64,000 nt of DNA from Candidatus Raymondbacteria bacterium RIFOXYA2_FULL_49_16. GTDB lineage: Bacteria > Fibrobacterota > OXYB2-FULL-49-7 > XYB2-FULL-49-35. The notes under the pieces were generated by a model that was not told the DNA's origin, ran no database searches, and saw only the letters and a program-made list of their open reading frames with translations. Shown piece after piece: positions 1 to 64,000 of the stretch; within the stretch, counting starts at the first letter, position 1, and each line of letters begins with the position of its first letter. The stretch spans positions 7,056 through 71,055 of the forward strand of contig MFYT01000012.1 of the NCBI GenBank assembly GCA_001789205.1, written 5' to 3'. Position numbers and translations under genes: made by a program.

Positions 1-1198
1 TGGAGATAACGGTCTCTCCTTCGGCAATCATGCCTGCCAGTGCAAGCGCCATGACCACACGGTGGTCCCCATGGCCGTCAACGTGCGCACCGTGCAAGGA
101 GCTTTGTTTAATCACCAGGCCATCTTCGAGTTCCTTGATGTTAGCGCCCATTTTAGTCAGTTCTTCGCACATAACCTTTATACGGTCGGTTTCTTTGATG
201 CGCGCCTGGGGCACGTTGGTTATTTCCGTTTCGCCTGTTGCGCAGCAGCCAAGCACCGCAAGCGCGGGCAGCGCGTCGGGCATGGCATTGAGGTCTATTT
301 CCATGCCTTCGAGCTCAGAGGATTTTACGCGAATACCTTCTTTCGTGACCTCAATGGCGCCGCTCATTTCCTGGACAAGCGCAATGACCGCTTTGTCGCC
401 CTGGGGATCGTTCATGTCAAGGCCTTTGAGCAGCACATCGGAACCCGGTGCAATGAGCGCGGCGACAATGGGGAAGGTGGCGGATGAAAAGTCAGCGGGA
501 ATGGATTTCTCAAATCCGAAATAGGTCTGCCTTCCGGGAACCAGGAACTGCCTGCCGCCTTTTTGTTTGTATTCGATCCCCATCATCTTGAGCCACCAAA
601 GCGTCATTTCGACATAGGGTTTTTCATTCAGCTTTGAGACGCGGATGTCACAGTTCTTGCGCATGAGAGGCGCTGCAAGCAGCAGGGATGTGACAAATTG
701 CGATGATGTGCCGTCGACCGACGTGTTTCCGCCCATGACCGGACCCTGAACCACAATGGGCGCGCTGCCGTTTTCGAGCTTTGATTCGGCGCGTTGGGCG
801 CCCAGGCCTTTGAGAGCGGTCAGCAGAGGCTGCAGGGGACGCGAACGGATGGATTCGTCGCCGTCGAGTTCGATCGGAGTACTGCTAAGGGCGGCAATGG
901 AGGTAAGAATGGAGAGCGTGGTGCCCGAGTTCTTGACGTCAATAGGCGTGCCCGGCGCGCGCAGCGCAGGATGGCCATCGAGTCCTTTGATGGTCCACGT
1001 ATCGGTCCCGGAGACATCGGCGCCCAAGGCCTTGATGGCCTCATAACAGGCCATGGTGTCGGCGGAAATGAGCGGGTTGTGGATAACCGAAGCGCCTTTT
1101 GCCATGGATGCGATGGCCGCTGCGCGGATGGTGTGAGACTTTGACGCGGGAATGCGCATGACGCCATTGACTGGTGATTGTTTTACTTTAAAGTCCAT
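1..1198 (-). CDS. aroA: 3-phosphoshikimate 1-carboxyvinyltransferase (EPSP synthase), 3' end beyond window
   Basis: Sixth step of the shikimate pathway: transfers enolpyruvate from PEP to shikimate-3-phosphate in the cytoplasm. Reading the minus strand, the protein starts MDFKVKQSPVNGVMRIPASK, and 'IPASKSHTIRAA' is the usual N-terminal substrate-binding segment. 'DVKNSGTTLSILT', 'ESIRSRPLQPL' and 'ATGETEITNVPQARIKETDR' are further family motifs. The ATG at 1198 has the Shine-Dalgarno TAAGGAG a few bases upstream. About 399 codons are visible of roughly 420-440 expected, so the C-terminus lies outside the window. It sits 45 bp downstream of the OstA-like gene on the same strand and may be co-transcribed with it. 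aroB is about 15 kb away rather than adjacent. Confidence 0.96.
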   Translation of the reverse strand, partial: MDFKVKQSPVNGVMRIPASKSHTIRAAAIASMAKGASVIHNPLISADTMACYEAIKALGADVSGTDTWTIKGLDGHPALRAPGTPIDVKNSGTTLSILTSIAALSSTPIELDGDESIRSRPLQPLLTALKGLGAQRAESKLENGSAPIVVQGPVMGGNTSVDGTSSQFVTSLLLAAPLMRKNCDIRVSKLNEKPYVEMTLWWLKMMGIEYKQKGGRQFLVPGRQTYFGFEKSIPADFSSATFPIVAALIAPGSDVLLKGLDMNDPQGDKAVIALVQEMSGAIEVTKEGIRVKSSELEGMEIDLNAMPDALPALAVLGCCATGETEITNVPQARIKETDRIKVMCEELTKMGANIKELEDGLVIKQSSLHGAHVDGHGDHRVVMALALAGMIAEGETVIS

Positions 1199-1243
1199 AG
1201 ATACTCCTTAAAATGAATATACTAAATTTCCATGACGAGGGAA

Positions 1244-2347
1244 TCATTCTTCTCTGAGATAGGCCCCGCGCACACCTCCCGCGGCCAAAATGCGCGCGAC
1301 ACGGTTTTCCGCGAAATATATGTTGAGCGAATCGCCGCTGGTCTCGTTTTTTCCCCGGTCACTCACGGCCTCTTCGTAGAAATAGAGGCTGGTCGCGTTG
1401 CCCGACACATGGACGCTGTCCACGGCATTACCGGAAAAGAAGAATTCCATATATTTCCCCGTAAGCCGGTTTATCCTGACGCTGTCGTGCAGGGCGTAGC
1501 TGATGCCGATGGCACGGGAGCGTATCTCCATACGGTTGATGGCGCCTGAGTCGAGGAATGCGAACAGCGTATCACCGTTCAAAATCGAGATTTTGGTGGA
1601 ATCCGGATTGCGGGGCTTTTCCTCGACCATGCGGGCCACCGCCTTGCCGACAACCATGATGTGGTCAAGTTTGTTGTTCTTGAAAAAGAGCGTGAGCGTG
1701 TCGCCCTCGAGGGTGTTTTTGTCGTGCCGCACGCGAGGCGCGTCCAAGAGCACGGCGCGGTCCTGTTGCTTGAAGTATTCGGCCAGGCCGCAGGTTGCGC
1801 GCGTTTTTCCCTGGGTCATGACTACGCTATCAATTGCCACGGCCTTTTTTCCCCTGCCGTAGTGCTTCATGACCTTGGAGACAATGGTCATGGTATCTTT
1901 TCCCGAGGAGTCGAGCCGCGTGAACACGGGGTTGATGCGGACCGTGCTTTCCTCATTTGTATTGACATAGCGTCCTTCACCGCCGGTGATGCGCGCTCGC
2001 TGTTCGGTATCGACGATGACCACATTGCCCTTGGCAAAGGTGGTGGTGTCCCGCTTGAAATAGGTCACTTTGTCCGCGTCAATGCTCTGGGTCTTGAAAA
2101 GCATGTGCACGCGGCCCGAGAAATCAATGCGCTCCTCGCGCTGGAAATGGATGGCCGAGTCCGAGGTGACCAGCGCGCCCTTGTGCTCCATTTCCACGCG
2201 GCCCATCAGCTTTTGCACCTGCACGCCGCCGCGGTTCACGTAGTCGAACCGGTCCGCGTGTTTGATAATAAGCGGTTCGTCCTTTTCCGCGGAACGCACG
2301 AAAAAAGCGCAAGCCCCGATAATAAGTACCGCGATAATTGCGTTCAT
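1244..2347 (-). CDS. OstA/LptA-like periplasmic protein
   Basis: Resembles the OstA-like family related to LptA and the LptD N-terminus, proteins that form beta-jellyroll surfaces in lipopolysaccharide transport. Seen: a hydrophobic N-terminus (MNAIIAVLIIGACAFF, an uncleaved anchor or signal peptide), then repeating short beta-strand stretches such as 'GRVEMEHKGALVTSDSAIHF', 'GNVVIVDTEQRARITGGEG' and 'LEGDTLTLFFKNN', which is the LptA pattern. The first in-frame ATG (2347) is preferred over a TTG 48 bp upstream because it starts directly at the hydrophobic segment; neither has a clear Shine-Dalgarno. The role in LPS or outer-membrane biogenesis is inferred from the family. At about 367 residues it is longer than LptA (about 185) and shorter than LptD. 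Confidence 0.8.
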   Translation of the reverse strand: MNAIIAVLIIGACAFFVRSAEKDEPLIIKHADRFDYVNRGGVQVQKLMGRVEMEHKGALVTSDSAIHFQREERIDFSGRVHMLFKTQSIDADKVTYFKRDTTTFAKGNVVIVDTEQRARITGGEGRYVNTNEESTVRINPVFTRLDSSGKDTMTIVSKVMKHYGRGKKAVAIDSVVMTQGKTRATCGLAEYFKQQDRAVLLDAPRVRHDKNTLEGDTLTLFFKNNKLDHIMVVGKAVARMVEEKPRNPDSTKISILNGDTLFAFLDSGAINRMEIRSRAIGISYALHDSVRINRLTGKYMEFFFSGNAVDSVHVSGNATSLYFYEEAVSDRGKNETSGDSLNIYFAENRVARILAAGGVRGAYLREE

Positions 2348-2740
2348 TTGAATATGGTTATGAAATAAAGCGAAATCAATGAACCTGGCTATCAAAAATA
2401 TATGATATACGCGCGAAAAAAGCCACTGTTCCGTGGAGACGGCTTCTCCTATTCATCCAGCGCGTCAAATGCATATTTTTTCCCTACTGGTATGAATGCT
2501 CTATGGATATGTATTTCCCTGTGACTGGTTTTCCGTCCCCGTATTGCCCAGGAGGACCATCCCGGCCCATACGGCTGGTTCCTGCAGCCCAGGGCGGGCA
2601 GCGCAATTTCCGAAAACATTGTCAAAGTCGCCATCCCTCAGGTGATCGGCAGCGACACCCTCAACAAGGCTTTTTTTACGTGCAGTATTCCCAGCATTTC
2701 AGTAATAAAATGTCCCATGCGCGCGTGGACACGCTTATAG

Positions 2741-3064
2741 ATGTTGATTCAATACCGCCATTCGAGATCCTGTGGGACTGTTCGACCTTTCCGGACCAGG
2801 ACCAGACAAACATTATACCTGAACCGGATACGGACTAAAAAGGCGATGGAACTGCTGCAAAATACAAATAAGCGGGTTATGGAGATCGCTTTTGAAGTGG
2901 GTTACAGCAGCCTGGAGTATTTTAATAAGGTGTTCAAGGACAGTATAGGAATGCGCCCCACGGATTTCCGGGAAAAAATTACAAGGCTCAGCAGTCATGA
3001 TCCCCCGCGCCGAACGGCGCGACCCCCTTTTCGAAGGGGGTCGAAAACCGCAAATACCCGCTAA
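2741..3064 (+). pseudogene. Remnant of an AraC-family transcriptional regulator (C-terminal HTH)
   Basis: About 55 codons (2819-2985) match the end of the AraC DNA-binding domain: 'YLNRIRTKKAMELLQNT', then 'IAFEVGYSSLEYFNKVFK' and 'GMRPTDFREK', i.e. the second helix-turn-helix and its typical tail. The first helix-turn-helix and the whole sensor domain are missing, and frames upstream do not join into a coherent protein. The rest of 2400-3237 is therefore read as a decayed regulator locus. A UUCG-looped 10-bp hairpin (3020-3043) lies within the end of this open frame. Another open frame at about 2540-2730 on the plus strand could be more of the same gene, but I cannot identify it. Confidence 0.6.
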
Positions 3065-3237
3065 AGTCAAGTTGCTGGGTCGTGGCATATTCTGCCCGGT
3101 ATTTCCATGCACGATGACACGCGGCAGGATATCCCCGGTTCGACGATTGAGTAATACGTTTTTTCATTGTTCTGCCTCACTGATTGGGTTATTTTCTTAG
3201 CCAACAAATATATTTTTATCCCAAAGGAAGACCCTGC

Positions 3238-4467
3238 TTGAGCATCATGCGGCTGCTGGTTTGCGCTTCAGCGTACGGCCTTGTTATATTTGTCACCCTG
3301 ACGCTTTCCACCTGGTGCTGGACCCGCGCGGGCTGGAGCGTTTTAAACCAGGGTTTGGCCATCTCCTTGTGTTCCCTGGTATATCCTGCTTTGGTCGGAT
3401 TTGCCGGACGCATTGCTGACAAAGTTGGAAGGGCCCGACAGGCGTCGCTCGCGGTTTTTTGCGCAGCCCTCTTTGTCCTCCTTCTCCTGCTGCAGACTCC
3501 GGAAAGTACCGTGGCCTGTTTTCTGCTCATCACCGCATGCGGGGCTTGGTATTTTCCAGCCATTGCGGGATTGATATCAGAAACCGCTGACACAAATACA
3601 GACTTGCCTCTGTATAAACGGGTTGGCCGGTACAATCTAGGCTGGGCATCGGGAAATTTTGTTGGTTTTTTTGTTTCAGTCTGCCTGGCGCTTCTTACTC
3701 ACCAAGCACTGGGAATTGGTCTTGGGGTGGGGATCATGTCTCTGTCATGTCTTGGCGCAGGTCTTTTTCTTTGGCGCCATCGTACCATGCCCTCGTACAG
3801 CACCCGCAGCCAGCAGCAGGCCAGCGATCCTGCCCCGGCCTTTCTGGGACGTTATGTGCTTGCGGCGCGCATGGGTGTTTTTTTCGGCTGCATGGCCACC
3901 AGCATTTTAACTGCTTCCCTGCTTGCCATTCTTTCGCGTCCAGGAGTTGAATTTAGCACTAGGTCACACCAGCAGCTCATGCAGACAGTTACCTTTCTCT
4001 CGTATTCATCGGGCTATATAGGTTCGTTCTTGGCGCTTTCGCACTGGAGCGGGTGGATTTTCAAGCCCATCTGCCTCTGGATGCTTCAACTGTGCGTTGT
4101 TATCGGCGCGCTGCTGCTTGCCCTGCTGCCTCTGTTTGGCATGGTCTCTCTTTTGGGAATGGTCCCTATCGCGGTTTTCATGGGCATTGGTTTTGGGGCT
4201 TTTTATACGGCAAGTATTTTTTACAGCCTGCGTCTGCCGCATGGCGCCTCAAAAGCCGCGGGCGTGCATGAAACATTCGTGGGTGCGGGAAATATCGCAG
4301 GCCCTGTTTCAGGAGGCTTGTGCATAACCCTGCTGGCTGGATTTATTCCTCCTGTTCCCGGTGGCGGATTGTTTGCACTGGGGCTGATTATAATGGCGGT
4401 TGCTCTGACAGGCATCCTGATCCAGCTGCCTGTTGTTCTTCTAAAAAACAAATCGTCCGTTCACTAA
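3238..4467 (+). CDS. Major facilitator superfamily transporter
   Basis: Polytopic inner-membrane transporter of about 409 residues with roughly 12 hydrophobic segments in two six-helix halves. The loop after the second helix, 'GFAGRIADKVGRARQAS', is the MFS motif A (G-x3-D-x2-G-R). 'KRVGRYNLGWASGNFVG' resembles the segment before helix 5 in drug/sugar-type MFS proteins. The substrate cannot be told. Start: a TTG at 3238 has AAGGAAG seven bases upstream, whereas the ATGs at 3184 and 3247 lack well-placed sites, so TTG is preferred; ATG 3247 is the alternative. It stands alone between a decayed AraC gene and a PilZ gene; the AraC relic may once have been its regulator (inference). Confidence 0.85.
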   Translation: MSIMRLLVCASAYGLVIFVTLTLSTWCWTRAGWSVLNQGLAISLCSLVYPALVGFAGRIADKVGRARQASLAVFCAALFVLLLLLQTPESTVACFLLITACGAWYFPAIAGLISETADTNTDLPLYKRVGRYNLGWASGNFVGFFVSVCLALLTHQALGIGLGVGIMSLSCLGAGLFLWRHRTMPSYSTRSQQQASDPAPAFLGRYVLAARMGVFFGCMATSILTASLLAILSRPGVEFSTRSHQQLMQTVTFLSYSSGYIGSFLALSHWSGWIFKPICLWMLQLCVVIGALLLALLPLFGMVSLLGMVPIAVFMGIGFGAFYTASIFYSLRLPHGASKAAGVHETFVGAGNIAGPVSGGLCITLLAGFIPPVPGGGLFALGLIIMAVALTGILIQLPVVLLKNKSSVH

Positions 4468-4480
4468 TTATTTGGCCTGA

Positions 4481-4496
4481 CGTGATCCACATCACA
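4481..4496. promoter_or_regulatory. CRP/FNR-family-like operator palindrome
   Basis: CGTGATCCACATCACA contains the perfect inverted repeat GTGAT-N4-ATCAC and differs by one base from the CRP consensus TGTGA-N6-TCACA. It lies 66-81 bp upstream of the PilZ gene's ATG, in the 94-bp gap after the MFS gene, where an activator or repressor site would be expected. No CRP-family gene is in the window, so the binding protein is inferred only from site shape. Confidence 0.4.
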
Positions 4497-4561
4497 TACA
4501 ACATACGGTAAAATGTTTTATTTTTCATCGTTGGACAAACACTCATTAAATGGAGGTAAGA

Positions 4562-4870
4562 ATGGTATTAAGCAATGACAAAAACCATAAAGAAGCAGAC
4601 CGTCGCTGCGAGACCCGTTTTGAGATGGACGTGCCTGTGCGTACGGATGAAGGTGATGGAACCGAGGAGAAGCTGCTCGACATGAGCGCTCGCGGCTGCC
4701 GGCTTATTACTCCCTTGGTGTATAACGAGGGTGACATGCTTCTTGTCGACCTTACCCGTAACAGGACAACTATCCTTATGCATTCACCTGAATTCAGAAG
4801 GGGAAAAGTCGTCTGGGTCCGTAGAGGCACCGGCAACCTGGGCGAGTATGGGATTGAGTTTTTTCAGTAG
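4562..4870 (+). CDS. PilZ-domain protein (cyclic-di-GMP receptor candidate)
   Basis: A 102-residue single-domain PilZ protein. Both c-di-GMP-binding signatures are visible: the arginine motif R15-x3-R19 ('RRCETR') in the N-terminal loop, and D40-M-S-A-R-G45 (the [D/N]-x-S-x-x-G motif). The C-terminal 'GKVVWVRRGTGNLGEYGIEF' is also typical of the fold. Start: ATG 4562 has GGAGG (4552-4556) at correct spacing; an ATG at 4550 would overlap that site. A CRP/FNR-like palindrome lies upstream. It probably acts as a cytoplasmic effector of c-di-GMP; its target (motility, exopolysaccharide, transcription) cannot be read from the sequence. An HD-GYP gene elsewhere in the window fits the same signalling network. 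Confidence 0.85.
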   Translation: MVLSNDKNHKEADRRCETRFEMDVPVRTDEGDGTEEKLLDMSARGCRLITPLVYNEGDMLLVDLTRNRTTILMHSPEFRRGKVVWVRRGTGNLGEYGIEFFQ

Positions 4871-4898
4871 GGTATCGCCATTGCCAAGACCGCATCTA

Positions 4899-4915
4899 CA
4901 CGCCCTGAGGGCGTG
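4899..4915. other. Short GC-rich hairpin between PilZ and GT9 genes
   Basis: CACGCCC and GGGCGTG are separated by three bases and form a 7-bp stem in the 137-bp gap between the PilZ and glycosyltransferase genes. No T-tract follows on either strand, so it is not a standard intrinsic terminator. The function is unknown. Confidence 0.3.
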
Positions 4916-5007
4916 GCGGTGCGCAAGCCTTTGTCAGATATTTCGTCTTCCTTTGCCACGCTTGGCGCCTCTGTTCAGCGGCTGCTCCTGAATAGTATCT
5001 TTTCCCC

Positions 5008-6054
5008 ATGGAACGTATTGTTATTACCCCCATGTTCGGCTTTGGCGACATGCTTATGGCCACGCCCGCAGTGCGGTTGCTCAAGGAGGGCCGCCCCGGT
5101 GTCCACATCACCTGGTATGCCATGCAGAAAACAGCGGCGCAGCTTCTGGAGGGTAATCCCTTTGTCGACGAGGTCCGTTATTTCCCCTTTCTGACCAGCG
5201 GCGCCGCGGCAACGGCAGCGCACATGATACGCCATGCGTTCAGAAGATTTGACACTGCAATAACATTTTACCCGCTCAATCGCCGCGACTACAACCTCTT
5301 TGCGTTTATGACTGGTGCGCGCACGAGAATCGGATTTTCATACGCGCATTCCACTCCCGGATATCTGGGTTGGATCCACAACCGGAGATTGGCCGAGGAC
5401 CAGGGCCTGCACTGCGTGCGGGAAAACGTGAGGCTTCTTTCTTTTTTTAACCTGACAGTGAATGATCAATCCATACCGGGTTTACAGCTGTTTCTCACAG
5501 ACGATGAAAAGGCGCGGGCAGACGCGTATTTCACAAGCCAGCCACGCAGGCCTGTCATTGGCGTACACGCGGGCACCAGTATTTTTAAAGGACACGCGAA
5601 CCGGCGCTGGCCCAAGGAGCATTTTGCCACACTCATGAAAAGCATGAAAGAGTGCTCTTTTTTTCTTTTTGGGTCGCAGGAAGAGGACGATGTCAACCAA
5701 TACATCATTGATGCAGTCCATGAACCGGAGCGTGTTGTCCGTATCTCAGGCAAAGGTATCCGCGATGTTGCCGCGCTTATCCAGAAAACAGACCTTTTTG
5801 TATCAAACGATTCAGGCCTTATGCACCTTGCCTGTGCAGTGGGAACACCTGTGGTCGAAATTTTGGGACCCACAAACCCCGCCTTTATATCTCCCTGGGG
5901 CGTAAAACATCGGGTAATGCGCACGGGTATACCCTGTTCCCCTTGTTTTTATTATTCCGCAAAACCCCTTACCTGTTCCAATCCCCGGCAATGGGAGTGC
6001 ATGACAGCCTTGAAACCGGATTTTGTTGAAAAAGCTGTCAGAGAATTGTTATAA
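5008..6054 (+). CDS. Glycosyltransferase family 9 (ADP-heptose:LPS heptosyltransferase-like)
   Basis: A 348-residue GT9 enzyme with two Rossmann-like halves. The N-terminus 'ITPMFGFGDMLMATPAVRLL' is the family's G-x-G-D-x-L acceptor-side motif. The C-terminal half carries 'GVHAGTSIFKGHANRRWP' and 'FVSNDSGLMHLACAVGTPVVEILGPTNP', the nucleotide-sugar-binding region with the usual D-S-G-x-x-H-x-A motif. By family it adds heptose (or a related sugar) to the LPS inner core at the cytoplasmic face. 'PCSPCFYYSAKPLTC' near the end is the Cys-rich segment often seen in heptosyltransferases. No clear Shine-Dalgarno precedes ATG 5008. It stands alone; no other LPS-core genes are adjacent, so the exact sugar is not determined. 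Confidence 0.9.
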   Translation: MERIVITPMFGFGDMLMATPAVRLLKEGRPGVHITWYAMQKTAAQLLEGNPFVDEVRYFPFLTSGAAATAAHMIRHAFRRFDTAITFYPLNRRDYNLFAFMTGARTRIGFSYAHSTPGYLGWIHNRRLAEDQGLHCVRENVRLLSFFNLTVNDQSIPGLQLFLTDDEKARADAYFTSQPRRPVIGVHAGTSIFKGHANRRWPKEHFATLMKSMKECSFFLFGSQEEDDVNQYIIDAVHEPERVVRISGKGIRDVAALIQKTDLFVSNDSGLMHLACAVGTPVVEILGPTNPAFISPWGVKHRVMRTGIPCSPCFYYSAKPLTCSNPRQWECMTALKPDFVEKAVRELL

Positions 6055-6061
6055 GCCTAAA

Positions 6062-6084
6062 GCCTTTTTTTTAAAAAAAAAGGC
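6062..6084 (+). terminator. Hairpin after the GT9 gene, possible weak terminator
   Basis: GCC + T8 is followed directly by A9 + GGC, an AT-rich self-complementary stretch beginning 8 bp after the GT9 stop codon, then GACTTTT. The stem is mainly A:T and the loop would have to be formed from the T/A run, so it is a weak intrinsic-terminator candidate in the gap before the DUF4143 gene. Confidence 0.35.
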
Positions 6085-6148
6085 GACTTTTCGTTATCTA
6101 TATATTGTTTAGTTGCGACCATTCAACATAATAATATATATTAACCGT

Positions 6149-7270
6149 ATGGAACGCTATCAAAAAAAGCAAATATTAAAAGACCTTTCTGCAAAAATGG
6201 TCTTCCTGGTGGGGCCTCGCCAAGTGGGGAAAACCTGGCTGGCAAAGCAGATCGCGGAAACATACAGCCACCCGCTCTATTTAAATTACGATGATCTTGA
6301 TAACCGTAAAATCATAGAACAGCGGTCATGGCGCTCTACTGTTAATCTCATTGTGTTTGACGAACTCCATAAAATGAAGGAATGGAAAAGTTACCTGAAA
6401 GGCGTCTGGGACACTCGGAATGAAAATATGAAAATCATCATCACCGGCAGCGCACGGCTCGATTTTATGAAAACAGCAGGCGACGCTTTGTCCGGCCGCT
6501 TTTTTACACACCGGCTACTGCCATTTTCCGTAAAGGAAATCGGCGCGCATCCATATCCTTCGGCGGTCGACCGTCTCATGATCAGGGGCGGGTTTCCAGA
6601 ACCCTTTCTCGCGGACGATGAGGTCTTTCACGCACGATGGCGGCAGAACTATGTGGATGGATTGATCCGTCAGGACATACTTGATTTTGAACGGGTACAC
6701 GCATTCCGTTCCATGCAAACGCTGGTGCAACTTCTTCGCAAACGGGTGGGGACACCGGTTTCCTATGCTTCACTGGCGCGCGATCTGGCTCTTTCACCCG
6801 TCACAGTGGCCCGATATATTGAGATCCTAGAGGCCCTTTACATTGTTTTCCGCGTAACGCCGCACCACCGGAACGTCGGCCGTTCTCTTCTGAAAGAGCC
6901 AAAGATCTATTTTTTTGACACCGGCCTTGTGACCGCCGGTGAAGGGGAGCAGTTTGAAAACATGGTGGCAGTATCTTTGCTGAAGGCGGTGTACGGCCGG
7001 AACGACTGTCTGGGCGAGCAATGCTCCCTGCGTTACCTGCGTACCAAAGACGGCAAAGAGGTGGATTTCGCAGTTGTCCGGGATGATGAGCCGGAACTCT
7101 ATGTGGAGGCGAAAGTGACGGATGCCTCTACGCACAGAGGGCTGAGTTCTTTCTGTGAATTGCATCGTGTTCCTGGCGTCCAGGCAGTAGCAGATCTCCG
7201 TAATGAACGGACGGAAGGGCGTGTAGAAATCAGAAAGGCGGAATCCTGGCTTGGTGAATTATTTATGTGA
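6149..7270 (+). CDS. AAA+ ATPase with DUF4143 domain
   Basis: A 373-residue protein of the common AAA_14/DUF4143 family. Walker A G22-PRQVGKT29 and Walker B 'VNLIVFDELHKM' (about residues 68-79) are clear. 'IIITGSARLDFMKTAGDALSGRFF' is the family sensor region. A middle winged-helix-like part ('YASLARDLALSPVTVARYIEIL') is followed by a C-terminal restriction-endonuclease-like fold ('GKEVDFAVVRDDEPELYVEAKV', D-x(n)-E-x-K). The family is widespread, often mobile and functionally uncertain. Start ATG 6149 is chosen because family members begin right before the AAA domain; an upstream in-frame start at 6113 would add 12 atypical residues. Its 3' end overlaps the convergent flippase-like gene by 12 bp. 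Confidence 0.85.
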   Translation: MERYQKKQILKDLSAKMVFLVGPRQVGKTWLAKQIAETYSHPLYLNYDDLDNRKIIEQRSWRSTVNLIVFDELHKMKEWKSYLKGVWDTRNENMKIIITGSARLDFMKTAGDALSGRFFTHRLLPFSVKEIGAHPYPSAVDRLMIRGGFPEPFLADDEVFHARWRQNYVDGLIRQDILDFERVHAFRSMQTLVQLLRKRVGTPVSYASLARDLALSPVTVARYIEILEALYIVFRVTPHHRNVGRSLLKEPKIYFFDTGLVTAGEGEQFENMVAVSLLKAVYGRNDCLGEQCSLRYLRTKDGKEVDFAVVRDDEPELYVEAKVTDASTHRGLSSFCELHRVPGVQAVADLRNERTEGRVEIRKAESWLGELFM

Positions 7271-8359
7271 CCCTATCTTGCCGCCAAGCGAAGATGCGGT
7301 AAACATGCCTGTGTCCCGCGCTTTTTTAATCCCTTTTTGCAGAAGAAACAGGCAGCCGCCCATAAGGCTTTCAAAATACATAATGCAGAAGAGCACCAGC
7401 TGCAAGGCCATGGTACGTTCGGCCGGAACTCCCGAAAGCAGCAAAATCTGGACATAGAGGTATTCGCGCACGCCCAGTCCGTTCATGGAAATAGGTATGA
7501 CGCAGATGAGCGTGGTTATCTGGATCACGAAAAAGACCGGAAAAAAGGGCGCTGGCGCGTGAACACCGTGCGCGGCAAGCATGGTGTATAGGGCCAGGAC
7601 AAACTGATACACAAACGACAGCGCCAGCACAACGACCAGCGCGCGCGCGTTTCCCTGGAAGAGCTGGATAGACTGAAAGAGCTTTGCCAGGGTATTGTTG
7701 AGGTGTATAAAACCAACGCGCGCTATAAGCGTTTTGACCGCGGTCCTGATGGTTTTATTGAAGAGCACCAGCAGGGTGGCGCCAATGGCAAAGGCAAAGA
7801 GCACAAGGGCGTAGAGTGCGGGCAGGTTGCCTATCCACTGGCGGTTGAGGAGCATGGAGACCAGCGCCAGGACAAACACGGCCAAAAAACCGATGAAGCG
7901 TTCCATAAAGACCACTGCGACGCTCTCAACGGTCTTTCCCTTGTGTTTTGCCGTATTGATGACCCGCGAGATATCGCCGCCGATGTTGGTGGGAAGGAAG
8001 TTGTTGAAGAAGAAACCAATAAGATAATAGGCAAAGAGCCGGAAAAAACCAATGCGCATGCCTTGCAGCGAAAGCAGCATCTGCCAGCGCACGGTAAGCA
8101 GGCCAATGCAGGCAAGGTGCACGCCGAGGGCGGCGGTTATATATTGCCATGCACCATCGCTGATAAGCCGCACGATTTTAAGTAGGTTGGTCTCCACCAC
8201 ATGAAACAGCACATGCGGATGGGCAATGCGGTGCAGCGTGGTTATTGAGACAATGTCTTTTGGATTGTCAAAATCAATGGCAAAGAGGGAGAGAAGGAAG
8301 AGCAGGGTAACGCCAAGACGAAAAACCAGAAAGGCCGTTGATGAGATTTTTTTGGTCAT
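7259..8359 (-). CDS. Flippase-like integral membrane protein (LPG synthase TM domain / AglD family)
   Basis: A 366-residue polytopic membrane protein of the lysylphosphatidylglycerol-synthase transmembrane family. The conserved segment 'FRLFAYYLIGFFFNNFLPTNIGGDISRV' (F-N-x2-P-x3-G-G-D) is diagnostic, as are 'ESVAVVFMERFIG' and 'ICVIPISMNGLGVREYLY' (G-x-G-x-R-E). Members are proposed to move or modify lipid-linked sugars or lipids in the inner membrane; the substrate here is unknown. ATG 8359 overlaps the stop codon of the YfhO-type gene (ATGA at 8356-8359), which shows translational coupling. An upstream in-frame start at 8416 would add 19 residues inside the neighbour and is not preferred. 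Confidence 0.85.
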   Translation of the reverse strand: MTKKISSTAFLVFRLGVTLLFLLSLFAIDFDNPKDIVSITTLHRIAHPHVLFHVVETNLLKIVRLISDGAWQYITAALGVHLACIGLLTVRWQMLLSLQGMRIGFFRLFAYYLIGFFFNNFLPTNIGGDISRVINTAKHKGKTVESVAVVFMERFIGFLAVFVLALVSMLLNRQWIGNLPALYALVLFAFAIGATLLVLFNKTIRTAVKTLIARVGFIHLNNTLAKLFQSIQLFQGNARALVVVLALSFVYQFVLALYTMLAAHGVHAPAPFFPVFFVIQITTLICVIPISMNGLGVREYLYVQILLLSGVPAERTMALQLVLFCIMYFESLMGGCLFLLQKGIKKARDTGMFTASSLGGKIGSHK

Positions 8360-10680
8360 GCAGGGTCCGGAGAACCGGTTTTTTTCCGGCGCAGCAAAAA
8401 AAGTACAAAGATGCATGCCACAGCAGTGATGCCCGATATCAGGGCGCCAGTCTTAAAGGTCGCGGATTCGTACCGCAGTTCAATTGTGTGGCTGCCAGCC
8501 TCAAGGGCAATGGCCCGGAAACTGCTGTTGGCGCGCATAAGCTCGGTTGGCTTCCCATCCACGTACGCTTTCCATGCGGGATACCACAATTCGCTCATCC
8601 AGAAGATGCCGTTTTTTTCAGTCTCAATAGAATAGGCGAACGAATCTTCCTGGTAATTGGTGCAGACCACCTGGTTTTTTTCAGGCAGGGAATCGTCCGT
8701 GGAAAGCGCAAGCCCCGGGTCTTTCTCGAGCACCAGGGTTTTTCTGAAATCCACGGTTCCAGACCGCATAGTCTGCGCCACACGCGCTGAATCGACCACC
8801 GCAGTATGGTAAAACATGCGCGCGCGGGGAAAATGGCCAGGACGTTCGGTAAAATACGCGCGCCGGTTTTTCTCGTCGACCATGATTTCGTAGCGTACAT
8901 TCAGCAGGTCGAGGCTGGTGCGGGTGTCGGGCGCGGGAACGGTTTTAACCACCAGGTTGAGCTGGGAATAACCCTCGATAAGCATGATGGGGTCCACAAA
9001 CCCCTGGTTGCGGCGCATTGTCATGAATCCGCCCTCGCGCATTTTTACCCTGAAAAGGTCATTGGGCGGCGAAGGCGTGAGTTTTTTTTCCAGGTCGCCG
9101 GTCACCACGAACATGTCGGCCGGGTTTACAGAGCCGTTGTTGAAGGCCGCGCCGTTTACATAGAGTTCAATAAAGGTGAAAAGGACAAGGGCCATGCCGG
9201 CAATGGACGCGGGAACGGTTTTCCGTTTTGCCATGAGCACCATGACAACGGCCAGGCTGAAAAAAACAGCCGCATAAAGGCCGTATTGCTGCAGGGCCGC
9301 GGCGTACTGTTGCGGAGCGTCGAAAAGCGAAGGAAAGACTCCTGTCAGCGTGCCAACGGCGATACAGCCGGGCGCCAGAACGCCAAAAACAAGTATTGGC
9401 CGCGAAAAGATATATTTTCCCCTGGTAAAGATTGCATCAAAGCCCATGCCCGCGAACAGGGTAAGGCCGAATGACGCGTAGAAGATGATGCGTGACGGGT
9501 TGCGGAATTTGTCGAACAGGGGCAATTCGTGGAAAAGGCGGAAAAGAAAGCCATTGCCGCCAAGGGCAAAGAGAAAACCAAAGGCCGCGGCAGCCGCGAG
9601 AAAGCCCCCCAGCCGTGTTTTCATCTGTTCCGCGAGGCCAGCAATTGACAGCATAAAGGCGGCAATGCCGAAATAAAAGGCGGTTTCCCAATAATAATAG
9701 TATTGGCCTATATACATGGCCGGCTCGCCCGAACTTGCGCCGCCGGTAAAACCGAAAAACCGTGGCACAATCATGGTCAACAACTGTTTCACCTGGAACG
9801 ATACCACGGTGGCGTCCTGGTAGGTCATTTCGTTTCGCGGGGAAAGGGCCGAGAACTCGAGCGTGGGCGCCAGTTGGATTGCGTAGAGACCAATGCCCAC
9901 ACAGAAGGGGAGAAGGGCGGCGCCGGTTTTTTTTACCAAACCAAGACGGGACGACTCCTTTTTCCGCAGGTCAGCCCCAATGAGCCATGCGGCCATGAGG
10001 GCCATGTAGAAATTTACGAACAATACGATCTGCGGATGGCCCGCGGTCATTGATACGAAAAGAATGGCCCCGGCGATAATCGCTGACCTCACGCAGGTTT
10101 TTGAGACAGCTGCGTGAAAAAAGTAAAAAAGCAAAGGGAACCAGGCATATTGATAGAGAATGACCGGATGGATCATGCGGCAGACCAGGGCGCCGGAAAA
10201 GGCGTAGGAAATTGCCGTAAAAATAGCCGCGAGGGAACTCATTTTAAAGAGACGGCGCGCCAGGAAAAACATGGTCATCTGCGCGATAAAAATATGCAGG
10301 ATAATTACCAACTCGAGCGCCAGCACGGGTAAACGGCCGTGGGACACAAAGAGCGCGAGCAGCATATTAAAGGGATAGAAAAGGCCCGCGTTGCTGTCCG
10401 CAAGATAGGGCATGCCGCAGAAGGTATAGGGGTTCCAGAAGGGGAGGTCAAAATTGGCCAAATGGCGCGCGGCAAAAGAAATTTTAGGAAAAATTTCCTC
10501 GGTAAAGTCTTCCCAGAAAAAGGATGTGCCCAAAAGTTGCGAGTGGAAGAAGATAAGCGTGGACAAAAAGAAAATAATAGGCGCTGACCAATCTGGCAGG
10601 CGCAGCGGTTCGCTCGGAGAAGCCGCAAGGGGGGGCGCTTGTTTGGGTACGGAATTGCGGGATGTTTTTCTCGCGGTCAT
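8356..10680 (-). CDS. YfhO-type polytopic membrane protein
   Basis: About 774 residues with roughly a dozen transmembrane segments in the first 500 and a soluble beta-rich C-terminal part (about 510-740) before a final helix. 'FWNPYTFCGMPYLADSNAGLFYPFN' is the hallmark periplasmic loop of the YfhO family. 'LVVKTVPAPDTRTSLDLLNVRYEI', 'GIFWMSELWYPAWKAYVDGK' and 'AGSHTIELRYE' match its C-terminal domain. YfhO in Gram-positives helps glycosylate lipoteichoic acid; family members are thought to be GT-C-like. Coupled to the downstream flippase-like gene (ATGA overlap), it suggests a lipid-linked sugar function in the envelope (inference). Start ATG 10680 lies 4 bp after the upstream stop; an ATG at 10701 is an alternative that would overlap the upstream gene. 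Confidence 0.85.
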   Translation of the reverse strand: MTARKTSRNSVPKQAPPLAASPSEPLRLPDWSAPIIFFLSTLIFFHSQLLGTSFFWEDFTEEIFPKISFAARHLANFDLPFWNPYTFCGMPYLADSNAGLFYPFNMLLALFVSHGRLPVLALELVIILHIFIAQMTMFFLARRLFKMSSLAAIFTAISYAFSGALVCRMIHPVILYQYAWFPLLFYFFHAAVSKTCVRSAIIAGAILFVSMTAGHPQIVLFVNFYMALMAAWLIGADLRKKESSRLGLVKKTGAALLPFCVGIGLYAIQLAPTLEFSALSPRNEMTYQDATVVSFQVKQLLTMIVPRFFGFTGGASSGEPAMYIGQYYYYWETAFYFGIAAFMLSIAGLAEQMKTRLGGFLAAAAAFGFLFALGGNGFLFRLFHELPLFDKFRNPSRIIFYASFGLTLFAGMGFDAIFTRGKYIFSRPILVFGVLAPGCIAVGTLTGVFPSLFDAPQQYAAALQQYGLYAAVFFSLAVVMVLMAKRKTVPASIAGMALVLFTFIELYVNGAAFNNGSVNPADMFVVTGDLEKKLTPSPPNDLFRVKMREGGFMTMRRNQGFVDPIMLIEGYSQLNLVVKTVPAPDTRTSLDLLNVRYEIMVDEKNRRAYFTERPGHFPRARMFYHTAVVDSARVAQTMRSGTVDFRKTLVLEKDPGLALSTDDSLPEKNQVVCTNYQEDSFAYSIETEKNGIFWMSELWYPAWKAYVDGKPTELMRANSSFRAIALEAGSHTIELRYESATFKTGALISGITAVACIFVLFLLRRKKTGSPDPA

Positions 10681-10684
10681 GGGG

Positions 10685-11134
10685 TTAGTTTTTCCCCTCA
10701 ATGGCGTCTACATCGGCTAAATCTTTGTTTCTGCCAACGGCTTTTTTATTCACGATAAACTCATTCTTACCGATGAAAAGGACCGGCACCGAGTCATATG
10801 TACCGGGAACGGCATGAGCCGCGACTTCTTCCCAGGAGACGCCAGAAATGGAAGTAATGATATCAATCCTCACTGGTTGCCTCCCCAACTGTACTATCTG
10901 GTCGGGTTTTGAGATGTCGGCAGGTGAAATATCCAGGTCGGCAAAGCCAAAATCAGCCAGTGCCGCGAGAACCTTTTGCGCATTTGATTCGTCTGGCTTA
11001 ATAAGCAGGTCAATATCACCCGTATAGCGGGGAGCTCCATGAAATGCCAGGGCCTGTGATCCTACGATCACATATTCAACGCGCCGGGCGTTGAACGAGA
11101 CGAGCATATCTTTGAAGTCTTGCTGAATCACCAT
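10685..11134 (-). CDS. Nucleotidyltransferase-fold protein (TA-like pair member)
   Basis: About 149 residues. 'YVIVGSQALAFHGAPRYTGDIDLLIKP' shows the nucleotidyltransferase signature G-S plus D-I-D, with both metal-binding aspartates intact, as in the minimal nucleotidyltransferases of the DUF6036/AbiEii-like group. ATG 11134 (MVIQQDFKDML) is chosen over 11167 because the family begins at this helix. It overlaps the small upstream gene at 11076-11261, an arrangement typical of toxin-antitoxin-like nucleotidyltransferase pairs. It ends 4 bp before the YfhO-type gene and so is probably co-transcribed with it. Toxin activity is not demonstrated by the sequence. Confidence 0.75.
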   Translation of the reverse strand: MVIQQDFKDMLVSFNARRVEYVIVGSQALAFHGAPRYTGDIDLLIKPDESNAQKVLAALADFGFADLDISPADISKPDQIVQLGRQPVRIDIITSISGVSWEEVAAHAVPGTYDSVPVLFIGKNEFIVNKKAVGRNKDLADVDAIEGKN

Positions 11135-11261
11135 GCAAACGCCTTCGTAAAATTTCCACCGCCTCAATACGTTCCTCGGGCGGCCGCGTGAGCCAGTATT
11201 CGAGGTTTTGCTTAGCTTCGCAGTCCGAGAGCTTTCTTCGTGTAACGACTTTTTCTATCAT
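11076..11261 (-). CDS. Small partner protein of the nucleotidyltransferase
   Basis: 61 residues, highly charged, with the pattern 'KQNLEYWLTRPPEERIEAVE' then 'LRRRLHGDSARLQRYARLVQ'. Small proteins with this 'W-x-x-x-P-x-E-R ... LRR ... G-x-x-x-R-L-Q-R' pattern commonly precede nucleotidyltransferase genes. It overlaps the next gene by 59 bp in another frame, so the two are translationally linked. The likely role is antitoxin-like or a cofactor of the nucleotidyltransferase (inference from gene pairing). Confidence 0.65.
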   Translation of the reverse strand: MIEKVVTRRKLSDCEAKQNLEYWLTRPPEERIEAVEILRRRLHGDSARLQRYARLVQRPAR

Positions 11262-11344
11262 TTGCTTTACAGTAAAAATACATGTCTGCGTGCATGAATA
11301 TCAAACGAACAGAACAGGGTGAGGGGTGAAAAAAAGAGTTGCCA

Positions 11345-11395
11345 TATATTCTTAATTAATATATTTTAACTATAAATATATTATAAAAGAATATA
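11345..11395. promoter_or_regulatory. 51-bp nested inverted repeat abutting the XRE-cupin start codon
   Basis: Outer arms TATATTCTT (11345-11353) and AAGAATATA (11387-11395) and inner arms TAATATATTT (11357-11366) and AAATATATTA (11374-11383) are each perfect and share one centre at 11370. Only three positions per arm do not pair. The dyad ends exactly at the base before the ATG (11396), and no Shine-Dalgarno is visible. It is a strong candidate autoregulatory operator overlapping promoter and start, or a structured leader of a nearly leaderless mRNA. Confidence 0.55.
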
Positions 11396-11920
11396 ATGAA
11401 TACCTACAACTTCGAAATTCTCCGTTTTCTCCGAAAGCAGAAAAAGCTGACCATAGAGGGTCTGGCCAAAAAATCAAAGGTCTCCTTTGCGGTCATCTCC
11501 AAACTCGAGCGCAACCAGACAAATCCCGGTCTTGCCACGCTGCAGCAGATGGCCAGGGCCCTGGACATGTCAGCTACCGAGCTTGTGTCAATGGCCGAGG
11601 TCACGGCCAACGAGCTCAAGAAGGAAACCTCGTACAAAGCCAACGGGTTTTTTTTCAGGCGCGTCCAGTATAACAATCTTACCCTGCAGGCGGGTTCTGC
11701 CCCTGCAAAGACAAAAATATCGCGCCCCGAGATACACGAAAACGACAATGAGATCGTCTATGTTTCACGGGGCAGCGTCAGGCTGACCCTGCCCATGGGC
11801 GCCTATGTCATAAACAAGGGCGAATCCATGCAATTCGACGCCATTTTTTCGCACACCTACGAGGTGCTTCAGGACTGCGATTTAATTATTGTGCACATTA
11901 AAAAGGACAAGCGTTTTTAA
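11396..11920 (+). CDS. XRE-family regulator with C-terminal cupin domain
   Basis: 174 residues: an N-terminal helix-turn-helix of the XRE/Cro type (about residues 5-62; 'LTIEGLAKKSKVSFAVISKLERNQTNPGLATLQQMARAL') and a C-terminal cupin-2 sensor (about 88-170; 'HENDNEIVYVSRGSVRLTLPMGAYVINKGESMQFDA'). This is the architecture of PuuR-like regulators, in which the cupin binds a small metabolite. The cupin's usual His-rich metal motif is not evident. The gene is followed after 12 bp, with its own Shine-Dalgarno (AGGGAG), by the oxidoreductase fusion, its probable target and operon partner. The AT-rich dyad immediately upstream suggests autoregulation. It is probably a repressor that senses the substrate or product of the fused enzyme (inference). 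Confidence 0.85.
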   Translation: MNTYNFEILRFLRKQKKLTIEGLAKKSKVSFAVISKLERNQTNPGLATLQQMARALDMSATELVSMAEVTANELKKETSYKANGFFFRRVQYNNLTLQAGSAPAKTKISRPEIHENDNEIVYVSRGSVRLTLPMGAYVINKGESMQFDAIFSHTYEVLQDCDLIIVHIKKDKRF

Positions 11921-11932
11921 GGGAGAATTGTC

Positions 11933-14560
11933 ATGGCAGCACACGAACGTTTCCGGCTTACCACGCTCCAAAGTCTCAAAGAAAAGATGAAGGAACTTAA
12001 CCTCTCGTTCCCCATAAGCGAAGATATCTCGGTCATGTTTGACCGCGTGGCCATTGGCAACTGCACTGCGCCTAACCGGTTTATCGTGCATCCCATGGAA
12101 GGGTTTGACGCGGCAATAGACGGCACGCCCGGGCCACTTGCCTTTCGCCGGTACCGGCGGTATGCTGAAGGCGGGTCAGGGCTTATCTGGTTCGAGGCAA
12201 CGGCAGTGCGGCCCGAGGCGCGCACCAATCCGGGCCAATTCATGCTCACCCGCGACAATGTGGCAACATTCAAACACCTGGTTGCGCAGGTGCGTGAGCT
12301 TGCGGCAAAGAATTTCGGCCCAAACCACCGGCCGGTCTGCATTCTCCAGATAACCCATTCGGGCAGATACAGTAAAATGCTTAAACCCCTCGTTGCCCAC
12401 CACAGCCCAATACTCGATCCGCCGCTCAATCTTGCTCCCGACTATCCGTTGCTTACGGACGAAGATATAGAGGGATACAAGCAGGATTTTCTGCTTACTG
12501 CACAGCTTGCAAAAGAGGCGGGATTCGACGGCGTTGATGTGAAGAGCTGCCACCGGTATCTTATTTCCGAGCTGCTAGCCTCTTTCACGCGCGAAAACAG
12601 CCGGTTCGGCGGATCGTTCGAGAACCGAACGCGGTTTTTGCGCGAAACCGCGGCCCTCATTTCTGAAAACGTGAAAGGCCTGTTTGCCACCTGCAGACTC
12701 AATCTTTTTGACGCCATTGAATATCCCTATGGCTGGGGAGTCAGCACAGAGGACAAAAACATTTCTGATCTTACCGAGCCGCTCAAGCTTATCGGTATGC
12801 TTGCCCAGGCAGGCTTTCCAACACTCAATACGACAATTGGCAACCCCTATTTCAATCCGCAGTTCAACAGGCCCTTTGATTTTCCCATTGCCGGAGCCAA
12901 GGAGCCCGAGAACCATCCACTCGAAGGCGTTGCACGCTTTCTTAAAATCACGGCAGAGGTCCAGAAGGCATATCCCAAACTGCCGGTCATTGGGTCAGGC
13001 TATTCATGGCTTCGCCACCTTTTGCCTTATGTTGCTGCAGGCGTTGTGCGCGAAGGATGGGCCACACTTATCGGCCAGGGCCGCGGCGCGTTCGCTTATC
13101 CCGATTCTGTCAAAGACCTTATGAAAAACGGCACAATGGAACCGCGCAAGGCGTGCGTGGCCTGTTCCGGATGCACGCAGCTCATGCGCGATGTAAGCCA
13201 GACCGGCTGCGTTATCCGTGACAGCGAGGTGTATGGGAAAAAATACCGCGAGGCGCGCAAACGCGCCCTTGACTATCTCAAAAAAGAGGCTGAACGGTGC
13301 CGTGACTGCGCCTATCCTAACTGTCAGACCGGTTGTCCGGCCGGGGTCGATGTTCCCGGATTTATCAAAGCTTTTGCGAACAACGATATAAAGACCGCAT
13401 ATGAAATTCTGAAGAAAAACAATGTGCTTCCTGAATTGTGCGCCTATGTATGTCCCTCTAACGTGCAATGCGAGCACGCATGCATGGAAACCATCATGGC
13501 AGGCCGTGCAGTGCCCATACGCGATATTCAGCTACTGGTCTCAAAACAGGCGCGCGCAATGGGTCTGGTCAGCGCAGTGCTTCCGGAAAAGGACAACGGA
13601 AAGAAGATGGCAATTATTGGCGCAGGACCCGCGGGCATTGCCTGCGCGGTAAAACTTCTGGAGGCCGGATACCAGGTAGATCTCTATGACAAAGATACGC
13701 AGCCCGGCGGCACGCCGCTGAACGCCATTCCCGCCTATCGGCTTACTGTTGAAGATACGCTCAGCGAAGCGTTCGCTGTTCTGAAGCCCGCAATCGACAC
13801 CTGCAGGCTGGCTATTGTTCCGGGTTTTGTACTCTCAGCAGCCAAGACCATTGATGCTCTAAAAGAAAAAGGCTATAAGGCGATTTTCCTTAGTATTGGT
13901 CTTTCAGCATCACAGACCTTGCCCGGAGCGCAGAAGGTGACAGGCGGTGTTGTTGACGCAATTGAATTTCTCAAGGACGCAAAACAGGGGGTAACAACGA
14001 AGGTCCCGGACCGCGTGGCAATCATTGGCGGAGGCAACACGGCAATGGACGCGGCGCTCACGGCAAAACGCCTGGGCGCGCACGACGTGTATCTTGTCTA
14101 CCGCAGGTCGTTCGCAGAAATGCCCGCGTGGCCCACTGAGCGCGATGAAGTGCTTGCGGCGGGGGTCCATTTTCTCACTCTGACTGCGCCTGTCGATTAT
14201 GTGACAGAAAAAGGAGCGCTCACGGCGCTGAAAGTGGCGCGGACAGTGCTTGGCGAACCCGATGCTTCAAACAGACGCAGGCCAGTGGTTGTTCCCAACA
14301 GCGAATCCTTGCTTCCCGTGGATTTGGTTATTGAAGCCATTGGCCAGGTTGTGTCAGCGGATGTGCATGCAGCCCTGCCAGGAGTGGAGTTTGACAAAAG
14401 CGGGCTTATCAAAGTCAACGAGCGGCTCATGACAACGCGGCCGGGCGTTTTTGCCGGAGGCGATATTGTCAATGGCGGCACCACTGCGGTCCAGGCTGTT
14501 GCAGAAGGAATGAAGGCGGCCCTTGAGATGGAGAAATATTGCCTGGCCTTCACTGTGTAG
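11933..14560 (+). CDS. Fusion of OYE-type NADH:flavin oxidoreductase and GltD/PreT-type FAD-NAD(P) oxidoreductase
   Basis: 875 residues in three parts. Residues about 30-400 form an Old-Yellow-Enzyme FMN barrel ('ILQITHSGRYSKML', 'SELLASFTRENSRFGGSFENRTRFL'), followed by a Cys cluster C-x2-C-x2-C-x11-C (about 408-430) like the 4Fe-4S site of dienoyl-CoA-reductase relatives. Residues about 455-540 are the two-cluster Fe-S domain of GltD ('CRDCAYPNCQTGCPAGVDVP', 'CAYVCPSNVQCEHAC'). From about 560 the FAD motif 'IIGAGPAGIACAVKLL' and NAD(P) motif 'IIGGGNTAMDAA' give an electron-input module. Electrons would run NAD(P)H-FAD-FeS-FMN to an unsaturated substrate, which is unknown. Ordinary OYE/FadH proteins carry their own C-terminal FAD domain; here a GltD/PreT-type module replaces it. 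Operon with the XRE-cupin regulator. Confidence 0.85.
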   Translation: MAAHERFRLTTLQSLKEKMKELNLSFPISEDISVMFDRVAIGNCTAPNRFIVHPMEGFDAAIDGTPGPLAFRRYRRYAEGGSGLIWFEATAVRPEARTNPGQFMLTRDNVATFKHLVAQVRELAAKNFGPNHRPVCILQITHSGRYSKMLKPLVAHHSPILDPPLNLAPDYPLLTDEDIEGYKQDFLLTAQLAKEAGFDGVDVKSCHRYLISELLASFTRENSRFGGSFENRTRFLRETAALISENVKGLFATCRLNLFDAIEYPYGWGVSTEDKNISDLTEPLKLIGMLAQAGFPTLNTTIGNPYFNPQFNRPFDFPIAGAKEPENHPLEGVARFLKITAEVQKAYPKLPVIGSGYSWLRHLLPYVAAGVVREGWATLIGQGRGAFAYPDSVKDLMKNGTMEPRKACVACSGCTQLMRDVSQTGCVIRDSEVYGKKYREARKRALDYLKKEAERCRDCAYPNCQTGCPAGVDVPGFIKAFANNDIKTAYEILKKNNVLPELCAYVCPSNVQCEHACMETIMAGRAVPIRDIQLLVSKQARAMGLVSAVLPEKDNGKKMAIIGAGPAGIACAVKLLEAGYQVDLYDKDTQPGGTPLNAIPAYRLTVEDTLSEAFAVLKPAIDTCRLAIVPGFVLSAAKTIDALKEKGYKAIFLSIGLSASQTLPGAQKVTGGVVDAIEFLKDAKQGVTTKVPDRVAIIGGGNTAMDAALTAKRLGAHDVYLVYRRSFAEMPAWPTERDEVLAAGVHFLTLTAPVDYVTEKGALTALKVARTVLGEPDASNRRRPVVVPNSESLLPVDLVIEAIGQVVSADVHAALPGVEFDKSGLIKVNERLMTTRPGVFAGGDIVNGGTTAVQAVAEGMKAALEMEKYCLAFTV

Positions 14561-14639
14561 AATCCTGTATTTAATTTAAAAGCGGGGGAAGGAAAATGGG
14601 CTATCATTAAGATACGGAACTCGGTATTCTCAAGTGAAA

Positions 14640-15060
14640 AGATGAGGGAATATTTTCCCCATGGGATTTTTAACGCTGATCTTGACGGGTTCCGGGAAAA
14701 AGAGAGGCTTGGAAGAAAACTGGGGTTTAGCGTAGGGAGATATGGTTGGGGCGAGTATATCCAGGGTGAGGATTTTTTTAAGGACGGGTTGTCCTGCCAG
14801 GACAAGCGTTGCTGCAGCAGTTCTGGATTGAGCGTCGTGGAGGAATGAGCATAGATTGAAGAAGGATTGTTTTTCCATGTCGTGGGCATCATCGACGATG
14901 ATGACGGGGAAAGGTTTTTCGGATTGTGGGTGGAAGTTTTTCTGGAGTTTGGAGAGGAGGTTTTTTCTTCCTGTCTGTGGTCGGGACATGCTTTTCCAGG
15001 AGCCGTTCCAGCCCCAGGCGCTTGAGGAATATGGTTGATGATGGGCAGCGGCCCGAGCCG
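14640..15060 (-). pseudogene. Frameshifted remnant of an ExeA/TniB-like transposition ATPase
   Basis: On the minus strand the stretch 'KPFPVIIVDDAHDMEKQSFF' (Walker-B-like D-D-A-H) followed by 'AAATLVLAGQPVLKKILTLD' (sensor-like G-Q-P) matches AAA ATPases that accompany insertion elements (ExeA/IS-helper type). The Walker A part is missing. Upstream sequence 'IFLKRLGLERLLEKHVP' continues in another frame, showing a frameshift, and downstream frames break up. It is probably debris of a mobile element, next to a DUF6788-like fragment on the opposite strand. Confidence 0.55.
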
Positions 15061-15123
15061 TTCTTCGCGCAGGCGGAATGGACGACCGCGCCGGACAGAA
15101 GATTTTCGCCAGATCGCCGCCTT

Positions 15124-15388
15124 TGACCTGGTATGTCCGGGCAATCTCCAGAAACGGATGAAAACATGCGGCAAGCCGGGATGCCCCTGCCTTACTGATA
15201 AAACCAAGCGGCATGGGCCGTATTATGAATGGACGCGGAGAGAGAACGGTGTCTTTAAAAATACCGTCGTTTCAAAGGATGAAGCGGATACATTTGCGAA
15301 GGCAATATCAAAGTATCACAAAGTCATGGGCCTTTTAACGCAATGGGGTTCCAAGTCAGCACGAATAATTCTGACCAAGTCGTCATAA
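15124..15388 (+). pseudogene. DUF6788-like fragment (mobile-element associated)
   Basis: The open frame contains 'LQKRMKTCGKPGCPCLTDKT', then 'RHGPYYEWTRRENGVFKN', matching the pattern C-G-K-x-x-C-x-C ... H-G-P-Y-Y of the small DUF6788 family found beside transposase genes. The part encoded upstream of 15124 (back to 15035) is low-complexity Arg-rich and probably not genuine, so the 5' end looks truncated. With the ATPase remnant it makes 14.6-15.4 kb a patch of mobile-element debris. The 163 bp from 15389 to the aroB stop hold only a short ATATGT-AA-ACATAT palindrome (15422-15435). Confidence 0.5.
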
Positions 15389-15551
15389 CTGCCGATTTTT
15401 CAATGGGTTCTGGCTCACCCTATATGTAAACATATCTGCGGAATGTAGGGCAGGAAATAACCATAACAGGCATTTATCTACACTATTCTTTTTGTTCTCA
15501 TCGCAACCCATGGTCCCACAGCATATATCATCCAGGGTCGTTTCCAAGAAA

Positions 15552-16628
15552 TTACCCGTCGGTTATTGCGCGGATACCCGCAAGAACAGCTGCTTTTTCA
15601 GGCGAGTTAATTTGCGTCCCAGACCCAATAGCCGTGGGTAGTACCAGCAGTAGCTTGTTGCCACGCACTTTTTTATCCAGAAACATCGCGTTATATACAG
15701 CAGCAGGGGCCAGCTGTGCCTTTTCCGGCATACCCGATTGGATCAGCAGGGCAAGGATGCGCGAGGCGTGGGTAAGAGGAACCAGATTCAGCGACGCAGC
15801 GCACAGGGTCGCAGCTTTCATTCCCAGCATAACAGCTTCGCCGTGGGAATAGGTCCGGTAACGGGTCAAGGTTTCAATAGCGTGGCCAAAGGTGTGACCG
15901 AAGTTCAAAATAGCGCGAAGGCCCTGCTCCTTTTCATCGCAAGAAACAACAGCGGCTTTTATAGCGCAGTTTTCAGCAACTATTAAACTCAGGAGCGCCG
16001 GATCGCGTTTAAAAATACGGCACAGGTTTTTTTCCAGCACCAGGAACAGCTTTTTGTCCCGTATAATCCCGTGTTTGATTACTTCCGCAAAGCCGTTCTG
16101 GAATTCTTTGTTGCTCAGGGTCTTCAGGAATTCAGGATCAATAAACACGGCCTTGGGCTGGTAAAACGAACCGATCAGGTTTTTTCCCAGTGCATGGTTT
16201 ACACCTGTTTTTCCTCCAACGCTTGAATCGACCTGTGACAACAAATTTGTGGGTACCTGTATATAGGGAATGCCCCGCATAAAAAGAGAGGCTGCGAAGC
16301 CGCCCATGTCTCCCACCACGCCACCGCCCACGGCAACCAGAAGCGACGATCGGTCAAACCTGTTTTTGAGCATGAACGAGAGGATCTGCTCAATGGTCTT
16401 TAATGTTTTGCTGGTTTCACCGGGTTTTATAAAAAAGAAATGAGTATCTGCGTTTTTTAGTTTTGCAAATACCGGCGCGTGCAGACGATGCACTGTGGTG
16501 TCGGACAGCACAAGCGTTTTTCCCTGACGCCTGAAGGGCCGTATCAGTTCAGGCAGTTTCCGCGAAAGACCCGATGCGACAAGGATGTCGTACGAATGGT
16601 CTTTTAAGTGTACCTGTATCTTACGCAT
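15552..16628 (-). CDS. aroB: 3-dehydroquinate synthase
   Basis: Second step of the shikimate pathway: NAD- and metal-dependent cyclisation of DAHP to 3-dehydroquinate. 358 residues from ATG 16628 (MRKIQVHLKDHSYDI), which aligns with the family N-terminus; an in-frame upstream start at 16676 would add 16 atypical residues. Motifs: NAD-binding 'VGGGVVGDMGGFAASLFMRG', 'QVPTNLLSQVDSSVGGKTG', the metal-binding histidines in 'LNFGHTFGHAIE', and 'YSHGEAVMLGM'. The protein looks complete and functional. It stands alone on the minus strand, divergent from the TPM operon and about 14 kb from aroA. Confidence 0.97.
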   Translation of the reverse strand: MRKIQVHLKDHSYDILVASGLSRKLPELIRPFRRQGKTLVLSDTTVHRLHAPVFAKLKNADTHFFFIKPGETSKTLKTIEQILSFMLKNRFDRSSLLVAVGGGVVGDMGGFAASLFMRGIPYIQVPTNLLSQVDSSVGGKTGVNHALGKNLIGSFYQPKAVFIDPEFLKTLSNKEFQNGFAEVIKHGIIRDKKLFLVLEKNLCRIFKRDPALLSLIVAENCAIKAAVVSCDEKEQGLRAILNFGHTFGHAIETLTRYRTYSHGEAVMLGMKAATLCAASLNLVPLTHASRILALLIQSGMPEKAQLAPAAVYNAMFLDKKVRGNKLLLVLPTAIGSGTQINSPEKAAVLAGIRAITDG

Positions 16629-16720
16629 AGGGATAAAATACATGGTCGCCAGTAGGACTTCGCAAGAGGAAGACATATGCTGCTTGAAAAAGACCTCTCC
16701 AGCAAACGATCTTTATACCA

Positions 16721-17488
16721 ATGCGTTTGTGTGCGAGATTCCTCTGTTTGGTTGTTTGTGCCTGCACCGTCTCCTTTGCCGCAACACTTCCGGAAAAGCC
16801 TGCTGGCCCTGTGGCAGACTATGCCTCGCTTATAGACCCGGCCACGGAACAGTCAATAACGGTTTTGGCTCACGCTTTGTGGGAGCAGGCAGGATTTGCG
16901 CTTGTTGTGGCAACAGTCCCATCCATTGGCGAAGAGACCATTGACGAATACACCACCCGTCTGTACGAAGCGTGGGGCATTGGAAAAAAAGGCAAGGACG
17001 AGGGTGTGCTTGTTCTGCTTACGCTCAATCCAAAGCGCCGCGTGCGCATTGAAGTGGGGTATGGGTCAGAAGGATATCTCAACGATGCAAAGGCCGGCCG
17101 CCTTCTCGACCAGTATGGTATTCCCTTTTTTGCGAAGAACGATTATAGCTCCGGCTTTGGTTCAGTGTGCGCTGCCATTGCCGACCTTGTTGCGCAGGAA
17201 AAAAACATTTCCCTGACACTGCCCGCCTCCTACCGGCAAACGCGCAGGTCGTCGGGCGATCAGCAGCCCATGTCGCCGTTGACAATGATAGTGCTTATCG
17301 GCATCCTGGCTTTGTTGCTTTCAACGCGGTTTGGCAGGGCCCTGCTTTTCTGGATTGTATTATCGAATCTTCTGGGCGGCGGACGGAGATCATCGGGCGG
17401 TTTTGGCGGAGGCTTTGGCGGTGGCGGTTTTGGTGGAGGTTTTGGCGGAGGCATGAGCGGCGGCGGCGGTGCAAGCCGCGGATTTTAG
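16721..17488 (+). CDS. TPM-domain membrane protein (YgcG family) with Gly-rich tail
   Basis: 255 residues: signal peptide (residues 1-20, ending 'VSFAATLPE'), a TPM domain (about 28-165; 'VADYASLIDPATEQSI', 'WGIGKKGKDEGVLVLLTLNPKRRVRIEVGYGSEGYL'), a transmembrane helix (about 190-215) and a C-terminal tail made almost only of Gly, Phe and Ser. This is the standard YgcG architecture. TPM proteins are periplasmic or thylakoid-lumen domains linked to envelope or photosystem maintenance; the precise role here is unknown. It heads an operon with the nucleotidyltransferase-like gene (19 bp downstream) and LemA, a partner it very often has. The Gly-rich tail is encoded by GGCGGTTTT/GGCGGAGG-type DNA repeats (about 17385-17475). 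Confidence 0.85.
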   Translation: MRLCARFLCLVVCACTVSFAATLPEKPAGPVADYASLIDPATEQSITVLAHALWEQAGFALVVATVPSIGEETIDEYTTRLYEAWGIGKKGKDEGVLVLLTLNPKRRVRIEVGYGSEGYLNDAKAGRLLDQYGIPFFAKNDYSSGFGSVCAAIADLVAQEKNISLTLPASYRQTRRSSGDQQPMSPLTMIVLIGILALLLSTRFGRALLFWIVLSNLLGGGRRSSGGFGGGFGGGGFGGGFGGGMSGGGGASRGF

Positions 17489-17507
17489 GAAAAGAGGAGG
17501 CATACAC

Positions 17508-18239
17508 GTGAACATACAAAATCCTGGTGAATTGGCTGCGGCAGCGGGACGCGATTTTCAGGAGTGCTATGGAGACGACCTAGTCTCCGTGGCATTGTAC
17601 GGCAGCGCTGCTGGCGGTGACTTCAATGCCCGGCAGTCTGACATCAATCTGCTCATTGTGCTCAAGGCGCTTTCAGTGCCGCTATTGGAGAAATCAGCGG
17701 CAATCCAGAAAAAATGGATGGCAAAACGCTTTGCCAGGCCGCTTTTCATGGGAGAGGAATTCATCGCGCAGTCGCTCGATGTTTTTCCCATTGAATTCTG
17801 GAATATAAAGGCGTGTCACAAGTCAATTACAGGAAAGGACATCTTTTCTGCCATGCCCATTGCTTTGCGGCATCTGAGACTCCAGGCCGAGCGCGAGATA
17901 AAGGGCAAGCAGCTCCATCTGTACCAGCATTGGCTCCAGGCGCGGCAGTCAAAGAAAGAGGCTGCCCAGTTGGTTGCCGTGTCGTTGAAGGATTTTTCCC
18001 CGGTGTTCAGGGCCCTGCTCGCTCTTCGCAAAAAAGAGGTTCCTGGCGACCGTACCCTTCTGTTCAGCGCTGTTGAGCAGGAGTTTGGACTTGGTGACCA
18101 GCCCTTTTCGTCAATATCTACCGCAGTGAACGACAAGGATCCGGGAATGGTCGTGTCACTTTTTCCTGCGTATTTTGAAGGCGTGCGCCAGCTGGCGCGC
18201 ATTATAGACAAGGAAGAACTTTCACAGGAGGTCATATGA
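17508..18239 (+). CDS. Nucleotidyltransferase-like protein of the TPM-LemA operon (DxN variant)
   Basis: 243 residues from a GTG at 17508 that has AGAGGAGG seven bases upstream; a start at 17469 would lie inside the TPM gene. The N-terminal 'VALYGSAAGGDFNARQSDIN' has the G-S of the nucleotidyltransferase fold, but the catalytic D-x-D reads D-I-N, so the second metal-binding aspartate is replaced. The remainder is helical with no recognised domain. Its last codons overlap the LemA start (ATGA, 18236-18239). Genes of this kind regularly sit between TPM and LemA genes. The altered motif suggests a binding or regulatory role rather than normal transfer (inference). Confidence 0.75.
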   Translation: MNIQNPGELAAAAGRDFQECYGDDLVSVALYGSAAGGDFNARQSDINLLIVLKALSVPLLEKSAAIQKKWMAKRFARPLFMGEEFIAQSLDVFPIEFWNIKACHKSITGKDIFSAMPIALRHLRLQAEREIKGKQLHLYQHWLQARQSKKEAAQLVAVSLKDFSPVFRALLALRKKEVPGDRTLLFSAVEQEFGLGDQPFSSISTAVNDKDPGMVVSLFPAYFEGVRQLARIIDKEELSQEVI

Positions 18240-18814
18240 ACAATAGAGGCTCAACAAAAATCACTCTGCTTATCGTGCTTGGCGTTCTCGTGGTGCTCGG
18301 AATCGCCCTGGTCAGCTGGTATGTGGGTATCCGCAACAAGCTTGTGGAACTGAACGAGGGCACGAAAACCGCCTGGTCAAACGTCGAAAACCAGTTGCAG
18401 CGCCGTTTTGACCTGATACCGAACCTTGTCGAAACAGTAAAAGGATACGCCGGGCACGAGGAAAAAGTGCTTGTCGAGGTAACGCAGGCTCGCGCCAGCG
18501 TGGGCGGTGCCACAACACAGTCCGACAAAATCGCGGCGAACAACAACCTGACGTCAGCCCTGGGCAGGCTCATGGTGGTTGTCGAGAAGTATCCTGACCT
18601 CAAGGCAAACACCAATTTCCTTGCGCTGCAGGACGAACTGGCAGGTACCGAAAACCGGATCAGCGTGGAACGCAGGCGCTACAACGATGCTGCGCGCCAG
18701 TTCAACACCATTATCCAGAAGATACCGTACAGCTTTTTTGCCGCCGGATACGAGAAGGCGCCCTATTTCGAGGCAGCCGAAGGCAGCAAGGAAGCACCCA
18801 AAGTGAAGTTCTGA
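18236..18814 (+). CDS. lemA: LemA family protein
   Basis: 192 residues with an N-terminal transmembrane helix (about 9-29) and the conserved LemA core: 'VELNEGTKTAWSNVENQLQRRFDLIPNLVETVKGYAGHE', then 'RRRYNDAARQFNTIIQKIP' and 'FFAAGYEKAPYFEAAEGS'. LemA is a mostly helical, inner-membrane-anchored protein of unclear biochemical role, commonly co-encoded with TPM/YgcG proteins. The length is typical. Start ATG 18236 overlaps the previous stop, so translation is coupled. Confidence 0.93.
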   Translation: MNNRGSTKITLLIVLGVLVVLGIALVSWYVGIRNKLVELNEGTKTAWSNVENQLQRRFDLIPNLVETVKGYAGHEEKVLVEVTQARASVGGATTQSDKIAANNNLTSALGRLMVVVEKYPDLKANTNFLALQDELAGTENRISVERRRYNDAARQFNTIIQKIPYSFFAAGYEKAPYFEAAEGSKEAPKVKF

Positions 18815-18891
18815 TATCGTTTTGACTCGTTGCTGGCCATTAAAGTATTTTCTCATATTATCCGGTCCATACATCATCTAAGGAGACGTGC

Positions 18892-20388
18892 GTGAGCGAA
18901 TTAGAGAACCAGATGCAGGTGCGCATCGACAAACTTAAAAAAATTCGTGAATTGGGGATAAACCCATATCCTTATTCATTCAAGCGCACGCATACCATCG
19001 ACCAGCTACATGCGAATTTTCAGCCTTTGTCTGAAAAAGAGGAGACCATCAGCATCTGCGGCAGGCTCGTCGCTTTCAGACGTCAGGGAAAGACCGCCTT
19101 TGCCAACATCAAGGACACGGGCGGAAAAATACAGATCTACTGCCGCCAAGATGGCATTGGTGAAAAGGCCTACGAGGTCTTCAAGCTCCTCGACTACGGC
19201 GACTTTATCGGCGTCACTGGCAAGGCCTTTTCCACGCACACGGGCGAACCCTCGGTCTTGGTGCAGCAGTTCGAGCTTTTGTCAAAGGCCATTCGGCCCC
19301 TGCCCATTCCCAAGGAAAAGATGGGTGAGAACGGCCAGAAGGTGGTGTATGACGAATTCAAGGACCTCGAACTTCGCTCGCGCATGCGTGCGGTGGACCT
19401 GGCGCTCAACGACCCCACCATGGAGCTGTTCAAGAAACGGACGAAGATTATCCAGACCGTGAGGGGCTACCTTATCGACCATGGCTATATGGAGGTAGAG
19501 ACTCCCACGCTCCAGTCTGTTTACGGCGGCGCTTCTGCCCGGCCCTTCATCACCCATCACAACGCGCTCAACCTCGACCTGTACCTGCGCATTTCCAATG
19601 AATTGTACCTGAAACGGCTGGTGGTGGGCGGCATGGAAAGGGTTTTCGAGTTCGTGAAGGATTTCCGCAACGAAGGCATAGACAGCACACACAATCCCGA
19701 GTTTACGCAGGTCGAATTCTACGAAGCGTACGCCGATTATAACGGCATGATGGAACATTTTGAGAACATCTATTCATCGGCGTGCCAGGCAATAAACGGG
19801 ACAATGAAAATCTCCTTTGGCGGCAAAGAAATCGACCTTACCCCTCCGTGGGAGCGGCTCACCATGTACGAGGCCTTGCAAAAATACGCGAATATCGACA
19901 TTACGGCGCTCTGCGACGACGAGATCAAGGCACTCCTGAAAAAACACGCCATCGAACCAAAAGGCGCCTATGTGCGCGGGCTGGCCGTGGCAGCGCTTTT
20001 CGAGGCCCTGTGCGAAGACAAGCTGGTGCAGCCTGTGTTTATCATTGACCACCCGCGCGAGACAACGCCCCTGTGCAAGCCGTGCCGCAACGATCCCACA
20101 CTGGTCGAACGGTTCGAGCCGTACATCAACTGCTGGGAAGTTGGCAATGCCTACAGCGAGTTGAACGATCCCGTGCTCCAAAAGCAGCTGCTGCAAGAAC
20201 AGGTGGAACGGGGCAGGGGCGGCGAAGAGGAAACGCACCCCATGGACGATGACTTTGTACGCTCCCTCGAGTTCGGCATGCCGCCCACGGGCGGCGTGGG
20301 CATTGGCGTGGACCGCATGGTCATGCTGCTAACCAATACCCAAAACATCCGCGACATCATCCTTTTTCCCCTCATGAAACCGGAATAG
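18892..20388 (+). CDS. lysS: Lysyl-tRNA synthetase, class II
   Basis: Charges tRNA-Lys. 498 residues: an N-terminal OB-fold anticodon-binding domain ('ISICGRLVAFRRQGKTAFANIKD') and the class II catalytic core, with motif 2 'FVKDFRNEGIDSTHNPEFTQ' and motif 3 'GMPPTGGVGIGVDRMVMLLT'. Start is a GTG at 18892 after AAGGAG (18880-18885). It heads a tight run of genes: the LolC/E-type permease begins 4 bp after its stop, followed by overlapping lolD, mcsA and mcsB, so this housekeeping enzyme appears to be co-transcribed with lipoprotein export and arginine-kinase genes. Confidence 0.97.
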   Translation: MSELENQMQVRIDKLKKIRELGINPYPYSFKRTHTIDQLHANFQPLSEKEETISICGRLVAFRRQGKTAFANIKDTGGKIQIYCRQDGIGEKAYEVFKLLDYGDFIGVTGKAFSTHTGEPSVLVQQFELLSKAIRPLPIPKEKMGENGQKVVYDEFKDLELRSRMRAVDLALNDPTMELFKKRTKIIQTVRGYLIDHGYMEVETPTLQSVYGGASARPFITHHNALNLDLYLRISNELYLKRLVVGGMERVFEFVKDFRNEGIDSTHNPEFTQVEFYEAYADYNGMMEHFENIYSSACQAINGTMKISFGGKEIDLTPPWERLTMYEALQKYANIDITALCDDEIKALLKKHAIEPKGAYVRGLAVAALFEALCEDKLVQPVFIIDHPRETTPLCKPCRNDPTLVERFEPYINCWEVGNAYSELNDPVLQKQLLQEQVERGRGGEEETHPMDDDFVRSLEFGMPPTGGVGIGVDRMVMLLTNTQNIRDIILFPLMKPE

Positions 20389-20392
20389 GGCA

Positions 20393-21631
20393 ATGGCGTT
20401 CGAATATTTCATCGCCCGCAGGTATCTCTGGGGAAAAAAGAAGCAGAGCTTCATTTCCACCATCCTGGCCATTTCAATTGTGGGCGTCTTTTTAGGCACC
20501 ACGGTGCTTATTGTCACGCTTTCCATTATGAATGGGTTTGAGCGTGAGGTAAAGGAACGCATCGTGGGGTCCTTTGCCCATATCAAGGTCATGATGTATC
20601 ACCACGACCCCATTCTCAACCCCGATTCACTCGCGGCTGCGGTACTGCTCGATAAGGAAGTTATTGCAGTTGCGCCGCTCATTGAGGACAAAATAGGCAT
20701 TTCGTCGAAGGAAGTGACCGATGGCATCATCCTGCACGGCATTGACCCGGTCCGCGAGGCAACGGTAACTGATTTCGAGAAAAACATCAAGTTTGGGAAC
20801 CTCGCATTTGATAGCGCCCAATCAATAAAGGGGCGGTCAAACCCGGGTATTGTGCTGGGATCGTATGTGGCCGACAAGCTGCGCGTGGGGCCCGGTGACG
20901 AAGTCATTGTCATGTCCCTGCGCGGCGAAGAGGATGCGCTGGCAGGCATTATGCCGAAAATGAAACGGCTCACGGTCTGCGCTATTTATGAATCGGGCAT
21001 GTATGAGTACGACGCCAATTTTTCCTTTGCGTCGCTTGCCGTTGCCCAGGACCTGTTCGGCGTACAGGGCGTCTCCTCGCTTCAGCTCAAAGTGGCTGAC
21101 GCGGGAACAGCGGACCGTATTGCCGCCCAGGTGCAGGACCGGCTGGGATATCCCTATTACTGCATCGACTGGATGAAACAGTACCGCACGCTCATCAAAT
21201 GGATGAACACGGAGAAATTCATCGCCTTCATTGTCATCAGCATGATCATCATGGTGGCCATTTTCAATATCATCAGCTCCCTGCTTATGGTCATTATGGA
21301 AAAGACCGGTGAAATAGGCATTCTGCTCTCCATGGGCGCAACACCCGGGAGTATTCGCCGTATCTTTCTTTTAAACGGCCTCTTTGTGGGCTTTGTAGGA
21401 ACCATTACAGGAACCGCCGCGGGCCTTTGCATCTGTTTTATCCAGATGAAATTCAATCTCATCAAACTTCCCGGCGATGTTTACTTCATCGATTCCCTGC
21501 CCATGATTGTCCAGTGGATCGACGCTGCCGCGGTCGTGATTGCGGCAAACCTTCTCTGCGTTGCCTTTTCCTTTTACCCGGCATACAAGGCGTCTCGTCT
21601 GCGGCCGGTTGACGCACTGATCTACAAATGA
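20393..21631 (+). CDS. LolC/LolE-type ABC transporter permease
   Basis: Inner-membrane subunit of the complex that extracts mature lipoproteins for delivery to the outer membrane. 412 residues: N-terminal 'FIARRYLWGKKKQSFISTILAISIVGVFLG' with the first membrane helix, a large periplasmic MacB-like domain (about 45-265), then three helices with the FtsX domain ('FNIISSLLMVIMEKTGEIGILLSMGA'). The C-terminus 'YPAYKASRLRPVDALIY' is typical. Only one permease is encoded here; E. coli uses a LolC-LolE heterodimer, so this may work as a homodimer or with a partner elsewhere. Its stop overlaps the lolD start (21628-21631). Confidence 0.93.
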   Translation: MAFEYFIARRYLWGKKKQSFISTILAISIVGVFLGTTVLIVTLSIMNGFEREVKERIVGSFAHIKVMMYHHDPILNPDSLAAAVLLDKEVIAVAPLIEDKIGISSKEVTDGIILHGIDPVREATVTDFEKNIKFGNLAFDSAQSIKGRSNPGIVLGSYVADKLRVGPGDEVIVMSLRGEEDALAGIMPKMKRLTVCAIYESGMYEYDANFSFASLAVAQDLFGVQGVSSLQLKVADAGTADRIAAQVQDRLGYPYYCIDWMKQYRTLIKWMNTEKFIAFIVISMIIMVAIFNIISSLLMVIMEKTGEIGILLSMGATPGSIRRIFLLNGLFVGFVGTITGTAAGLCICFIQMKFNLIKLPGDVYFIDSLPMIVQWIDAAAVVIAANLLCVAFSFYPAYKASRLRPVDALIYK

Positions 21632-22326
21632 GTACGCCCATGGAAAACGGCCCTGTTCTGCGCGCGGAAGAACTCCGCAAGTCGTACCGCGAAGGCGCCT
21701 CGCGTCTCGAGGTGCTCAAAGGAGCGTCGCTTTCCCTGCGGCAAGGCGAGATGGTGGCGCTGGTGGGAGAATCGGGATCGGGCAAGACGACCCTGCTCAA
21801 TCTGCTCGGATCGCTTGACAAACCAGATAGTGGATTGGTACATTTTATCAATACCGAGATCACCGGCCTTGCGGTGAACGAATTGGCGTCATTCCGGAGC
21901 AGGCACATCGGTTTTCTCTTCCAGTTCCACTACCTGCTGGCCGATTTCACCGCGCTTGAAAATGTGATTATTCCCGGCCTTATTGCCGGGAAGGACCGCG
22001 ACGGGCTCTTGCGGAAGGGCAGCGGCCTGCTCAAGCAGGTGGGGCTGGCCGACCGCCTGCACCACTGCCCGGCCGAACTCTCGGGCGGGGAACAGCAGCG
22101 CGTTGCCGCTGTGCGGGCCATTATCAACGACCCGCTGGCGGTGCTTGCCGACGAGCCCGCGGGCAATCTAGACGAAAGAAACAGCGCGCTGCTCATCGAC
22201 ATGCTCTTCGACCTGCGCAGCGAACGGGACCAGACTTTCCTCATTGCGACGCACAGCAGGTCGCTGGCCGAGCGGTGCGACCGGATACTATATCTGAAAA
22301 ACGGAACAATAGGAGACACGCCATGA
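21628..22326 (+). CDS. lolD: LolD-type ABC transporter ATP-binding protein
   Basis: ATPase that powers lipoprotein release with the preceding permease. 232 residues with all ABC motifs: Walker A G47-ESGSGKTT55, Q-loop 'GFLFQFHYLLADFTALENV' (the F-Q-F-H-x-L-L-x-D-F-T form typical of LolD), signature 'LSGGEQQR' at about 151-158 and Walker B 'AVLADEPAGNLDE'. It overlaps the permease gene by 4 bp upstream and mcsA by 4 bp downstream (ATGA at 22323), so the three are translationally coupled. Confidence 0.95.
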   Translation: MSTPMENGPVLRAEELRKSYREGASRLEVLKGASLSLRQGEMVALVGESGSGKTTLLNLLGSLDKPDSGLVHFINTEITGLAVNELASFRSRHIGFLFQFHYLLADFTALENVIIPGLIAGKDRDGLLRKGSGLLKQVGLADRLHHCPAELSGGEQQRVAAVRAIINDPLAVLADEPAGNLDERNSALLIDMLFDLRSERDQTFLIATHSRSLAERCDRILYLKNGTIGDTP

Positions 22327-22820
22327 TGTGCGAAGACTGCAAGAGCAACACCGCGATCGTCCATTTTACCCAGATCATCAACAACAACAAGACCGTGCTC
22401 AATCTCTGCAAGGCCTGCGCTGAAAAACGGGGATTCACTGAGGTCACCGGCGCCACGCCTCACTCCTTCGGCGTGCAGAGTTTGGTTTCAAAAATCGCCA
22501 ACGAGTATGAGGAGGAGACCAACGCTCTTTCCTGCGCGCGCTGCGGTCAGACGTATGTTGACTTCAAGCAGACCGGCAAATTAGGGTGCGGCGACTGCTA
22601 CACCACCTTTGGGCCGCGGTTCGAAGACCTGCTGCGAAAAATACACGGGTCAACCACCCATATTGGGAAAATGCCCCTCAATATTTCGCCCGCGGTCAGC
22701 CAAGGCCGCCAGGTGGACGGACTCCGCAACGAGATGCGGCTTGCCATAGAACTCGAGGACTTCGAGAAGGCCGCGCGTCTGCGCGACCAGATCAAACAGA
22801 TGGAGCAGACGCATGGTTGA
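22323..22820 (+). CDS. mcsA: McsA-like zinc-finger activator of protein arginine kinase
   Basis: 165 residues. The N-terminus has paired CxxC zinc ligands ('MMCEDCKSNTAIVHF', 'LCKACAEKRGF'; then 'LSCARCGQTYVDF', 'LGCGDCYTTFGPRFEDLLRKIHG'), and the C-terminus has a UVR motif ('LRNEMRLAIELEDFEKAARL'). This is the McsA layout. In Firmicutes McsA activates McsB and links it to ClpC-dependent protein quality control. The next gene is mcsB with an 8-bp overlap, supporting the assignment. ATG 22323 overlaps the lolD stop; an in-frame upstream start at 22275 would run through the lolD C-terminus and is rejected. Confidence 0.9.
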   Translation: MMCEDCKSNTAIVHFTQIINNNKTVLNLCKACAEKRGFTEVTGATPHSFGVQSLVSKIANEYEEETNALSCARCGQTYVDFKQTGKLGCGDCYTTFGPRFEDLLRKIHGSTTHIGKMPLNISPAVSQGRQVDGLRNEMRLAIELEDFEKAARLRDQIKQMEQTHG

Positions 22821-23883
22821 CTTTGAAAGCCTTATCGCCCATCACGCGGCATGGCTCGATGGCTCGGGACCCGAGTCCGGAGTGGTCCTTTCCAGCCGCA
22901 TCCGCCTTGCCCGTAACGTGCACGAATTCCCTTTTGTCCACCGCGCCTCCAAAAAGTCGGGCGAGGCGGTCTATGCCATGGTGCGCGACGAGGCGCTCAA
23001 GAGCCAGCAGTGCGCGCCGGCCTTTTCCGCTGACATGGACGAACTCTCGCCCCTCGACCGCCGCATCCTGGTCGAACGCCACCTTATCAGCCCCGATTTC
23101 GAAAGGGCCGCGTGGAAACGCGGGGTCATAGCTAGTACGGACGAGCACCTGTCGGTCATGATCAATGAGGAGGACCACCTCAGGCTCCAAGCCATGGTTT
23201 CCGGGTTCGACACGGGCCGCGCATGGGAAATACTCAACAAACTCGACACAGACCTTTCGGGCAGGCTGGCGTACGCCTTTTCCGAGAAATACGGCTTTCT
23301 CACGGCCTGTCCCACCAACGTGGGCACGGGCATCCGCGTCTCAGCGCTCATCCATCTGCCCGCCCTGGTAATCACCAAGGACATTGACGAAACACTCAAG
23401 GGCATCACCCAGATCGGGCTTTCGGTACGGGGATTTTATGGTGAGGGCACCGAGGTCCTGGGCAACCTCTTCCAGATTTCAAACCACACCACACTTGGCA
23501 AGACCGAGGAGGAGATCATTCAGACCATCAACAGCGCCATTGCCCAGCTCATCCGGTTCGAAAAACGCGCGTGCGAAACCCTGCTCAAGGACGCCAAGGC
23601 GCACATTGAGGACAAAATCTGGCGCGCCTATGGCATCCTCAACAACGCGCGGCTGCTTACCAGCAACGAATTCATGAGTCTCAGCTCCGCGCTGCGCATG
23701 GGCATCATGCTGGGCATTATCACCAATATCTCTTTTACGTCGCTCAATCAGCTCATGATCCTCGTGCAGCCAGCGCATCTGCAGAAGTTTCTCAAACACG
23801 AGATGGAGGCGGGCGAGCGCGACTTTTTCAGGGCCAACATTGTCAGGGAACATTTGTCAATGAGCAAGAAGGGAAATGCGTAA
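22813..23883 (+). CDS. mcsB: Protein arginine kinase McsB
   Basis: 356 residues homologous to the guanidino-kinase catalytic domain. 'VVLSSRIRLARNVHEFPF' is the nucleotide-binding start. 'FLTACPTNVGTGIRVS' contains the catalytic-loop cysteine (about residue 166), and 'VRGFYGEGTEVLGNLFQISN' is characteristic. The C-terminal domain keeps 'GERDFFRANIVREH' (about 335-348), i.e. the R-D-x-x-R-A phospho-arginine-binding motif of McsB. It should phosphorylate arginines on damaged or regulated proteins. Finding it in a Lol-containing diderm and co-transcribed with lolCD is notable. Its stop codon is shared with the start of the next gene (TAATG at 23881-23885). Confidence 0.93.
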   Translation: MVDFESLIAHHAAWLDGSGPESGVVLSSRIRLARNVHEFPFVHRASKKSGEAVYAMVRDEALKSQQCAPAFSADMDELSPLDRRILVERHLISPDFERAAWKRGVIASTDEHLSVMINEEDHLRLQAMVSGFDTGRAWEILNKLDTDLSGRLAYAFSEKYGFLTACPTNVGTGIRVSALIHLPALVITKDIDETLKGITQIGLSVRGFYGEGTEVLGNLFQISNHTTLGKTEEEIIQTINSAIAQLIRFEKRACETLLKDAKAHIEDKIWRAYGILNNARLLTSNEFMSLSSALRMGIMLGIITNISFTSLNQLMILVQPAHLQKFLKHEMEAGERDFFRANIVREHLSMSKKGNA

Positions 23884-24587
23884 TGCGGAGAAGAAACGAG
23901 GATCAAGGATCGAGGATCGAGACTGCTCTGATATTTTCCTGGCGTATGCTTACTACCGTCTGTCACCCGCCTCACGTCTCGTTCCTCGTGCCTCGTTTCT
24001 CGATCCTCGCCCCTTTCATTTTGCTATTCTTGTCTCTCCCCCTTTTCTCCGCCGACATCCCCGACAACTACAACGGGCTTGCCTTTGGGTCAACAGTGAA
24101 ACAGCTGCAAGCCGCCTATCCTCCCTCAGAGGCCTACAAATGCTCGCTCAATTTCAACAGCGCCGAATCATCGGGCGATATCGACGTCTATACGCTTTTT
24201 TTCCGCAAAGGGTATGTTGAAAAGGCGAAGTTTTATTTCCTGAAGAACCAGCTGGCCATGGTGATCGAGCAGTCGTATCCGGGCGCGGAAATCAGCGTGC
24301 AGATATACAAGCGGATGACTGCGCGGTATGGCCAGTTTGCGGGCAGGGGCAGCGCCTCTTGGAAACGGAGGGCCGATTACCTTGTCATGATCAACCACCA
24401 CGCGGAGAACGAGGTCACTGCGGTCTCCTATCTCTATACGCCCCTGGCCGATTCCTTGCGCGAGCGGACCAATTACATCAGATCAGATGAAGAACGTGCC
24501 ATAGACCGGCAGATTCGTGAGGTCAGGTCAGAAATCGACTCTCTCTCCATCCGTCCCGATTCCCTGCCACCGGGAAAGAAGCAATGA
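23883..24587 (+). CDS. Secreted protein of unknown function at the end of the lys-lol-mcs operon
   Basis: No family recognised. ATG 23883 overlaps the mcsB stop (TAATG), giving 234 residues; an internal ATG at 23946 is the other plausible start. A signal sequence ends '...PFILLFLSLPLFSADIPDN', with cleavage likely after 'LFSA'. The mature part (about 175 residues) starts 'YNGLAFGSTVKQLQAAYP', a pattern seen in small periplasmic proteins, and ends in a charged helix with serines and prolines. The 5' coding region overlaps an imperfect inverted repeat of TCCTCG-type units (23891-24009), so residues about 3-42 are encoded by repeat DNA and its spacer. Translation coupling suggests co-regulation with mcsB. 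Confidence 0.65.
   Translation: MRRRNEDQGSRIETALIFSWRMLTTVCHPPHVSFLVPRFSILAPFILLFLSLPLFSADIPDNYNGLAFGSTVKQLQAAYPPSEAYKCSLNFNSAESSGDIDVYTLFFRKGYVEKAKFYFLKNQLAMVIEQSYPGAEISVQIYKRMTARYGQFAGRGSASWKRRADYLVMINHHAENEVTAVSYLYTPLADSLRERTNYIRSDEERAIDRQIREVRSEIDSLSIRPDSLPPGKKQ
23891..24009. repeat. Imperfect inverted repeat of GAGGATC/TCCTCG-type units
   Basis: Left arm 23891-23923 is built of (A)CGAGGATC-like units; right arm 23976-24009 is its imperfect reverse complement (GTCTCG, TCCTCG and CCT blocks align, roughly three quarters of positions match). A 52-bp spacer separates them. The structure resembles small mobile inverted-repeat minisatellites found between genes, but here it falls inside the first codons of an open reading frame. 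Confidence 0.6.
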
Positions 24588-24684
24588 ACCTGTGTCTGCC
24601 GCCGCTTTTTTGTTTTTAGCGTTTCTTTTTCTGGGGTGGGGGTATACTAGAAGAACAAGGAGATGCGCTGATAAAATAACGGTT

Positions 24685-25077
24685 TCAAAGGGCGAATTTC
24701 AGGGGAAAATGCGCTGCGCAATGGATGAAATCCCTGTCGTTGTGAAGCAGGCGGACATCGTGCTCCAGGCAAACAGCCGCGATGACGCAATCAACAGCAT
24801 TCCTGATTGTCAGCCCCTTTTTTCTTAGCGTGCGGTAGATCACGGCGCCTTTTTCGAATGTTTCCTTGTGCAGGGGAAAAAAGATGAGCCCGTTCAGCAG
24901 CGCCCGTGTTCGCGCGTATTCCCTGTCATCCCTGATTCCCTGAAGCACCTCGGCATATACGATGCCGCAGATGCAGATATCCGCCTCTTCGCGTATCAGC
25001 TTCTCAAACAGGGCCGTCTGTTTGGTCGGTCTGTTTTTAAACCAGTCTATCCAAACTGTTGAGTCGACAAGGGTCAT
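24685..25077 (-). CDS. vapC: VapC-type PIN-domain ribonuclease toxin
   Basis: 130 residues. PIN-domain acidic residues are visible: D5 in 'MTLVDSTVWIDWF', E43 in 'CGIVYAEVLQGIRD', an aspartate near residue 96 in 'IRNAVDCVIAAVCLEHD' and another near 117 in 'LLHNDRDF'. The length and order match VapC toxins, which cleave RNA when freed from antitoxin. The start overlaps the antitoxin stop by 4 bp. It is convergent with the preceding plus-strand operon; the 97-bp gap holds nothing recognisable. Confidence 0.92.
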   Translation of the reverse strand: MTLVDSTVWIDWFKNRPTKQTALFEKLIREEADICICGIVYAEVLQGIRDDREYARTRALLNGLIFFPLHKETFEKGAVIYRTLRKKGLTIRNAVDCVIAAVCLEHDVRLLHNDRDFIHCAAHFPLKFAL

Positions 25078-25280
25078 TGGGCGATCCGCGACCTACGCAT
25101 ACGCGACAGGTCTCCGTCCCAATGGATGGCGCCTCGCAATGCGATGAGGTCTTTTACCCTTTCTCGTTTTACCACTTCCTGGAGCGCGAAATCCACGAGT
25201 GCCCGCCGTGTCTTCAGACCGGTCGCCCGAAGCCCGCGTTTCACCAGGTTTTCGTCAATGACGATGTTGGTCCGTTTCAT
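25074..25280 (-). CDS. vapB: VapB-type antitoxin
   Basis: 68 residues: N-terminal ribbon-helix-helix ('MKRTNIVIDENLVKRGLRATGLKTRRALVDFALQEVV') and a C-terminal toxin-binding tail ending 'DLSRMRRSRIAQ'. It matches the DUF2191 group of VapB antitoxins. Shine-Dalgarno AGGAG precedes ATG 25280. It is coupled to vapC by a 4-bp overlap. The operator-like inverted repeat immediately upstream suggests normal autoregulation. Confidence 0.9.
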   Translation of the reverse strand: MKRTNIVIDENLVKRGLRATGLKTRRALVDFALQEVVKRERVKDLIALRGAIHWDGDLSRMRRSRIAQ

Positions 25281-25297
25281 TGTGTTCTCCTAGTGTT

Positions 25298-25327
25298 ATA
25301 CACATAAAATATATAAATAATGTGTAT
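25298..25327. promoter_or_regulatory. Operator-like inverted repeat upstream of vapBC
   Basis: ATACACAT (25298-25305) and ATGTGTAT (25320-25327) form a perfect 8-bp inverted repeat around a 14-bp AT-rich core, 18-47 bp upstream of the vapB ATG. The position and symmetry fit a ribbon-helix-helix antitoxin operator covering the promoter. Confidence 0.5.
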
Positions 25328-25379
25328 GATTTCAAGAATGCGGCTGCCAGTAGACTGCAGGAAGAGACTGTTTCCAGCC

Positions 25380-25409
25380 TTGATTATCCCAACCCCACAA
25401 ACGTATTTT
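25380..25409 (+). promoter_or_regulatory. Possible sigma-70 promoter of rpsU
   Basis: TTGATT (25380-25385) and TATTTT (25404-25409), 18 bp apart, lie 41-71 bp upstream of the rpsU ATG in the 170-bp gap after vapB. The match to consensus is moderate, and the call rests on position as much as sequence. Confidence 0.3.
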
Positions 25410-25450
25410 ACTCATTCTTTGTGAAATAGAAGGAGGTGATTTTTCACACC

Positions 25451-25684
25451 ATGACAACTGGCGTCATCATCAAACCCAACGAGACCTTCGAAAAGGCCAT
25501 GCGCAAGTTTACCAAGTCGTGCGAGAAGGCCGGCATTGTTTCGGAGATCAAGAAAAACCAGTACTACGAGAAACCCAGCGAACGTAAAAAGCGCAAGCAG
25601 AACCAGGCGAAGCGCAAACTCATCAAAGAGCGTCTCATCGAACTGGGCATCATTAAACCCCGGAAGCGGCCCACCAGGTACTAG
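25451..25684 (+). CDS. rpsU: 30S ribosomal protein S21
   Basis: 77 residues: 'MTTGVIIKPNETFEKAMRKF', then 'KPSERKKRKQNQAKRKL', the basic, conserved S21 sequence; it is slightly longer than the 71 residues of E. coli because of the tail 'LIELGIIKPRKRPTRY'. S21 binds the small subunit near the anti-Shine-Dalgarno and aids initiation. A near-perfect Shine-Dalgarno, AGGAGGTGAT (25431-25440), fixes the ATG at 25451; a GTG at 25436 is inside that site. An intrinsic terminator lies 43 bp after the stop. Confidence 0.96.
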   Translation: MTTGVIIKPNETFEKAMRKFTKSCEKAGIVSEIKKNQYYEKPSERKKRKQNQAKRKLIKERLIELGIIKPRKRPTRY

Positions 25685-25703
25685 CTGTTATCCGGCATAT
25701 GCC

Positions 25704-26168
25704 ATGACCATGTTTCGCATATTCAAACAGCCCGCCCTTGCGGCGGGTTGTTTTTTTCTTTTTTGCGCGCTCTCCTGCTCACGTTCGGCCGATGTCGGCG
25801 CTCTCCTGCCTCCCGAATTCACCGTTGTCAGCACCTGCTGCTGCGTGCGGTTCCACGACCTCTTTGCCACCCAAGGCTGTATTGGCATGGTCTGCGGCAC
25901 TGCAAACGAAACGGCCGTTCAGGCAATCTGTTTTGCCTATGCGCGGGCCGAGGAGCCGCCAGTGCTGCTCAGGGCTTTTATCAACCTTTGCGAGGAAACG
26001 GGACTTGCTTATTCACTGCCAGGGGGAAATAAAAAACCGGTGGTCCTGACACAGGACAGCACCGGCTGTTTTTTTTGCGTGAGTTATGTCAAAAAACGCC
26101 TGTTTTTCGCCTCATCGTCCAGCGACTCAAAGGCAATTGCCGCCATGGGCCGCTGCCTTTCTCAGTAA
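25704..26168 (+). CDS. Cys-rich lipoprotein of unknown function
   Basis: 154 residues from ATG 25704 (ATG 25710 is equally possible). A lipoprotein signal peptide ends in a lipobox 'CALSC' at about residue 22. The mature part has many cysteines ('VSTCCCVRFHDL', 'GCIGMVC', 'TGCFFCVSYVK') and matches no family I know. The gene lies 19 bp after rpsU, and its 3' end overlaps the convergent GH106-like gene by 7 bp. Two intrinsic-terminator hairpins are inside the coding region, the first encoding most of the signal peptide, so expression from the rpsU promoter would need read-through. The frame stays open and protein-like, but I hold this gene with moderate confidence. Confidence 0.55.
   Translation: MTMFRIFKQPALAAGCFFLFCALSCSRSADVGALLPPEFTVVSTCCCVRFHDLFATQGCIGMVCGTANETAVQAICFAYARAEEPPVLLRAFINLCEETGLAYSLPGGNKKPVVLTQDSTGCFFCVSYVKKRLFFASSSSDSKAIAAMGRCLSQ
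25727..25757 (+). terminator. Intrinsic terminator of rpsU, inside the lipoprotein ORF
   Basis: ACAGCCCGCC (25727-25736) pairs with GGCGGGTTGT (25742-25751; one G:T pair) around a 5-base loop and is followed by a run of T (through 25757, then CTTTTTT). This is a textbook Rho-independent terminator 43 bp after the rpsU stop, and it lies within the signal-peptide codons of the next ORF. Confidence 0.8.
26037..26076 (+). terminator. Second intrinsic-terminator hairpin inside the lipoprotein ORF
   Basis: CCGGTG+GTCCTG (26037-26048) pairs with CAGGAC (26052-26057) and CACCGG (26060-26065) with a 2-base bulge and a 3-base loop, followed by CTG and T8 (26069-26076). A6 precedes the stem, so it could act in both directions, including for the minus-strand GH106-like gene whose stop is at 26162 (86 bp upstream of the hairpin in that direction). 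Confidence 0.75.
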
Positions 26169-29100
26169 ACATCGAGAAACACTTCACCTAACAGGCCCGC
26201 GGGCGTGTTCACCATCTTCAGCAGGTTGTTGTGAAGGTTGGTGATTTCGATCTCGAGCTTGTTTTTATCGTCGTTCATAAAGCTGGTGATGTCGGCCGTG
26301 GCAGGCTGCCACGAAAGTATGGGCGCTTCCTTGCCGTTTAATCGGACAACCACATGCGCGTCAAAGTTGCTGAGGCGCAGGATGGCCCGCTTGCACGTTC
26401 CCGGTTTCTCAAATACCTGGCGGTAGATCGCCCTGCCGCAATAGAAGGGATATCCCTGGCTTGTCCACGACCCGTACTTGAAGAGTTCGGCTTTTTTTGC
26501 CACAAACCAACCCTGGTTGCCGCGGTTGAGGGCAAAATTGCCCGCGAGGTAGACGGGATATTTGATGAGCAGCGGGTGATAGGTTGAACCGAATGTCTTT
26601 ACCGTGACACGGTTGATGCCGTGCTTGATGTGCTGGGACACGTCAGCCGCGAACAGGGATGCGCCACCCAGCGCCAGTTTCTTGACTATTTCCGTTTCCT
26701 GGAACTCGTTCTCGCCCCTGCCGAAGAATTGCATGGGCTTGAGCCGCACGCCGTTAAACGACACTTCAACTGGATAGACGCCCGAGTCGGGGCCGTTGGT
26801 GTACTGGTTGATGAGCCGGTGAAGCGCGATATAGCAGGTTGAGGGAACGTGTTCCACGGAGATGTAGCTTTCGTAGGCCATATTGAGGCCTGCGTTGATG
26901 TCGCGGTTGCTGTTGATTTTCATGGTCCAGCTGGACAGGGGAAGCGCATTGAGGTCAAGCGGCTCGAGCTCCCATTCGTCCTTGAAGATGATGCGATAGA
27001 CGCGGGAAGGATTGTCGAGAGCATACTCCAGCTTGAGCGGCGCCTTGATTTTTGCCCCGGTCCGTACGAACCAGGCCGCTTCGCCGGGTGAAAAGGTGTA
27101 GATGAACGACTGGACGGTCTGGTGCTGGTTTTCCGCTGACACGGGTGAGATAGCGCCCGAATTCATGTCGAGGTAATAGAGGAAGCCGTCGCGGTTCACC
27201 TTGATCTCGGCGCGGATGGATTCGGTGCGCGATTTGTTCAGCATAAAGACGTAGTCGAATGAGCCTTCGGAAAAGACGCGCGCGAGGATCCGTTTTTCCA
27301 CCAGGCCTTCGACAGCGACATCGACCACGCGCTTGAGCGCCGCGCCGCACACGGTACGGAGCGACTCGAGCTCGTCGGTTTTGTTTATTGTGGTGACTGG
27401 CGAGCCTGGAGCGGACTGGAGCGCTTCCATGCGGCGGGCAAGCAACGGGTCCTTGCCTTTTTCAAAGGTTTCGTGCGGCGTTATGCCAAAAAAGACGATT
27501 TTACCTCCGCGCTTGGCAAAGAGCTCAAAGAGCGCCGCCAGTCTCTTGGAGACAATGAGGGTCTCGGGAACAATGAGTATTTTAAAGATGCCCCTGTTTT
27601 TGCCATTGTGTTTGAAGATCGCTTCACCCTTGGGCGTGACCGTGAGGTTGGCGGCCATTGCCTCGGTCAGAAAATTAAAGGGGATGCTGTCGGCCACCAG
27701 CTGGTTGATGACAGCAGTGAAATTTTGGAGTCTGAGCTTGTATCCGGCAAGGTGCGAGGGGTTGTAGTAAGTATAGAAGGTTTGTCCGGGAAAGAGCACC
27801 GCCACAGACTCGGCATGGGGCGTTTTCTCGAGGCAGAACTGCTTGCGCATGAGGTAGGAGAGAAAGTTCTGGTACGATCCGTAGAAGCTTGAATGGACAA
27901 AGGTATTTGCCGGAGTGCGCATGCCGCTGTGGTAACCGAGCGTGGAGTACGATCCGTCGATGTGCGCAGAGTGGATACCGTGTATCGAAAGCTCATCAGA
28001 TTCGAACTTGATGTCCTTGGGTGAAAGGCCCACGCCGATCCGGTTGCGGCCCAGCACGACCGTGCCGCGCGATTGGCGCGCATTGAGCGATTTCAGGTCG
28101 GCAAAGAGACGCGCGGAAATGCAATTGTCGCCCGAGAAGGGCGCTGCCGCGGTAATGCCTTCGACCGCGGGTAGCGCGGCGCATGAGGACCAGTCGAACT
28201 GGAGCATGTGCTCGGTTGAATAGTGATCGCCGCCGTTGAGATAGATGTGCATGCCGCAGCGGCTTTTTTTTCCGAACTCGGCCAGAGGTTTAATGAAATT
28301 AGCATTGAGAAGGTCGAGCAATGACGAATAGAAAGTGCGCCGGATAAGACCGTTTTTCGCAGAGTAGCCGTCGACAAAAAGACTGAGGACCGAGGTCATG
28401 GTGTCGGCCCCGCACGCGGCATTGAGCTTTTTCTGTATCTCAAGTGTCCAAGGGATGCCGCGGATTGAAGTGTCGGGCGCGACAGAGGGCAACTCGACCA
28501 CAAAACCGGCAAGCGCGGGCGCCGCGTCCTTAGGCATTGTTTTCTTGAAATTATCAAAGGCGGCGTTGATGTAGGCGCGCGCGGCGTTTTTGTCGAGCAC
28601 ATTGAGCGCATAGCCGCCGACGGGTTTAATGTTGGCGCATTCGCGGAAAATGAAGAGGCGCCAGTCGCCTGTGGGAAGCTCGCATTTCAACTGGTTATTC
28701 TTGAGCATAGGGGTCAGGTTTTTTGCCGAGGAGAATTCGAGTACGCGGTCTTTGGATTTCAGGGCAAAGACATATTGGATCCCGCTTTCCTCAAAGTCGT
28801 GAGAAAACTTATGGGGTCCCTTGACCTTCAATACCCTGGCAAGGGAGAGATATTTCATCCTGAGGGCGGGTGATGCGAGCGTAAGGGCGGCGGAGGCGCC
28901 CGGGTCTGCGTTGATGAGGTCGTCGGAAAAGAAGATCTGCATGGAAAGTTTGCGCGCTTCACGGAAGACCTGCCACAAGCAGGCGAAAAAGTCGGCTGAA
29001 GGATAGGTGGGAACAGCGCTATTGTCGATTTTCAAGATTATTTTTTGGATGCCCTGTTGTTGCATGGCGAGGAGTTGGGATGCAATGGCAGCTTTTTCCA

Positions 29101-29191
29101 GTTTTCCGGAAAGGATATAGACCGGCATCGGGGTGTTGAATTTGGTGGATTTCGATGTCAATGATTTTAACAAACTTGATAAATTTGACAT
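26162..29191 (-). CDS. GH106-like glycoside hydrolase-family protein without signal peptide
   Basis: 1009 residues. Features recalling GH106 (alpha-L-rhamnosidase-type) proteins: an N-terminal barrel-like region ('ILSGKLEKAAIASQLLAMQQ', 'FACLWQVFREARKLSMQIFF'), a middle glutamine-amidotransferase-like region ('FKILIVPETLIVSKRLAALFELFAKRGGKIVFFG', about residues 540-590) and a C-terminal galactose-binding jelly-roll ('RAILRLSNFDAHVVVRLNGKEAP', 'NKLEIEITNLHNNLLKM'). No signal peptide is seen, so it would act in the cytoplasm or leave by another route. Catalytic residues cannot be assigned by eye. Start ATG 29191 has AGAGGA upstream. It is the last gene of the minus-strand envelope block; substrate unknown. 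Confidence 0.6.
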   Translation of the reverse strand: MSNLSSLLKSLTSKSTKFNTPMPVYILSGKLEKAAIASQLLAMQQQGIQKIILKIDNSAVPTYPSADFFACLWQVFREARKLSMQIFFSDDLINADPGASAALTLASPALRMKYLSLARVLKVKGPHKFSHDFEESGIQYVFALKSKDRVLEFSSAKNLTPMLKNNQLKCELPTGDWRLFIFRECANIKPVGGYALNVLDKNAARAYINAAFDNFKKTMPKDAAPALAGFVVELPSVAPDTSIRGIPWTLEIQKKLNAACGADTMTSVLSLFVDGYSAKNGLIRRTFYSSLLDLLNANFIKPLAEFGKKSRCGMHIYLNGGDHYSTEHMLQFDWSSCAALPAVEGITAAAPFSGDNCISARLFADLKSLNARQSRGTVVLGRNRIGVGLSPKDIKFESDELSIHGIHSAHIDGSYSTLGYHSGMRTPANTFVHSSFYGSYQNFLSYLMRKQFCLEKTPHAESVAVLFPGQTFYTYYNPSHLAGYKLRLQNFTAVINQLVADSIPFNFLTEAMAANLTVTPKGEAIFKHNGKNRGIFKILIVPETLIVSKRLAALFELFAKRGGKIVFFGITPHETFEKGKDPLLARRMEALQSAPGSPVTTINKTDELESLRTVCGAALKRVVDVAVEGLVEKRILARVFSEGSFDYVFMLNKSRTESIRAEIKVNRDGFLYYLDMNSGAISPVSAENQHQTVQSFIYTFSPGEAAWFVRTGAKIKAPLKLEYALDNPSRVYRIIFKDEWELEPLDLNALPLSSWTMKINSNRDINAGLNMAYESYISVEHVPSTCYIALHRLINQYTNGPDSGVYPVEVSFNGVRLKPMQFFGRGENEFQETEIVKKLALGGASLFAADVSQHIKHGINRVTVKTFGSTYHPLLIKYPVYLAGNFALNRGNQGWFVAKKAELFKYGSWTSQGYPFYCGRAIYRQVFEKPGTCKRAILRLSNFDAHVVVRLNGKEAPILSWQPATADITSFMNDDKNKLEIEITNLHNNLLKMVNTPAGLLGEVFLDVY

Positions 29192-29364
29192 TACGTCCTC
29201 TTTTTTAAGTATTTTATGAAAAAATGAGACTACAAATATAACTAATTCCTGTTAACAAGTCAATTAAATAGATGAGTTACAGTAAATTAGGTTTAATAAT
29301 AACGATTAAACGAGTTAAATTTATTATTAACTATGTTAAATATGGAAATAACGGTATGAAATGG

Positions 29365-29386
29365 AAAAAGGTCCTGGCACCTTTTT
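29365..29386 (-). terminator. Palindromic AAAAAGGT...ACCTTTTT element after the LamG-type gene
   Basis: AAAAAGGT (29365-29372) and ACCTTTTT (29379-29386) around CCTGGC form an 8-bp stem with built-in T-tracts on both strands, 5 bp after the stop of the minus-strand gene ending at 29391. It can act as an intrinsic terminator and is related to the palindromic elements at 61291-61345. The remaining gap to 29192 is AT-rich and shows nothing else recognisable. Confidence 0.6.
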
Positions 29387-29390
29387 GTGC

Positions 29391-31799
29391 CTATTTTAGA
29401 AACAGCGCTTTTCTACTCTTTTCCCACGTTCCTGCCTGAAGCGTGTACACATACAAACCATTCGGGCATTGCGCGCCAGTCTCGTCCAGGCCATCCCACA
29501 ATATGATGTAATACCCAGGTGCAAGATTGTTCCTCACAAAACTCCTGACCTTTCTGCCTCTAATGTCCCTGATAACAAGCTGTGCATTGCATTTTTTTGG
29601 CATAGCAATCCTGATGGATGTGGTTGGATTAAAAGGATTGGGTGAATTCTGGTATAACTCAAAAACCTTGGGCAGCAATGTTACGTTCTTCTCAACAGCA
29701 ATGTCGTCCAGCGCAATAAAGAAGAACCTGTTTAACCCAACGCTGAAGCCGGTCGTATATCCTGTGGTATCATACGCGGAAACACGCCAATAAATGTATG
29801 TGCTCTCAGGATAGTCCCAGATATCCAGCAGATCACGAAGTATTACAACTGAATCAGGAAGAGAATCAACAGCCTTTACCATTTCCTGAAACACACTGTC
29901 ACGATAGAGCTCTATGGTGTATTTTGCCCCGGTTTTGATAATGTCCGGATCTCCCATGGTCCAAGCAAGTGTTGAATCCCCAAACAAAGAATCAGTCTCA
30001 ACTGGCCGCACAATGGCAGGAGGCATGCCGCGGTTTTTTATCTGAACATGCCAGATTTGTTCTATGGTAAATTCTCCGTCTGTGACTGCCACTGAAACAG
30101 TACACCTGCCAACAGAGGTATAGGTCGTAAACAGGGTGCAATAGAAGGTCGTGCATACCGGAACCCCGTTCATGGACCATGCATAGGAAAAGACTGCCTC
30201 TGAATGGTGGAAGCTGCGCGGTAATGCCCAGAATACGGCAGTATCAGTCTCATAAATCGATGTATCGTCAAAGGGGCGCCAGGTCTGGAATTCAATGGAA
30301 TCAGATGAGGCAATGACATGCAGGCTGAATGACTGGGTGTCTGCAAGGCCCCGGTCGTCAGAAACAATGATGCTGATGGGGTTGTCGCTCTCTTCCCTGC
30401 TGTTCTGTGTCCATCTGAGTGTGTCTTTGGACAGGGTCATGCCAGCAGGAGAGATCGCCAGAGAACAGGTAATGGGGTCGCTGTCCGAGTCTGTTGCGCG
30501 GACAATGTAGTTCCATGGATAGTAGGCAAGAACATTGGTTGTTGGCAGGGAATTTATTGTTGGCGCATTGTTGGATCGCAGAACGTGCAGGGTAAACGAG
30601 AGGGTATCAAAACGGTTTTTTCGGTCAGACGCCTGGATCGAGACTTCGTTGTCGCTGGTGTCTCCGGCAGTCCACTGGATCACGCCAGTAACAGAATCAA
30701 TGGTCATGGAATCTGGTGCAATGAGCAGGGCGTATCTGACTGTGTCTGCATCAGGGTCTATGGCTAAGACGGGGATAGAAAAGGATGTGCCTGATGCGAT
30801 TATTGTGTCTGCGCTGGCTGTTGTAGAAAACACAGGGGTCTGGTTGGTTGGTGTGCCAGTAACGATAATGTTGAAACAGAGGGTATCGTATCCGCCGTTG
30901 TTGTCAGAAGCCTGGATGCAGACTGGGAATGTGCCGGTGTCATAGGGGACACCGCGAATACTAAAGTGATTAAAAAGACTGTAATAACCACTAACAGCAA
31001 CGAAAGAAGGACTATGGATAGGGGTGCAGTAAATTGTATCTCCGTCAATGTCTTGTACTCTAAAATAAATCTCGTCATAAAAGTCCATTCTTTCATCAAC
31101 GAATCGCTCGTAGTTGGGTAACGTATCAACAAAGAAAGGAATGTGATTAGTAAGAACATATCTTGCCGTATCAGATATTCTGATTTCATCAATGAAGACA
31201 TTAGAGAGCGTTGGCCCTCCAATAAATAGGCTGTCACTGTGGGTGTCTGTTTGGCCAGAATAGCCCACCCCGACCAATGAGTCATTAAAAAAGAGTGTTA
31301 CAATGTTTCTGAGGGAATTGCGCTGTGCTCCTAGAACAAACCAGGTGTTTGTATCGAGATCTAATTGATTTGATTCGGCATTTCCAGAATTAAAGCTGGA
31401 AGAAAAGCTACTTTCGTTTAAAAATAATACATAATCTGGTGAATAATTGATGAGTTTATAACTAAATCCTGACTGTTTATTGTTAATTTTAAATCGTACT
31501 TCTAGTGTAACCCATTCGTCAAATAAATTTAAAATGGAAGAGTTTTCCACAGCCGCAGTATTTGAAGTGTCTGAGAAGACCAAACCATTAACGCCAAGAT
31601 CTGAACCCCAAGAAACCGGTTGGCCAATTTTTAAATGATTTCCATAGAAGGAAGAATCGAAGGCAGTATCGCCTTGTCCTTCGTTAAATCGCCATAAAGC
31701 CCTGGTATGCGCATCAGACTGAAAGAAGGATTCTTGAGAAAATAGGACAGATGAAAAAACGAGAACCCATGCAACTATTATATGAGGCTTAATAAACAT
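29391..31799 (-). CDS. Secreted multi-domain protein: LamG, cadherin-like repeats, type-A C-terminal sorting tail
   Basis: About 802 residues. The signal peptide starts 'MFIKPHIIVAWVLVF' and is probably cleaved after 'SVLFSQ'. Next comes a LamG/concanavalin-like domain ('TRALWRFNEGQGDTAFDSSF', 'WVTLEVRFKINN', 'SLVGVGYSGQTDTHSDSLFI'; about 25-210), then tandem Ig/cadherin-like repeats (about 270-510: 'PVFSTTASADTIIASGTSF', 'APTINSLPTTNVLAYYPW'), and a last domain ending in the sorting tail 'ELYQNSPNPFNPTTSIRI' ... 'GLYVYTLQAGTWEKSRKALF'. The tail is the FlgD-Ig-like type-A signal used by the type IX system. Start ATG 31799 has AAGGAG upstream. Probably a cell-surface adhesion or carbohydrate-binding protein (inference). 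Confidence 0.8.
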   Translation of the reverse strand: MFIKPHIIVAWVLVFSSVLFSQESFFQSDAHTRALWRFNEGQGDTAFDSSFYGNHLKIGQPVSWGSDLGVNGLVFSDTSNTAAVENSSILNLFDEWVTLEVRFKINNKQSGFSYKLINYSPDYVLFLNESSFSSSFNSGNAESNQLDLDTNTWFVLGAQRNSLRNIVTLFFNDSLVGVGYSGQTDTHSDSLFIGGPTLSNVFIDEIRISDTARYVLTNHIPFFVDTLPNYERFVDERMDFYDEIYFRVQDIDGDTIYCTPIHSPSFVAVSGYYSLFNHFSIRGVPYDTGTFPVCIQASDNNGGYDTLCFNIIVTGTPTNQTPVFSTTASADTIIASGTSFSIPVLAIDPDADTVRYALLIAPDSMTIDSVTGVIQWTAGDTSDNEVSIQASDRKNRFDTLSFTLHVLRSNNAPTINSLPTTNVLAYYPWNYIVRATDSDSDPITCSLAISPAGMTLSKDTLRWTQNSREESDNPISIIVSDDRGLADTQSFSLHVIASSDSIEFQTWRPFDDTSIYETDTAVFWALPRSFHHSEAVFSYAWSMNGVPVCTTFYCTLFTTYTSVGRCTVSVAVTDGEFTIEQIWHVQIKNRGMPPAIVRPVETDSLFGDSTLAWTMGDPDIIKTGAKYTIELYRDSVFQEMVKAVDSLPDSVVILRDLLDIWDYPESTYIYWRVSAYDTTGYTTGFSVGLNRFFFIALDDIAVEKNVTLLPKVFELYQNSPNPFNPTTSIRIAMPKKCNAQLVIRDIRGRKVRSFVRNNLAPGYYIILWDGLDETGAQCPNGLYVYTLQAGTWEKSRKALFLK

Positions 31800-31970
31800 A
31801 AACAAGGTCTCCTTTACAAACAAGACCGGTTAAAATAATTATATACAGGGTGCGAGCAAAATATTTGTTTTTACTGCTGTTGTCACGGTCAAGAAACGTA
31901 GGGTATGACGGAGATCTTTTGTCAAGAACCCTCATACGGGCTTGGCTCGAAATGACAGGCGTCAGACTCG

Positions 31971-32007
31971 AAAAGAAAAACTCCCCCACCCAAGTGGGCG
32001 AGGGAGT
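31971..32007 (-). terminator. Intrinsic terminator of the transglutaminase-like gene
   Basis: On the minus strand GACTCC - (CTCG bulge) - CCCAC - TTGG loop - GTGGG - GGAGT is followed by TTTTTCTTTT. The hairpin starts 37 bp after the stop codon of the minus-strand gene at 32044. The rest of the gap (to 31800) shows no gene. Confidence 0.75.
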
Positions 32008-32043
32008 CAAGAATTGTCCAGTCTTGCAGATCTGAGAGGATTT

Positions 32044-34362
32044 TTACCTGGTCAGAATCATCTTTCTGCTCAGGATTTCTTTCCCTGTCGAAAGCGTGTA
32101 CACATAGATGCCGCTTGCTACCTGGGCACCATTGCTGTTTGTGCCATCCCAGGTAACGCTATAGCTTCCGCCCACCAGAGCACCATACTGCAGGGTTTTA
32201 ACCAGCTCGCCCTTTATTGTCCGCACATCAATCTGTACGTGTCTCTTTTCAGCACCTTTCAAGGCAAAAGAAATCGTTGTTGTGGGGTTGAAAGGATTGG
32301 GATTGTTCTGTTCAAGCATCAAGTCAGCCGATGCCACAGATGCGGCCTTATCGATGCCTACAGTAGGGTTTTGCTGGAGATCCGTAAGTAACACGCCACC
32401 GGGAACTTCTATAGTTACAGAATGGTTTGGATCTCTTGGGACAACACTAGAAGGATTGATGTTATACGACAGTGTCCCATTTGAAGCTGCAAGTTGTTCT
32501 GCTGAGAAGGAGAAGTTAAATGTGTCTTGGGCCACATAGGTCCTGTTTGTTATGTGTTGAATTATAATATCATTGAAATAATCAGCAGGAAAATGGTTAA
32601 CATAATAGTGCATGTAGAGTTCATTTTCACGGATACTGGCATTTTGACCGCGATTATAACACTGAATATATGCCAAGCGCCCGGGATTAGTGATTGAATC
32701 ACGTTCAAAATTTAAAGCATGACCCCAATGGCCAAATCCATATTCTCCATTTGCAACACATGCGTTCATGGTAGCAACCGTTGTGTTAATATGGGCTGGA
32801 ATGGTCGTGGTTGTCACTAGCGCCCCTTGGCTGTTTCCAACCTTAATATCAAACGTATTGGATGCAACCGCGCTAAACGAAGTGCTGTTGGTCCGTTGAG
32901 CCAGGAAGTTGCCGCTTATTGATCGTATTTGACCTGTGGTTGGGCCGGTCAACTCCAAAGTCATGTAGGCCCCGATTCCGCCACCATTAGTTTTGCCTCC
33001 ATTACGCCAAGTGTCTGTTCCCTGATATGTGAATCCATTAGCGTCAATAACAAATCGATTAAAACCTGTCGAATTACGCCAATCAGGCAGTAATGTCAAA
33101 GTTTCATCATTGTCGTATAGTTTCAGTCTGACAGTATTAGAACCAGCGTGGATTTTGGGAAGAGCGCCTGGGCTCAACGAACTGATTGTGACGATATTGA
33201 AACCAGTTATTTTTCCTGTTCCTGAAATTTTGACCAAATAATCATACCGCTGCTGGGCCTGGGTTGCTCCAGAATAAATTGTCCACGTCTTCCCCAAGTC
33301 GAAAGAGAGCTGCGTGGTCAAGCCGCCGTTTTGAGTTACAGTGATTATTGAATTATAGATGGGATATGGGATACGAACCGCCCATGTTACAGAACCATTT
33401 GCCAGGTCAACGCCGTCTGCCACAAGCGTTGCATTGGACTGTTCATAGATGCCGTCAAGATAATCAGCATATCCTGCCTGAAGTGTGGGGTGGTAGGTCA
33501 TGCGCGCATTACCCCATATTTGCATGTTCTGATATGTTGCAGGATTTGCATTAGGATGAATATATGTATTGTTTATTGGCTGAAAGAAACGTTCGATTTT
33601 TTCCCCAATACGCAGCGAAAAGCTCATATCGGCACCGCCCCCGTGGTCTGCTCCAAGAAATAGGTATGAAGGGTGCGCAAGATAATTTTTAATGTTTGAC
33701 ATGTTGGCAAGAGTCCAGAAATAATAAGAATGAACAGGGACTTGGTCCCATGTTGAGGCGTGTGTAGTAGCCCAATCCAAACCATATGTGACACCGTTTG
33801 TATTTGCCCCCCAACCGCCTTCATTCCAATCGAAATAATGCCAACCACCGTTATAATACACATCACTTACTCGGTGTGCTCCATTGGATAGGCTCCATTG
33901 CCGGGCCTCAAGCCCAAGCATTTGGTAGAGATTGCATGATGATGTTCCATAATACATGCAATATCCATAATTGAAGACGTTAAAATACTTTATTGGGTCA
34001 TAGACTTGTGTCCAGTTTAGACCAATATTGAGGGGATCTTCTTTGTAATTTTGACCATCGTGGCTATGGTATTCATTTTTCCGAGCATACTGATCACTTA
34101 GACCCCATTCTCCAAACATCGCAGCATCACGCATCTCCCCCACACACACAGTATCGTGCAGCGCTTTAAAGAAGGGGTCGAGATCCGCCGGATTGTAGGC
34201 GGGAAATTCCGCGCAATTTTCGTTTGTTGTGGTAAGCTTTGAGCAGCTCCACAAGTTTAGATCCCGATCACCCAAAATCCATGGGTTGCGCAAACGTGCG
34301 TACGCACCAATGGCAACAAGGATAATGACCGCGCAGGTCAATATGGCGTTACATCGTTTCAT
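32044..34362 (-). CDS. Secreted transglutaminase-like protein with type-A C-terminal sorting tail
   Basis: 772 residues: signal peptide (1-22), then a region with the transglutaminase-like triad C135 ('YGYCMYYGTSSCNLYQMLGL'), H163 ('NGAHRVSDVYYNGGW') and D178 ('HYFDWNEGGW'). The order, spacing and surrounding glycines and aromatics match bacterial transglutaminase-like cysteine peptidases. A long beta-rich middle follows, and the C-terminus is a sorting tail 'LEQNNPNPFNPTTTISFAL' ... 'GIYVYTLSTGKEILSRKMI'. It should be exported and attached or released by a type IX-like system; its activity (protein cross-linking or amide hydrolysis) is inferred only from the triad. AAGGAG precedes ATG 34362, and an intrinsic terminator follows the gene. 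Confidence 0.75.
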   Translation of the reverse strand: MKRCNAILTCAVIILVAIGAYARLRNPWILGDRDLNLWSCSKLTTTNENCAEFPAYNPADLDPFFKALHDTVCVGEMRDAAMFGEWGLSDQYARKNEYHSHDGQNYKEDPLNIGLNWTQVYDPIKYFNVFNYGYCMYYGTSSCNLYQMLGLEARQWSLSNGAHRVSDVYYNGGWHYFDWNEGGWGANTNGVTYGLDWATTHASTWDQVPVHSYYFWTLANMSNIKNYLAHPSYLFLGADHGGGADMSFSLRIGEKIERFFQPINNTYIHPNANPATYQNMQIWGNARMTYHPTLQAGYADYLDGIYEQSNATLVADGVDLANGSVTWAVRIPYPIYNSIITVTQNGGLTTQLSFDLGKTWTIYSGATQAQQRYDYLVKISGTGKITGFNIVTISSLSPGALPKIHAGSNTVRLKLYDNDETLTLLPDWRNSTGFNRFVIDANGFTYQGTDTWRNGGKTNGGGIGAYMTLELTGPTTGQIRSISGNFLAQRTNSTSFSAVASNTFDIKVGNSQGALVTTTTIPAHINTTVATMNACVANGEYGFGHWGHALNFERDSITNPGRLAYIQCYNRGQNASIRENELYMHYYVNHFPADYFNDIIIQHITNRTYVAQDTFNFSFSAEQLAASNGTLSYNINPSSVVPRDPNHSVTIEVPGGVLLTDLQQNPTVGIDKAASVASADLMLEQNNPNPFNPTTTISFALKGAEKRHVQIDVRTIKGELVKTLQYGALVGGSYSVTWDGTNSNGAQVASGIYVYTLSTGKEILSRKMILTR

Positions 34363-34536
34363 GAGTGCTCCTTTAGTAGAAAATTACATTTAGACTCTTG
34401 GAAAACGGGAAGACCAGCAACCCCAACAGGTCGAATGACCTATATAAAAGATAGAATTTTTACCCGGAAAATGCCACTGATTTTGGTATGCATTCAATGC
34501 CCTATTCACAGCGGATTTGAATGCATAGTACGTGCA

Positions 34537-35097
34537 CTATGAAATAGTATGTTCAAACAATATTTTCAGGCCAATGGCAATAAGCACAAGGCCCCCGGCC
34601 CTCTCGACCCAGTGTCCAAAAAGCGTACCGACCCTTTTGCCAATGGAGAGGCCTATGATTGAAAAGAACGCGCATACAATACCGATTATGATACTTGGGG
34701 TCACAATAGGGACCCGCATCATGCCGAAGCTGAGGCCCACAGCCATTGCATCGATGCTGGTTGCCACGGAAAGGAAGATGAGGGTAAGACCGCGCGAGGG
34801 GTCCTGGGAAAAGCCCGCTTCTTTTTTCTCAAACGATTCTTTGATCATTTTTATGCCAACAAACGCAAGCAGCACAAGCGCCAGCCAGTGGTCATAGGCC
34901 TTGATATACTGTTCAACAAAAACACCGCCGAAATAGCCCAGAATGGGCATGAAAAATTGGAAAAGCCCGAAATGAAAGGCCAGCCTGAAGTAGTGGCGGG
35001 GCGTGGGGTTTCCCAGGGAAATGCCCGCGGCAATGGACACGGAAAAGGCGTCCATGGCAAGACTTACGGCAATGCCGGTAATTGTGAGCAAATCCAT
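34537..35097 (-). CDS. mntP: Manganese efflux pump MntP
   Basis: 186 residues with six hydrophobic segments in two repeats. Each repeat carries the family's acidic pocket: 'AVSLAMDAFSVSIAAG' near the N-terminus and 'VATSIDAMAVGLSFG' near residue 115. It exports Mn2+ across the inner membrane. No yybP-ykoY-type riboswitch can fit in the 52-bp upstream gap, so regulation is not obvious. It sits between the two secreted-protein genes on the same strand. A palindrome CATAGT-N6-ACTATG (34524-34541) covers its stop codon; the rest of the 174-bp gap to the next gene shows nothing else. Confidence 0.93.
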   Translation of the reverse strand: MDLLTITGIAVSLAMDAFSVSIAAGISLGNPTPRHYFRLAFHFGLFQFFMPILGYFGGVFVEQYIKAYDHWLALVLLAFVGIKMIKESFEKKEAGFSQDPSRGLTLIFLSVATSIDAMAVGLSFGMMRVPIVTPSIIIGIVCAFFSIIGLSIGKRVGTLFGHWVERAGGLVLIAIGLKILFEHTIS

Positions 35098-35149
35098 GAG
35101 CTATTACTATGCAATGTTCTCGGTATAAACGCGGTTTTGTACGATTGTT

Positions 35150-37780
35150 TTACCTCATCACGATCACCCGGCCAGCGGCAACCTGGCTTCCCGCAGTCGC
35201 TTTTATTACATATACACCGCTTCTTATTTCTCCAGGCCTCCAGATAACGGTTGTCCGCCCCATGCCGGGTTGCAAGGTCTGTACCAGTCTGCCATTGATG
35301 TCATATACTTGGACAAACGGTGGTTCTGTTTCCCGAATATGTTTATTAAACGCGAACGAAATGGCGACTGTCCGGGTAAAAGGATTCGGCGAAACAGAGA
35401 CAAAGGCCCGGGCTGCCGTACGGCCGCTGTTTTTTTCGATCTGGTCCGGCGGGAAGCTTTGTGCCAGGTAATCCGGATATTGGGTCAGATAATCAGGGTT
35501 TATCAGCAAATATTTCAGGTAATCGGGCGCTTCACGGAACCGCTCCACGTGCTCCTTTGCGCGCGCGGACGGGGACAGGTTTGCGCTCACGAAAAAAGCC
35601 TCCCAACAGCGCTGCGCGCCATGGGCGATGAGCGTGTCTTCAGGCGCAAGTTCAAGGGCCTTGGAAAGCCCCCCAAGGAACCACTGCGGAAAAGCGTCCG
35701 CCACCGTTTGATTGTCCGCGGCCACGTTCCGCGCCCAGGTGAGCAGCATGGTTTGCGCATGCGCATCGCCCGAATCGGCAAAGACGTGGTCCGCAATGCC
35801 CGCGCCTACAATGGCGTTCTGGAAATAATTGGAGGTGAGTACTGTGGCGCAATGGTCGCCGGTGTTTGGTCCGTTCGTATAGTAAAGATGCGCGCGGTCG
35901 CGGTATTGCGCGTCGCCCGTGGCCTCGTAAGCGGAGGCAAGACCCATGAGCACATGGCCGAGTGAACGGTATTCGCCGTTGTTGGCGAAACGGTTCATGG
36001 GAAAGCGCACGATACGCAGGGCAAGTTCCTTGAGCATGGGTTCGTTGTACACGGCCCACCAGTCAAGGAGACCGGTGATTTTCCAATGGTTGGCGTTGCC
36101 GTCATTTCCCGCAATGCAATCCTGGTATCCGAAAAACTGCTCCACACCCGGGCAAATTTTGCAATCGCCGTTTACATTGTCGTGGTCGAGGTCCGCTGTT
36201 TGCAGGGCGCGGCCCATGCCCCAGAGCGCCGTGGTCTGGTCAGCGTGCATGGCATATGCGAGCGCGCCCAGGTATGCCATGTCGTAATAATTGTTTGCCG
36301 TGTGCTGGCGGTTGGCGCAGCAGCAGTTGACCGGATCAACATTATCTCCGTACCAGAGAAAGTTGTACCCATTGTTCCACGTCATTGCGCCTGTTGCATA
36401 GGGATACTGTAATGCGGCGGCATACCCTGCATGGCCAAAGACCAGGCAGGTGTTTTTGTACACATTGAAGAAGCGGACCCACGAGGTCCGTTCCGTGCTG
36501 TTGTGCGCGAACAGGTCCGGGTCAGCGTGCACCAGCGTGTTGCCAAAGACCTGTGTTTTGCCGCAGAGCCACACTGCCGGCGGAATGGCGTAGAGGGGTT
36601 GGGCGATTGCATAATAGGCCTCCTCGGTTAGGCCAATGCTGTCGCTGAAATTGACAAAAGCAATGTGCGTGCGGCCAAACCCGCCATACCAGTCGGTGGC
36701 GGGGCCCAGGCTGCTGTACAACCCAAGGGAAAGGGCGCCTGTGCTGTTTGCCAGAAGGTGTTTGGGCGCCATTTCCCAGAAATAGCGCATACCGCATCCC
36801 AGGCCTTTTGTTCCGTCAGACACATGGAGCCAGCCCATCTTTTTTGTGCCGCCGGTCACTTCGTTCTGGCCTTTTCCCGAGGCAAGGAGAGTTGCGTTCT
36901 TTTTGATCTCATAGACATCGGACGAACTGTAGTGTTCTGTCAGTTGCTCGCCTGTGGAGAGAGCGGTTTCAAAACGGCCGTCCGCATCAAGGTGGCTCAC
37001 GGTCGCGGTAAGCGCTCCCGCAAGCCTGGTCTTGAAATTCATGGACAGGGCCGAAAGAACCATGGATGAAGACGCGAAGTCGTTCATGTACCAGTTGTGT
37101 ATTATCCGGACATAGGGTTTATTGCGATATGCGGTTACATAGAGCACCATAGGATACTGTGCGCCCGCGGAAACAGCGGCGCGTATGCATACCTGCCCTG
37201 GTGTATGCCACACTACCGAAAGCTGGGCTGTTGCGCCCGTGGTGACGTTTGTCCCAACTGTCAGGGCGCTGGCATTGCCCGATTCAATGATCTTGTGCGC
37301 ACTATCATAATTTCCGCTGCCGCTCAGGTCCGCCCAGGCCTCATCAAAGATATTGAAACCTGTTGAGTGCATGGTAAAGCGGGCGACACCCGTGGTCACG
37401 GTCACAACACCGGCTGTTTCGGAGACCGTGAGCGTCCCTGAAGCGGGGTTCGATCCCTTGTCGCTCAGGATATAGGTTGTTGCGCCCGAGGCGGCGACCG
37501 TGGCGTCAAACGCCACGCCAAGCCAGCGGATGGAGCCGTCCTCCCAGGTTTCAACAACCGTGAAACCCGCGGGCACAGACTTATTGGTCGCCGAATCCTG
37601 TATGGCGAAAAGCACGGTGTCAGCAGGCTGATATGCTCCCTTGGGCATGGGCACGCTGTTCGACACAGGTGCGCTGGTTCGCGCGACGCCCGCGTGTTCA
37701 GTGACGCGCAGGGGCAATGCAAGACCGCAGACGCTTATACATGCGCCAGAGACGCAGAGGAACATGAGGGAGAGGTTCAT
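35150..37780 (-). CDS. Secreted RIFT-barrel (PcRGLX/YetA-like) polysaccharide-lyase-family protein with sorting tail
   Basis: 876 residues. Signal peptide 1-21 ('MNLSLMFLCVSGACISVCGLA'). The N-terminal domain 'LPLRVTEHAGVARTSAPVSN', 'SVPMPKGAYQPADTVLFAI' and 'WEDGSIRWLGVAFDA' is the RIFT-barrel start of the exo-rhamnogalacturonan-lyase (PcRGLX)/YetA group. The middle (about 400-760) is helical and likely an alpha/alpha barrel. The end 'VSVSPNPFTRTVAISFAF' ... 'GVYVIKATAGSQVAAGRVIV' is a type-A sorting tail. By family it may cleave acidic polysaccharide; the real substrate is unknown. ATG 37780 overlaps the NHL gene stop (ATGA), and that gene overlaps the lytic transglycosylase gene, so the three are coupled. 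Confidence 0.7.
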   Translation of the reverse strand: MNLSLMFLCVSGACISVCGLALPLRVTEHAGVARTSAPVSNSVPMPKGAYQPADTVLFAIQDSATNKSVPAGFTVVETWEDGSIRWLGVAFDATVAASGATTYILSDKGSNPASGTLTVSETAGVVTVTTGVARFTMHSTGFNIFDEAWADLSGSGNYDSAHKIIESGNASALTVGTNVTTGATAQLSVVWHTPGQVCIRAAVSAGAQYPMVLYVTAYRNKPYVRIIHNWYMNDFASSSMVLSALSMNFKTRLAGALTATVSHLDADGRFETALSTGEQLTEHYSSSDVYEIKKNATLLASGKGQNEVTGGTKKMGWLHVSDGTKGLGCGMRYFWEMAPKHLLANSTGALSLGLYSSLGPATDWYGGFGRTHIAFVNFSDSIGLTEEAYYAIAQPLYAIPPAVWLCGKTQVFGNTLVHADPDLFAHNSTERTSWVRFFNVYKNTCLVFGHAGYAAALQYPYATGAMTWNNGYNFLWYGDNVDPVNCCCANRQHTANNYYDMAYLGALAYAMHADQTTALWGMGRALQTADLDHDNVNGDCKICPGVEQFFGYQDCIAGNDGNANHWKITGLLDWWAVYNEPMLKELALRIVRFPMNRFANNGEYRSLGHVLMGLASAYEATGDAQYRDRAHLYYTNGPNTGDHCATVLTSNYFQNAIVGAGIADHVFADSGDAHAQTMLLTWARNVAADNQTVADAFPQWFLGGLSKALELAPEDTLIAHGAQRCWEAFFVSANLSPSARAKEHVERFREAPDYLKYLLINPDYLTQYPDYLAQSFPPDQIEKNSGRTAARAFVSVSPNPFTRTVAISFAFNKHIRETEPPFVQVYDINGRLVQTLQPGMGRTTVIWRPGEIRSGVYVIKATAGSQVAAGRVIVMR

Positions 37781-39108
37781 TTTTGGCTCCAGGTATTCTG
37801 TTTTCCGTAGGGCAGGGTTACTGGTTTTTGAAAATAGGTGTATGACGAATACGTTGGTTCAAAAATAGCCAGCCAGCGGTCTGCGCCAACAACGGGCTTG
37901 TTGCAAGCAAAGACCCGGGTGAATGTTTTGGGAAAGCTTCTTCTTTTTGAAAAGAGCGTTTCCAGTGTGTCGCCTTGTGCGCCAAGCAGGTATAGCGAGA
38001 CATAACTTGGCTCAGTCAGGTCTCCAGCCAGTACCCAGGACATACGATTACCCCTGGTTTTTTCCGGTGCAAGCGAAACAGCGCGGACATCCGTGCCCAC
38101 CCAGTAGTATTGCGCGCCCGCGCGTTCGGCCATAAAGGTCTGGCCATATCGTTTCCATATGCAGATGCCGCGCGGTTCATCAAACTCGCGGTCACCGGTA
38201 CCGCTCTTGCCAAACGAAGTAAGATAGACCAGATTCATGGTGAATTTATCGACGCATCCCCGTTTTTTATCCGTCAGATAGATATTGCCATAGTAATCGG
38301 CTGCCATATATTCGTGCGTTGTTTTTTTACCAATAAGGGCATCGGGCGAGACCTGGAGCGCCTCGTTGTTTTCGAGATCCACGCGTACCAGCGTTTTACC
38401 GCTGTCGTTCAGAAAAAAAAGAAAGTCGTGACGGTAATAGACCCACCGTTCACTTCTGGTGTTTACGGCAATGCCCAGAGGCTGCCGGACCACGCAGCCG
38501 GGCAGGGAATGGAACTCGCGGAGCACCACCCCCGAGTATGTCATAATGAGTATGCGATCATTTCCCGTGTCGGCGATATAGAGGTTGCCATTGCCGTCAA
38601 GTGCAATATGCGTGGGCTTCTTTAAAAGGCCAATCCCCAGGTGGCTTTTAAAAAGAACCTCGCGCTTGGGATTGAACAGCCACACCACTCGGTTGTTTCC
38701 CGTATCGCAGATATAGACATTGCCTTTTTCATCGCAGGCCACGCCTGTCGGGTCCCTCATCTCGTCCGCGCCACTACCCCGGGCGCCCCAGAGCCCCAGC
38801 GTGTACATGGAATGGTTGTAGATAATCTGGTTTTTGCCGCTGTTTACCCCGTACACAGTCACCTCGTCATCATCATCCTCGGTCGTGGTATCGTCGCGCG
38901 TGATCATTTTTGTCACCGCAATGCCGCGCGGATCGTGGAACCGGGTCTTGAAGGGCAGAAGCAGAGCGAGTTTCGTCTGGGTGGCGCGCTGGATGCCGTA
39001 GGAATGAAAATAGGGAGGAAAGACCAAGGTGGTGGGCACGTCCTTCGCGTGCGCCCGCAGGAGCGCGCAGAGGGAAAACAGGAACAGGAGTTGCGCGCGG
39101 TTAATCAT
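37777..39108 (-). CDS. Exported NHL-repeat (beta-propeller) protein
   Basis: 443 residues. A short signal peptide ends '...LLRAHA'. Several NHL repeats follow: 'MRDPTGVACDEKGNVYICDT', 'LKKPTHIALDGNGNLYIADT', 'EYMAADYYGNIYLTDKKRG' and 'FDEPRGICIWKRYGQTFMAE'. These form a beta-propeller used for binding proteins or sugars. An acidic linker 'TTTEDDDDEVT' sits near residue 75. There are no catalytic motifs. The start overlaps the lytic transglycosylase gene by 8 bp and the stop overlaps the RIFT-barrel gene by 4 bp. Probably a periplasmic or surface scaffold working with these two (inference). Confidence 0.8.
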   Translation of the reverse strand: MINRAQLLFLFSLCALLRAHAKDVPTTLVFPPYFHSYGIQRATQTKLALLLPFKTRFHDPRGIAVTKMITRDDTTTEDDDDEVTVYGVNSGKNQIIYNHSMYTLGLWGARGSGADEMRDPTGVACDEKGNVYICDTGNNRVVWLFNPKREVLFKSHLGIGLLKKPTHIALDGNGNLYIADTGNDRILIMTYSGVVLREFHSLPGCVVRQPLGIAVNTRSERWVYYRHDFLFFLNDSGKTLVRVDLENNEALQVSPDALIGKKTTHEYMAADYYGNIYLTDKKRGCVDKFTMNLVYLTSFGKSGTGDREFDEPRGICIWKRYGQTFMAERAGAQYYWVGTDVRAVSLAPEKTRGNRMSWVLAGDLTEPSYVSLYLLGAQGDTLETLFSKRRSFPKTFTRVFACNKPVVGADRWLAIFEPTYSSYTYFQKPVTLPYGKQNTWSQK

Positions 39109-41284
39109 TCCAGATATCCCGGTATACCCAATAGTTTTTCATGCATTTTTTCGCGTAATAACGTGTTTCGGTATAGCCGATCTCCTCGACAAAAGCGTCG
39201 AACGGCCGGTTTTTGTTCACAGTGCGCCACCGTTCAGCCGCCTGCGGGCCCGCATTGTAGGCGCAAAAGGCAAGGACCGGATCGTTACCGAACCGGTTCA
39301 GCATGGCGTTGAAGTACCACGCGCCAAAGGCGATATTGCATGCGGGATTGAACAGGGAGTCGGGCGTAAAAGGGGTATTCAGTTTGGCCGCGATTTCGGT
39401 CCCCGTATAGGGCATTATCTGCATGAGTCCTAGTGCGCCCGCCGGAGAGACGACGCGGTATTGATACATGGATTCCTGAAGAATGAGCGAATGCACAAGC
39501 AGCGGATCGAGCCCGTATTTTTTACATTCGGCAGTGATGAATTCGCCATAGTAGCGCGGAAAAAAACAGCGGGCGATTTCCAACGGCATGACACCGTAGA
39601 GACCTTCAGGGATTTTCCAGAGCAGGGGCCGCAGTGTCCGGTAGGCCTCGCTGACAAATCCGTTCGCCTCGTAGAGGCGAACCAGATGATAGTGCAGGAA
39701 AGGGTTTTTCCGCGACTCCTTTTCAAAAGGACGCAGCGCCTCAAAAGCAAGGTTATAACAGCCGGCCTGCAGCAGTACCGTGCCGGCCCGGTAAGCCTTT
39801 TCGGTCTCCGGGCCAAGGAGCGCGGTCTGGGACTGCGGAACAATCGCGCTTCCCGGGGACAGGAAACGCTCCACGGTCACGGCTGCGCGTGAGCTGTCGT
39901 TAGCGCGCAGGAGTGCGGCGAGCGAGTCGGGGCTGAGAGAATCGAGCCGTTCCCGTGCCCGGTAAGCGTAGTATGAAAAAAAATTATACCTGATTGCGCT
40001 GAGATACCATTGTACCGCCTCGTTTGTTTTTTTTTGTTCTTCGCATACCTTCCCGGTCCAATAGCAGCAGTCCTCTGTCTCAAAGCCCAGGGGATACCGT
40101 TTCGCGTGGCCTTTCCAGACAGTGGTTGCGGCAGCGCGATCGCCCTTTTTGTAGTGGCAATATCCCATGCGCCATCGGGCCTTTTCCCCGTACGAACCGT
40201 TCTTGTATCTTGCATCGATCAAGCCGAAATAGTGGATTGCGCGGTCGAGATTTTTGTCGTCTTCATAGGTACGCGCGATTTCCCACAGCACATTGTCGCA
40301 GTGCGCGTGCTGGGGAAAGCGGCGGACATAATCCAAATAGTATTTGTTCGCGGTCTGGTTCATCTTAAGTTTTTTGCAGCAGCGACCCATGTAATAGGCG
40401 AAGAGGGGTTCACTCGGATAATTTTTTCGCGCCGTTATGGCCATATCGAGCGCTTTCTTGAATTTTCCCTGGCCAAAGGCCGCCTGCAGGGCGAGAATGA
40501 AAGACTCCCTGGCAAGCCTGCTTTTCTTGCGCGAGAGCGGATAGGCAATATCCCACACCTTGTCCCACGCGAAGCGCAAAGCGAGGTATTTTGCAGTCTG
40601 ATATTCCTGATCCGCTGAAACAGACGTGCCGGTCTTGCGGATTTGGGCGTAGCGCTGGTAGACACTGTCGGCAAAGGGTGAATTCGCACTGTTTTGTATT
40701 ACGGACATGTATTCGGCAAGGGCCTTGTCAAATTGTTCTGCGTCAAAATACTCGTTGCCCAGCAGATAGCGGAGCTCCTCGGCGTTGGCCGGGGCGCGGC
40801 CGGCAATGCGCGCGCAAAAGGCCGTTGCCTGGCCCCCCTTTTTCAACAGGCCGCTTTTAAGCAGCGCAACAGCGGCATTGACCTGGACCTGCGCGGGCGA
40901 CTCTTTCGACTCAAGGGCCGTGAGCAGCGCGGCCGCCTCTTCCGGGGTGTTGTCTCCCAGGCAGGCGATGAATTCATTGCATTGGGCATAGGGCGCCAAC
41001 AGGGGGCTTTTTTCTCCCGCCTCCTGGAATTCCTTTTTTGCCTTGCTGAAATGGCGTTTCGCAAGGGCGGTCATGCCCTTTTTAAACGCGTCCGCCCCGG
41101 CGTCATCAACGGGAAAAAGCGGTGTGAATGTGTGTTTTGTATAGGGAGCGGTCAGCGCAATGGGATAGAGGTCGGAGAGAGGGAATTCCTGCGTGTCGGC
41201 TGCGGGCGCGTTTTGATCAGGGGCTTCGTCGGCGGGGCACGGAACCGTTGCCGCAGCGCAGAGAAACAGGGCAGCCAGTTTCAT
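39101..41284 (-). CDS. Soluble lytic murein transglycosylase (Slt-like) with TPR repeats
   Basis: 727 residues from ATG 41284, which begins a clear signal peptide (MKLAALFLCAAATVPCPADE); an upstream start at 41326 would put 14 residues in front of it. A long helical repeat region (about 60-560; e.g. 'DRAIHYFGLIDARYKNGSYG', 'NEAVQWYLSAIRYNFFSYYA') precedes an SLT catalytic domain (about 590-727) with the catalytic glutamate near 603 in 'LILQESMYQYRVVSPAGALGLMQIMP' and 'LAFCAYNAGPQAAERW'. It cleaves peptidoglycan glycan strands to 1,6-anhydro ends in the periplasm. First gene of a coupled trio with the NHL and RIFT-barrel genes. Confidence 0.92.
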   Translation of the reverse strand: MKLAALFLCAAATVPCPADEAPDQNAPAADTQEFPLSDLYPIALTAPYTKHTFTPLFPVDDAGADAFKKGMTALAKRHFSKAKKEFQEAGEKSPLLAPYAQCNEFIACLGDNTPEEAAALLTALESKESPAQVQVNAAVALLKSGLLKKGGQATAFCARIAGRAPANAEELRYLLGNEYFDAEQFDKALAEYMSVIQNSANSPFADSVYQRYAQIRKTGTSVSADQEYQTAKYLALRFAWDKVWDIAYPLSRKKSRLARESFILALQAAFGQGKFKKALDMAITARKNYPSEPLFAYYMGRCCKKLKMNQTANKYYLDYVRRFPQHAHCDNVLWEIARTYEDDKNLDRAIHYFGLIDARYKNGSYGEKARWRMGYCHYKKGDRAAATTVWKGHAKRYPLGFETEDCCYWTGKVCEEQKKTNEAVQWYLSAIRYNFFSYYAYRARERLDSLSPDSLAALLRANDSSRAAVTVERFLSPGSAIVPQSQTALLGPETEKAYRAGTVLLQAGCYNLAFEALRPFEKESRKNPFLHYHLVRLYEANGFVSEAYRTLRPLLWKIPEGLYGVMPLEIARCFFPRYYGEFITAECKKYGLDPLLVHSLILQESMYQYRVVSPAGALGLMQIMPYTGTEIAAKLNTPFTPDSLFNPACNIAFGAWYFNAMLNRFGNDPVLAFCAYNAGPQAAERWRTVNKNRPFDAFVEEIGYTETRYYAKKCMKNYWVYRDIWND

Positions 41285-41382
41285 ATATTCAAAAATATAC
41301 TCTGCACCCGGCCAGTACAACAGCAATGTGGCATATGTGTATTTAGTATATTATTTTTCAAAGAATACCAAAGGCGGTGATC

Positions 41383-41820
41383 ATGGAAAAAGATGGCGCT
41401 CCCCTCAACGAGGAGCAGAAGAAAACTCTGCGGCAGCGGTTTGCGGAAATGACGCAAAACGTGAACAAAGAAGACGTGGTCCGCCTGCTGCGCATTTTTG
41501 AGGGCAAATTCAAAAAAGTGCGGGACAAGCTCTACCACTATCCTCCCTTCCGCGTCTACGTGCGGCAGTGCGAGCTTGCCTACGAGGCAATACGGTCCTG
41601 GAGCCACGGCGAATACGAGCTTCCCTGGCAGATCGTGGGCGCCATGACCGCGGCGCTTCTCTATGTCCTCAACCCACTTGACCTCATTCCCGATTTCATA
41701 CCAATCATCGGTTTTGTCGATGATATTTTTATCATCACACTCTGCATCCGTCTGGTCCGCGGCGAACTGCGCGACTATTGCGCGGCAAAGGGGCTCAACC
41801 CCAAAGACTATGGCCTATGA
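41383..41820 (+). CDS. DUF1232 (YkvA-type) membrane protein
   Basis: 145 residues. The DUF1232 core is clear: 'YVLNPLDLIPDFIPIIGFVDDIFIITLCIRLV' (about residues 90-122), with the N-P-x-D-x-[IL]-P-D and G-x-x-D-D motifs, preceded by a charged helical N-terminus. Function unknown; likely membrane associated. AAGGCGG sits upstream of ATG 41383; a GTG at 41377 overlaps that site and is less likely. The stop overlaps the M32 carboxypeptidase start (ATGA, 41817-41820). Divergent from the slt gene. Confidence 0.85.
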   Translation: MEKDGAPLNEEQKKTLRQRFAEMTQNVNKEDVVRLLRIFEGKFKKVRDKLYHYPPFRVYVRQCELAYEAIRSWSHGEYELPWQIVGAMTAALLYVLNPLDLIPDFIPIIGFVDDIFIITLCIRLVRGELRDYCAAKGLNPKDYGL

Positions 41821-43313
41821 ATCCCCAGTATGCTGAGTTCCTTGCCGCATACCGCGTCATCGCACGCCTCGCCGAAGTAGGGGCCCTGCTCTCCTGGGAC
41901 CAGGAGACCTGCATGCCACCAAACGCGGTCAGCGACCGGGCTGAACAGGGGTCGACCATTGCCACGGAGATCCACGCGAAGATCACGGATCCGGCGTTTG
42001 CCGGCCTGGTGAATGGTCTTTTGCAGGACGCGTCACTTTCAGACGAGGAACGTGTCAATGTCAGGGAGGCCAAGCGTGATATTGACAAGGCGATCAATGT
42101 CCCCGTTTCCCTTGTCGAACGGCTCTCGCAGGCCGCCACCTTTGCTCACGAGGCATGGAAAAAGGCGCGCGCTGCCGGCGATTTCTCCCTGTTCAAGGAC
42201 CATCTGCAGCTGCTCATCGACTTGAAAAAGGAGGAGGCCGTGTGCATGGGCCATGGTAACAGGCCCTATGCGTGCTTCCTCGACGATCACGAACCCGGCT
42301 GTACCGAGGCTGAGTTGGACAGGCTTTTTACGCCGTTGAGAGAGAGGCTGCCGCCGCTTATACGGGAGATCACGCGCGTCAAAAGACGGCTCAGGAAGGG
42401 GTTTTACAGCCACGACTTTTCCGAGGCCGCGCAAAAGGGCCTTTGTGAATATATCTCGGACGAGATGGGCGTTCCGCGCGACCGTTCACGTCTCGATACC
42501 GCGGTGCACCCCTTCTCCACATCGTTTGGCCAAAACGATGTGCGCCGCACCGTGCGCTATAAGACAAACAACCCCTTCGAGAGCCTCTATTCGGCCATGC
42601 ATGAAAACGGCCATGCGCTCTACGACCTCAATATCGCGCCCGCGCTCGCCCAAACGCCAGCGGGAAGCGCCATATCCCTGGGTATCCACGAGTCGCAGTC
42701 GCGTTTCTGGGAGAATATCGTGGGTCGCAGCCGTGCGTTTTTCGAGGCGTATCTGCCCGATATGCGGCGTTTTTTTAAAAAGCAGCTGAACGGATTGGGG
42801 CCTGCCGACCTGTATGCCCTGGCCAATGAAGTAAAGGTCTCCTACATCCGCACCGAGGCTGACGAGGTCACTTACAATATGCATGTTATCCTCAGGTACG
42901 ATATTGAACGGGCGCTTTTCGACGGGTCGCTCGCGCTCAAAGACGCACCTGCTGAATGGAACCGGCTCTTTGAGCAGTACCTATCGCTTAAGGTCGACCG
43001 GATCAGCAACGGGATACTCCAGGACGTGCACTGGTCAGGCGCGTCATTCGGGTATTTTCCCACGTATGCACTCGGTACAATGGCCGCGGCACAGCTTGCC
43101 GCGGCCTGCGACAAGGCCTGCGGCGGGCTGGACACGGTCATCCGGGAAAAGAGGCTTGCCGCAATACGGGAGTGGCTCACCGGTAATGTGCATCGCTTTG
43201 GCAGGCTCAAGACCGCGGCGCAGGTACTGCGCGACGCTACGGGAGATTCATTGAATCCGGAAGCCTTTTTTTCATATATTGAAAAGAAATACGCCGGGCT
43301 TTACGGCCTGTAG
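41817..43313 (+). CDS. Carboxypeptidase Taq-type metallopeptidase (family M32)
   Basis: 498 residues, typical of M32 thermostable carboxypeptidases. The zinc motif H262-E-N-G-H266 ('YSAMHENGHALYDLNI') and the family's 'SLGIHESQSRFWENIVGRS' are present, with 'LLSWDQETCMPP' near the N-terminus and 'VHWSGASFGYFPTYALGTM' near the C-terminus. It removes C-terminal amino acids from peptides in the cytoplasm. ATG 41817 overlaps the DUF1232 stop, so translation is coupled; an in-frame start at 41778 would lie within the upstream gene. Confidence 0.95.
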   Translation: MNPQYAEFLAAYRVIARLAEVGALLSWDQETCMPPNAVSDRAEQGSTIATEIHAKITDPAFAGLVNGLLQDASLSDEERVNVREAKRDIDKAINVPVSLVERLSQAATFAHEAWKKARAAGDFSLFKDHLQLLIDLKKEEAVCMGHGNRPYACFLDDHEPGCTEAELDRLFTPLRERLPPLIREITRVKRRLRKGFYSHDFSEAAQKGLCEYISDEMGVPRDRSRLDTAVHPFSTSFGQNDVRRTVRYKTNNPFESLYSAMHENGHALYDLNIAPALAQTPAGSAISLGIHESQSRFWENIVGRSRAFFEAYLPDMRRFFKKQLNGLGPADLYALANEVKVSYIRTEADEVTYNMHVILRYDIERALFDGSLALKDAPAEWNRLFEQYLSLKVDRISNGILQDVHWSGASFGYFPTYALGTMAAAQLAAACDKACGGLDTVIREKRLAAIREWLTGNVHRFGRLKTAAQVLRDATGDSLNPEAFFSYIEKKYAGLYGL

Positions 43314-43328
43314 CTGCGGGACGAACGT

Positions 43329-43499
43329 ATGGTACGGTATAAAATGAACGTATACGACATCATCGAGGAGATGCGGGAATCCTTCAACTACTATTCCCTC
43401 GACGATGTGAACGCGTTGTACGATTTTATCAAGTCAAACGAGACCAATGTGAAAAAGCTGGTATATGACAAGACCGCCAATGTCCTTATGTTCCAATAA
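43329..43499 (+). CDS. Small protein of unknown function (56 aa)
   Basis: An open frame ATG 43329 to TAA 43497-43499 lies 15 bp after the M32 gene and 4 bp before the convergent outer-membrane-like gene. It encodes 56 residues starting 'MVRYKMNVYDIIEEMRESFN' and ending 'NVLMFQ'. The composition (amphipathic helix, then a short beta segment) and codon choice look like the neighbouring genes, and it fills the gap almost exactly. A second ATG at 43344 is an alternative start. Neither start has a clear Shine-Dalgarno, so translation may depend on the upstream gene. No family recognised. Confidence 0.5.
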   Translation: MVRYKMNVYDIIEEMRESFNYYSLDDVNALYDFIKSNETNVKKLVYDKTANVLMFQ

Positions 43500-43503
43500 T
43501 CTT

Positions 43504-44355
43504 CTAGAAACTGCGCGCCAGAAAAAACCTGAACCAGAGCGATTTTACGGTGCATGAAAAGGGGCGGGAGTCTCCGCCCGCGTAGAGATCCGCGTTGGTG
43601 ACGCGCCTGTTGTTCCCGGAAAAACCCTCAAACACGTCCATGGACCAGCCTGCTTCTCCGGCAAACGATGAGGCCTTGCCTACTTGCCGTTCAATGCCCA
43701 GAAAAACAGCGCCGCCCCATCCCTGTCCGCGGGAGTCGATTTTTTTTCCAAGGTCAGTGCGCTCGGTTCGCAGCCCCGCGTAGGGATAGTACCGGCCGGC
43801 AAACCCCACATAGAGCCGGTCGAAATTCTGGACCGTGACCAGTGCTCTGTTCACGGTAAAAAGAGCCTCAACGTTCATCTGCACGGTCCGTAGCGCATAG
43901 GTGTTGACATAGGCGCCAGAATGCAGGGAATCATCATCGCGCGGCGTCCAGCTATTTGCGTTGCTGGTCCAGGCCACAGCGGCACCGGCTCCGGCTGTTA
44001 CAACAGCTGAAAGCGCGCGGCGGTATTGAATGCCCAAGGGCCAGCAGATATCGTTGTTGTCGAATTTCGTTTCAGCGTCCTGGATAAATGACGCCATACT
44101 TTTGTTCTGCGCAGGCGACCTGAGCTCCCTGAACTCCCGGATGGAGGGGATCATGAAGGTAAAAGAAAGGGCCATGCTGTTGCGGGCCATCGCGACCGCG
44201 GACGCCGAGTCGGCCGCGGTTGTGTCGAATGCGTTTGCGCCGGCAATGGCGCTATCGGCGGCAGTGGTTTCGGCAATGACCGTATCCACAGATACGGTCC
44301 CGGACACAAGACCTGTGCAGTAGAGAGAGGTGACTATTGCCAGAATGGCGCGCAT
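43504..44355 (-). CDS. Putative outer-membrane beta-barrel protein
   Basis: 283 residues. Signal peptide (1-19, 'MRAILAIVTSLYCTGLVSG') followed by an Ala/Ser/Thr-rich linker (20-55). The rest alternates aromatic and polar residues in strand-like stretches ('DRLYVGFAGRYYPYAGLRTE', 'WGGAVFLGIERQVG', 'SLWFRFFLARSF'), and the last residue is Phe, a common end of outer-membrane barrels. No family is recognised and the role is unknown. Convergent with the small ORF, 4 bp apart. Confidence 0.6.
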   Translation of the reverse strand: MRAILAIVTSLYCTGLVSGTVSVDTVIAETTAADSAIAGANAFDTTAADSASAVAMARNSMALSFTFMIPSIREFRELRSPAQNKSMASFIQDAETKFDNNDICWPLGIQYRRALSAVVTAGAGAAVAWTSNANSWTPRDDDSLHSGAYVNTYALRTVQMNVEALFTVNRALVTVQNFDRLYVGFAGRYYPYAGLRTERTDLGKKIDSRGQGWGGAVFLGIERQVGKASSFAGEAGWSMDVFEGFSGNNRRVTNADLYAGGDSRPFSCTVKSLWFRFFLARSF

Positions 44356-44437
44356 GGCAGAAAAATAAATTATTTATTTGACAGAAAGCAGTACCAAAGA
44401 TTAATTTTTCCCATTCGTTTATTGGAAAGGAAGAGCC

Positions 44438-45712
44438 ATGAAGAGAATCAGCGTTGTTTTCGTATGTTGCGCGTGGCTGCTCGCCTCATGCGGCCGTGAC
44501 CCCGCCACCCGGCCGGGAACCGTGCGCCAGCCCTCCCTGGCCTACTCGGGCCTGCTCGCGGTCTCGGTCATAAAGCCGGACGACCCCGCGGCCCTGTCAA
44601 AAACCGCGATCATGGATCATGCGCGGCTCCAGATCATCGTCAACCACCAGGACTCCACTATCGATACCAGTTTTACTCTCAGCACGTCGACCATTGGCAG
44701 CAAATATGTGCGCTACGTGCCTGTGGGCAGGGACGTGGAGGTCATTGCCAATATCTACAGCGAAGATGACTCACTCACGCATACGGGCAGTACACTGGTC
44801 AATGTGCTTGCGGCCGACACTACCTATTGCACCGTGGTCACGAAGGCGCGCTTCGGCTACATTAGAGTTCTTATTTATGAGGTGCCCAGCAATGTTGATT
44901 CAGGATATGTCAAAGTATCGGGCGCCAATATGGCAACGGTCTATGCGCCGCTTTTCATAGATTCCATTGCACGGGACACGGTCAAGGAATATGACGGTCA
45001 CGCTTCAGGCGTTATCGAATACATTGGCATAGGGTCAAACCGGCGCGTGGACATCTACTTGCTCAAAGAAAATGGACAGACAGCCTACTCAGGCACCATG
45101 TACACAGCCATCAAGGCCGACAGCAACAGTCTGGGGACCATTGCGCTCGATCCTGGGTCAGCGAAAATCCGGGTAAGCGTTGTGGAACCCGATTTTGACA
45201 CCACAGGCGTTATCGGCTCTATTCTCGAAGATGGAAAACCCGAAACAGGGGAGATTGTTTTTTCAGAGATCATGTACAATTCAGACGGAACAGACCATAA
45301 CGAATGGATCGAACTTTACAACACGACTGCATTGGCCGTGGATCTTTCAGCGTATACACTCACTGTGGATGGCGATACGCTTGCCGCGACCGGGATTGTG
45401 CCGGGCCATGGCTATTACGTGATTGGTTACACCGATTCTTCGTACATTGATATAAAAATACCGGTTTTTTCCCTTCCTGCCAGCGGTGAGACCGTATATG
45501 CGCTCTTCCCCGCGGGCAGCGACACAGCGTCCGACAAGGTCCGTGTCAGATACGCTGTTTCAGAGGGATGGCCAACTTCATCGGACGGCGTGGCCATTGC
45601 CCTGGACAAAGAGTACCTCACCGCAATGTACAACAACTACGGCAGTTTTTGGCACAAGGCCACTGACACCATTCCCGGTATCGCGGTTGAATTGGGTACA
45701 CCCGGCCGTTGA
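44438..45712 (+). CDS. Lipoprotein with C-terminal lamin-tail domain
   Basis: 424 residues. Lipoprotein signal with lipobox 'LLASC' at about residue 18. Two Ig-like beta-rich regions (about 30-260) precede a lamin-tail (LTD) domain at about 270-400: 'GEIVFSEIMYNSDGTDHNEW', then 'ELYNTTALAVDLSAYTLTVD'. LTD domains in bacteria occur on secreted and surface proteins, sometimes with nucleases, but no catalytic domain is seen here. It likely sits in the outer membrane as a binding protein. Divergent from the outer-membrane-like gene; aspS follows 36 bp downstream with its own strong Shine-Dalgarno. Confidence 0.75.
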   Translation: MKRISVVFVCCAWLLASCGRDPATRPGTVRQPSLAYSGLLAVSVIKPDDPAALSKTAIMDHARLQIIVNHQDSTIDTSFTLSTSTIGSKYVRYVPVGRDVEVIANIYSEDDSLTHTGSTLVNVLAADTTYCTVVTKARFGYIRVLIYEVPSNVDSGYVKVSGANMATVYAPLFIDSIARDTVKEYDGHASGVIEYIGIGSNRRVDIYLLKENGQTAYSGTMYTAIKADSNSLGTIALDPGSAKIRVSVVEPDFDTTGVIGSILEDGKPETGEIVFSEIMYNSDGTDHNEWIELYNTTALAVDLSAYTLTVDGDTLAATGIVPGHGYYVIGYTDSSYIDIKIPVFSLPASGETVYALFPAGSDTASDKVRVRYAVSEGWPTSSDGVAIALDKEYLTAMYNNYGSFWHKATDTIPGIAVELGTPGR

Positions 45713-45748
45713 ATAATTATATTCTCTGGTGTTGCCAAGGAGGCGTGT

Positions 45749-47515
45749 GTGGAAACTGATTCTGACCTGAAACGGACCCAGTATTGCGGAGACCTGAGAC
45801 TCGAGCACGAGGGAAAAGACGTGGTGCTCAAAGGATGGGTGGACCGCAGACGAGACCTGGGAAAGCTTATATTCATAGATTTGCGCGACCGCACAGGCAA
45901 ATGCCAGGTTGTCTTCAATCCTGAAAAAGACGCTGAACTGCACAAAAAGGCCGAGAAGCTCCGCGGCGAATTTGTGATCGCGGTCGTGGGCAAGATTGTC
46001 AAGCGCGTGCAGGCAAACGCGACCATTTCCACGGGTGAAATAGAAGTCGTGGTTTCGGATCTCCGTATTCTCAACGAGGCAGAGACCCCGCCAATCGCCA
46101 TCAACGAGGATGGAGGCGAGAGCGAGGAGATACGTCTCAAATACCGCTTCCTCGATTTGCGGCGGCCTGCCATGCAGAAAAATATTATGTTCAGGGCGGC
46201 GGTCATGCAGGAGACGCGGCAGCTGCTTTCAAAAATGGGGTTCATTGAAATCGAAACACCCATTCTCATGAAGAGCACGCCCGAAGGCGCACGCGACTTC
46301 CTGGTGCCATCGCGCGTCAATAAGGGGAAATTCTACGCCCTGCCGCAGTCGCCGCAAACCTACAAGCAGCTGCTCATGGTCTCGGGGTTCGATAAATATT
46401 TCCAGATAGCCAAATGCTTCCGCGACGAAGACCTCCGTGCCGACCGGCAGCCAGAATTCACCCAAATCGACATTGAAATGAGCTTTCCGACACCGCAGGT
46501 CATCTACGACACTTTTGGCAAGTTTGTAGCCGATCTTTTCAAACACACCATAGGCGTAGATGTTGGCAAAATCCCCAGCATGAGCTATTACGATGCCATG
46601 AATATCTATGGATCTGACAAGCCCGATACCAGGTTTGGCATGGAAATGCACACGGTTTCGTTGCTCTTTGCCAAGACCGAGTTCAAGGTTTTCAGGTCTG
46701 TGGTCGAATCCGGCGGCGCAATCAAGGCCATCAACGCACCTGCGTGCGGCGATCTTACCCGCAAGGTGGTGGACCAGCTCACCGAGGTCGTTGTCGCTTC
46801 GGGCGCCAAGGGGCTGGTATGGGGCAAGGTCAACGACCAGGGGCTCGAAGGCCCCTCGGCAAAGTTTTTTGCCCCAGAGACCATATCCGCGCTGGTGCAA
46901 AACCTGAATGCCAAGCCCGGCGACATGGTTTTTATGGTTGCAGCCGATACCACGGTGGCCAACAAGGCGCTTGGTGCCCTGCGGCTTGAGATAGCAAAGA
47001 GAAAAGAAATGGCCAAGAAAGACCAGTTCAGTCTTCTCTGGGTCACCGAATTTCCTCTCTTCGAATACAGCGAGACCGATAAGCGCTGGTCGCCCATGCA
47101 CCATCCTTTTACCGCGCCGCTCGAAGAGGACATCAGCTTGCTCTACAGTCCCGAATACTACCTTGCCCGCGCGCGCGCCTACGATCTGGTGCTCAACGGC
47201 AACGAGATCGGCGGCGGCAGCATCAGGATACACAGCGCAGGCCTGCAGTCAAAGGTCTTCGAGCTTCTGGGCATTTCAGAGGCTGAGGCGCAGCGCAAGT
47301 TCGGGTTTTTACTCAATGCCTTCAAATACGGCGCTCCGCCCCATGGCGGTCTCGCCTTTGGCCTCGATAGACTGGTCATGATCATGCTTGGACTCGATTC
47401 AATCCGCGATGTTATTCCCTTTCCCAAGACCACCACGGCCCAGTCGCTCATGGACGATTGCCCATCAACCGTGGATGCCGGACAGCTCAAGGAACTGGGG
47501 ATCAGGCTGGAATAA
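45749..47515 (+). CDS. aspS: Aspartyl-tRNA synthetase, bacterial type
   Basis: 588 residues, the normal bacterial length. N-terminal OB-fold ('KGWVDRRRDLGKLIFIDLRDRTG'), class II motif 2 ('FRDEDLRADRQPEFTQID'), a bacterial GAD insertion (about residues 310-410) and motif 3 ('GAPPHGGLAFGLDRLVMIML'). Start is a GTG at 45749 with AAGGAGG (45737-45743) at ideal spacing. Whether it also charges tRNA-Asn cannot be decided by eye. Confidence 0.97.
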   Translation: METDSDLKRTQYCGDLRLEHEGKDVVLKGWVDRRRDLGKLIFIDLRDRTGKCQVVFNPEKDAELHKKAEKLRGEFVIAVVGKIVKRVQANATISTGEIEVVVSDLRILNEAETPPIAINEDGGESEEIRLKYRFLDLRRPAMQKNIMFRAAVMQETRQLLSKMGFIEIETPILMKSTPEGARDFLVPSRVNKGKFYALPQSPQTYKQLLMVSGFDKYFQIAKCFRDEDLRADRQPEFTQIDIEMSFPTPQVIYDTFGKFVADLFKHTIGVDVGKIPSMSYYDAMNIYGSDKPDTRFGMEMHTVSLLFAKTEFKVFRSVVESGGAIKAINAPACGDLTRKVVDQLTEVVVASGAKGLVWGKVNDQGLEGPSAKFFAPETISALVQNLNAKPGDMVFMVAADTTVANKALGALRLEIAKRKEMAKKDQFSLLWVTEFPLFEYSETDKRWSPMHHPFTAPLEEDISLLYSPEYYLARARAYDLVLNGNEIGGGSIRIHSAGLQSKVFELLGISEAEAQRKFGFLLNAFKYGAPPHGGLAFGLDRLVMIMLGLDSIRDVIPFPKTTTAQSLMDDCPSTVDAGQLKELGIRLE

Positions 47516-47591
47516 GGCGGAGATAGTTTTTTTAAGAATTTTTCCTTTGGCAGATATAATGTTTTAACCCCGTAGTTTTGTCAAAAAAGCA

Positions 47592-47621
47592 TTGAGATCA
47601 AATAAAATAGACTAGTATTAT
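47592..47621 (+). promoter_or_regulatory. Possible sigma-70 promoter of the STAS-REC gene
   Basis: TTGAGA (47592-47597) and TATTAT (47616-47621) are separated by 18 bp within the AT-rich 177-bp gap after aspS, 72 bp before the STAS-REC start codon. A plausible but not strong match. Confidence 0.35.
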
Positions 47622-47692
47622 GCATTCTATTTATATTTAAGCTAAGCGATTAATCATTAATTTTTTAAACATTGATTAAGGGAATTTTCAGA

Positions 47693-48385
47693 ATGCGACC
47701 AGAAAACGATTATTTCATTCTTGCCTTGTCCGGGAAGATAACCACGGTTAAAGAATGTCAGGAAACGTTTGAGACCGTTCACCGGATGATCATGCAGGAC
47801 GTGAAATTTATTGAGCTTGACCTTTCAAAAGTAACGGATCTTTCAGGCAGTTTTGCCGGTTTTTTAACCTCTCTCATGAATGAGATCCACAGCATGGGAG
47901 GGAATATTATCGTCTCACATGCTGATAAGAACGTGCGCTCCGTCCTGATGGGAACCGGTTTATCAGGGATCATCAGGGAGCCCGGGGAAGGCCGGAAAAA
48001 GAACAAGGCGCTTCTTATCGATGACGATGAAGATGTACGCAGAATTACCAGTGAAAGTCTGAAGGAGTTGGATTACCTGTGCATAGAGGCTGAAAACGGA
48101 CTGATAGGTTTGGAGCTTTACCAGCGGAACAAGCAGGCCATTGCCTTTATTGTCCTGGACATGCAAATGCCGGTCATGGATGGGGAAATGTTCTTCAATA
48201 AAATTTTGGAATCAGACGCTGACGCCAGAATAATTATTGCTACAGGATACGCTGATCAGGAAAAGCTGGTCAGAATGCGCGAGAAAAGGCACTTTGAGAT
48301 ATTAAAGAAGCCTTATTTCCTGCGAGATCTGGAGGCTGCCATCAAGCGTACGCTACCGCAACCGATGACCAAGCCAAGCGCATGA
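47693..48385 (+). CDS. STAS domain-response regulator receiver fusion
   Basis: 230 residues. N-terminal STAS domain (about 1-98; 'YFILALSGKITTVKECQETF', 'IELDLSKVTDLSGSFAGFL', with S51/S53 at the usual phosphoserine place) as in anti-sigma-factor antagonists. C-terminal receiver domain (about 104-225): acidic pocket D110-D112, phospho-acceptor D156 in 'FIVLDMQMPVMDG', T/A switch 'IIATGYAD' and 'ILKKPY' lysine. The STAS-before-REC order is less usual than REC-first. It may connect a two-component signal to partner switching (inference). ATG 47693 has AAGGGAA upstream; a TTG at 47672 is an alternative. The 164 bp after it, up to the next promoter, hold nothing recognisable. Confidence 0.85.
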   Translation: MRPENDYFILALSGKITTVKECQETFETVHRMIMQDVKFIELDLSKVTDLSGSFAGFLTSLMNEIHSMGGNIIVSHADKNVRSVLMGTGLSGIIREPGEGRKKNKALLIDDDEDVRRITSESLKELDYLCIEAENGLIGLELYQRNKQAIAFIVLDMQMPVMDGEMFFNKILESDADARIIIATGYADQEKLVRMREKRHFEILKKPYFLRDLEAAIKRTLPQPMTKPSA

Positions 48386-48549
48386 CAGACCAATGCGTCC
48401 TGACCAGATTCGTGTAAAAACATACAGTTCTGGAAAATAGTAGCACCGGCCCTATTTCATTATCACAGTAGTATTGTCCAGAATTATAATTATGGTCGCA
48501 AAACGAGCGTTTTTTGCTTTAACTTTCACTTTAAAATTTTAAAAATCGC

Positions 48550-48578
48550 TTGACATATCCTATTATATTTGATATACT
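48550..48578 (+). promoter_or_regulatory. Near-consensus sigma-70 promoter
   Basis: TTGACA (48550-48555), exactly 17 bp, then TATACT (48573-48578): a perfect -35 box and a one-mismatch -10 box with ideal spacing, about 50 bp before the lipoprotein start at 48628. Strong candidate promoter for the lipoprotein/LysM-like pair. Confidence 0.75.
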
Positions 48579-48627
48579 TAAGTGGGGATGTTTTTTAGTA
48601 TCCCTCGTTTTTTTCAGGGAGGTTGTC

Positions 48628-48885
48628 ATGCGGCGTCTTTTTCTAACCACCATGCTTTCTATTGGTCTGGTCCTTTTTTGCGCATCAGGGTGTACCAAAA
48701 AACCCAGCCCCGAGGAAATGAACAAGCTTACCGAGGCGCGCGCTTCAGCCGAATCAGCCGAGAAAAAACTGGCTGAACTCAGGGCCGAACGCGCACAGCT
48801 CGAAGCCACCCTCGATGCTAAAAAGGAAGAACTCCGCAAGACCGAGGAAGAGCGCGATGCCATCAAAGCCAAGCTGGGGGAATAA
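48628..48885 (+). CDS. Small coiled-coil lipoprotein
   Basis: 85 residues: lipoprotein signal with lipobox 'CASGC' (Cys at about 22), then an almost continuous Ala/Glu/Lys/Leu coiled coil ('ARASAESAEKKLAELRAERA', 'KKEELRKTEEERDAIKAKL'). Resembles Lpp-like or coiled-coil outer-membrane lipoproteins but no specific family is assigned. ATG 48628 has AGGGAGG upstream, and the transcript would start from the near-consensus promoter at 48550-48578. The next gene starts 2 bp after its stop. Confidence 0.75.
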   Translation: MRRLFLTTMLSIGLVLFCASGCTKKPSPEEMNKLTEARASAESAEKKLAELRAERAQLEATLDAKKEELRKTEEERDAIKAKLGE

Positions 48886-48887
48886 CT

Positions 48888-49601
48888 ATGAAAAAAACCC
48901 TACCATTTATTCTCGCCGCGGCGCTTTTTTTTCCCATGGTCCTGTCCGCACAGGAAGAGATGACCTACGAACAGTGGGAACTTGGCATTGCCGACGCCCA
49001 AAAACGTGAGCAGGAAGCAAAGGCCAAGATCGCGGGCGAACAGTCGCAGATCACGGCGCTCAAGGAACAGATAGCGCAAGCGGTGAAGCAGACCGAGGCG
49101 ACCCGGCAGGAGGCTCTAAGCCAGATCGGCAAAACCCCTGAAGAAATTTCCGCGTGGAACGAAAAAATCGACGAACTGGTGCGCAAGCTGCAGGATCTCA
49201 ACATGCTTTCACCCGACGAACTGGTAAAACGGATCAGCGAACTCAAGGGGATCGAGAGTACCCTCACCACTCTAAAGCAGGCAAAAGAGGCGCTTCTATT
49301 TGCGTCCATTGCGCGCATTGCCGAGGTCGAGGGCCTCATCCAGCAGGTACGGTCGAATCTGCCTGACAAGCCCATGTCGTACCAGGTACGGCTTATACCT
49401 CAAAATCGCGACTGTCTGTGGCGCATTGCCGGCTACCAGGAAATTTATAACGACCCATTGCAGTGGCCAAGGCTCTACGAAGCCAACAAGGACCAGATCG
49501 ACAAAACCTATGCCCGGTATTCCCGGAACACAGCCGATGCCAAATACGAAAAGGCGGCTGATCTCATTTTTCCCGGGCAGGTGTTCGACATACCTCGATA
49601 A
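48888..49601 (+). CDS. Exported coiled-coil protein with LysM-like C-terminus
   Basis: 237 residues: signal peptide (1-21, '...MVLSAQ'), a long coiled coil (about 25-165; 'KAKIAGEQSQITALKEQIAQ', 'EVEGLIQQVRSNLPDK') and a C-terminal segment 'YQVRLIPQNRDCLWRIAGYQ', then 'DPLQWPRLYEANKDQI' and 'ADLIFPGQVFDIP', matching the LysM pattern (YxV...DxLWxIA...W..IY.AN...I..P.LI.PGQ...IP). LysM binds peptidoglycan. Paired with the coiled-coil lipoprotein 2 bp upstream, it may form an envelope tether or scaffold. Confidence 0.75.
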   Translation: MKKTLPFILAAALFFPMVLSAQEEMTYEQWELGIADAQKREQEAKAKIAGEQSQITALKEQIAQAVKQTEATRQEALSQIGKTPEEISAWNEKIDELVRKLQDLNMLSPDELVKRISELKGIESTLTTLKQAKEALLFASIARIAEVEGLIQQVRSNLPDKPMSYQVRLIPQNRDCLWRIAGYQEIYNDPLQWPRLYEANKDQIDKTYARYSRNTADAKYEKAADLIFPGQVFDIPR

Positions 49602-49672
49602 GCGTGAACACGATCGCACACACATGCAGCGCATTCCGGAGCTTTTGCCCTTAAGCAAAGGCTCTTTTTTAT

Positions 49673-50608
49673 TTGAGGAAGCCACCTATTAAGAAGCAGA
49701 TTGCATCTGACCAGGACACGGTCCTCAAGCTCCTGGGCAGCCAGTTTAAGGACAAGCGGCGTCTCGAGGAATACCTTGGCGCGGCCGTCCATGTGCGGAA
49801 CAGCACAATAACCATCGAGGAACGCTCGCGGAGCAAGCTTGAACGGGCCGAGAAGCTCCTCACTGACCTGCTCTCCCGCGCCATGTTCGGCGATCCTCCT
49901 TTTTTCCAGGGACCGTTCGACCGGGGCGGAAGCGGCCGCCAGTATATCACCGCGGGAAACAGGCGGAACATTTTTCTCAAGACCAAAGGGCAGGAGCGGT
50001 TCTACGACGCGGTCCAGAAACACGACCTGGTCTTTGTCATTGGCCCTGCGGGGACCGGGAAAACCTACTGCGCCGTGGCCATGGCCGTCCAATGCCTCCG
50101 GCAGCGGCTGGTGGACCGCATCATCCTGGTACGTCCCGCGGTCGAGGCGGGCGAAAGTCTCGGGTTTCTGCCGGGCAACCTCCGCGACAAGGTGGAACCC
50201 TATCTTGCCCCGCTCTACGATGCGCTCTATGACATCCTTCCCCGCGATACTATCGCGCAGCACTTTGAGGAAAAGACCATTGAGGTGTCACCCCTTGCGT
50301 ATATGCGCGGCCGTACACTCAATAATGCCTTTATTATACTTGACGAAGCACAAAATACCACCTTGGCCCAGATGAAGATGTTCCTGACCCGCATGGGTGT
50401 GGGATCAAAGGCCGTTGTGGCGGGCGACGTCACCCAGATCGACCTGGCGTCGAAGAAGCAGTCGGGCCTGCAGGCCATGGAAGGGGTCCTTGCGGGCATT
50501 GAAGGCATCTCCTTTGTCGCGCTCGACGCGGGCGACGTGGTCAGGCACCGGCTGGTGAAGGACATTATCGCTGCATACGGCAAGTTCGAGGGAGCCAATG
50601 GCCAGTAA
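49673..50608 (+). CDS. phoH: PhoH family ATPase
   Basis: 311 residues: an N-terminal KH-like part (about 15-70), then the PhoH NTPase with Walker A G124-PAGTGKT131, 'RPAVEAGESLGFLPGNLRDKVEPYLAPLYDAL' and Walker B 'AFIILDEAQNTT'. 'VVAGDVTQIDL' is the family sensor. Probably an RNA-related ATPase (PhoH/YbeZ group). The only start in the open frame is a TTG at 49673 with AAGG upstream. Its end overlaps the PgpH gene by 11 bp. YbeY, the usual third partner of PhoH-PgpH, is not present here. Confidence 0.92.
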   Translation: MRKPPIKKQIASDQDTVLKLLGSQFKDKRRLEEYLGAAVHVRNSTITIEERSRSKLERAEKLLTDLLSRAMFGDPPFFQGPFDRGGSGRQYITAGNRRNIFLKTKGQERFYDAVQKHDLVFVIGPAGTGKTYCAVAMAVQCLRQRLVDRIILVRPAVEAGESLGFLPGNLRDKVEPYLAPLYDALYDILPRDTIAQHFEEKTIEVSPLAYMRGRTLNNAFIILDEAQNTTLAQMKMFLTRMGVGSKAVVAGDVTQIDLASKKQSGLQAMEGVLAGIEGISFVALDAGDVVRHRLVKDIIAAYGKFEGANGQ

Positions 50609-52955
50609 TTTCAAGACCGTCAGGCTGAAGAAGAAGGATGAGACCCAGTTCGGCCGTTCCACCGCCCTCTCCTTCCCGCTCTCAACCGCCGGCCGCCTCC
50701 GTGTCCTGTTGTTTGTCCTGGTTTGTATATTTATCAATCTTATTTTCCCGCCGGAAAAAATATACGAGTCCTTCGACATCCCCAAAGAAGGCGACATCAC
50801 GAAGAAACCCATCATCGCGCCTTTTACCTTCGACATTCTCAAAACGGACGAGGAATTGCAGCGCGAACGCGCTGAAGCAATGGCCAAGGTGCTGCCGGTC
50901 CTGGAATACGACTACGATGTCACCGAAAAAATATTCAACCGTTTCACCTGGTTTTTCGACAATATGACGCTCCTCAACGCGCACGAGACTCCCGATTCGG
51001 TGAAGCAGCGGCTGTGGGCCGACCTCAAGAAAGACGTGTCGGTGAGCACCATCAAGGCCTTTACCCGCGGCAAGGTGAATGCCGATAATCTCCTCTTTAT
51101 CATCGATAATATGCTCGACGAAGGCATTTCAGCCGTGCTGGTGGTGCGCGACATCAAGGAGCGCGACGACTTTAAGGCGCGGTATAATATTGACTTTGTT
51201 AACTATCTCCAGTACAAGGGTGATTTTGTCACTTTGCTGCGCGACGAGGGAGAACGGACCGTTCCCGCGAAGAGCCTCCTGGTAAAGGAGGGGGTCATCG
51301 AGCGCGAGAAGGCTCAGCTCAAGAAGATGTTCCCGCCGGGTGTACTCGAGGCGGTCTACGAACTCATCTACGCCTATGTGTCGCCCAATATTTTCTATAG
51401 TGAGGAACTGACCAGTCAGCGCAGGGTGCTTGCCGCGAACAGCGTGCTTAAAACCAGCGGCAAGGTAATCAAGGACCTTGAGATTGTAGGAAAGAACAAG
51501 CTGGTGACCCCCGACATCTACCGGAAGATATATTCTCTCCAAATAGCCCAGGAGAGCATGCGCAAGGACACCAGTTTCGATAAAATTATGCCCATCATGG
51601 GAAGGGTCTTCCTGAACACGCTTATCGTTGGCCTGTTTTTTCTTTTCGCGTCCCAGCGCCGCAAAGACTGTTTTACCAAACCCGCGCACATCGCTTCCAT
51701 TGTCCTGGTGCTCGCCCTCCAGTACACGCTTTTGGTGGCCACCCTGAAGATCGTGGACGTTTTCCTGGTGCCGCTTGACTGGAACGAGAAGGTGGAATTC
51801 GCCTACCTTTTGCCCATGGTCCTTGGTCCCATGCTCATCACCGTGCTCTTTGACTTTGAAATGGGCGGTGTCTTCTGCCTTACCATGGCCTTTCTTGCCG
51901 GTGTGGTGCTCCACTTTGAATTCAGGATGACCCTGGTCCATTTTTTCGCGGGCCTTGTGGCCGCGGCAGGCGTGCGTAATATCCGGTACCGCTCCCAATT
52001 TTTTCTCACGTTGCTTCTCTATTCATTTGCCTACTTTGTTCTCATCACAGCCATGAGCCTGATCAAGTTCGGACAGTACGACCAGATGACCTTGTTCAAG
52101 AACTTTGGCCTGGCAGGTCTTTCGGGCGCCATCAGCATCATGCTCGCCATCACCCTCATCTGGATCTTTGAAAAGACCTTCGGCATTACCACGAACCTTT
52201 CGCTCATCGAACTGTCGGACATGAATTCACCGGTGCTCAAGCGTCTTTCCATAGAAGCGCCGGGCACGTACCATCATAGCGTGCTCATCGGGAACCTTGC
52301 CGAATCCGCGGCTGAGGCCATTAGCGCCAATCCGCTCAAAACGCGCGTACTCGCTTATTACCACGATATTGGAAAAATCCACAAGCCGGAATATTTCATC
52401 GAGAACCAAGGGAACAACAACCTACACGACAAAATATCGCCCCGCATGAGCGCCCTGATCATATCGTCTCATGTAAAGCAGGGGATCGACCTTGCCAAAC
52501 GGTACAAACTGCCGGCGGCCATCCGTGACGTGATCAAGGAGCACCATGGCACCACGCTCATCTCGTTTTTCTACGAAAAGGCCAAGGAGCTCGATGAAAC
52601 AAGCAGGATCATGCGCGAGGAATTCTGCTATCCGGGACCAAAGCCCCAGACAAAAGAGAGCGCGCTCATTATGCTGGCTGATTCAGTGGAGGCGGCCTCG
52701 CGCGCGCTGTCCGAACCCACCACCAGCCGGCTGCGCAGTCTCACGGACAGCATCATCGAGTCGAAGATCGCCGATGGCCAGCTCGATAACTGCGACCTTA
52801 CCTTCAGCGACCTGGCCAAGATCAAGGAGAGTTTTATGCCCGTGCTTGCCGGCATGTTTCATACGCGCATCGAATATCCTGAAACAGACATGAAGAAGAC
52901 CGAGCGGAGGGTCGTGCGGCCGCCCGAGGAGAGGCCATTGCAGGGAAACCTTTGA
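50598..52955 (+). CDS. pgpH: 7TMR-HD family phosphohydrolase (PgpH/YqfF, cyclic-di-AMP phosphodiesterase)
   Basis: 785 residues: one N-terminal transmembrane helix (about 34-50), a large extracytoplasmic 7TMR-HDED domain (about 60-330), seven transmembrane helices (about 340-530) and a cytoplasmic HD domain with 'GTYHHSVLIGNLAESAAEAI', the catalytic H-D near residue 588 ('AYYHDIGKIHKPEYF') and 'IKEHHGTTLISFFY'. This is the PgpH/YqfF architecture, which degrades c-di-AMP. It overlaps phoH and is followed by a HAMP-domain protein after 48 bp. It suggests c-di-AMP signalling in this organism; no DacA-type cyclase is in the window. Confidence 0.92.
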   Translation: MASNFKTVRLKKKDETQFGRSTALSFPLSTAGRLRVLLFVLVCIFINLIFPPEKIYESFDIPKEGDITKKPIIAPFTFDILKTDEELQRERAEAMAKVLPVLEYDYDVTEKIFNRFTWFFDNMTLLNAHETPDSVKQRLWADLKKDVSVSTIKAFTRGKVNADNLLFIIDNMLDEGISAVLVVRDIKERDDFKARYNIDFVNYLQYKGDFVTLLRDEGERTVPAKSLLVKEGVIEREKAQLKKMFPPGVLEAVYELIYAYVSPNIFYSEELTSQRRVLAANSVLKTSGKVIKDLEIVGKNKLVTPDIYRKIYSLQIAQESMRKDTSFDKIMPIMGRVFLNTLIVGLFFLFASQRRKDCFTKPAHIASIVLVLALQYTLLVATLKIVDVFLVPLDWNEKVEFAYLLPMVLGPMLITVLFDFEMGGVFCLTMAFLAGVVLHFEFRMTLVHFFAGLVAAAGVRNIRYRSQFFLTLLLYSFAYFVLITAMSLIKFGQYDQMTLFKNFGLAGLSGAISIMLAITLIWIFEKTFGITTNLSLIELSDMNSPVLKRLSIEAPGTYHHSVLIGNLAESAAEAISANPLKTRVLAYYHDIGKIHKPEYFIENQGNNNLHDKISPRMSALIISSHVKQGIDLAKRYKLPAAIRDVIKEHHGTTLISFFYEKAKELDETSRIMREEFCYPGPKPQTKESALIMLADSVEAASRALSEPTTSRLRSLTDSIIESKIADGQLDNCDLTFSDLAKIKESFMPVLAGMFHTRIEYPETDMKKTERRVVRPPEERPLQGNL

Positions 52956-53003
52956 ATTGGCATGGTATAATAACGTATCTTTACCGCATACGGAGGGAAT
53001 GGT

Positions 53004-53660
53004 ATGGGACAATATAAACGGACCCATTTTTTCATTAACAAGCGGCTCCAGATCCGCTACATGGTCTCGCTGCTTATTCCCATGCTCATTCTCATCGTGT
53101 TTATCGGCTTGGTCATGTTCTATTCCCAAAGCAAGTTCAGCACAGCGGCCACTCGCGAGATTGGGAAGGAACTTCAGCAGATTATTCGTACCAATAAAAT
53201 GTACATTGAAGATGAGGTCCAGCGCAACGCCAAGTCCTTGTCTGACATAGAAAACCAGCTCAACCAGTACATCACTGGCGCCAAGAACTTTTCAAAGTCC
53301 CTGCTTGAAACCGCGTACAAAATCCTCTTTCTTGGGCTCTTTGTAGTTGTCATCGAAATCGCCTTTCTCACCATATTCATTTCGCACAAAATCGCAGGTC
53401 CCATCTACCGGCTTGAACGTTTCGCTGAAGACATGCGCAACGGCAATTTTGGCTCGCGCATTTTCCTGCGCAAGGGCGACGAGCTCGCTGATATAGCCTC
53501 GAATTTCAACAAAACCGGCGATTTTGTGCGCGATACGGTAAAAAAGCTGCTCGATATCAACGCGCAACTGCTCCAGGCGGCGCAGGGCAGCGGGAGCAAG
53601 GAGCGGCTCAGCATCCTTGAAAAAGAATCAGCCGAATTGCGGCAGAAACTGAAGCTTTAA
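53004..53660 (+). CDS. Two-transmembrane HAMP-domain protein without output domain
   Basis: 218 residues: transmembrane helix 1 (about 20-42), a periplasmic coiled-coil part (about 45-100), transmembrane helix 2 (about 105-127), then HAMP ('FISHKIAGPIYRLERFAEDM', 'FGSRIFLRKGDELADIASNF') and a short coiled-coil C-terminus. No kinase, methyl-accepting or cyclase domain follows, so it can only signal through a partner. It starts 48 bp after pgpH and ends in a strong hairpin. Such HAMP-only proteins are uncommon beside PhoH-PgpH. Confidence 0.8.
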   Translation: MGQYKRTHFFINKRLQIRYMVSLLIPMLILIVFIGLVMFYSQSKFSTAATREIGKELQQIIRTNKMYIEDEVQRNAKSLSDIENQLNQYITGAKNFSKSLLETAYKILFLGLFVVVIEIAFLTIFISHKIAGPIYRLERFAEDMRNGNFGSRIFLRKGDELADIASNFNKTGDFVRDTVKKLLDINAQLLQAAQGSGSKERLSILEKESAELRQKLKL

Positions 53661-53687
53661 AAAAAAAGCCGCTGCGCTTGCAGCGGC
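53659..53687 (-). terminator. Intrinsic terminator of the TPR lipoprotein gene (bidirectional hairpin)
   Basis: GCCGCTGC (53668-53675), loop GCTT, GCAGCGGC (53680-53687): a perfect 8-bp GC stem. On the minus strand it is followed by a run of nine T (complement of A 53659-53667), making a classic terminator 27 bp after the stop of the minus-strand gene at 53714. The plus-strand HAMP gene ends within the A-run, but no plus-strand T-tract follows the hairpin. Confidence 0.85.
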
Positions 53688-53713
53688 CAGAAGGATTTTC
53701 CGCCAAGAACCGT

Positions 53714-54664
53714 TTATTCCACTTCGTCGAGCCTGAGTTCGCTGTCCTCTTCACGATACAATTTCAGCGAACCGCCCGTTTTGATCATCTCTATTTTCAT
53801 GACCTTGGGCGTGTTTTTATACATAAAATGGACGAACGCGTGTTCGCCGGAAAGGGGTTCAATACACACGATTTTCACGGCTTCGCCGCCGCAGTTTTTC
53901 TCGTGGTCAATGCAGAGTTCCTTGAAGAAGCTGCCGATGTCCTTGATTTCCGGGTCCTCGTTCTGGACGAACCGTTTGATATCGGCGTTGACATCGGTCA
54001 GGTATTGCGGATGGAGCAACCCTTTCCACGCACCGATGTTCTTTGAGTCGAGGGCCTTGAGGTAGGCGAAAAAGGCGTTTTTAAAAGCGGGTGACCGCGT
54101 CGAAATCTCTTGCATGCGCGCCTGCAGAAAGGCGTCGCCGGGCAGCAGGCCGGCCGCTTTCTGGATGGCGAGGATGTTCCTGCTTGTATAGGTTTCCTTT
54201 GCCGCGTGAAAGAGAGCTTCGGCCTTTACCCCGTAGAGGGCGTTGCGTCCGGGCTGATGTTTGATAATGATGTCAGCTACTGGAACGACCTCTTCCCATT
54301 TTTTCGCGGGCATCAAGGTGTTGACAATGGACAGGGCGAGCGACTCAATCGCCTTTTGCATAAGCGTTTTCGCGTCCGTATTTTTGGGATCGAGCGCCTG
54401 GGCCTCGTCGAGCAAGCGCACGGCTTCTTCCATGCGGCCAGCGTTGATGGCGCGCGCAGCCTCGTCCGTAAGCATCCCGGACTTTGCCAGGGGAAGGTAG
54501 GTTTGGGCCGTGGGGTTTGAGAGATCCGTGGCTATAACTTGCTCGAACAGCTCAATCGCTCTTTGATAGTTTCCCCGTTTGAAGGCCCATTTTCCCCGCT
54601 GCGACTTGGTGCAGGCCGTGCAGACAAGCGAAAGCGAGATGGCGAGAATAAGATATTTTTTCAT
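53714..54664 (-). CDS. TPR-repeat lipoprotein
   Basis: 316 residues. Lipobox 'VCTAC' (Cys near 18). TPR-like helices follow: 'GKWAFKRGNYQRAIELFEQV', 'AINAGRMEEAVRLLDEAQAL'. The C-terminal domain (about 200-316; 'FFAYLKALDSKNIGAWKGLLHPQYL', 'AFVHFMYKNTPKVMKIEMIK') looks like a small alpha/beta (NTF2/SnoaL-like) fold, but I cannot name it. Likely a periplasm-facing outer-membrane lipoprotein for protein-protein contact. Divergent from the coiled-coil membrane gene. Confidence 0.75.
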   Translation of the reverse strand: MKKYLILAISLSLVCTACTKSQRGKWAFKRGNYQRAIELFEQVIATDLSNPTAQTYLPLAKSGMLTDEAARAINAGRMEEAVRLLDEAQALDPKNTDAKTLMQKAIESLALSIVNTLMPAKKWEEVVPVADIIIKHQPGRNALYGVKAEALFHAAKETYTSRNILAIQKAAGLLPGDAFLQARMQEISTRSPAFKNAFFAYLKALDSKNIGAWKGLLHPQYLTDVNADIKRFVQNEDPEIKDIGSFFKELCIDHEKNCGGEAVKIVCIEPLSGEHAFVHFMYKNTPKVMKIEMIKTGGSLKLYREEDSELRLDEVE

Positions 54665-54748
54665 GCCTTTTGTCCCCTTGGTTTAAGGTAAAGTACTTTC
54701 CGTGGATAAATATAATTTTTCTCTCTGTACTTGTCCAGAACATGACAA

Positions 54749-54777
54749 TTGAAATCGCATGGTTAAAGTTTTATATT
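54749..54777 (+). promoter_or_regulatory. Near-consensus sigma-70 promoter
   Basis: TTGAAA (54749-54754), 17 bp, TATATT (54772-54777), 48 bp before the ATG at 54825, inside the divergent 160-bp gap. Good match in sequence and spacing; would drive the coiled-coil gene and possibly gcvH-gcvPA. Confidence 0.6.
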
Positions 54778-54824
54778 TGAATAGTCCATAATGGATGGAT
54801 ACAATAACCAAAAGGAGTTTTAGT

Positions 54825-55496
54825 ATGTCAGTAGAACTCTACCTTCTCGTTCTGGTATTCGCGGTGGCACTTACCGCCTTTGCCGTGGCCATAAACGCCA
54901 ATGGCGTGGTGCGGAATGTCCTGTGCTATATCTTCGCCTCGGCAATACTCATCGGCGGCGTGGTACTTACCGTCAATTACATTTCCGACATGGCCGTGCG
55001 GAAAGCGCAGGAGATAGCGGCAAAGGAAGCGGAGAAACTGCGCTATGAAGAGCAGCTGCGCAAGGCCGAGGAAGAGGCGCGTCTGGCGGCAGAGCAGCAA
55101 TCCTCCACGGGCGATGAAAAACAGTACAAAGCCAGCCTCATGGACATCGTAACCAAGGGCAGCGACATTGCCCGGTCTATCCTCAGCGTTAATGTCGACG
55201 ATGAAAACGCCGATTACGACGCCCTGGTCAGCCGTTCAGCGGGTCTAAAAAACCAATCCTATGCCCTCCAAAAACAGCTCGATAACATCAAGGAGGAGGA
55301 TGGAGCAACGGACCTCAACGAAACCCGGAAAATCCTGGAAAAAGCGGTTAAAACGCTCGCAGTGGGCGCCAATTATTTCAATCTCTATTTCAAGGCCGAG
55401 GACGAAGACCAGGAAGACGAACGTTTCGACATATACCAGCGCAATTGTAAAGCGGCGCGCAGCGATTTCTCGCGAGCGTCCGAGAAACTCAAGTAA
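54825..55496 (+). CDS. Membrane-anchored coiled-coil protein of unknown function
   Basis: 223 residues: two close hydrophobic helices at the N-terminus (about 4-24 and 31-52), then a charged Ala/Glu coiled coil (about 57-95; 'AQEIAAKEAEKLRYEEQLRKAEEEARL') and an acidic helical C-terminal half ('FKAEDEDQEDERFDIY'). No family recognised. AAAAGGAG precedes ATG 54825; an in-frame start at 54795 lacks such a site. It is upstream of gcvH by 37 bp. Confidence 0.65.
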   Translation: MSVELYLLVLVFAVALTAFAVAINANGVVRNVLCYIFASAILIGGVVLTVNYISDMAVRKAQEIAAKEAEKLRYEEQLRKAEEEARLAAEQQSSTGDEKQYKASLMDIVTKGSDIARSILSVNVDDENADYDALVSRSAGLKNQSYALQKQLDNIKEEDGATDLNETRKILEKAVKTLAVGANYFNLYFKAEDEDQEDERFDIYQRNCKAARSDFSRASEKLK

Positions 55497-55533
55497 CTAT
55501 TCCAAATCGCTAACCACGAAAGGACACTCTATC

Positions 55534-55911
55534 ATGGCCTCTGTTCCCGGCGATCTTTTATATACCAAGGACCACGAATGGGCGCAGGTCAAGGGCGCCA
55601 TGGTTACCTCCGGCATCACCGACCACGCTCAGCACGAATTGGGAGACATCGTCTTTGTCCAACTACCCAGTGTTGGTGTGCGTGTTGTCCAGGGACAGCC
55701 CTATGGCGAAATCGAAGCGGTAAAGACCGTTGCCCCGCTCAACGCGCCTGTAGGCGGAACAGTGAAGGAAGTGAACACGGCCCTTGCAGAAAATGCGGGA
55801 ACAATAAACACCGATCCTTACGGACAAGGGTGGATCATCAGGATCGAGATGGACAAGGTCTCTGAAACAGCGGCGCTCCTCAACGCCGCCGCCTATGCCA
55901 AGCTCATCTAG
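55534..55911 (+). CDS. gcvH: Glycine cleavage system H protein
   Basis: 125 residues. Carries the lipoyl group that shuttles the aminomethyl unit between the P, T and L proteins. 'YTKDHEWAQVKGAMVTSGIT' and 'ELGDIVFVQLPSVG' are typical, and the lipoylation lysine is K64 in 'YGEIEAVKTVAPLNAPVGG'. ATG 55534 follows AAAGGA. gcvPA starts 7 bp after the stop. Confidence 0.95.
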   Translation: MASVPGDLLYTKDHEWAQVKGAMVTSGITDHAQHELGDIVFVQLPSVGVRVVQGQPYGEIEAVKTVAPLNAPVGGTVKEVNTALAENAGTINTDPYGQGWIIRIEMDKVSETAALLNAAAYAKLI

Positions 55912-55918
55912 GAATCCT

Positions 55919-57241
55919 ATGGAAACCCCAGAAAACAGACGGCTCCTCGCGGCAATGGGAGCCGTCTCGGTCAACGATCTTCTCATTGGCATACCCGCGT
56001 CCCTTCGCGCCGCTGGCGGCATAGAGCTTCCCCCGGGCATCAGCGAGTATGAGGCCTTTTCCGCCCTGCAGCAACTGGCCGCCAAAAACATGCAGCCCCA
56101 CGAATGGAATTCATTCCTGGGCGGCGGCATCTACGACCACTATATTCCTGCGGCTGTCGCGCATATCACCGACCGCTCCGAATTCAAGACCGCCTACACT
56201 CCCTATCAGGCCGAGGTGAGCCAGGGAACGCTTCAATGCATATACGAATATCAGAGCCTCATCTGCGCGCTCACAGGCATGGAAGTGTCCAATGCCTCGC
56301 TCTACGACGGCGCCACCGCGATCGCCGAAGCCGTGATCATGGCCCGCAGCCTTCACAAAAAAGGCACGGTGTGCCTTGTTCCGGCGTCACTGAACCCGGC
56401 GTATCGTGACGTACTCGCCACCTATGCCAGGGGGCTTGGCATCACGGTTACCGATGTTTCTTGGGACGCAACGGGCGCGCTCGATCAAAAGGACCTGGAA
56501 TCAAAACTTTCAGATGACGTTTTTTGCTGCGTGGTGCAGTCCCCGAACTTTTTCGGGGTATGCGAAGACATTGCCGCAATCGGCAAGATCAGAGAGCGCC
56601 ATTCCTTTCACTACGTGGTAGTCCCTAATCTTGTCAGTCTCGGGCTGCTCGAGGCCCCGGGCAATGCGGGCGCCGATATCTGCGCTGGCGAAGCACAGTG
56701 CGTGTGCGCCGCTCCTTCATACGGCGGTCCATTGCTTGGTTTTCTTGCCACGCGCCGCGAATGCGTCCGCCAGATGCCGGGCCGGATCGTGGGCCGCACC
56801 GTGGACAAGGAGGGAAAACAGGGGTTTGTACTTACCGCCCAAACCCGCGAGCAGCACATCCGCAGGGAAAAGGCCACGTCCAATATCTGCTCAAACCAGG
56901 CTCTGGTCGCCCTTGCCGCAACCATTTCCCTGTCGCTGCTGGGAAAAGAGGGCATCCGCGAGCTTGCAACACTCATTCTCAGCAAAACCCATTATGCGCG
57001 GTCCCGGTTTATGGGAAAAAAAGTGGTGCGGCTGCCCTTTTCCGGACCAGTATTCAATGAGTTTGTCGTTGAAACCAACGCTGATCCCGAACAGCTTTTC
57101 GCCAATGCAAGTGCGCGGAAAATACTCCCTGGTCTCAGGCTCAGCCGTTTGGCTGGCGCCACAGGCAACCGTCTGCTTATCGCCTTTACCGAAAAAAAGA
57201 CCTGCGCGGAGATCGACGCTCTGCTCGCTCTCTTCTCCTGA
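55919..57241 (+). CDS. gcvPA: Glycine dehydrogenase (decarboxylating) subunit 1
   Basis: 440 residues, the N-terminal half of split P-protein (GcvPA). 'AAGGIELPPGISEYEAFSAL', 'AYTPYQAEVSQGTLQCIYEY', 'VSNASLYDGATAIAEAVIMA' and 'TSNICSNQALVALAATISLS' are strong family matches. It has no PLP lysine, which lies on subunit 2 (GcvPB). gcvPB would normally follow; here the next gene is a phosphoesterase, so subunit 2 and the T protein must be encoded elsewhere or be lost. ATG 55919 has TAGGA upstream. Confidence 0.95.
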   Translation: METPENRRLLAAMGAVSVNDLLIGIPASLRAAGGIELPPGISEYEAFSALQQLAAKNMQPHEWNSFLGGGIYDHYIPAAVAHITDRSEFKTAYTPYQAEVSQGTLQCIYEYQSLICALTGMEVSNASLYDGATAIAEAVIMARSLHKKGTVCLVPASLNPAYRDVLATYARGLGITVTDVSWDATGALDQKDLESKLSDDVFCCVVQSPNFFGVCEDIAAIGKIRERHSFHYVVVPNLVSLGLLEAPGNAGADICAGEAQCVCAAPSYGGPLLGFLATRRECVRQMPGRIVGRTVDKEGKQGFVLTAQTREQHIRREKATSNICSNQALVALAATISLSLLGKEGIRELATLILSKTHYARSRFMGKKVVRLPFSGPVFNEFVVETNADPEQLFANASARKILPGLRLSRLAGATGNRLLIAFTEKKTCAEIDALLALFS

Positions 57242-57298
57242 TCGCCTGCACTTTTTCCTGTTTCCATCCCCATTGGTCAAAAATGTATTTTATGATCA

Positions 57299-57823
57299 AT
57301 GCGCATAGGTATTCTCAGCGACACCCACCGGAACCGCGCTTTGCACGAGGAAGCGCTCGATCATCTGCTGCAACGTGAACGGGTGACTGCCATCTATCAT
57401 TTGGGCGACGACTACAAGGACGCGGAGCTCGAACTCGAACGCGGAATCGAGGTGGTCCGTGTACCCGGAATCTACTGCCCCGAATACCGTGAAAATACGG
57501 TGAATAAAATTGTCTTTGAGACAGTGCACGGCATCAATATCGTTCTCTGTCACGATGAAAGCGCGCTCACCGACTCCATCATTATGACCAACGACGTGTT
57601 TCTCTACGGGCACTCGCATAAAGCCGGGATCAAGGTGCTCAACGGGAAGCTCTTCCTCAATCCCGGCCACATGAAGGCGGACAAGGACAAGGGCCGTCCG
57701 CCCTCGTTCGGTGTGCTCGAGATCGACTATGGCGAGGTAAGCGCATTTATCAAGGAATTCCGTGGGCAGTTGATCACCAGTGTCTCCCTGCGCAAGGGGG
57801 CGAACGGGCTTTACAAAACATAA
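57299..57823 (+). CDS. YfcE/MJ0936-type metallophosphoesterase (variant motif)
   Basis: 174 residues. D8/H10 in 'MRIGILSDTHRN', D38 in 'YHLGDDYKD', a histidine in 'IVLCHDESAL' and 'LYGHSHKAGI' cover most of the binuclear metal site, and 'LFLNPGH' is near the end. The canonical G-N-x-[DH] block reads 'VPGIYCPEYREN', so the metal-ligand asparagine is not at its usual place. It may still hydrolyse phosphodiesters or bind another metal set; activity uncertain. It is separated by 3 bp from the HD-GYP gene, suggesting an operon. Confidence 0.85.
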   Translation: MRIGILSDTHRNRALHEEALDHLLQRERVTAIYHLGDDYKDAELELERGIEVVRVPGIYCPEYRENTVNKIVFETVHGINIVLCHDESALTDSIIMTNDVFLYGHSHKAGIKVLNGKLFLNPGHMKADKDKGRPPSFGVLEIDYGEVSAFIKEFRGQLITSVSLRKGANGLYKT

Positions 57824-57826
57824 ACC

Positions 57827-59014
57827 ATGATACAGGCGTATATTGAAAATGTTAAGCCGGGCCAGGTGCTGGGCAGGTCGCTCTACAGCGCCGGCGGCGA
57901 CCTTCTCCTTGCCGCGGGATACCGGCTCGATCCCAAGCTTATCCAGCGTCTCAGGGGCCTGGGCTATTCCGCGGTCTGGATCCAAGAAGAGGGGACGGAA
58001 CAGGTCATTCCCGAGGAACTCATCAACGAGCAATTGGCCCTCCAGACCAACAAGGCCCTCCGCGAAAGCGCCGAGATAGTCAAACAGGTCGCCCAGATCA
58101 AGGGCGAAACCAAGGAGGAAATCGACCGGGTCATTAAGGACACGGACCGGTTCAAAAACATCATTGTGGTCGAGAAGATAAAAAACGTGATCGACGATAT
58201 CCTGAACAATCTTCTGTCTCAGCAGGATATCATGATCAACGTCAATTCGATCAGGGGCAAGGACGACTATCTGTACCAGCACAATCTCGACGTCACGCTC
58301 ATGTCGGTCATTCTGGCCAACCGGCTCAACCTGACGCGCGCTGAGGTCATGGAGCTTGCCGTGGGCGCCATTTTGCACGATTTTGGCATGGTTCTTATTC
58401 CCGACGCCATCCAGAAAAAAGGCAAGCGTCTCACCTTTCAGGAATTTGTCATACTCAAGGAACATACCACCTACGGCTACAACATACTGCGCGAAAATCC
58501 GCGTATTTCACCGGTCTCGGTCCATGTCGCCTACCAGCACCACGAACGCCAGGACGGCGGTGGATTTCCCAGGGGGCTCAAGGGAAACAACGAACTTCCC
58601 AGCATCAAGAAGCTTAACCTGCAGCCTGGGTGCATGCACCGGTACGCCGAGATCGTCGCGGTCGCCGACGCCTACGATACCCTCATCTCTCCGATAAACC
58701 ACATGGATGCCAAGTCGCCCGACGAGGCGCTACGTATTCTCATCCGCGGCGCAGGCACACAGCTCAATAAATTTGTGGTCGATGCGCTGGTCACCATGAC
58801 GCCTTCCTTTCCAGTGGGCGCTTTTGTCTCCATTATAGCAGGCCCCAAGACACTACTAGGCGCCAAGGGCGTGGTGGTGAAAAACAATCCCGCCAACCTC
58901 GAACGGCCCGACATTCTCGTCCTGTTCAACAAGGATAACCGCCGGGTGCATCCCTTCACCATCAACACCGCCGCCGAGCAAAGTATAAAAATCCAATTCA
59001 TCATGCGGAATTAA
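57827..59014 (+). CDS. HD-GYP domain protein (cyclic-di-GMP phosphodiesterase candidate)
   Basis: 395 residues. A short N-terminal DUF3391-like region ('VKPGQVLGRSLYSAGGDLLL'), a linker, and an HD-GYP domain (about 140-310) with H-D in 'VGAILHDFGMVLIPDAIQ', 'ILKEHTTYGYNIL' and 'HHERQDGGGFPRGLKG'. The name-giving G-Y-P is G-F-P here; other family residues (HHE...DG.G) are kept. It should hydrolyse c-di-GMP, or bind it if the change matters. A C-terminal beta-rich tail follows. Its stop overlaps the next start (TAATG, 59012-59016). Confidence 0.88.
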   Translation: MIQAYIENVKPGQVLGRSLYSAGGDLLLAAGYRLDPKLIQRLRGLGYSAVWIQEEGTEQVIPEELINEQLALQTNKALRESAEIVKQVAQIKGETKEEIDRVIKDTDRFKNIIVVEKIKNVIDDILNNLLSQQDIMINVNSIRGKDDYLYQHNLDVTLMSVILANRLNLTRAEVMELAVGAILHDFGMVLIPDAIQKKGKRLTFQEFVILKEHTTYGYNILRENPRISPVSVHVAYQHHERQDGGGFPRGLKGNNELPSIKKLNLQPGCMHRYAEIVAVADAYDTLISPINHMDAKSPDEALRILIRGAGTQLNKFVVDALVTMTPSFPVGAFVSIIAGPKTLLGAKGVVVKNNPANLERPDILVLFNKDNRRVHPFTINTAAEQSIKIQFIMRN

Positions 59015-59955
59015 TGCGGTACTCCGTACGTCTCGTCTCCCTCGAAAGTAGCGCAAACAGGAAACTCATTGTCAAGAGGCTTGCGGGCGATCTGCGTACG
59101 GACATCAAGAAGGCGGAGGCCTTTGCCGGTTCCCTCCCCCTTATTCTTTTCACCGGTCTTTCCGCGGAAAAAGCCGACAGCGTCATGTTCGACTATCAGC
59201 GCATGGGTTGCCGCATCGAGAGATTTATGGAGGAGGAGAAGGCGGCAACGCCCGAGCACCATGAAACCATCCATTCGCATATTGCGGCAACACCCGAACA
59301 TCAAGACAGCCTGGCAATGCCCCAGTTCAGTTTCTCAAGCGGCCCTGGTGCGCCCGAAGAAAAGCCTGGCCGTAGACGTGAGATCATTGTCATCGCCGCT
59401 TTCCTGCTGTTCATTGCCGGGGTCCTGGCAGCTTCCCATTTCCGGAAATCAATCGCTCCCGCTACGCACCAGCTCCAGCAAGCCGAGCGCGAGGCGCGGG
59501 AAAATCCCACGGACCAGAAAAAGCAGCAGCATGCCTCACGCGCCTATACGGAAAAAGCGCAAGAGCAGCAGCAGATCGGCGACCGGATAAGGTTTTATCA
59601 GATCGCTATTGCGTTCAATAAATTCAACGAGACTGCCTGGGACGGACTCATCGACGCGTACGCAGAAAAGGGAGAGGATGCGAAGGCCAATCAGACCCGC
59701 CGCGAGAAAATGGCCATTTTCGGCGATACGAACGCAGCGATCGCGCGCATTATCGCCTCATACGGCGCGCTTCAGGGCACGCTCAAGCTTACCGGCAGCG
59801 GACTGCAATTCACCTATGCCACTGACGCGGATGGCGATTCAACTGTGGAAAATGAAATGAAGACAATGGCGGGAAAAATCCGGGAGATCCGGCCATTTGA
59901 GGAAATTTCAATGACAGCCGTAGGGGACACGAATACAATCACCGGGAAGTATTGA
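59014..59955 (+). CDS. Membrane protein of unknown function downstream of the HD-GYP gene
   Basis: 313 residues. N-terminal about 70 residues ('SVRLVSLESSANRKLIVKRL', 'AGSLPLILFTGLSAEKADSV', 'FDYQRMGCRIERF') resemble the ribosomal L7/L12 C-terminal fold that recurs as a small module in bacterial signalling proteins. A linker (71-122), one transmembrane helix (about 125-143; 'IIVIAAFLLFIAGVLAA') and a Gln/Glu-rich helical C-terminal domain follow. No known function. It is coupled to the HD-GYP gene by TAATG and overlaps larB at its 3' end by 17 bp (convergent). Confidence 0.65.
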   Translation: MRYSVRLVSLESSANRKLIVKRLAGDLRTDIKKAEAFAGSLPLILFTGLSAEKADSVMFDYQRMGCRIERFMEEEKAATPEHHETIHSHIAATPEHQDSLAMPQFSFSSGPGAPEEKPGRRREIIVIAAFLLFIAGVLAASHFRKSIAPATHQLQQAEREARENPTDQKKQQHASRAYTEKAQEQQQIGDRIRFYQIAIAFNKFNETAWDGLIDAYAEKGEDAKANQTRREKMAIFGDTNAAIARIIASYGALQGTLKLTGSGLQFTYATDADGDSTVENEMKTMAGKIREIRPFEEISMTAVGDTNTITGKY

Positions 59956-60691
59956 TCAGCGACGCCGCGTATCCTGCGCCAAATCCATTATCGATGTTCA
60001 CAACGGTAACGCCGGAAGCGCACGAATTGAGCATTGCCAGAAGCGCGGCAACGCCCCCGAAACTCGCGCCATAGCCCACGCTGGTGGGCACGGCGATTAC
60101 CGGCACGCGTACCAGTCCTCCTACCACGCTGGCAAGCGCGCCTTCCATGCCCGCGACCACAACCACGACCCGTGCATTGTCCAGTGTTGTCTTGTGCGCG
60201 AAAAGGCGGTGTATGCCCGCCACGCCCGCGTCGTACACACGCGTGACGTTGCTTCCCAGCATCTCGGCGGTCACGGCCGCCTCTTCGGCAATGGGAATGT
60301 CAGAGGTCCCCGCGCACACAATCGCGATTGATCCTGCGGGTTTTTTTCGTGGTCCTTTGGGTGTATAGGTCATGGTTCTGCTTACAGGACCGTAGGTTGC
60401 CTCAGGCAGATCGGCGGATATGGCCTTCCACGCCTGTTCAGACAAGCGCGTGCCAAGCAGCCGTGAGCCGTGCGCAATGATCGAACGCGCTATTTTTTTT
60501 ATCTGCTCAGGCGTCTTGCCCTGGCAGAAGATGACCTCGGGAAAGCCTTTGCGTCTTTCTCGGCCGTGGTCCACCTTGGCAAAGCCCAGGTCCTCAAAAT
60601 GCATGCCGCCCAGGAGTTCAAGAGCGGTTTTGACGGAGAGAGAACCTTTGCCGACTTTTCGGAGAATGGTTTCGAGATTTTTATTTTTCAT
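59939..60691 (-). CDS. larB: Nickel pincer cofactor biosynthesis protein LarB
   Basis: 250 residues, AIR-carboxylase-like family. 'YGPVSRTMTYTPKGPRKKPA', 'IAIVCAGTSDIPIAEEAAVT', 'RVYDAGVAGIHRLFAH' and 'PTSVGYGASFGGVAALLAML' are diagnostic. LarB carboxylates nicotinic acid adenine dinucleotide as the first step towards the nickel pincer nucleotide of lactate racemase-type enzymes. larC, larE and larA are not in the window. It stands alone, convergent with the previous gene. Confidence 0.95.
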   Translation of the reverse strand: MKNKNLETILRKVGKGSLSVKTALELLGGMHFEDLGFAKVDHGRERRKGFPEVIFCQGKTPEQIKKIARSIIAHGSRLLGTRLSEQAWKAISADLPEATYGPVSRTMTYTPKGPRKKPAGSIAIVCAGTSDIPIAEEAAVTAEMLGSNVTRVYDAGVAGIHRLFAHKTTLDNARVVVVVAGMEGALASVVGGLVRVPVIAVPTSVGYGASFGGVAALLAMLNSCASGVTVVNIDNGFGAGYAASLINTSR

Positions 60692-60766
60692 GTGTACCTC
60701 ATAAAATAACCATCTTTTCGCGTTTTTTCCACAGATTTCGCCAATGTAGTAATGTATATTATTGCC

Positions 60767-60985
60767 ATGAATAGGACGAAAAATAATGCGCAGGCGTTCT
60801 CCCGCCGGTGGAAGCGTGTCGAGGCGGTTGAAACTGGCGAGATGCTGCGCATGAAAGACAGGGAAAAATATCTTCTTGTCGGAAAATTGTGTTCATCAAA
60901 AGGCCGCAGGCGGCATTCCGGCGCGGATGATACAGACAGCCCTGTCCGGAATACATGGCAAAAGCTGGTTTCGCTTACAAAATGA
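60767..60985 (+). CDS. Small hypothetical protein
   Basis: 72 residues from ATG 60767 (ATG at 60752 also in frame): 'MNRTKNNAQAFSRRWKRVEA' ... 'RNTWQKLVSLTK'. The pattern R-W-x-x-V-x-x-x-E ... L-R-x-K ... W-x-x-L recalls small proteins found beside nucleotidyltransferase genes, but no such gene is next to it, and the middle ('SSKGRRRHSGADDTDS') looks degenerate. It may be an orphan or decaying remnant. No Shine-Dalgarno is visible. Confidence 0.3.
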   Translation: MNRTKNNAQAFSRRWKRVEAVETGEMLRMKDREKYLLVGKLCSSKGRRRHSGADDTDSPVRNTWQKLVSLTK

Positions 60986-61290
60986 ACGGTACAAACAACA
61001 CCGACATTTTTGAACCCACGCTTCACGCACTAATAAAAGTATTCGGCGGCCTGAAAACAGACTATATGGCTCTGTCCACGTTTTCTTGAGATATCTTTTT
61101 GATAGAAGCAGGATACCGGGCAGGTATGCGATATGTGGGATGGGTTAGCGGATAACAGCGGCTCGTGTAATTCGGGTGTGTATTTTTGCACCATGAATAC
61201 AGGGGTGTTCAAAAAAACCATGAAAATGCTGCTTCTCCGATGATCCAAGTAGCGAATTTGGCCTCTGGAACTGCTGAAAAAACAACATCT
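60986..61290. other. Intergenic stretch with no recognised gene
   Basis: Both strands were read. Short open frames exist (for example minus strand 61030-61338) but have no recognisable motif, ribosome-binding site or protein-like composition. The sequence leads into the palindromic repeat cluster at 61291-61345. Nothing else can be supported. Confidence 0.4.
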
Positions 61291-61345
61291 TGTACCTGGC
61301 ACCAAAAAGGTACCAGGTACGGAAAAGGTACCAGGCACCTTTTCC
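61291..61345. repeat. Cluster of GGTACCAGG-type palindromic repeats
   Basis: Three related units occur in about 55 bp: TGTACCTGGCACC (61291-61303), AAAAAGGTACCAGGTAC (61304-61320) and AAAAGGTACCAGGCACCTTTT (61323-61343). They are partly inverted with respect to each other and can fold into hairpins with T-tracts. The AAAAAGGTCCTGGCACCTTTTT element at 29365-29386 is the same family, so this is a dispersed palindromic repeat. Confidence 0.6.
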
Positions 61346-61373
61346 TCAAGTTTGGTTGCATTCCTGCCGATAA
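61346..61373 (+). promoter_or_regulatory. Sigma-28 (FliA)-like flagellar promoter
   Basis: TCAAGTTT (61346-61353), 12 bp, GCCGATAA (61366-61373). The -10-type box is a perfect match to the flagellar sigma consensus GCCGATAA, and the upstream box differs from TAAAGTTT by one base; the spacing is one base longer than in E. coli. It lies 33 bp before the ATG of the flagellar rod-like gene at 61406. Confidence 0.65.
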
Positions 61374-61405
61374 ATAAGTAGATTACTTACTAGGAGAATT
61401 GGGAT

Positions 61406-61717
61406 ATGGATACCAGCTTCGCAATTTCCACAGGCGCCATGCGGGTCACCCAGATCCGCCACGATGTTACGGGAAACAATGTCGCCAATATCAACACCGA
61501 CGGTTTTCAGCAAAGCGATGTCATCCAGAAAGAGACCAACCCCGGAGTAGATATTGCCGATATCCGGAAAACCCCCAACAATGGCCCCTATTCAAACACA
61601 GACTTTGCCAAAGAAGCCAAAGAGATGATTGTGAACAAGGACGCGTACGGCGCAAACGGCAAAGTGATTAAAGTGCAGGACCAAATGCTGGGCGAAGCAA
61701 TCAATCTGATCGGCTAA
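61406..61717 (+). CDS. Short flagellar basal-body rod-like protein (FlgB/FlgC-type)
   Basis: 103 residues. The N-terminus 'MDTSFAISTGAMRVTQIRHDVTGNNVANINTDGF' is the flagellar rod/hook N-terminal helix with the conserved 'NNVANINTxGF' motif. The C-terminus 'AKEAKEMIVNKDAYGANGKV' is the matching rod-protein C-terminal helix. The central domain of FlgC (about 134 residues) or FlgB is almost absent, so this is a minimal rod-type protein. GGAG precedes the ATG and a sigma-28-like promoter is upstream. It may be an export or rod accessory component; exact role unknown. Confidence 0.75.
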   Translation: MDTSFAISTGAMRVTQIRHDVTGNNVANINTDGFQQSDVIQKETNPGVDIADIRKTPNNGPYSNTDFAKEAKEMIVNKDAYGANGKVIKVQDQMLGEAINLIG

Positions 61718-61724
61718 GATTCTT

Positions 61725-62072
61725 TTACTTCTCTTTTTTCCCTATTTTTTTAAACGTCTCCTGTAATTCACCAAGCATTTTTGTCGCGGTATCCAGCGCC
61801 TGGTCGTCACGATTGTTTAGTTCAGCAAAAAGATAATCATAAATAAAAAAGAGGCTTCCGGCAACGTCGCCTGCGTCAAAATCAAGGGCGCGTTCGAGCT
61901 GGGCGAGAATGTTCTGTGTTTTAATGATGTTAGCCTGGCGCTTTTCATCATCTTCCCTGGCTTCTTTAAGAAGGATCACCGCCCGATCCACCAGCAGTAC
62001 AATCGACGGTAGCTTACCCGCTGAGGTGATCGCGACTTTTTTATAAAGGTCGATCTTTTTTTCTTGAGCCAT
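61725..62072 (-). CDS. fliS: Flagellar protein FliS
   Basis: 115 residues, the normal FliS size: 'LYKKVAITSAGKLPSIVLLV' followed by 'DRAVILLKEAREDDEKRQAN' and 'FFIYDYLFAELNNRDDQALD'. FliS is the cytoplasmic chaperone that keeps flagellin unfolded for export. ATG 62072 is 5 bp after the radA stop; longer upstream in-frame extension runs antiparallel through radA and is rejected. Convergent with the flagellar rod-like gene, 7 bp apart. No flagellin gene is in the window. Confidence 0.82.
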   Translation of the reverse strand: MAQEKKIDLYKKVAITSAGKLPSIVLLVDRAVILLKEAREDDEKRQANIIKTQNILAQLERALDFDAGDVAGSLFFIYDYLFAELNNRDDQALDTATKMLGELQETFKKIGKKEK

Positions 62073-62077
62073 GGTAA

Positions 62078-63436
62078 TTAAAAGAGCGCGCTGATGGTTT
62101 CCGCGACCGTACGCACGCCTGTTACGGTAATGGTGGGGTTTTTCGCAATTTTCTGCGCATTGTTCCAGGGAATAAAAATACTGTTGAATCCCAGTTTCTG
62201 TGCTTCGCGTATGCGCTGTTCGCAGAAGGAGATTGAGCGTACCTCGCCACCCAGGCCAATTTCTCCTATAATGCAAGCCTTCCTGTCAATGGGCTTGTTC
62301 AAAAAGCTGCTGACCACCGCGCAGGCAGCGGCCAGGTCAATCGCAGGTTCGTCGAGTCTCAGGCCGCCTGCTATGTTCAGGAACACATCGTACGAGCTCA
62401 ATGGATAGTCGGCCACACGCTCGAGCACTGCGCACAACAGGGCCAGGCGTTTCTGGTCCATGCCAGTGCTGGTCCGCTGGGGATATCCAAAGGTCATGCG
62501 CGAGGCAAGGGCCTGGACCTCGACCAGCAGGGGCCGGGTCCCCTCCATGGCAGCGGCAACGACCGATCCGGGCTGGCGTTCGCTCCGTTCCGATAAAAAG
62601 ATCTCTGAAGGATTGAGGACCTCGGCAAGCCCCTCGGTTTTCATTTCAAAGATTGCGATCTCATTCGCAGCGCCATACCGGTTTTTTATAACGCGGACAA
62701 TGCGGTGGATGTTGTTCCGGTCCCCTTCGAAGTAGAGTACCGTATCAACCATATGTTCAAGCACGCGCGGGCCTGCAATGGTCCCATCCTTTGTTACATG
62801 GCCGATTAAAAATACGGGAATATGCAGGGTTTTTGCACAGTGGGTCAGTTTTAGCGCGCATTCACGGACTTGACCCACACTGCCGGCAGCTGTGGGCAGT
62901 TCAGGGAGAAATACCGTCTGTATCGAATCAATGACCACTAGCGCGGGTTTAATCTTTTCAACCTGGTCAATAATCCGGCTCATGTCGTTCTCTATATATA
63001 TAAGGAGATTGTCGTGGAGTGTGTTGAGGCGCTCAGCGCGGAGCTTTATCTGGAGGGCCGACTCTTCGCCCGAAACATATAAAACCTGCCCTGAAGTTCT
63101 AGCAAGTGATTGTGAAATTTGGAGAAGGAGCGTTGATTTGCCAATACCGGGATCGCCACCCACAAGCATAACAGCTCCAGGCACAATGCCGCCTCCAAGA
63201 ATATGGTTGAATTCGGAAAAACAGGTGGCAATCCTTTTTTTATCAGTAGTTTCTATTTTTGAAGCGGGTAGAGGAGAAGAGCCGGAAGAAAAAGAGCGTT
63301 CCTTGGGGTCTCGCGGTTCAGACATCTCTTCGATTACCGTGTCCCACTCCCCGCATCCCGTGCACCTGCCAACCCATTTTGGGAATATTGTACCACACGA
63401 CTGACACGAGAATACGGTTTTTTGTTTATTTGCCAT
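62078..63436 (-). CDS. radA: DNA repair protein RadA
   Basis: 452 residues: N-terminal zinc finger C11-x2-C14 ... C25-x2-C28 ('CQSCGTIFPKWVGRCTGCGE'), RecA-like core with Walker A G94-DPGIGKST102, the RadA-specific 'KNRYG' motif (near 255) and a C-terminal Lon-protease-like domain ('GGLRLDEPAIDLAAACAVVS', 'IGEIGLGGEVRSI'). It promotes branch migration in recombination. fliS follows 5 bp downstream and may be co-transcribed. Divergent from yjbQ. Confidence 0.97.
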   Translation of the reverse strand: MANKQKTVFSCQSCGTIFPKWVGRCTGCGEWDTVIEEMSEPRDPKERSFSSGSSPLPASKIETTDKKRIATCFSEFNHILGGGIVPGAVMLVGGDPGIGKSTLLLQISQSLARTSGQVLYVSGEESALQIKLRAERLNTLHDNLLIYIENDMSRIIDQVEKIKPALVVIDSIQTVFLPELPTAAGSVGQVRECALKLTHCAKTLHIPVFLIGHVTKDGTIAGPRVLEHMVDTVLYFEGDRNNIHRIVRVIKNRYGAANEIAIFEMKTEGLAEVLNPSEIFLSERSERQPGSVVAAAMEGTRPLLVEVQALASRMTFGYPQRTSTGMDQKRLALLCAVLERVADYPLSSYDVFLNIAGGLRLDEPAIDLAAACAVVSSFLNKPIDRKACIIGEIGLGGEVRSISFCEQRIREAQKLGFNSIFIPWNNAQKIAKNPTITVTGVRTVAETISALF

Positions 63437-63490
63437 TGGATCTTTTAATCGAGTATTTTGTTTTTAAAATAACATATTCCGGAGGGTAAA

Positions 63491-63907
63491 ATGAAATCAT
63501 TCCGCAAAGAGCTCTGGTTCAACGTAAAAAGCAGGCGGGAATATATCAATATAACCCGCGAGGTCCAGCAGGCCATTGATGAGAGCGCTATCCGGGAAGG
63601 GCTCTGTCTGGTAAATGCCATGCATATCACCGCTTCAGTCTATATAAATGATGATGAACCCGGTCTTTTAAAGGATTATGACGATTGGCTCGAGAAGCTG
63701 GCACCCCACGAACCGATCTCCCATTACCGTCATAATGGGGCCGAGGACAATGGCGATGCTCATCTGAAGCGCCAGGTCATGGGCAGGGAAGTGGTATGCG
63801 CTGTCACTGCGGGCAAACTCGATTTTGGCCCCTGGGAACAAATTTTTTACGGCGAGTTTGATGGCAGACGGAAAAAACGGGTCCTGGTGAAAATCATCGG
63901 TGAATAA
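63491..63907 (+). CDS. YjbQ family protein (UPF0047)
   Basis: 138 residues with the family signature '[20 protein letters not shown]', '[20 protein letters not shown]' (the N-G-x-x-D-x-x-A-H-x-x ligand cluster) and '[20 protein letters not shown]'. E. coli YjbQ has thiamine-phosphate-synthase-like activity in vitro, but its true role is unclear. GGAGGG precedes ATG 63491, and a strong intrinsic terminator follows. Confidence 0.9.
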
Positions 63908-63952
63908 CAGCTCTGACGATTAGCTGATTTTTCGCACTCCCCCCCCTCGGAC

Positions 63953-63995
63953 AATCGCTAAATCCTTCGAAATTCCAAGGATTTAGCGATTTTTC
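63953..63995 (+). terminator. Strong intrinsic terminator after yjbQ
   Basis: AATCGCTAAATCCTT (63953-63967) and AAGGATTTAGCGATT (63977-63991) form a perfect 15-bp stem around a 9-base loop, followed by TTTCTG. It lies 45 bp after the yjbQ stop; the stretch between (63908-63952) contains a C8 run and no gene. Confidence 0.8.
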
Positions 63996-64000
63996 TGTTC

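Follow-up and report, generated by a model that had tools for sequence, protein, structure and literature searches.

Do three overlapping genes for a wall-cutting enzyme, a β-propeller and a polysaccharide-lyase-like protein encode one envelope module, or does the gene order bring together proteins that act apart? The locus lies in a window of 64,000 nucleotides, by which we mean the whole stretch analysed, from Candidatus Raymondbacteria bacterium RIFOXYA2_FULL_49_16 (Fibrobacterota; contig MFYT01000012.1), whose genome measures 5.4 Mb. The three minus-strand open reading frames and their two overlaps, of 8 and 4 bp, are present as the initial annotation described them (Table 1); we refer to the products as LT (lytic transglycosylase), NHL (NHL propeller) and RIFT (RIFT-barrel lyase-like protein). 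By eye, each has a hydrophobic N-terminal stretch resembling a signal sequence, and an alternative in-frame TTG start of the LT is possible at 41326. The three genes probably share a single transcript; scans of the locus for promoters and terminators gave nothing above shuffled sequences. Overlapping starts are frequent in the window, as with the 4 bp shared by 20393–21631 and 21628–22326, so the overlap by itself is little evidence and a test of conservation was needed.

Table 1. Features of the LT–NHL–RIFT locus (positions within the window)
Feature	Position	Strand	Description
LT	39101–41284	−	727 aa; predicted secreted TPR and SLT-domain lytic transglycosylase; ATG start
SLT catalytic domain of LT	39197–39538	−	residues 583–696
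Catalytic Glu604 of LT	39473–39475	−	
LT/NHL stop-start overlap	39101–39108	−	8 bp, ATGATTAA
NHL	37777–39108	−	443 aa; six-bladed propeller and C-terminal β-sandwich; predicted signal peptide
NHL/RIFT overlap	37777–37780	−	4 bp, ATGA
RIFT	35150–37780	−	876 aa; predicted PcRGLX/PL26-like secreted protein
Por secretion (type IX) C-terminal sorting domain of RIFT	35159–35392	−	PF18962 and TIGR04183 above cut-off

On the same strand, a gene for MntP, a putative manganese efflux pump (34537–35097), starts 52 bp past RIFT and may share its transcript. Two more large secreted proteins of 810 and 772 aa, with FlgD-like or T9SS tails, are encoded within 29391–34362 (−), and a 1009-aa protein at 26162–29191 has no Pfam match.

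Pfam upheld the family identity assigned to each of the three proteins, as did the fold for the propeller and the lyase-like protein. The LT combines TPR repeats with an SLT domain (PF01464, E 7.8e-27, 93.6 bits against a cut-off of 21.3; Pfam profile search), and its catalytic motifs are intact (E604, GLMQIMP and AYNAGP), which by sequence makes it a member of the SLT family. All 42 LTs compared retain the catalytic Glu, the Gln of GLMQ and the Tyr-Asn of AYNAG without exception, and activity is therefore expected of the window LT. BB0259, a flagellar LT of Borrelia that makes room in the wall for the rod or hook, has this motif set too, and its matching Glu is required (PMC8517470). Slt70-type LTs (PDB 1qsa, 5ohu and 6fbt) are likewise secreted and place a helical repeat region before a C-terminal SLT domain with ES/GLMQ/AYNAG motifs. 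However, the sequence match of our LT to these enzymes is confined to its last 190 residues, its N-terminal half is TPR-like, and it is genetically coupled to a propeller.

NHL contains the repeats of its family (PF01436, 57.7 bits, E 8e-16; Pfam), and its AF2 model (pLDDT 93.1) consists of a helix at residues 4–19, a propeller at residues ~24–339 and a β-sandwich at residues ~340–433. The model matches known NHL propellers with Z-scores up to 33 (Foldseek, VIA-align), and the repeats and the predicted six-bladed fold identify the protein as an NHL propeller. The fold is shared with the PknD sensor domain (1rwi), TRIM71 and Pizza (Z 29–33 over ~250–270 residues), whereas the additional C-terminal β-sandwich and the family motifs DDDE and GAQYYW-GT, which are not tied to a known function, set NHL apart from them. 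In a Zixibacteria relative, the C-terminal sandwich matches FlgD_ig. Because DDDE and GAQYYW-GT are conserved and no catalytic signature is recognised, binding is the most plausible role for the propeller.

An NHL alignment scan of 84,980 species genomes, in which two short motifs were used, provided the best 80 loci, drawn from many phyla. In 21 of these 80 the gene immediately upstream, in the same orientation, encodes a homolog of the SLT-type LT (20 of the 73 with more than 1.2 kb of upstream sequence). Given a choice of the best 80 and two short motifs, this proportion should not be taken as the rate across the NHL family at large. The pair recurs in at least eight other phylum-level groups: Krumholzibacteriota (four loci), Zixibacteria, Eisenbacteria, Latescibacterota and UBP1 (two each), and Gemmatimonadota, Edwardsbacteria and TA06 (one each); five other bacteria and one labelled Chitinivibrionia also carry it. 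In the last of these (locus L158), LT and NHL group with those of Krumholzibacteriota and Latescibacterota, and the bin is probably mislabelled. The NHL start overlaps the LT stop as ATGA in 9 of the 21 pair loci, and at least six others could have spacings of about −14 to +16 bp; it is this reappearance in other phyla that makes the LT–NHL overlap noteworthy. Each of the 21 pair-bearing genomes has essentially one copy of this LT type, with a second weak match in one and a match split in two in another. No fused LT–NHL protein was found among 75 NHL ORFs. In the openly accessible literature searched, we found no description of a link between NHL and LT; the one paper in which both terms appear deals with another topic, and no paper combines the propeller with an LT.

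The pairing is not obligatory. Among 21 NHL-bearing genomes without the linkage, 11 have the LT elsewhere and 10 have none at E 1e-15. Other neighbours of NHL are seen at loci L110, L112, L113, L130, L144, L147, L151, L157, L164 and others: uvrC takes the place of the LT upstream of NHL in KSB1 and Calditrichota, and in Eisenbacteria secA often comes after the NHL gene. Such separate occurrence, together with the position of the pair among conserved housekeeping genes in several phyla, would suit LT and NHL merely sitting side by side in a long-standing arrangement of genes, each with an independent role in the envelope. Several groups keep purine genes and secA around the pair, so some of the linkage may simply have been inherited passively along with the surrounding genes. 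However, coupling at the level of overlap recurs in distant phyla despite differing flanks; the flanks vary among Zixibacteria, TA06, Edwardsbacteria and Fibrobacterota while LT and NHL stay together. We therefore consider mere neighbourhood rather unlikely as an account of the pair.

Within Fibrobacterota the two genes have a different distribution. The LT type is present in 118 of 120 relatives, about 100 of which lack NHL; NHL is found in 19 genomes if this one is counted, a number that stays the same when all 167 phylum members analysed are considered. In the 18 other NHL-bearing genomes NHL lies apart from the LT, on different contigs where both positions are known, with a gene for an uncharacterised protein of ~220 aa after it in 15 of the 18 loci and often a divergent DUF6941 gene upstream. 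At the Fibrobacterota LT loci (L084–L101), a gene for a secreted Reg_prop propeller (PF07494) comes after the LT in 18 of 20; an inositol-1-phosphate synthase gene often follows, and RlpA is close by in several. The propeller gene next to the LT is thus of two unrelated kinds, NHL in the pair and Reg_prop in other Fibrobacterota.

The LT tree places the window LT as sister to a group of 20 further LTs from Fibrobacterota (support 97/86 for those 20 and 95/67 for the joining branch), and the NHL tree does likewise for the window NHL and 12 other NHL proteins of the phylum (95). Both placements fit retention of an old linkage. The simplest history that the trees suggest, and the most likely, is that an old LT–NHL linkage survived in this lineage and in other phyla but was broken in the remaining Fibrobacterota. 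Repeated formation of the pair is possible at the cost of more events, whereas its horizontal arrival is not favoured, because both trees put the window copy beside Fibrobacterota.

The ~220-aa protein downstream of NHL, here called A4, is highly conserved and has several hydrophobic stretches. Its gene directly follows NHL in most Fibrobacterota (L064–L080) and at five other loci (L119, L146, L153, L158 and L176), two of which (L158 and L176) have LT, NHL and A4 in a row. By eye A4 resembles SEC59/DGK1-type kinases, which act on polyprenol or diacylglycerol, but Pfam, NCBIfam and PDB profiles were all without a match, and for that reason we claim no name for it. A broader proposal is that LT and NHL, at times with the membrane-type A4, form an unrecognised peptidoglycan-cleavage complex across the phyla related to Fibrobacterota, with the propeller as a dedicated regulator or docking part. 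We put this forward tentatively, as a possibility about which we are somewhat doubtful.

A more specific function is suggested by the closest NCBIfam model to the LT, that of BB0259 (NF047373, BB0259_flg_lyt), which aligns over the C-terminal 300 residues. Together with the FlgD_ig domain of the Zixibacteria relative and the rod genes of this genome, it brings to mind a flagellar assembly module, in which the LT, like BB0259, would clear a way through the wall for the rod or hook, with NHL as a helper. Yet the LT scores 160.2 bits, below the curated cut-off of 234, and the pair does not track flagella. Flg_bb_rod genes are found in just 5 of the 21 pair-bearing genomes of other phyla, and in Fibrobacterota rod genes occur in 52 genomes, as against the 118 of 120 with the LT, while about 35 flagellated genomes are without NHL. 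Given both distributions, the function shared across genomes cannot be a flagellar one. Some of these genomes are incomplete, which makes single absences weak evidence, but the overall pattern holds and largely refutes flagellar assembly as the general function; a flagellar module of this kind is highly improbable. A match to the flagellar rod domain PF00460 lies near the end of the window (61427–61510, plus strand; contig 68482–68565).

The third protein has a different background. RIFT matches PcRGLX_1st and PcRGLX_2nd (PF19501, 27.6 bits, and PF21345, 36.4 bits), both above their cut-offs. The Pfam search did not match PF21346, the C-terminal α/α toroid, in RIFT; its low-confidence model does have a helical region and matches the PL26 fold. 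Predicted from eight sequences, the model has a pLDDT of 55, too low to read the active site, and over its full length it is nearest to PL26 lyases (5xqg, E 1.4e-18). By Pfam, RIFT shares the RIFT barrel and the central sandwich domains with the PL26 exo-rhamnogalacturonan lyase PcRGLX (5xq3, 5xqg), and its model matches that fold over the whole length, but the identity is 14%, there is no sequence match to the PDB entry, the model is of low confidence, and RIFT has a T9SS tail. The earlier description of RIFT as polysaccharide-lyase-like agrees with both the Pfam domains and the fold, its activity being putative.

The T9SS tail scores above the cut-off for its sorting domain (TIGR04183, 33.7 bits against 23), and the genome contains the T9SS component SprA (588.6 bits) and more than 100 T9SS tails; by these sequence features RIFT is a type A T9SS cargo. 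The genome has about five PcRGLX-like paralogs including RIFT, most of them with T9SS tails; they sit in unrelated loci, and at least two adjoin other secreted T9SS-tailed proteins. RIFT is part of this lineage-specific set of T9SS-exported paralogs. RIFT-like proteins were found in 4 of 120 Fibrobacterota genomes; three of the four are remote matches from a genus that has no NHL, and no RIFT ortholog lies beside LT or NHL in the Fibrobacterota members searched or in the best 80 NHL loci.

These results bear on whether LT, NHL and RIFT make up a true surface-polymer module, with the LT providing an exit route, NHL a scaffold and RIFT the exported lyase. The overlapping genes, probably on one transcript, and a RIFT that has both a T9SS tail and a PL26-like fold would be in keeping with such a module. 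However, RIFT has no conserved linkage, its paralogs occupy unrelated loci and, to our knowledge, T9SS cargo normally needs no gene-specific LT, all of which makes the three-protein module very unlikely. Among the 167 Fibrobacterota genomes and the best 80 NHL loci the trio is found in this genome alone, and we reject it as a conserved unit. The envelope module proposed in the initial annotation accordingly gains support for LT and NHL, from synteny and close coupling across phyla, and loses it for the trio with RIFT. RIFT is probably a co-transcribed neighbour outside the conserved pair; it most likely acts extracellularly on polysaccharide and shares just the transcript with LT and NHL.

We lean towards LT and NHL being a two-protein peptidoglycan-cleaving unit, presumably secreted, in which the propeller would serve as scaffold or adaptor and from which RIFT is separate. 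This reading is based on the gene order, the overlap, the recurrence across phyla, a descent compatible with vertical inheritance, the intact motifs and the propeller fold. LT and NHL would form an old, vertically inherited two-gene unit whose predicted signal sequences should direct both proteins to the periplasm or outer envelope, where the SLT domain would cut the glycan strands of peptidoglycan. Contact is most likely made between the TPR region and the propeller, or by both with a common envelope partner. The propeller could then place or restrain the LT where the wall must open or couple to an outer-envelope structure, and translational coupling would hold the two proteins in proportion. 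RIFT, as a T9SS-exported PL26-like protein acting on polysaccharide, would have joined the transcription unit in this lineage.

Periplasmic partnerships of a propeller with a TPR protein cooperate at the outer envelope in BamB/BamD and TolB/CpoB. They offer an analogy for how LT–NHL may work, with no claim of membership, and they differ from it in that the TPR protein of LT–NHL is itself the wall-cutting enzyme.

The locus is best restated as a conserved LT–NHL pair, a wall-cutting enzyme and what is likely its dedicated partner, to which RIFT is an accidental third gene. LTs are numerous and redundant, and little is understood of how a cell sets the place and time of cutting for each. As a gene translationally coupled to a single LT type in many uncultured phyla, the propeller is a direct and testable candidate for a dedicated partner of this sort, and the bacteria that carry the pair belong to a part of the tree with almost no envelope biology.
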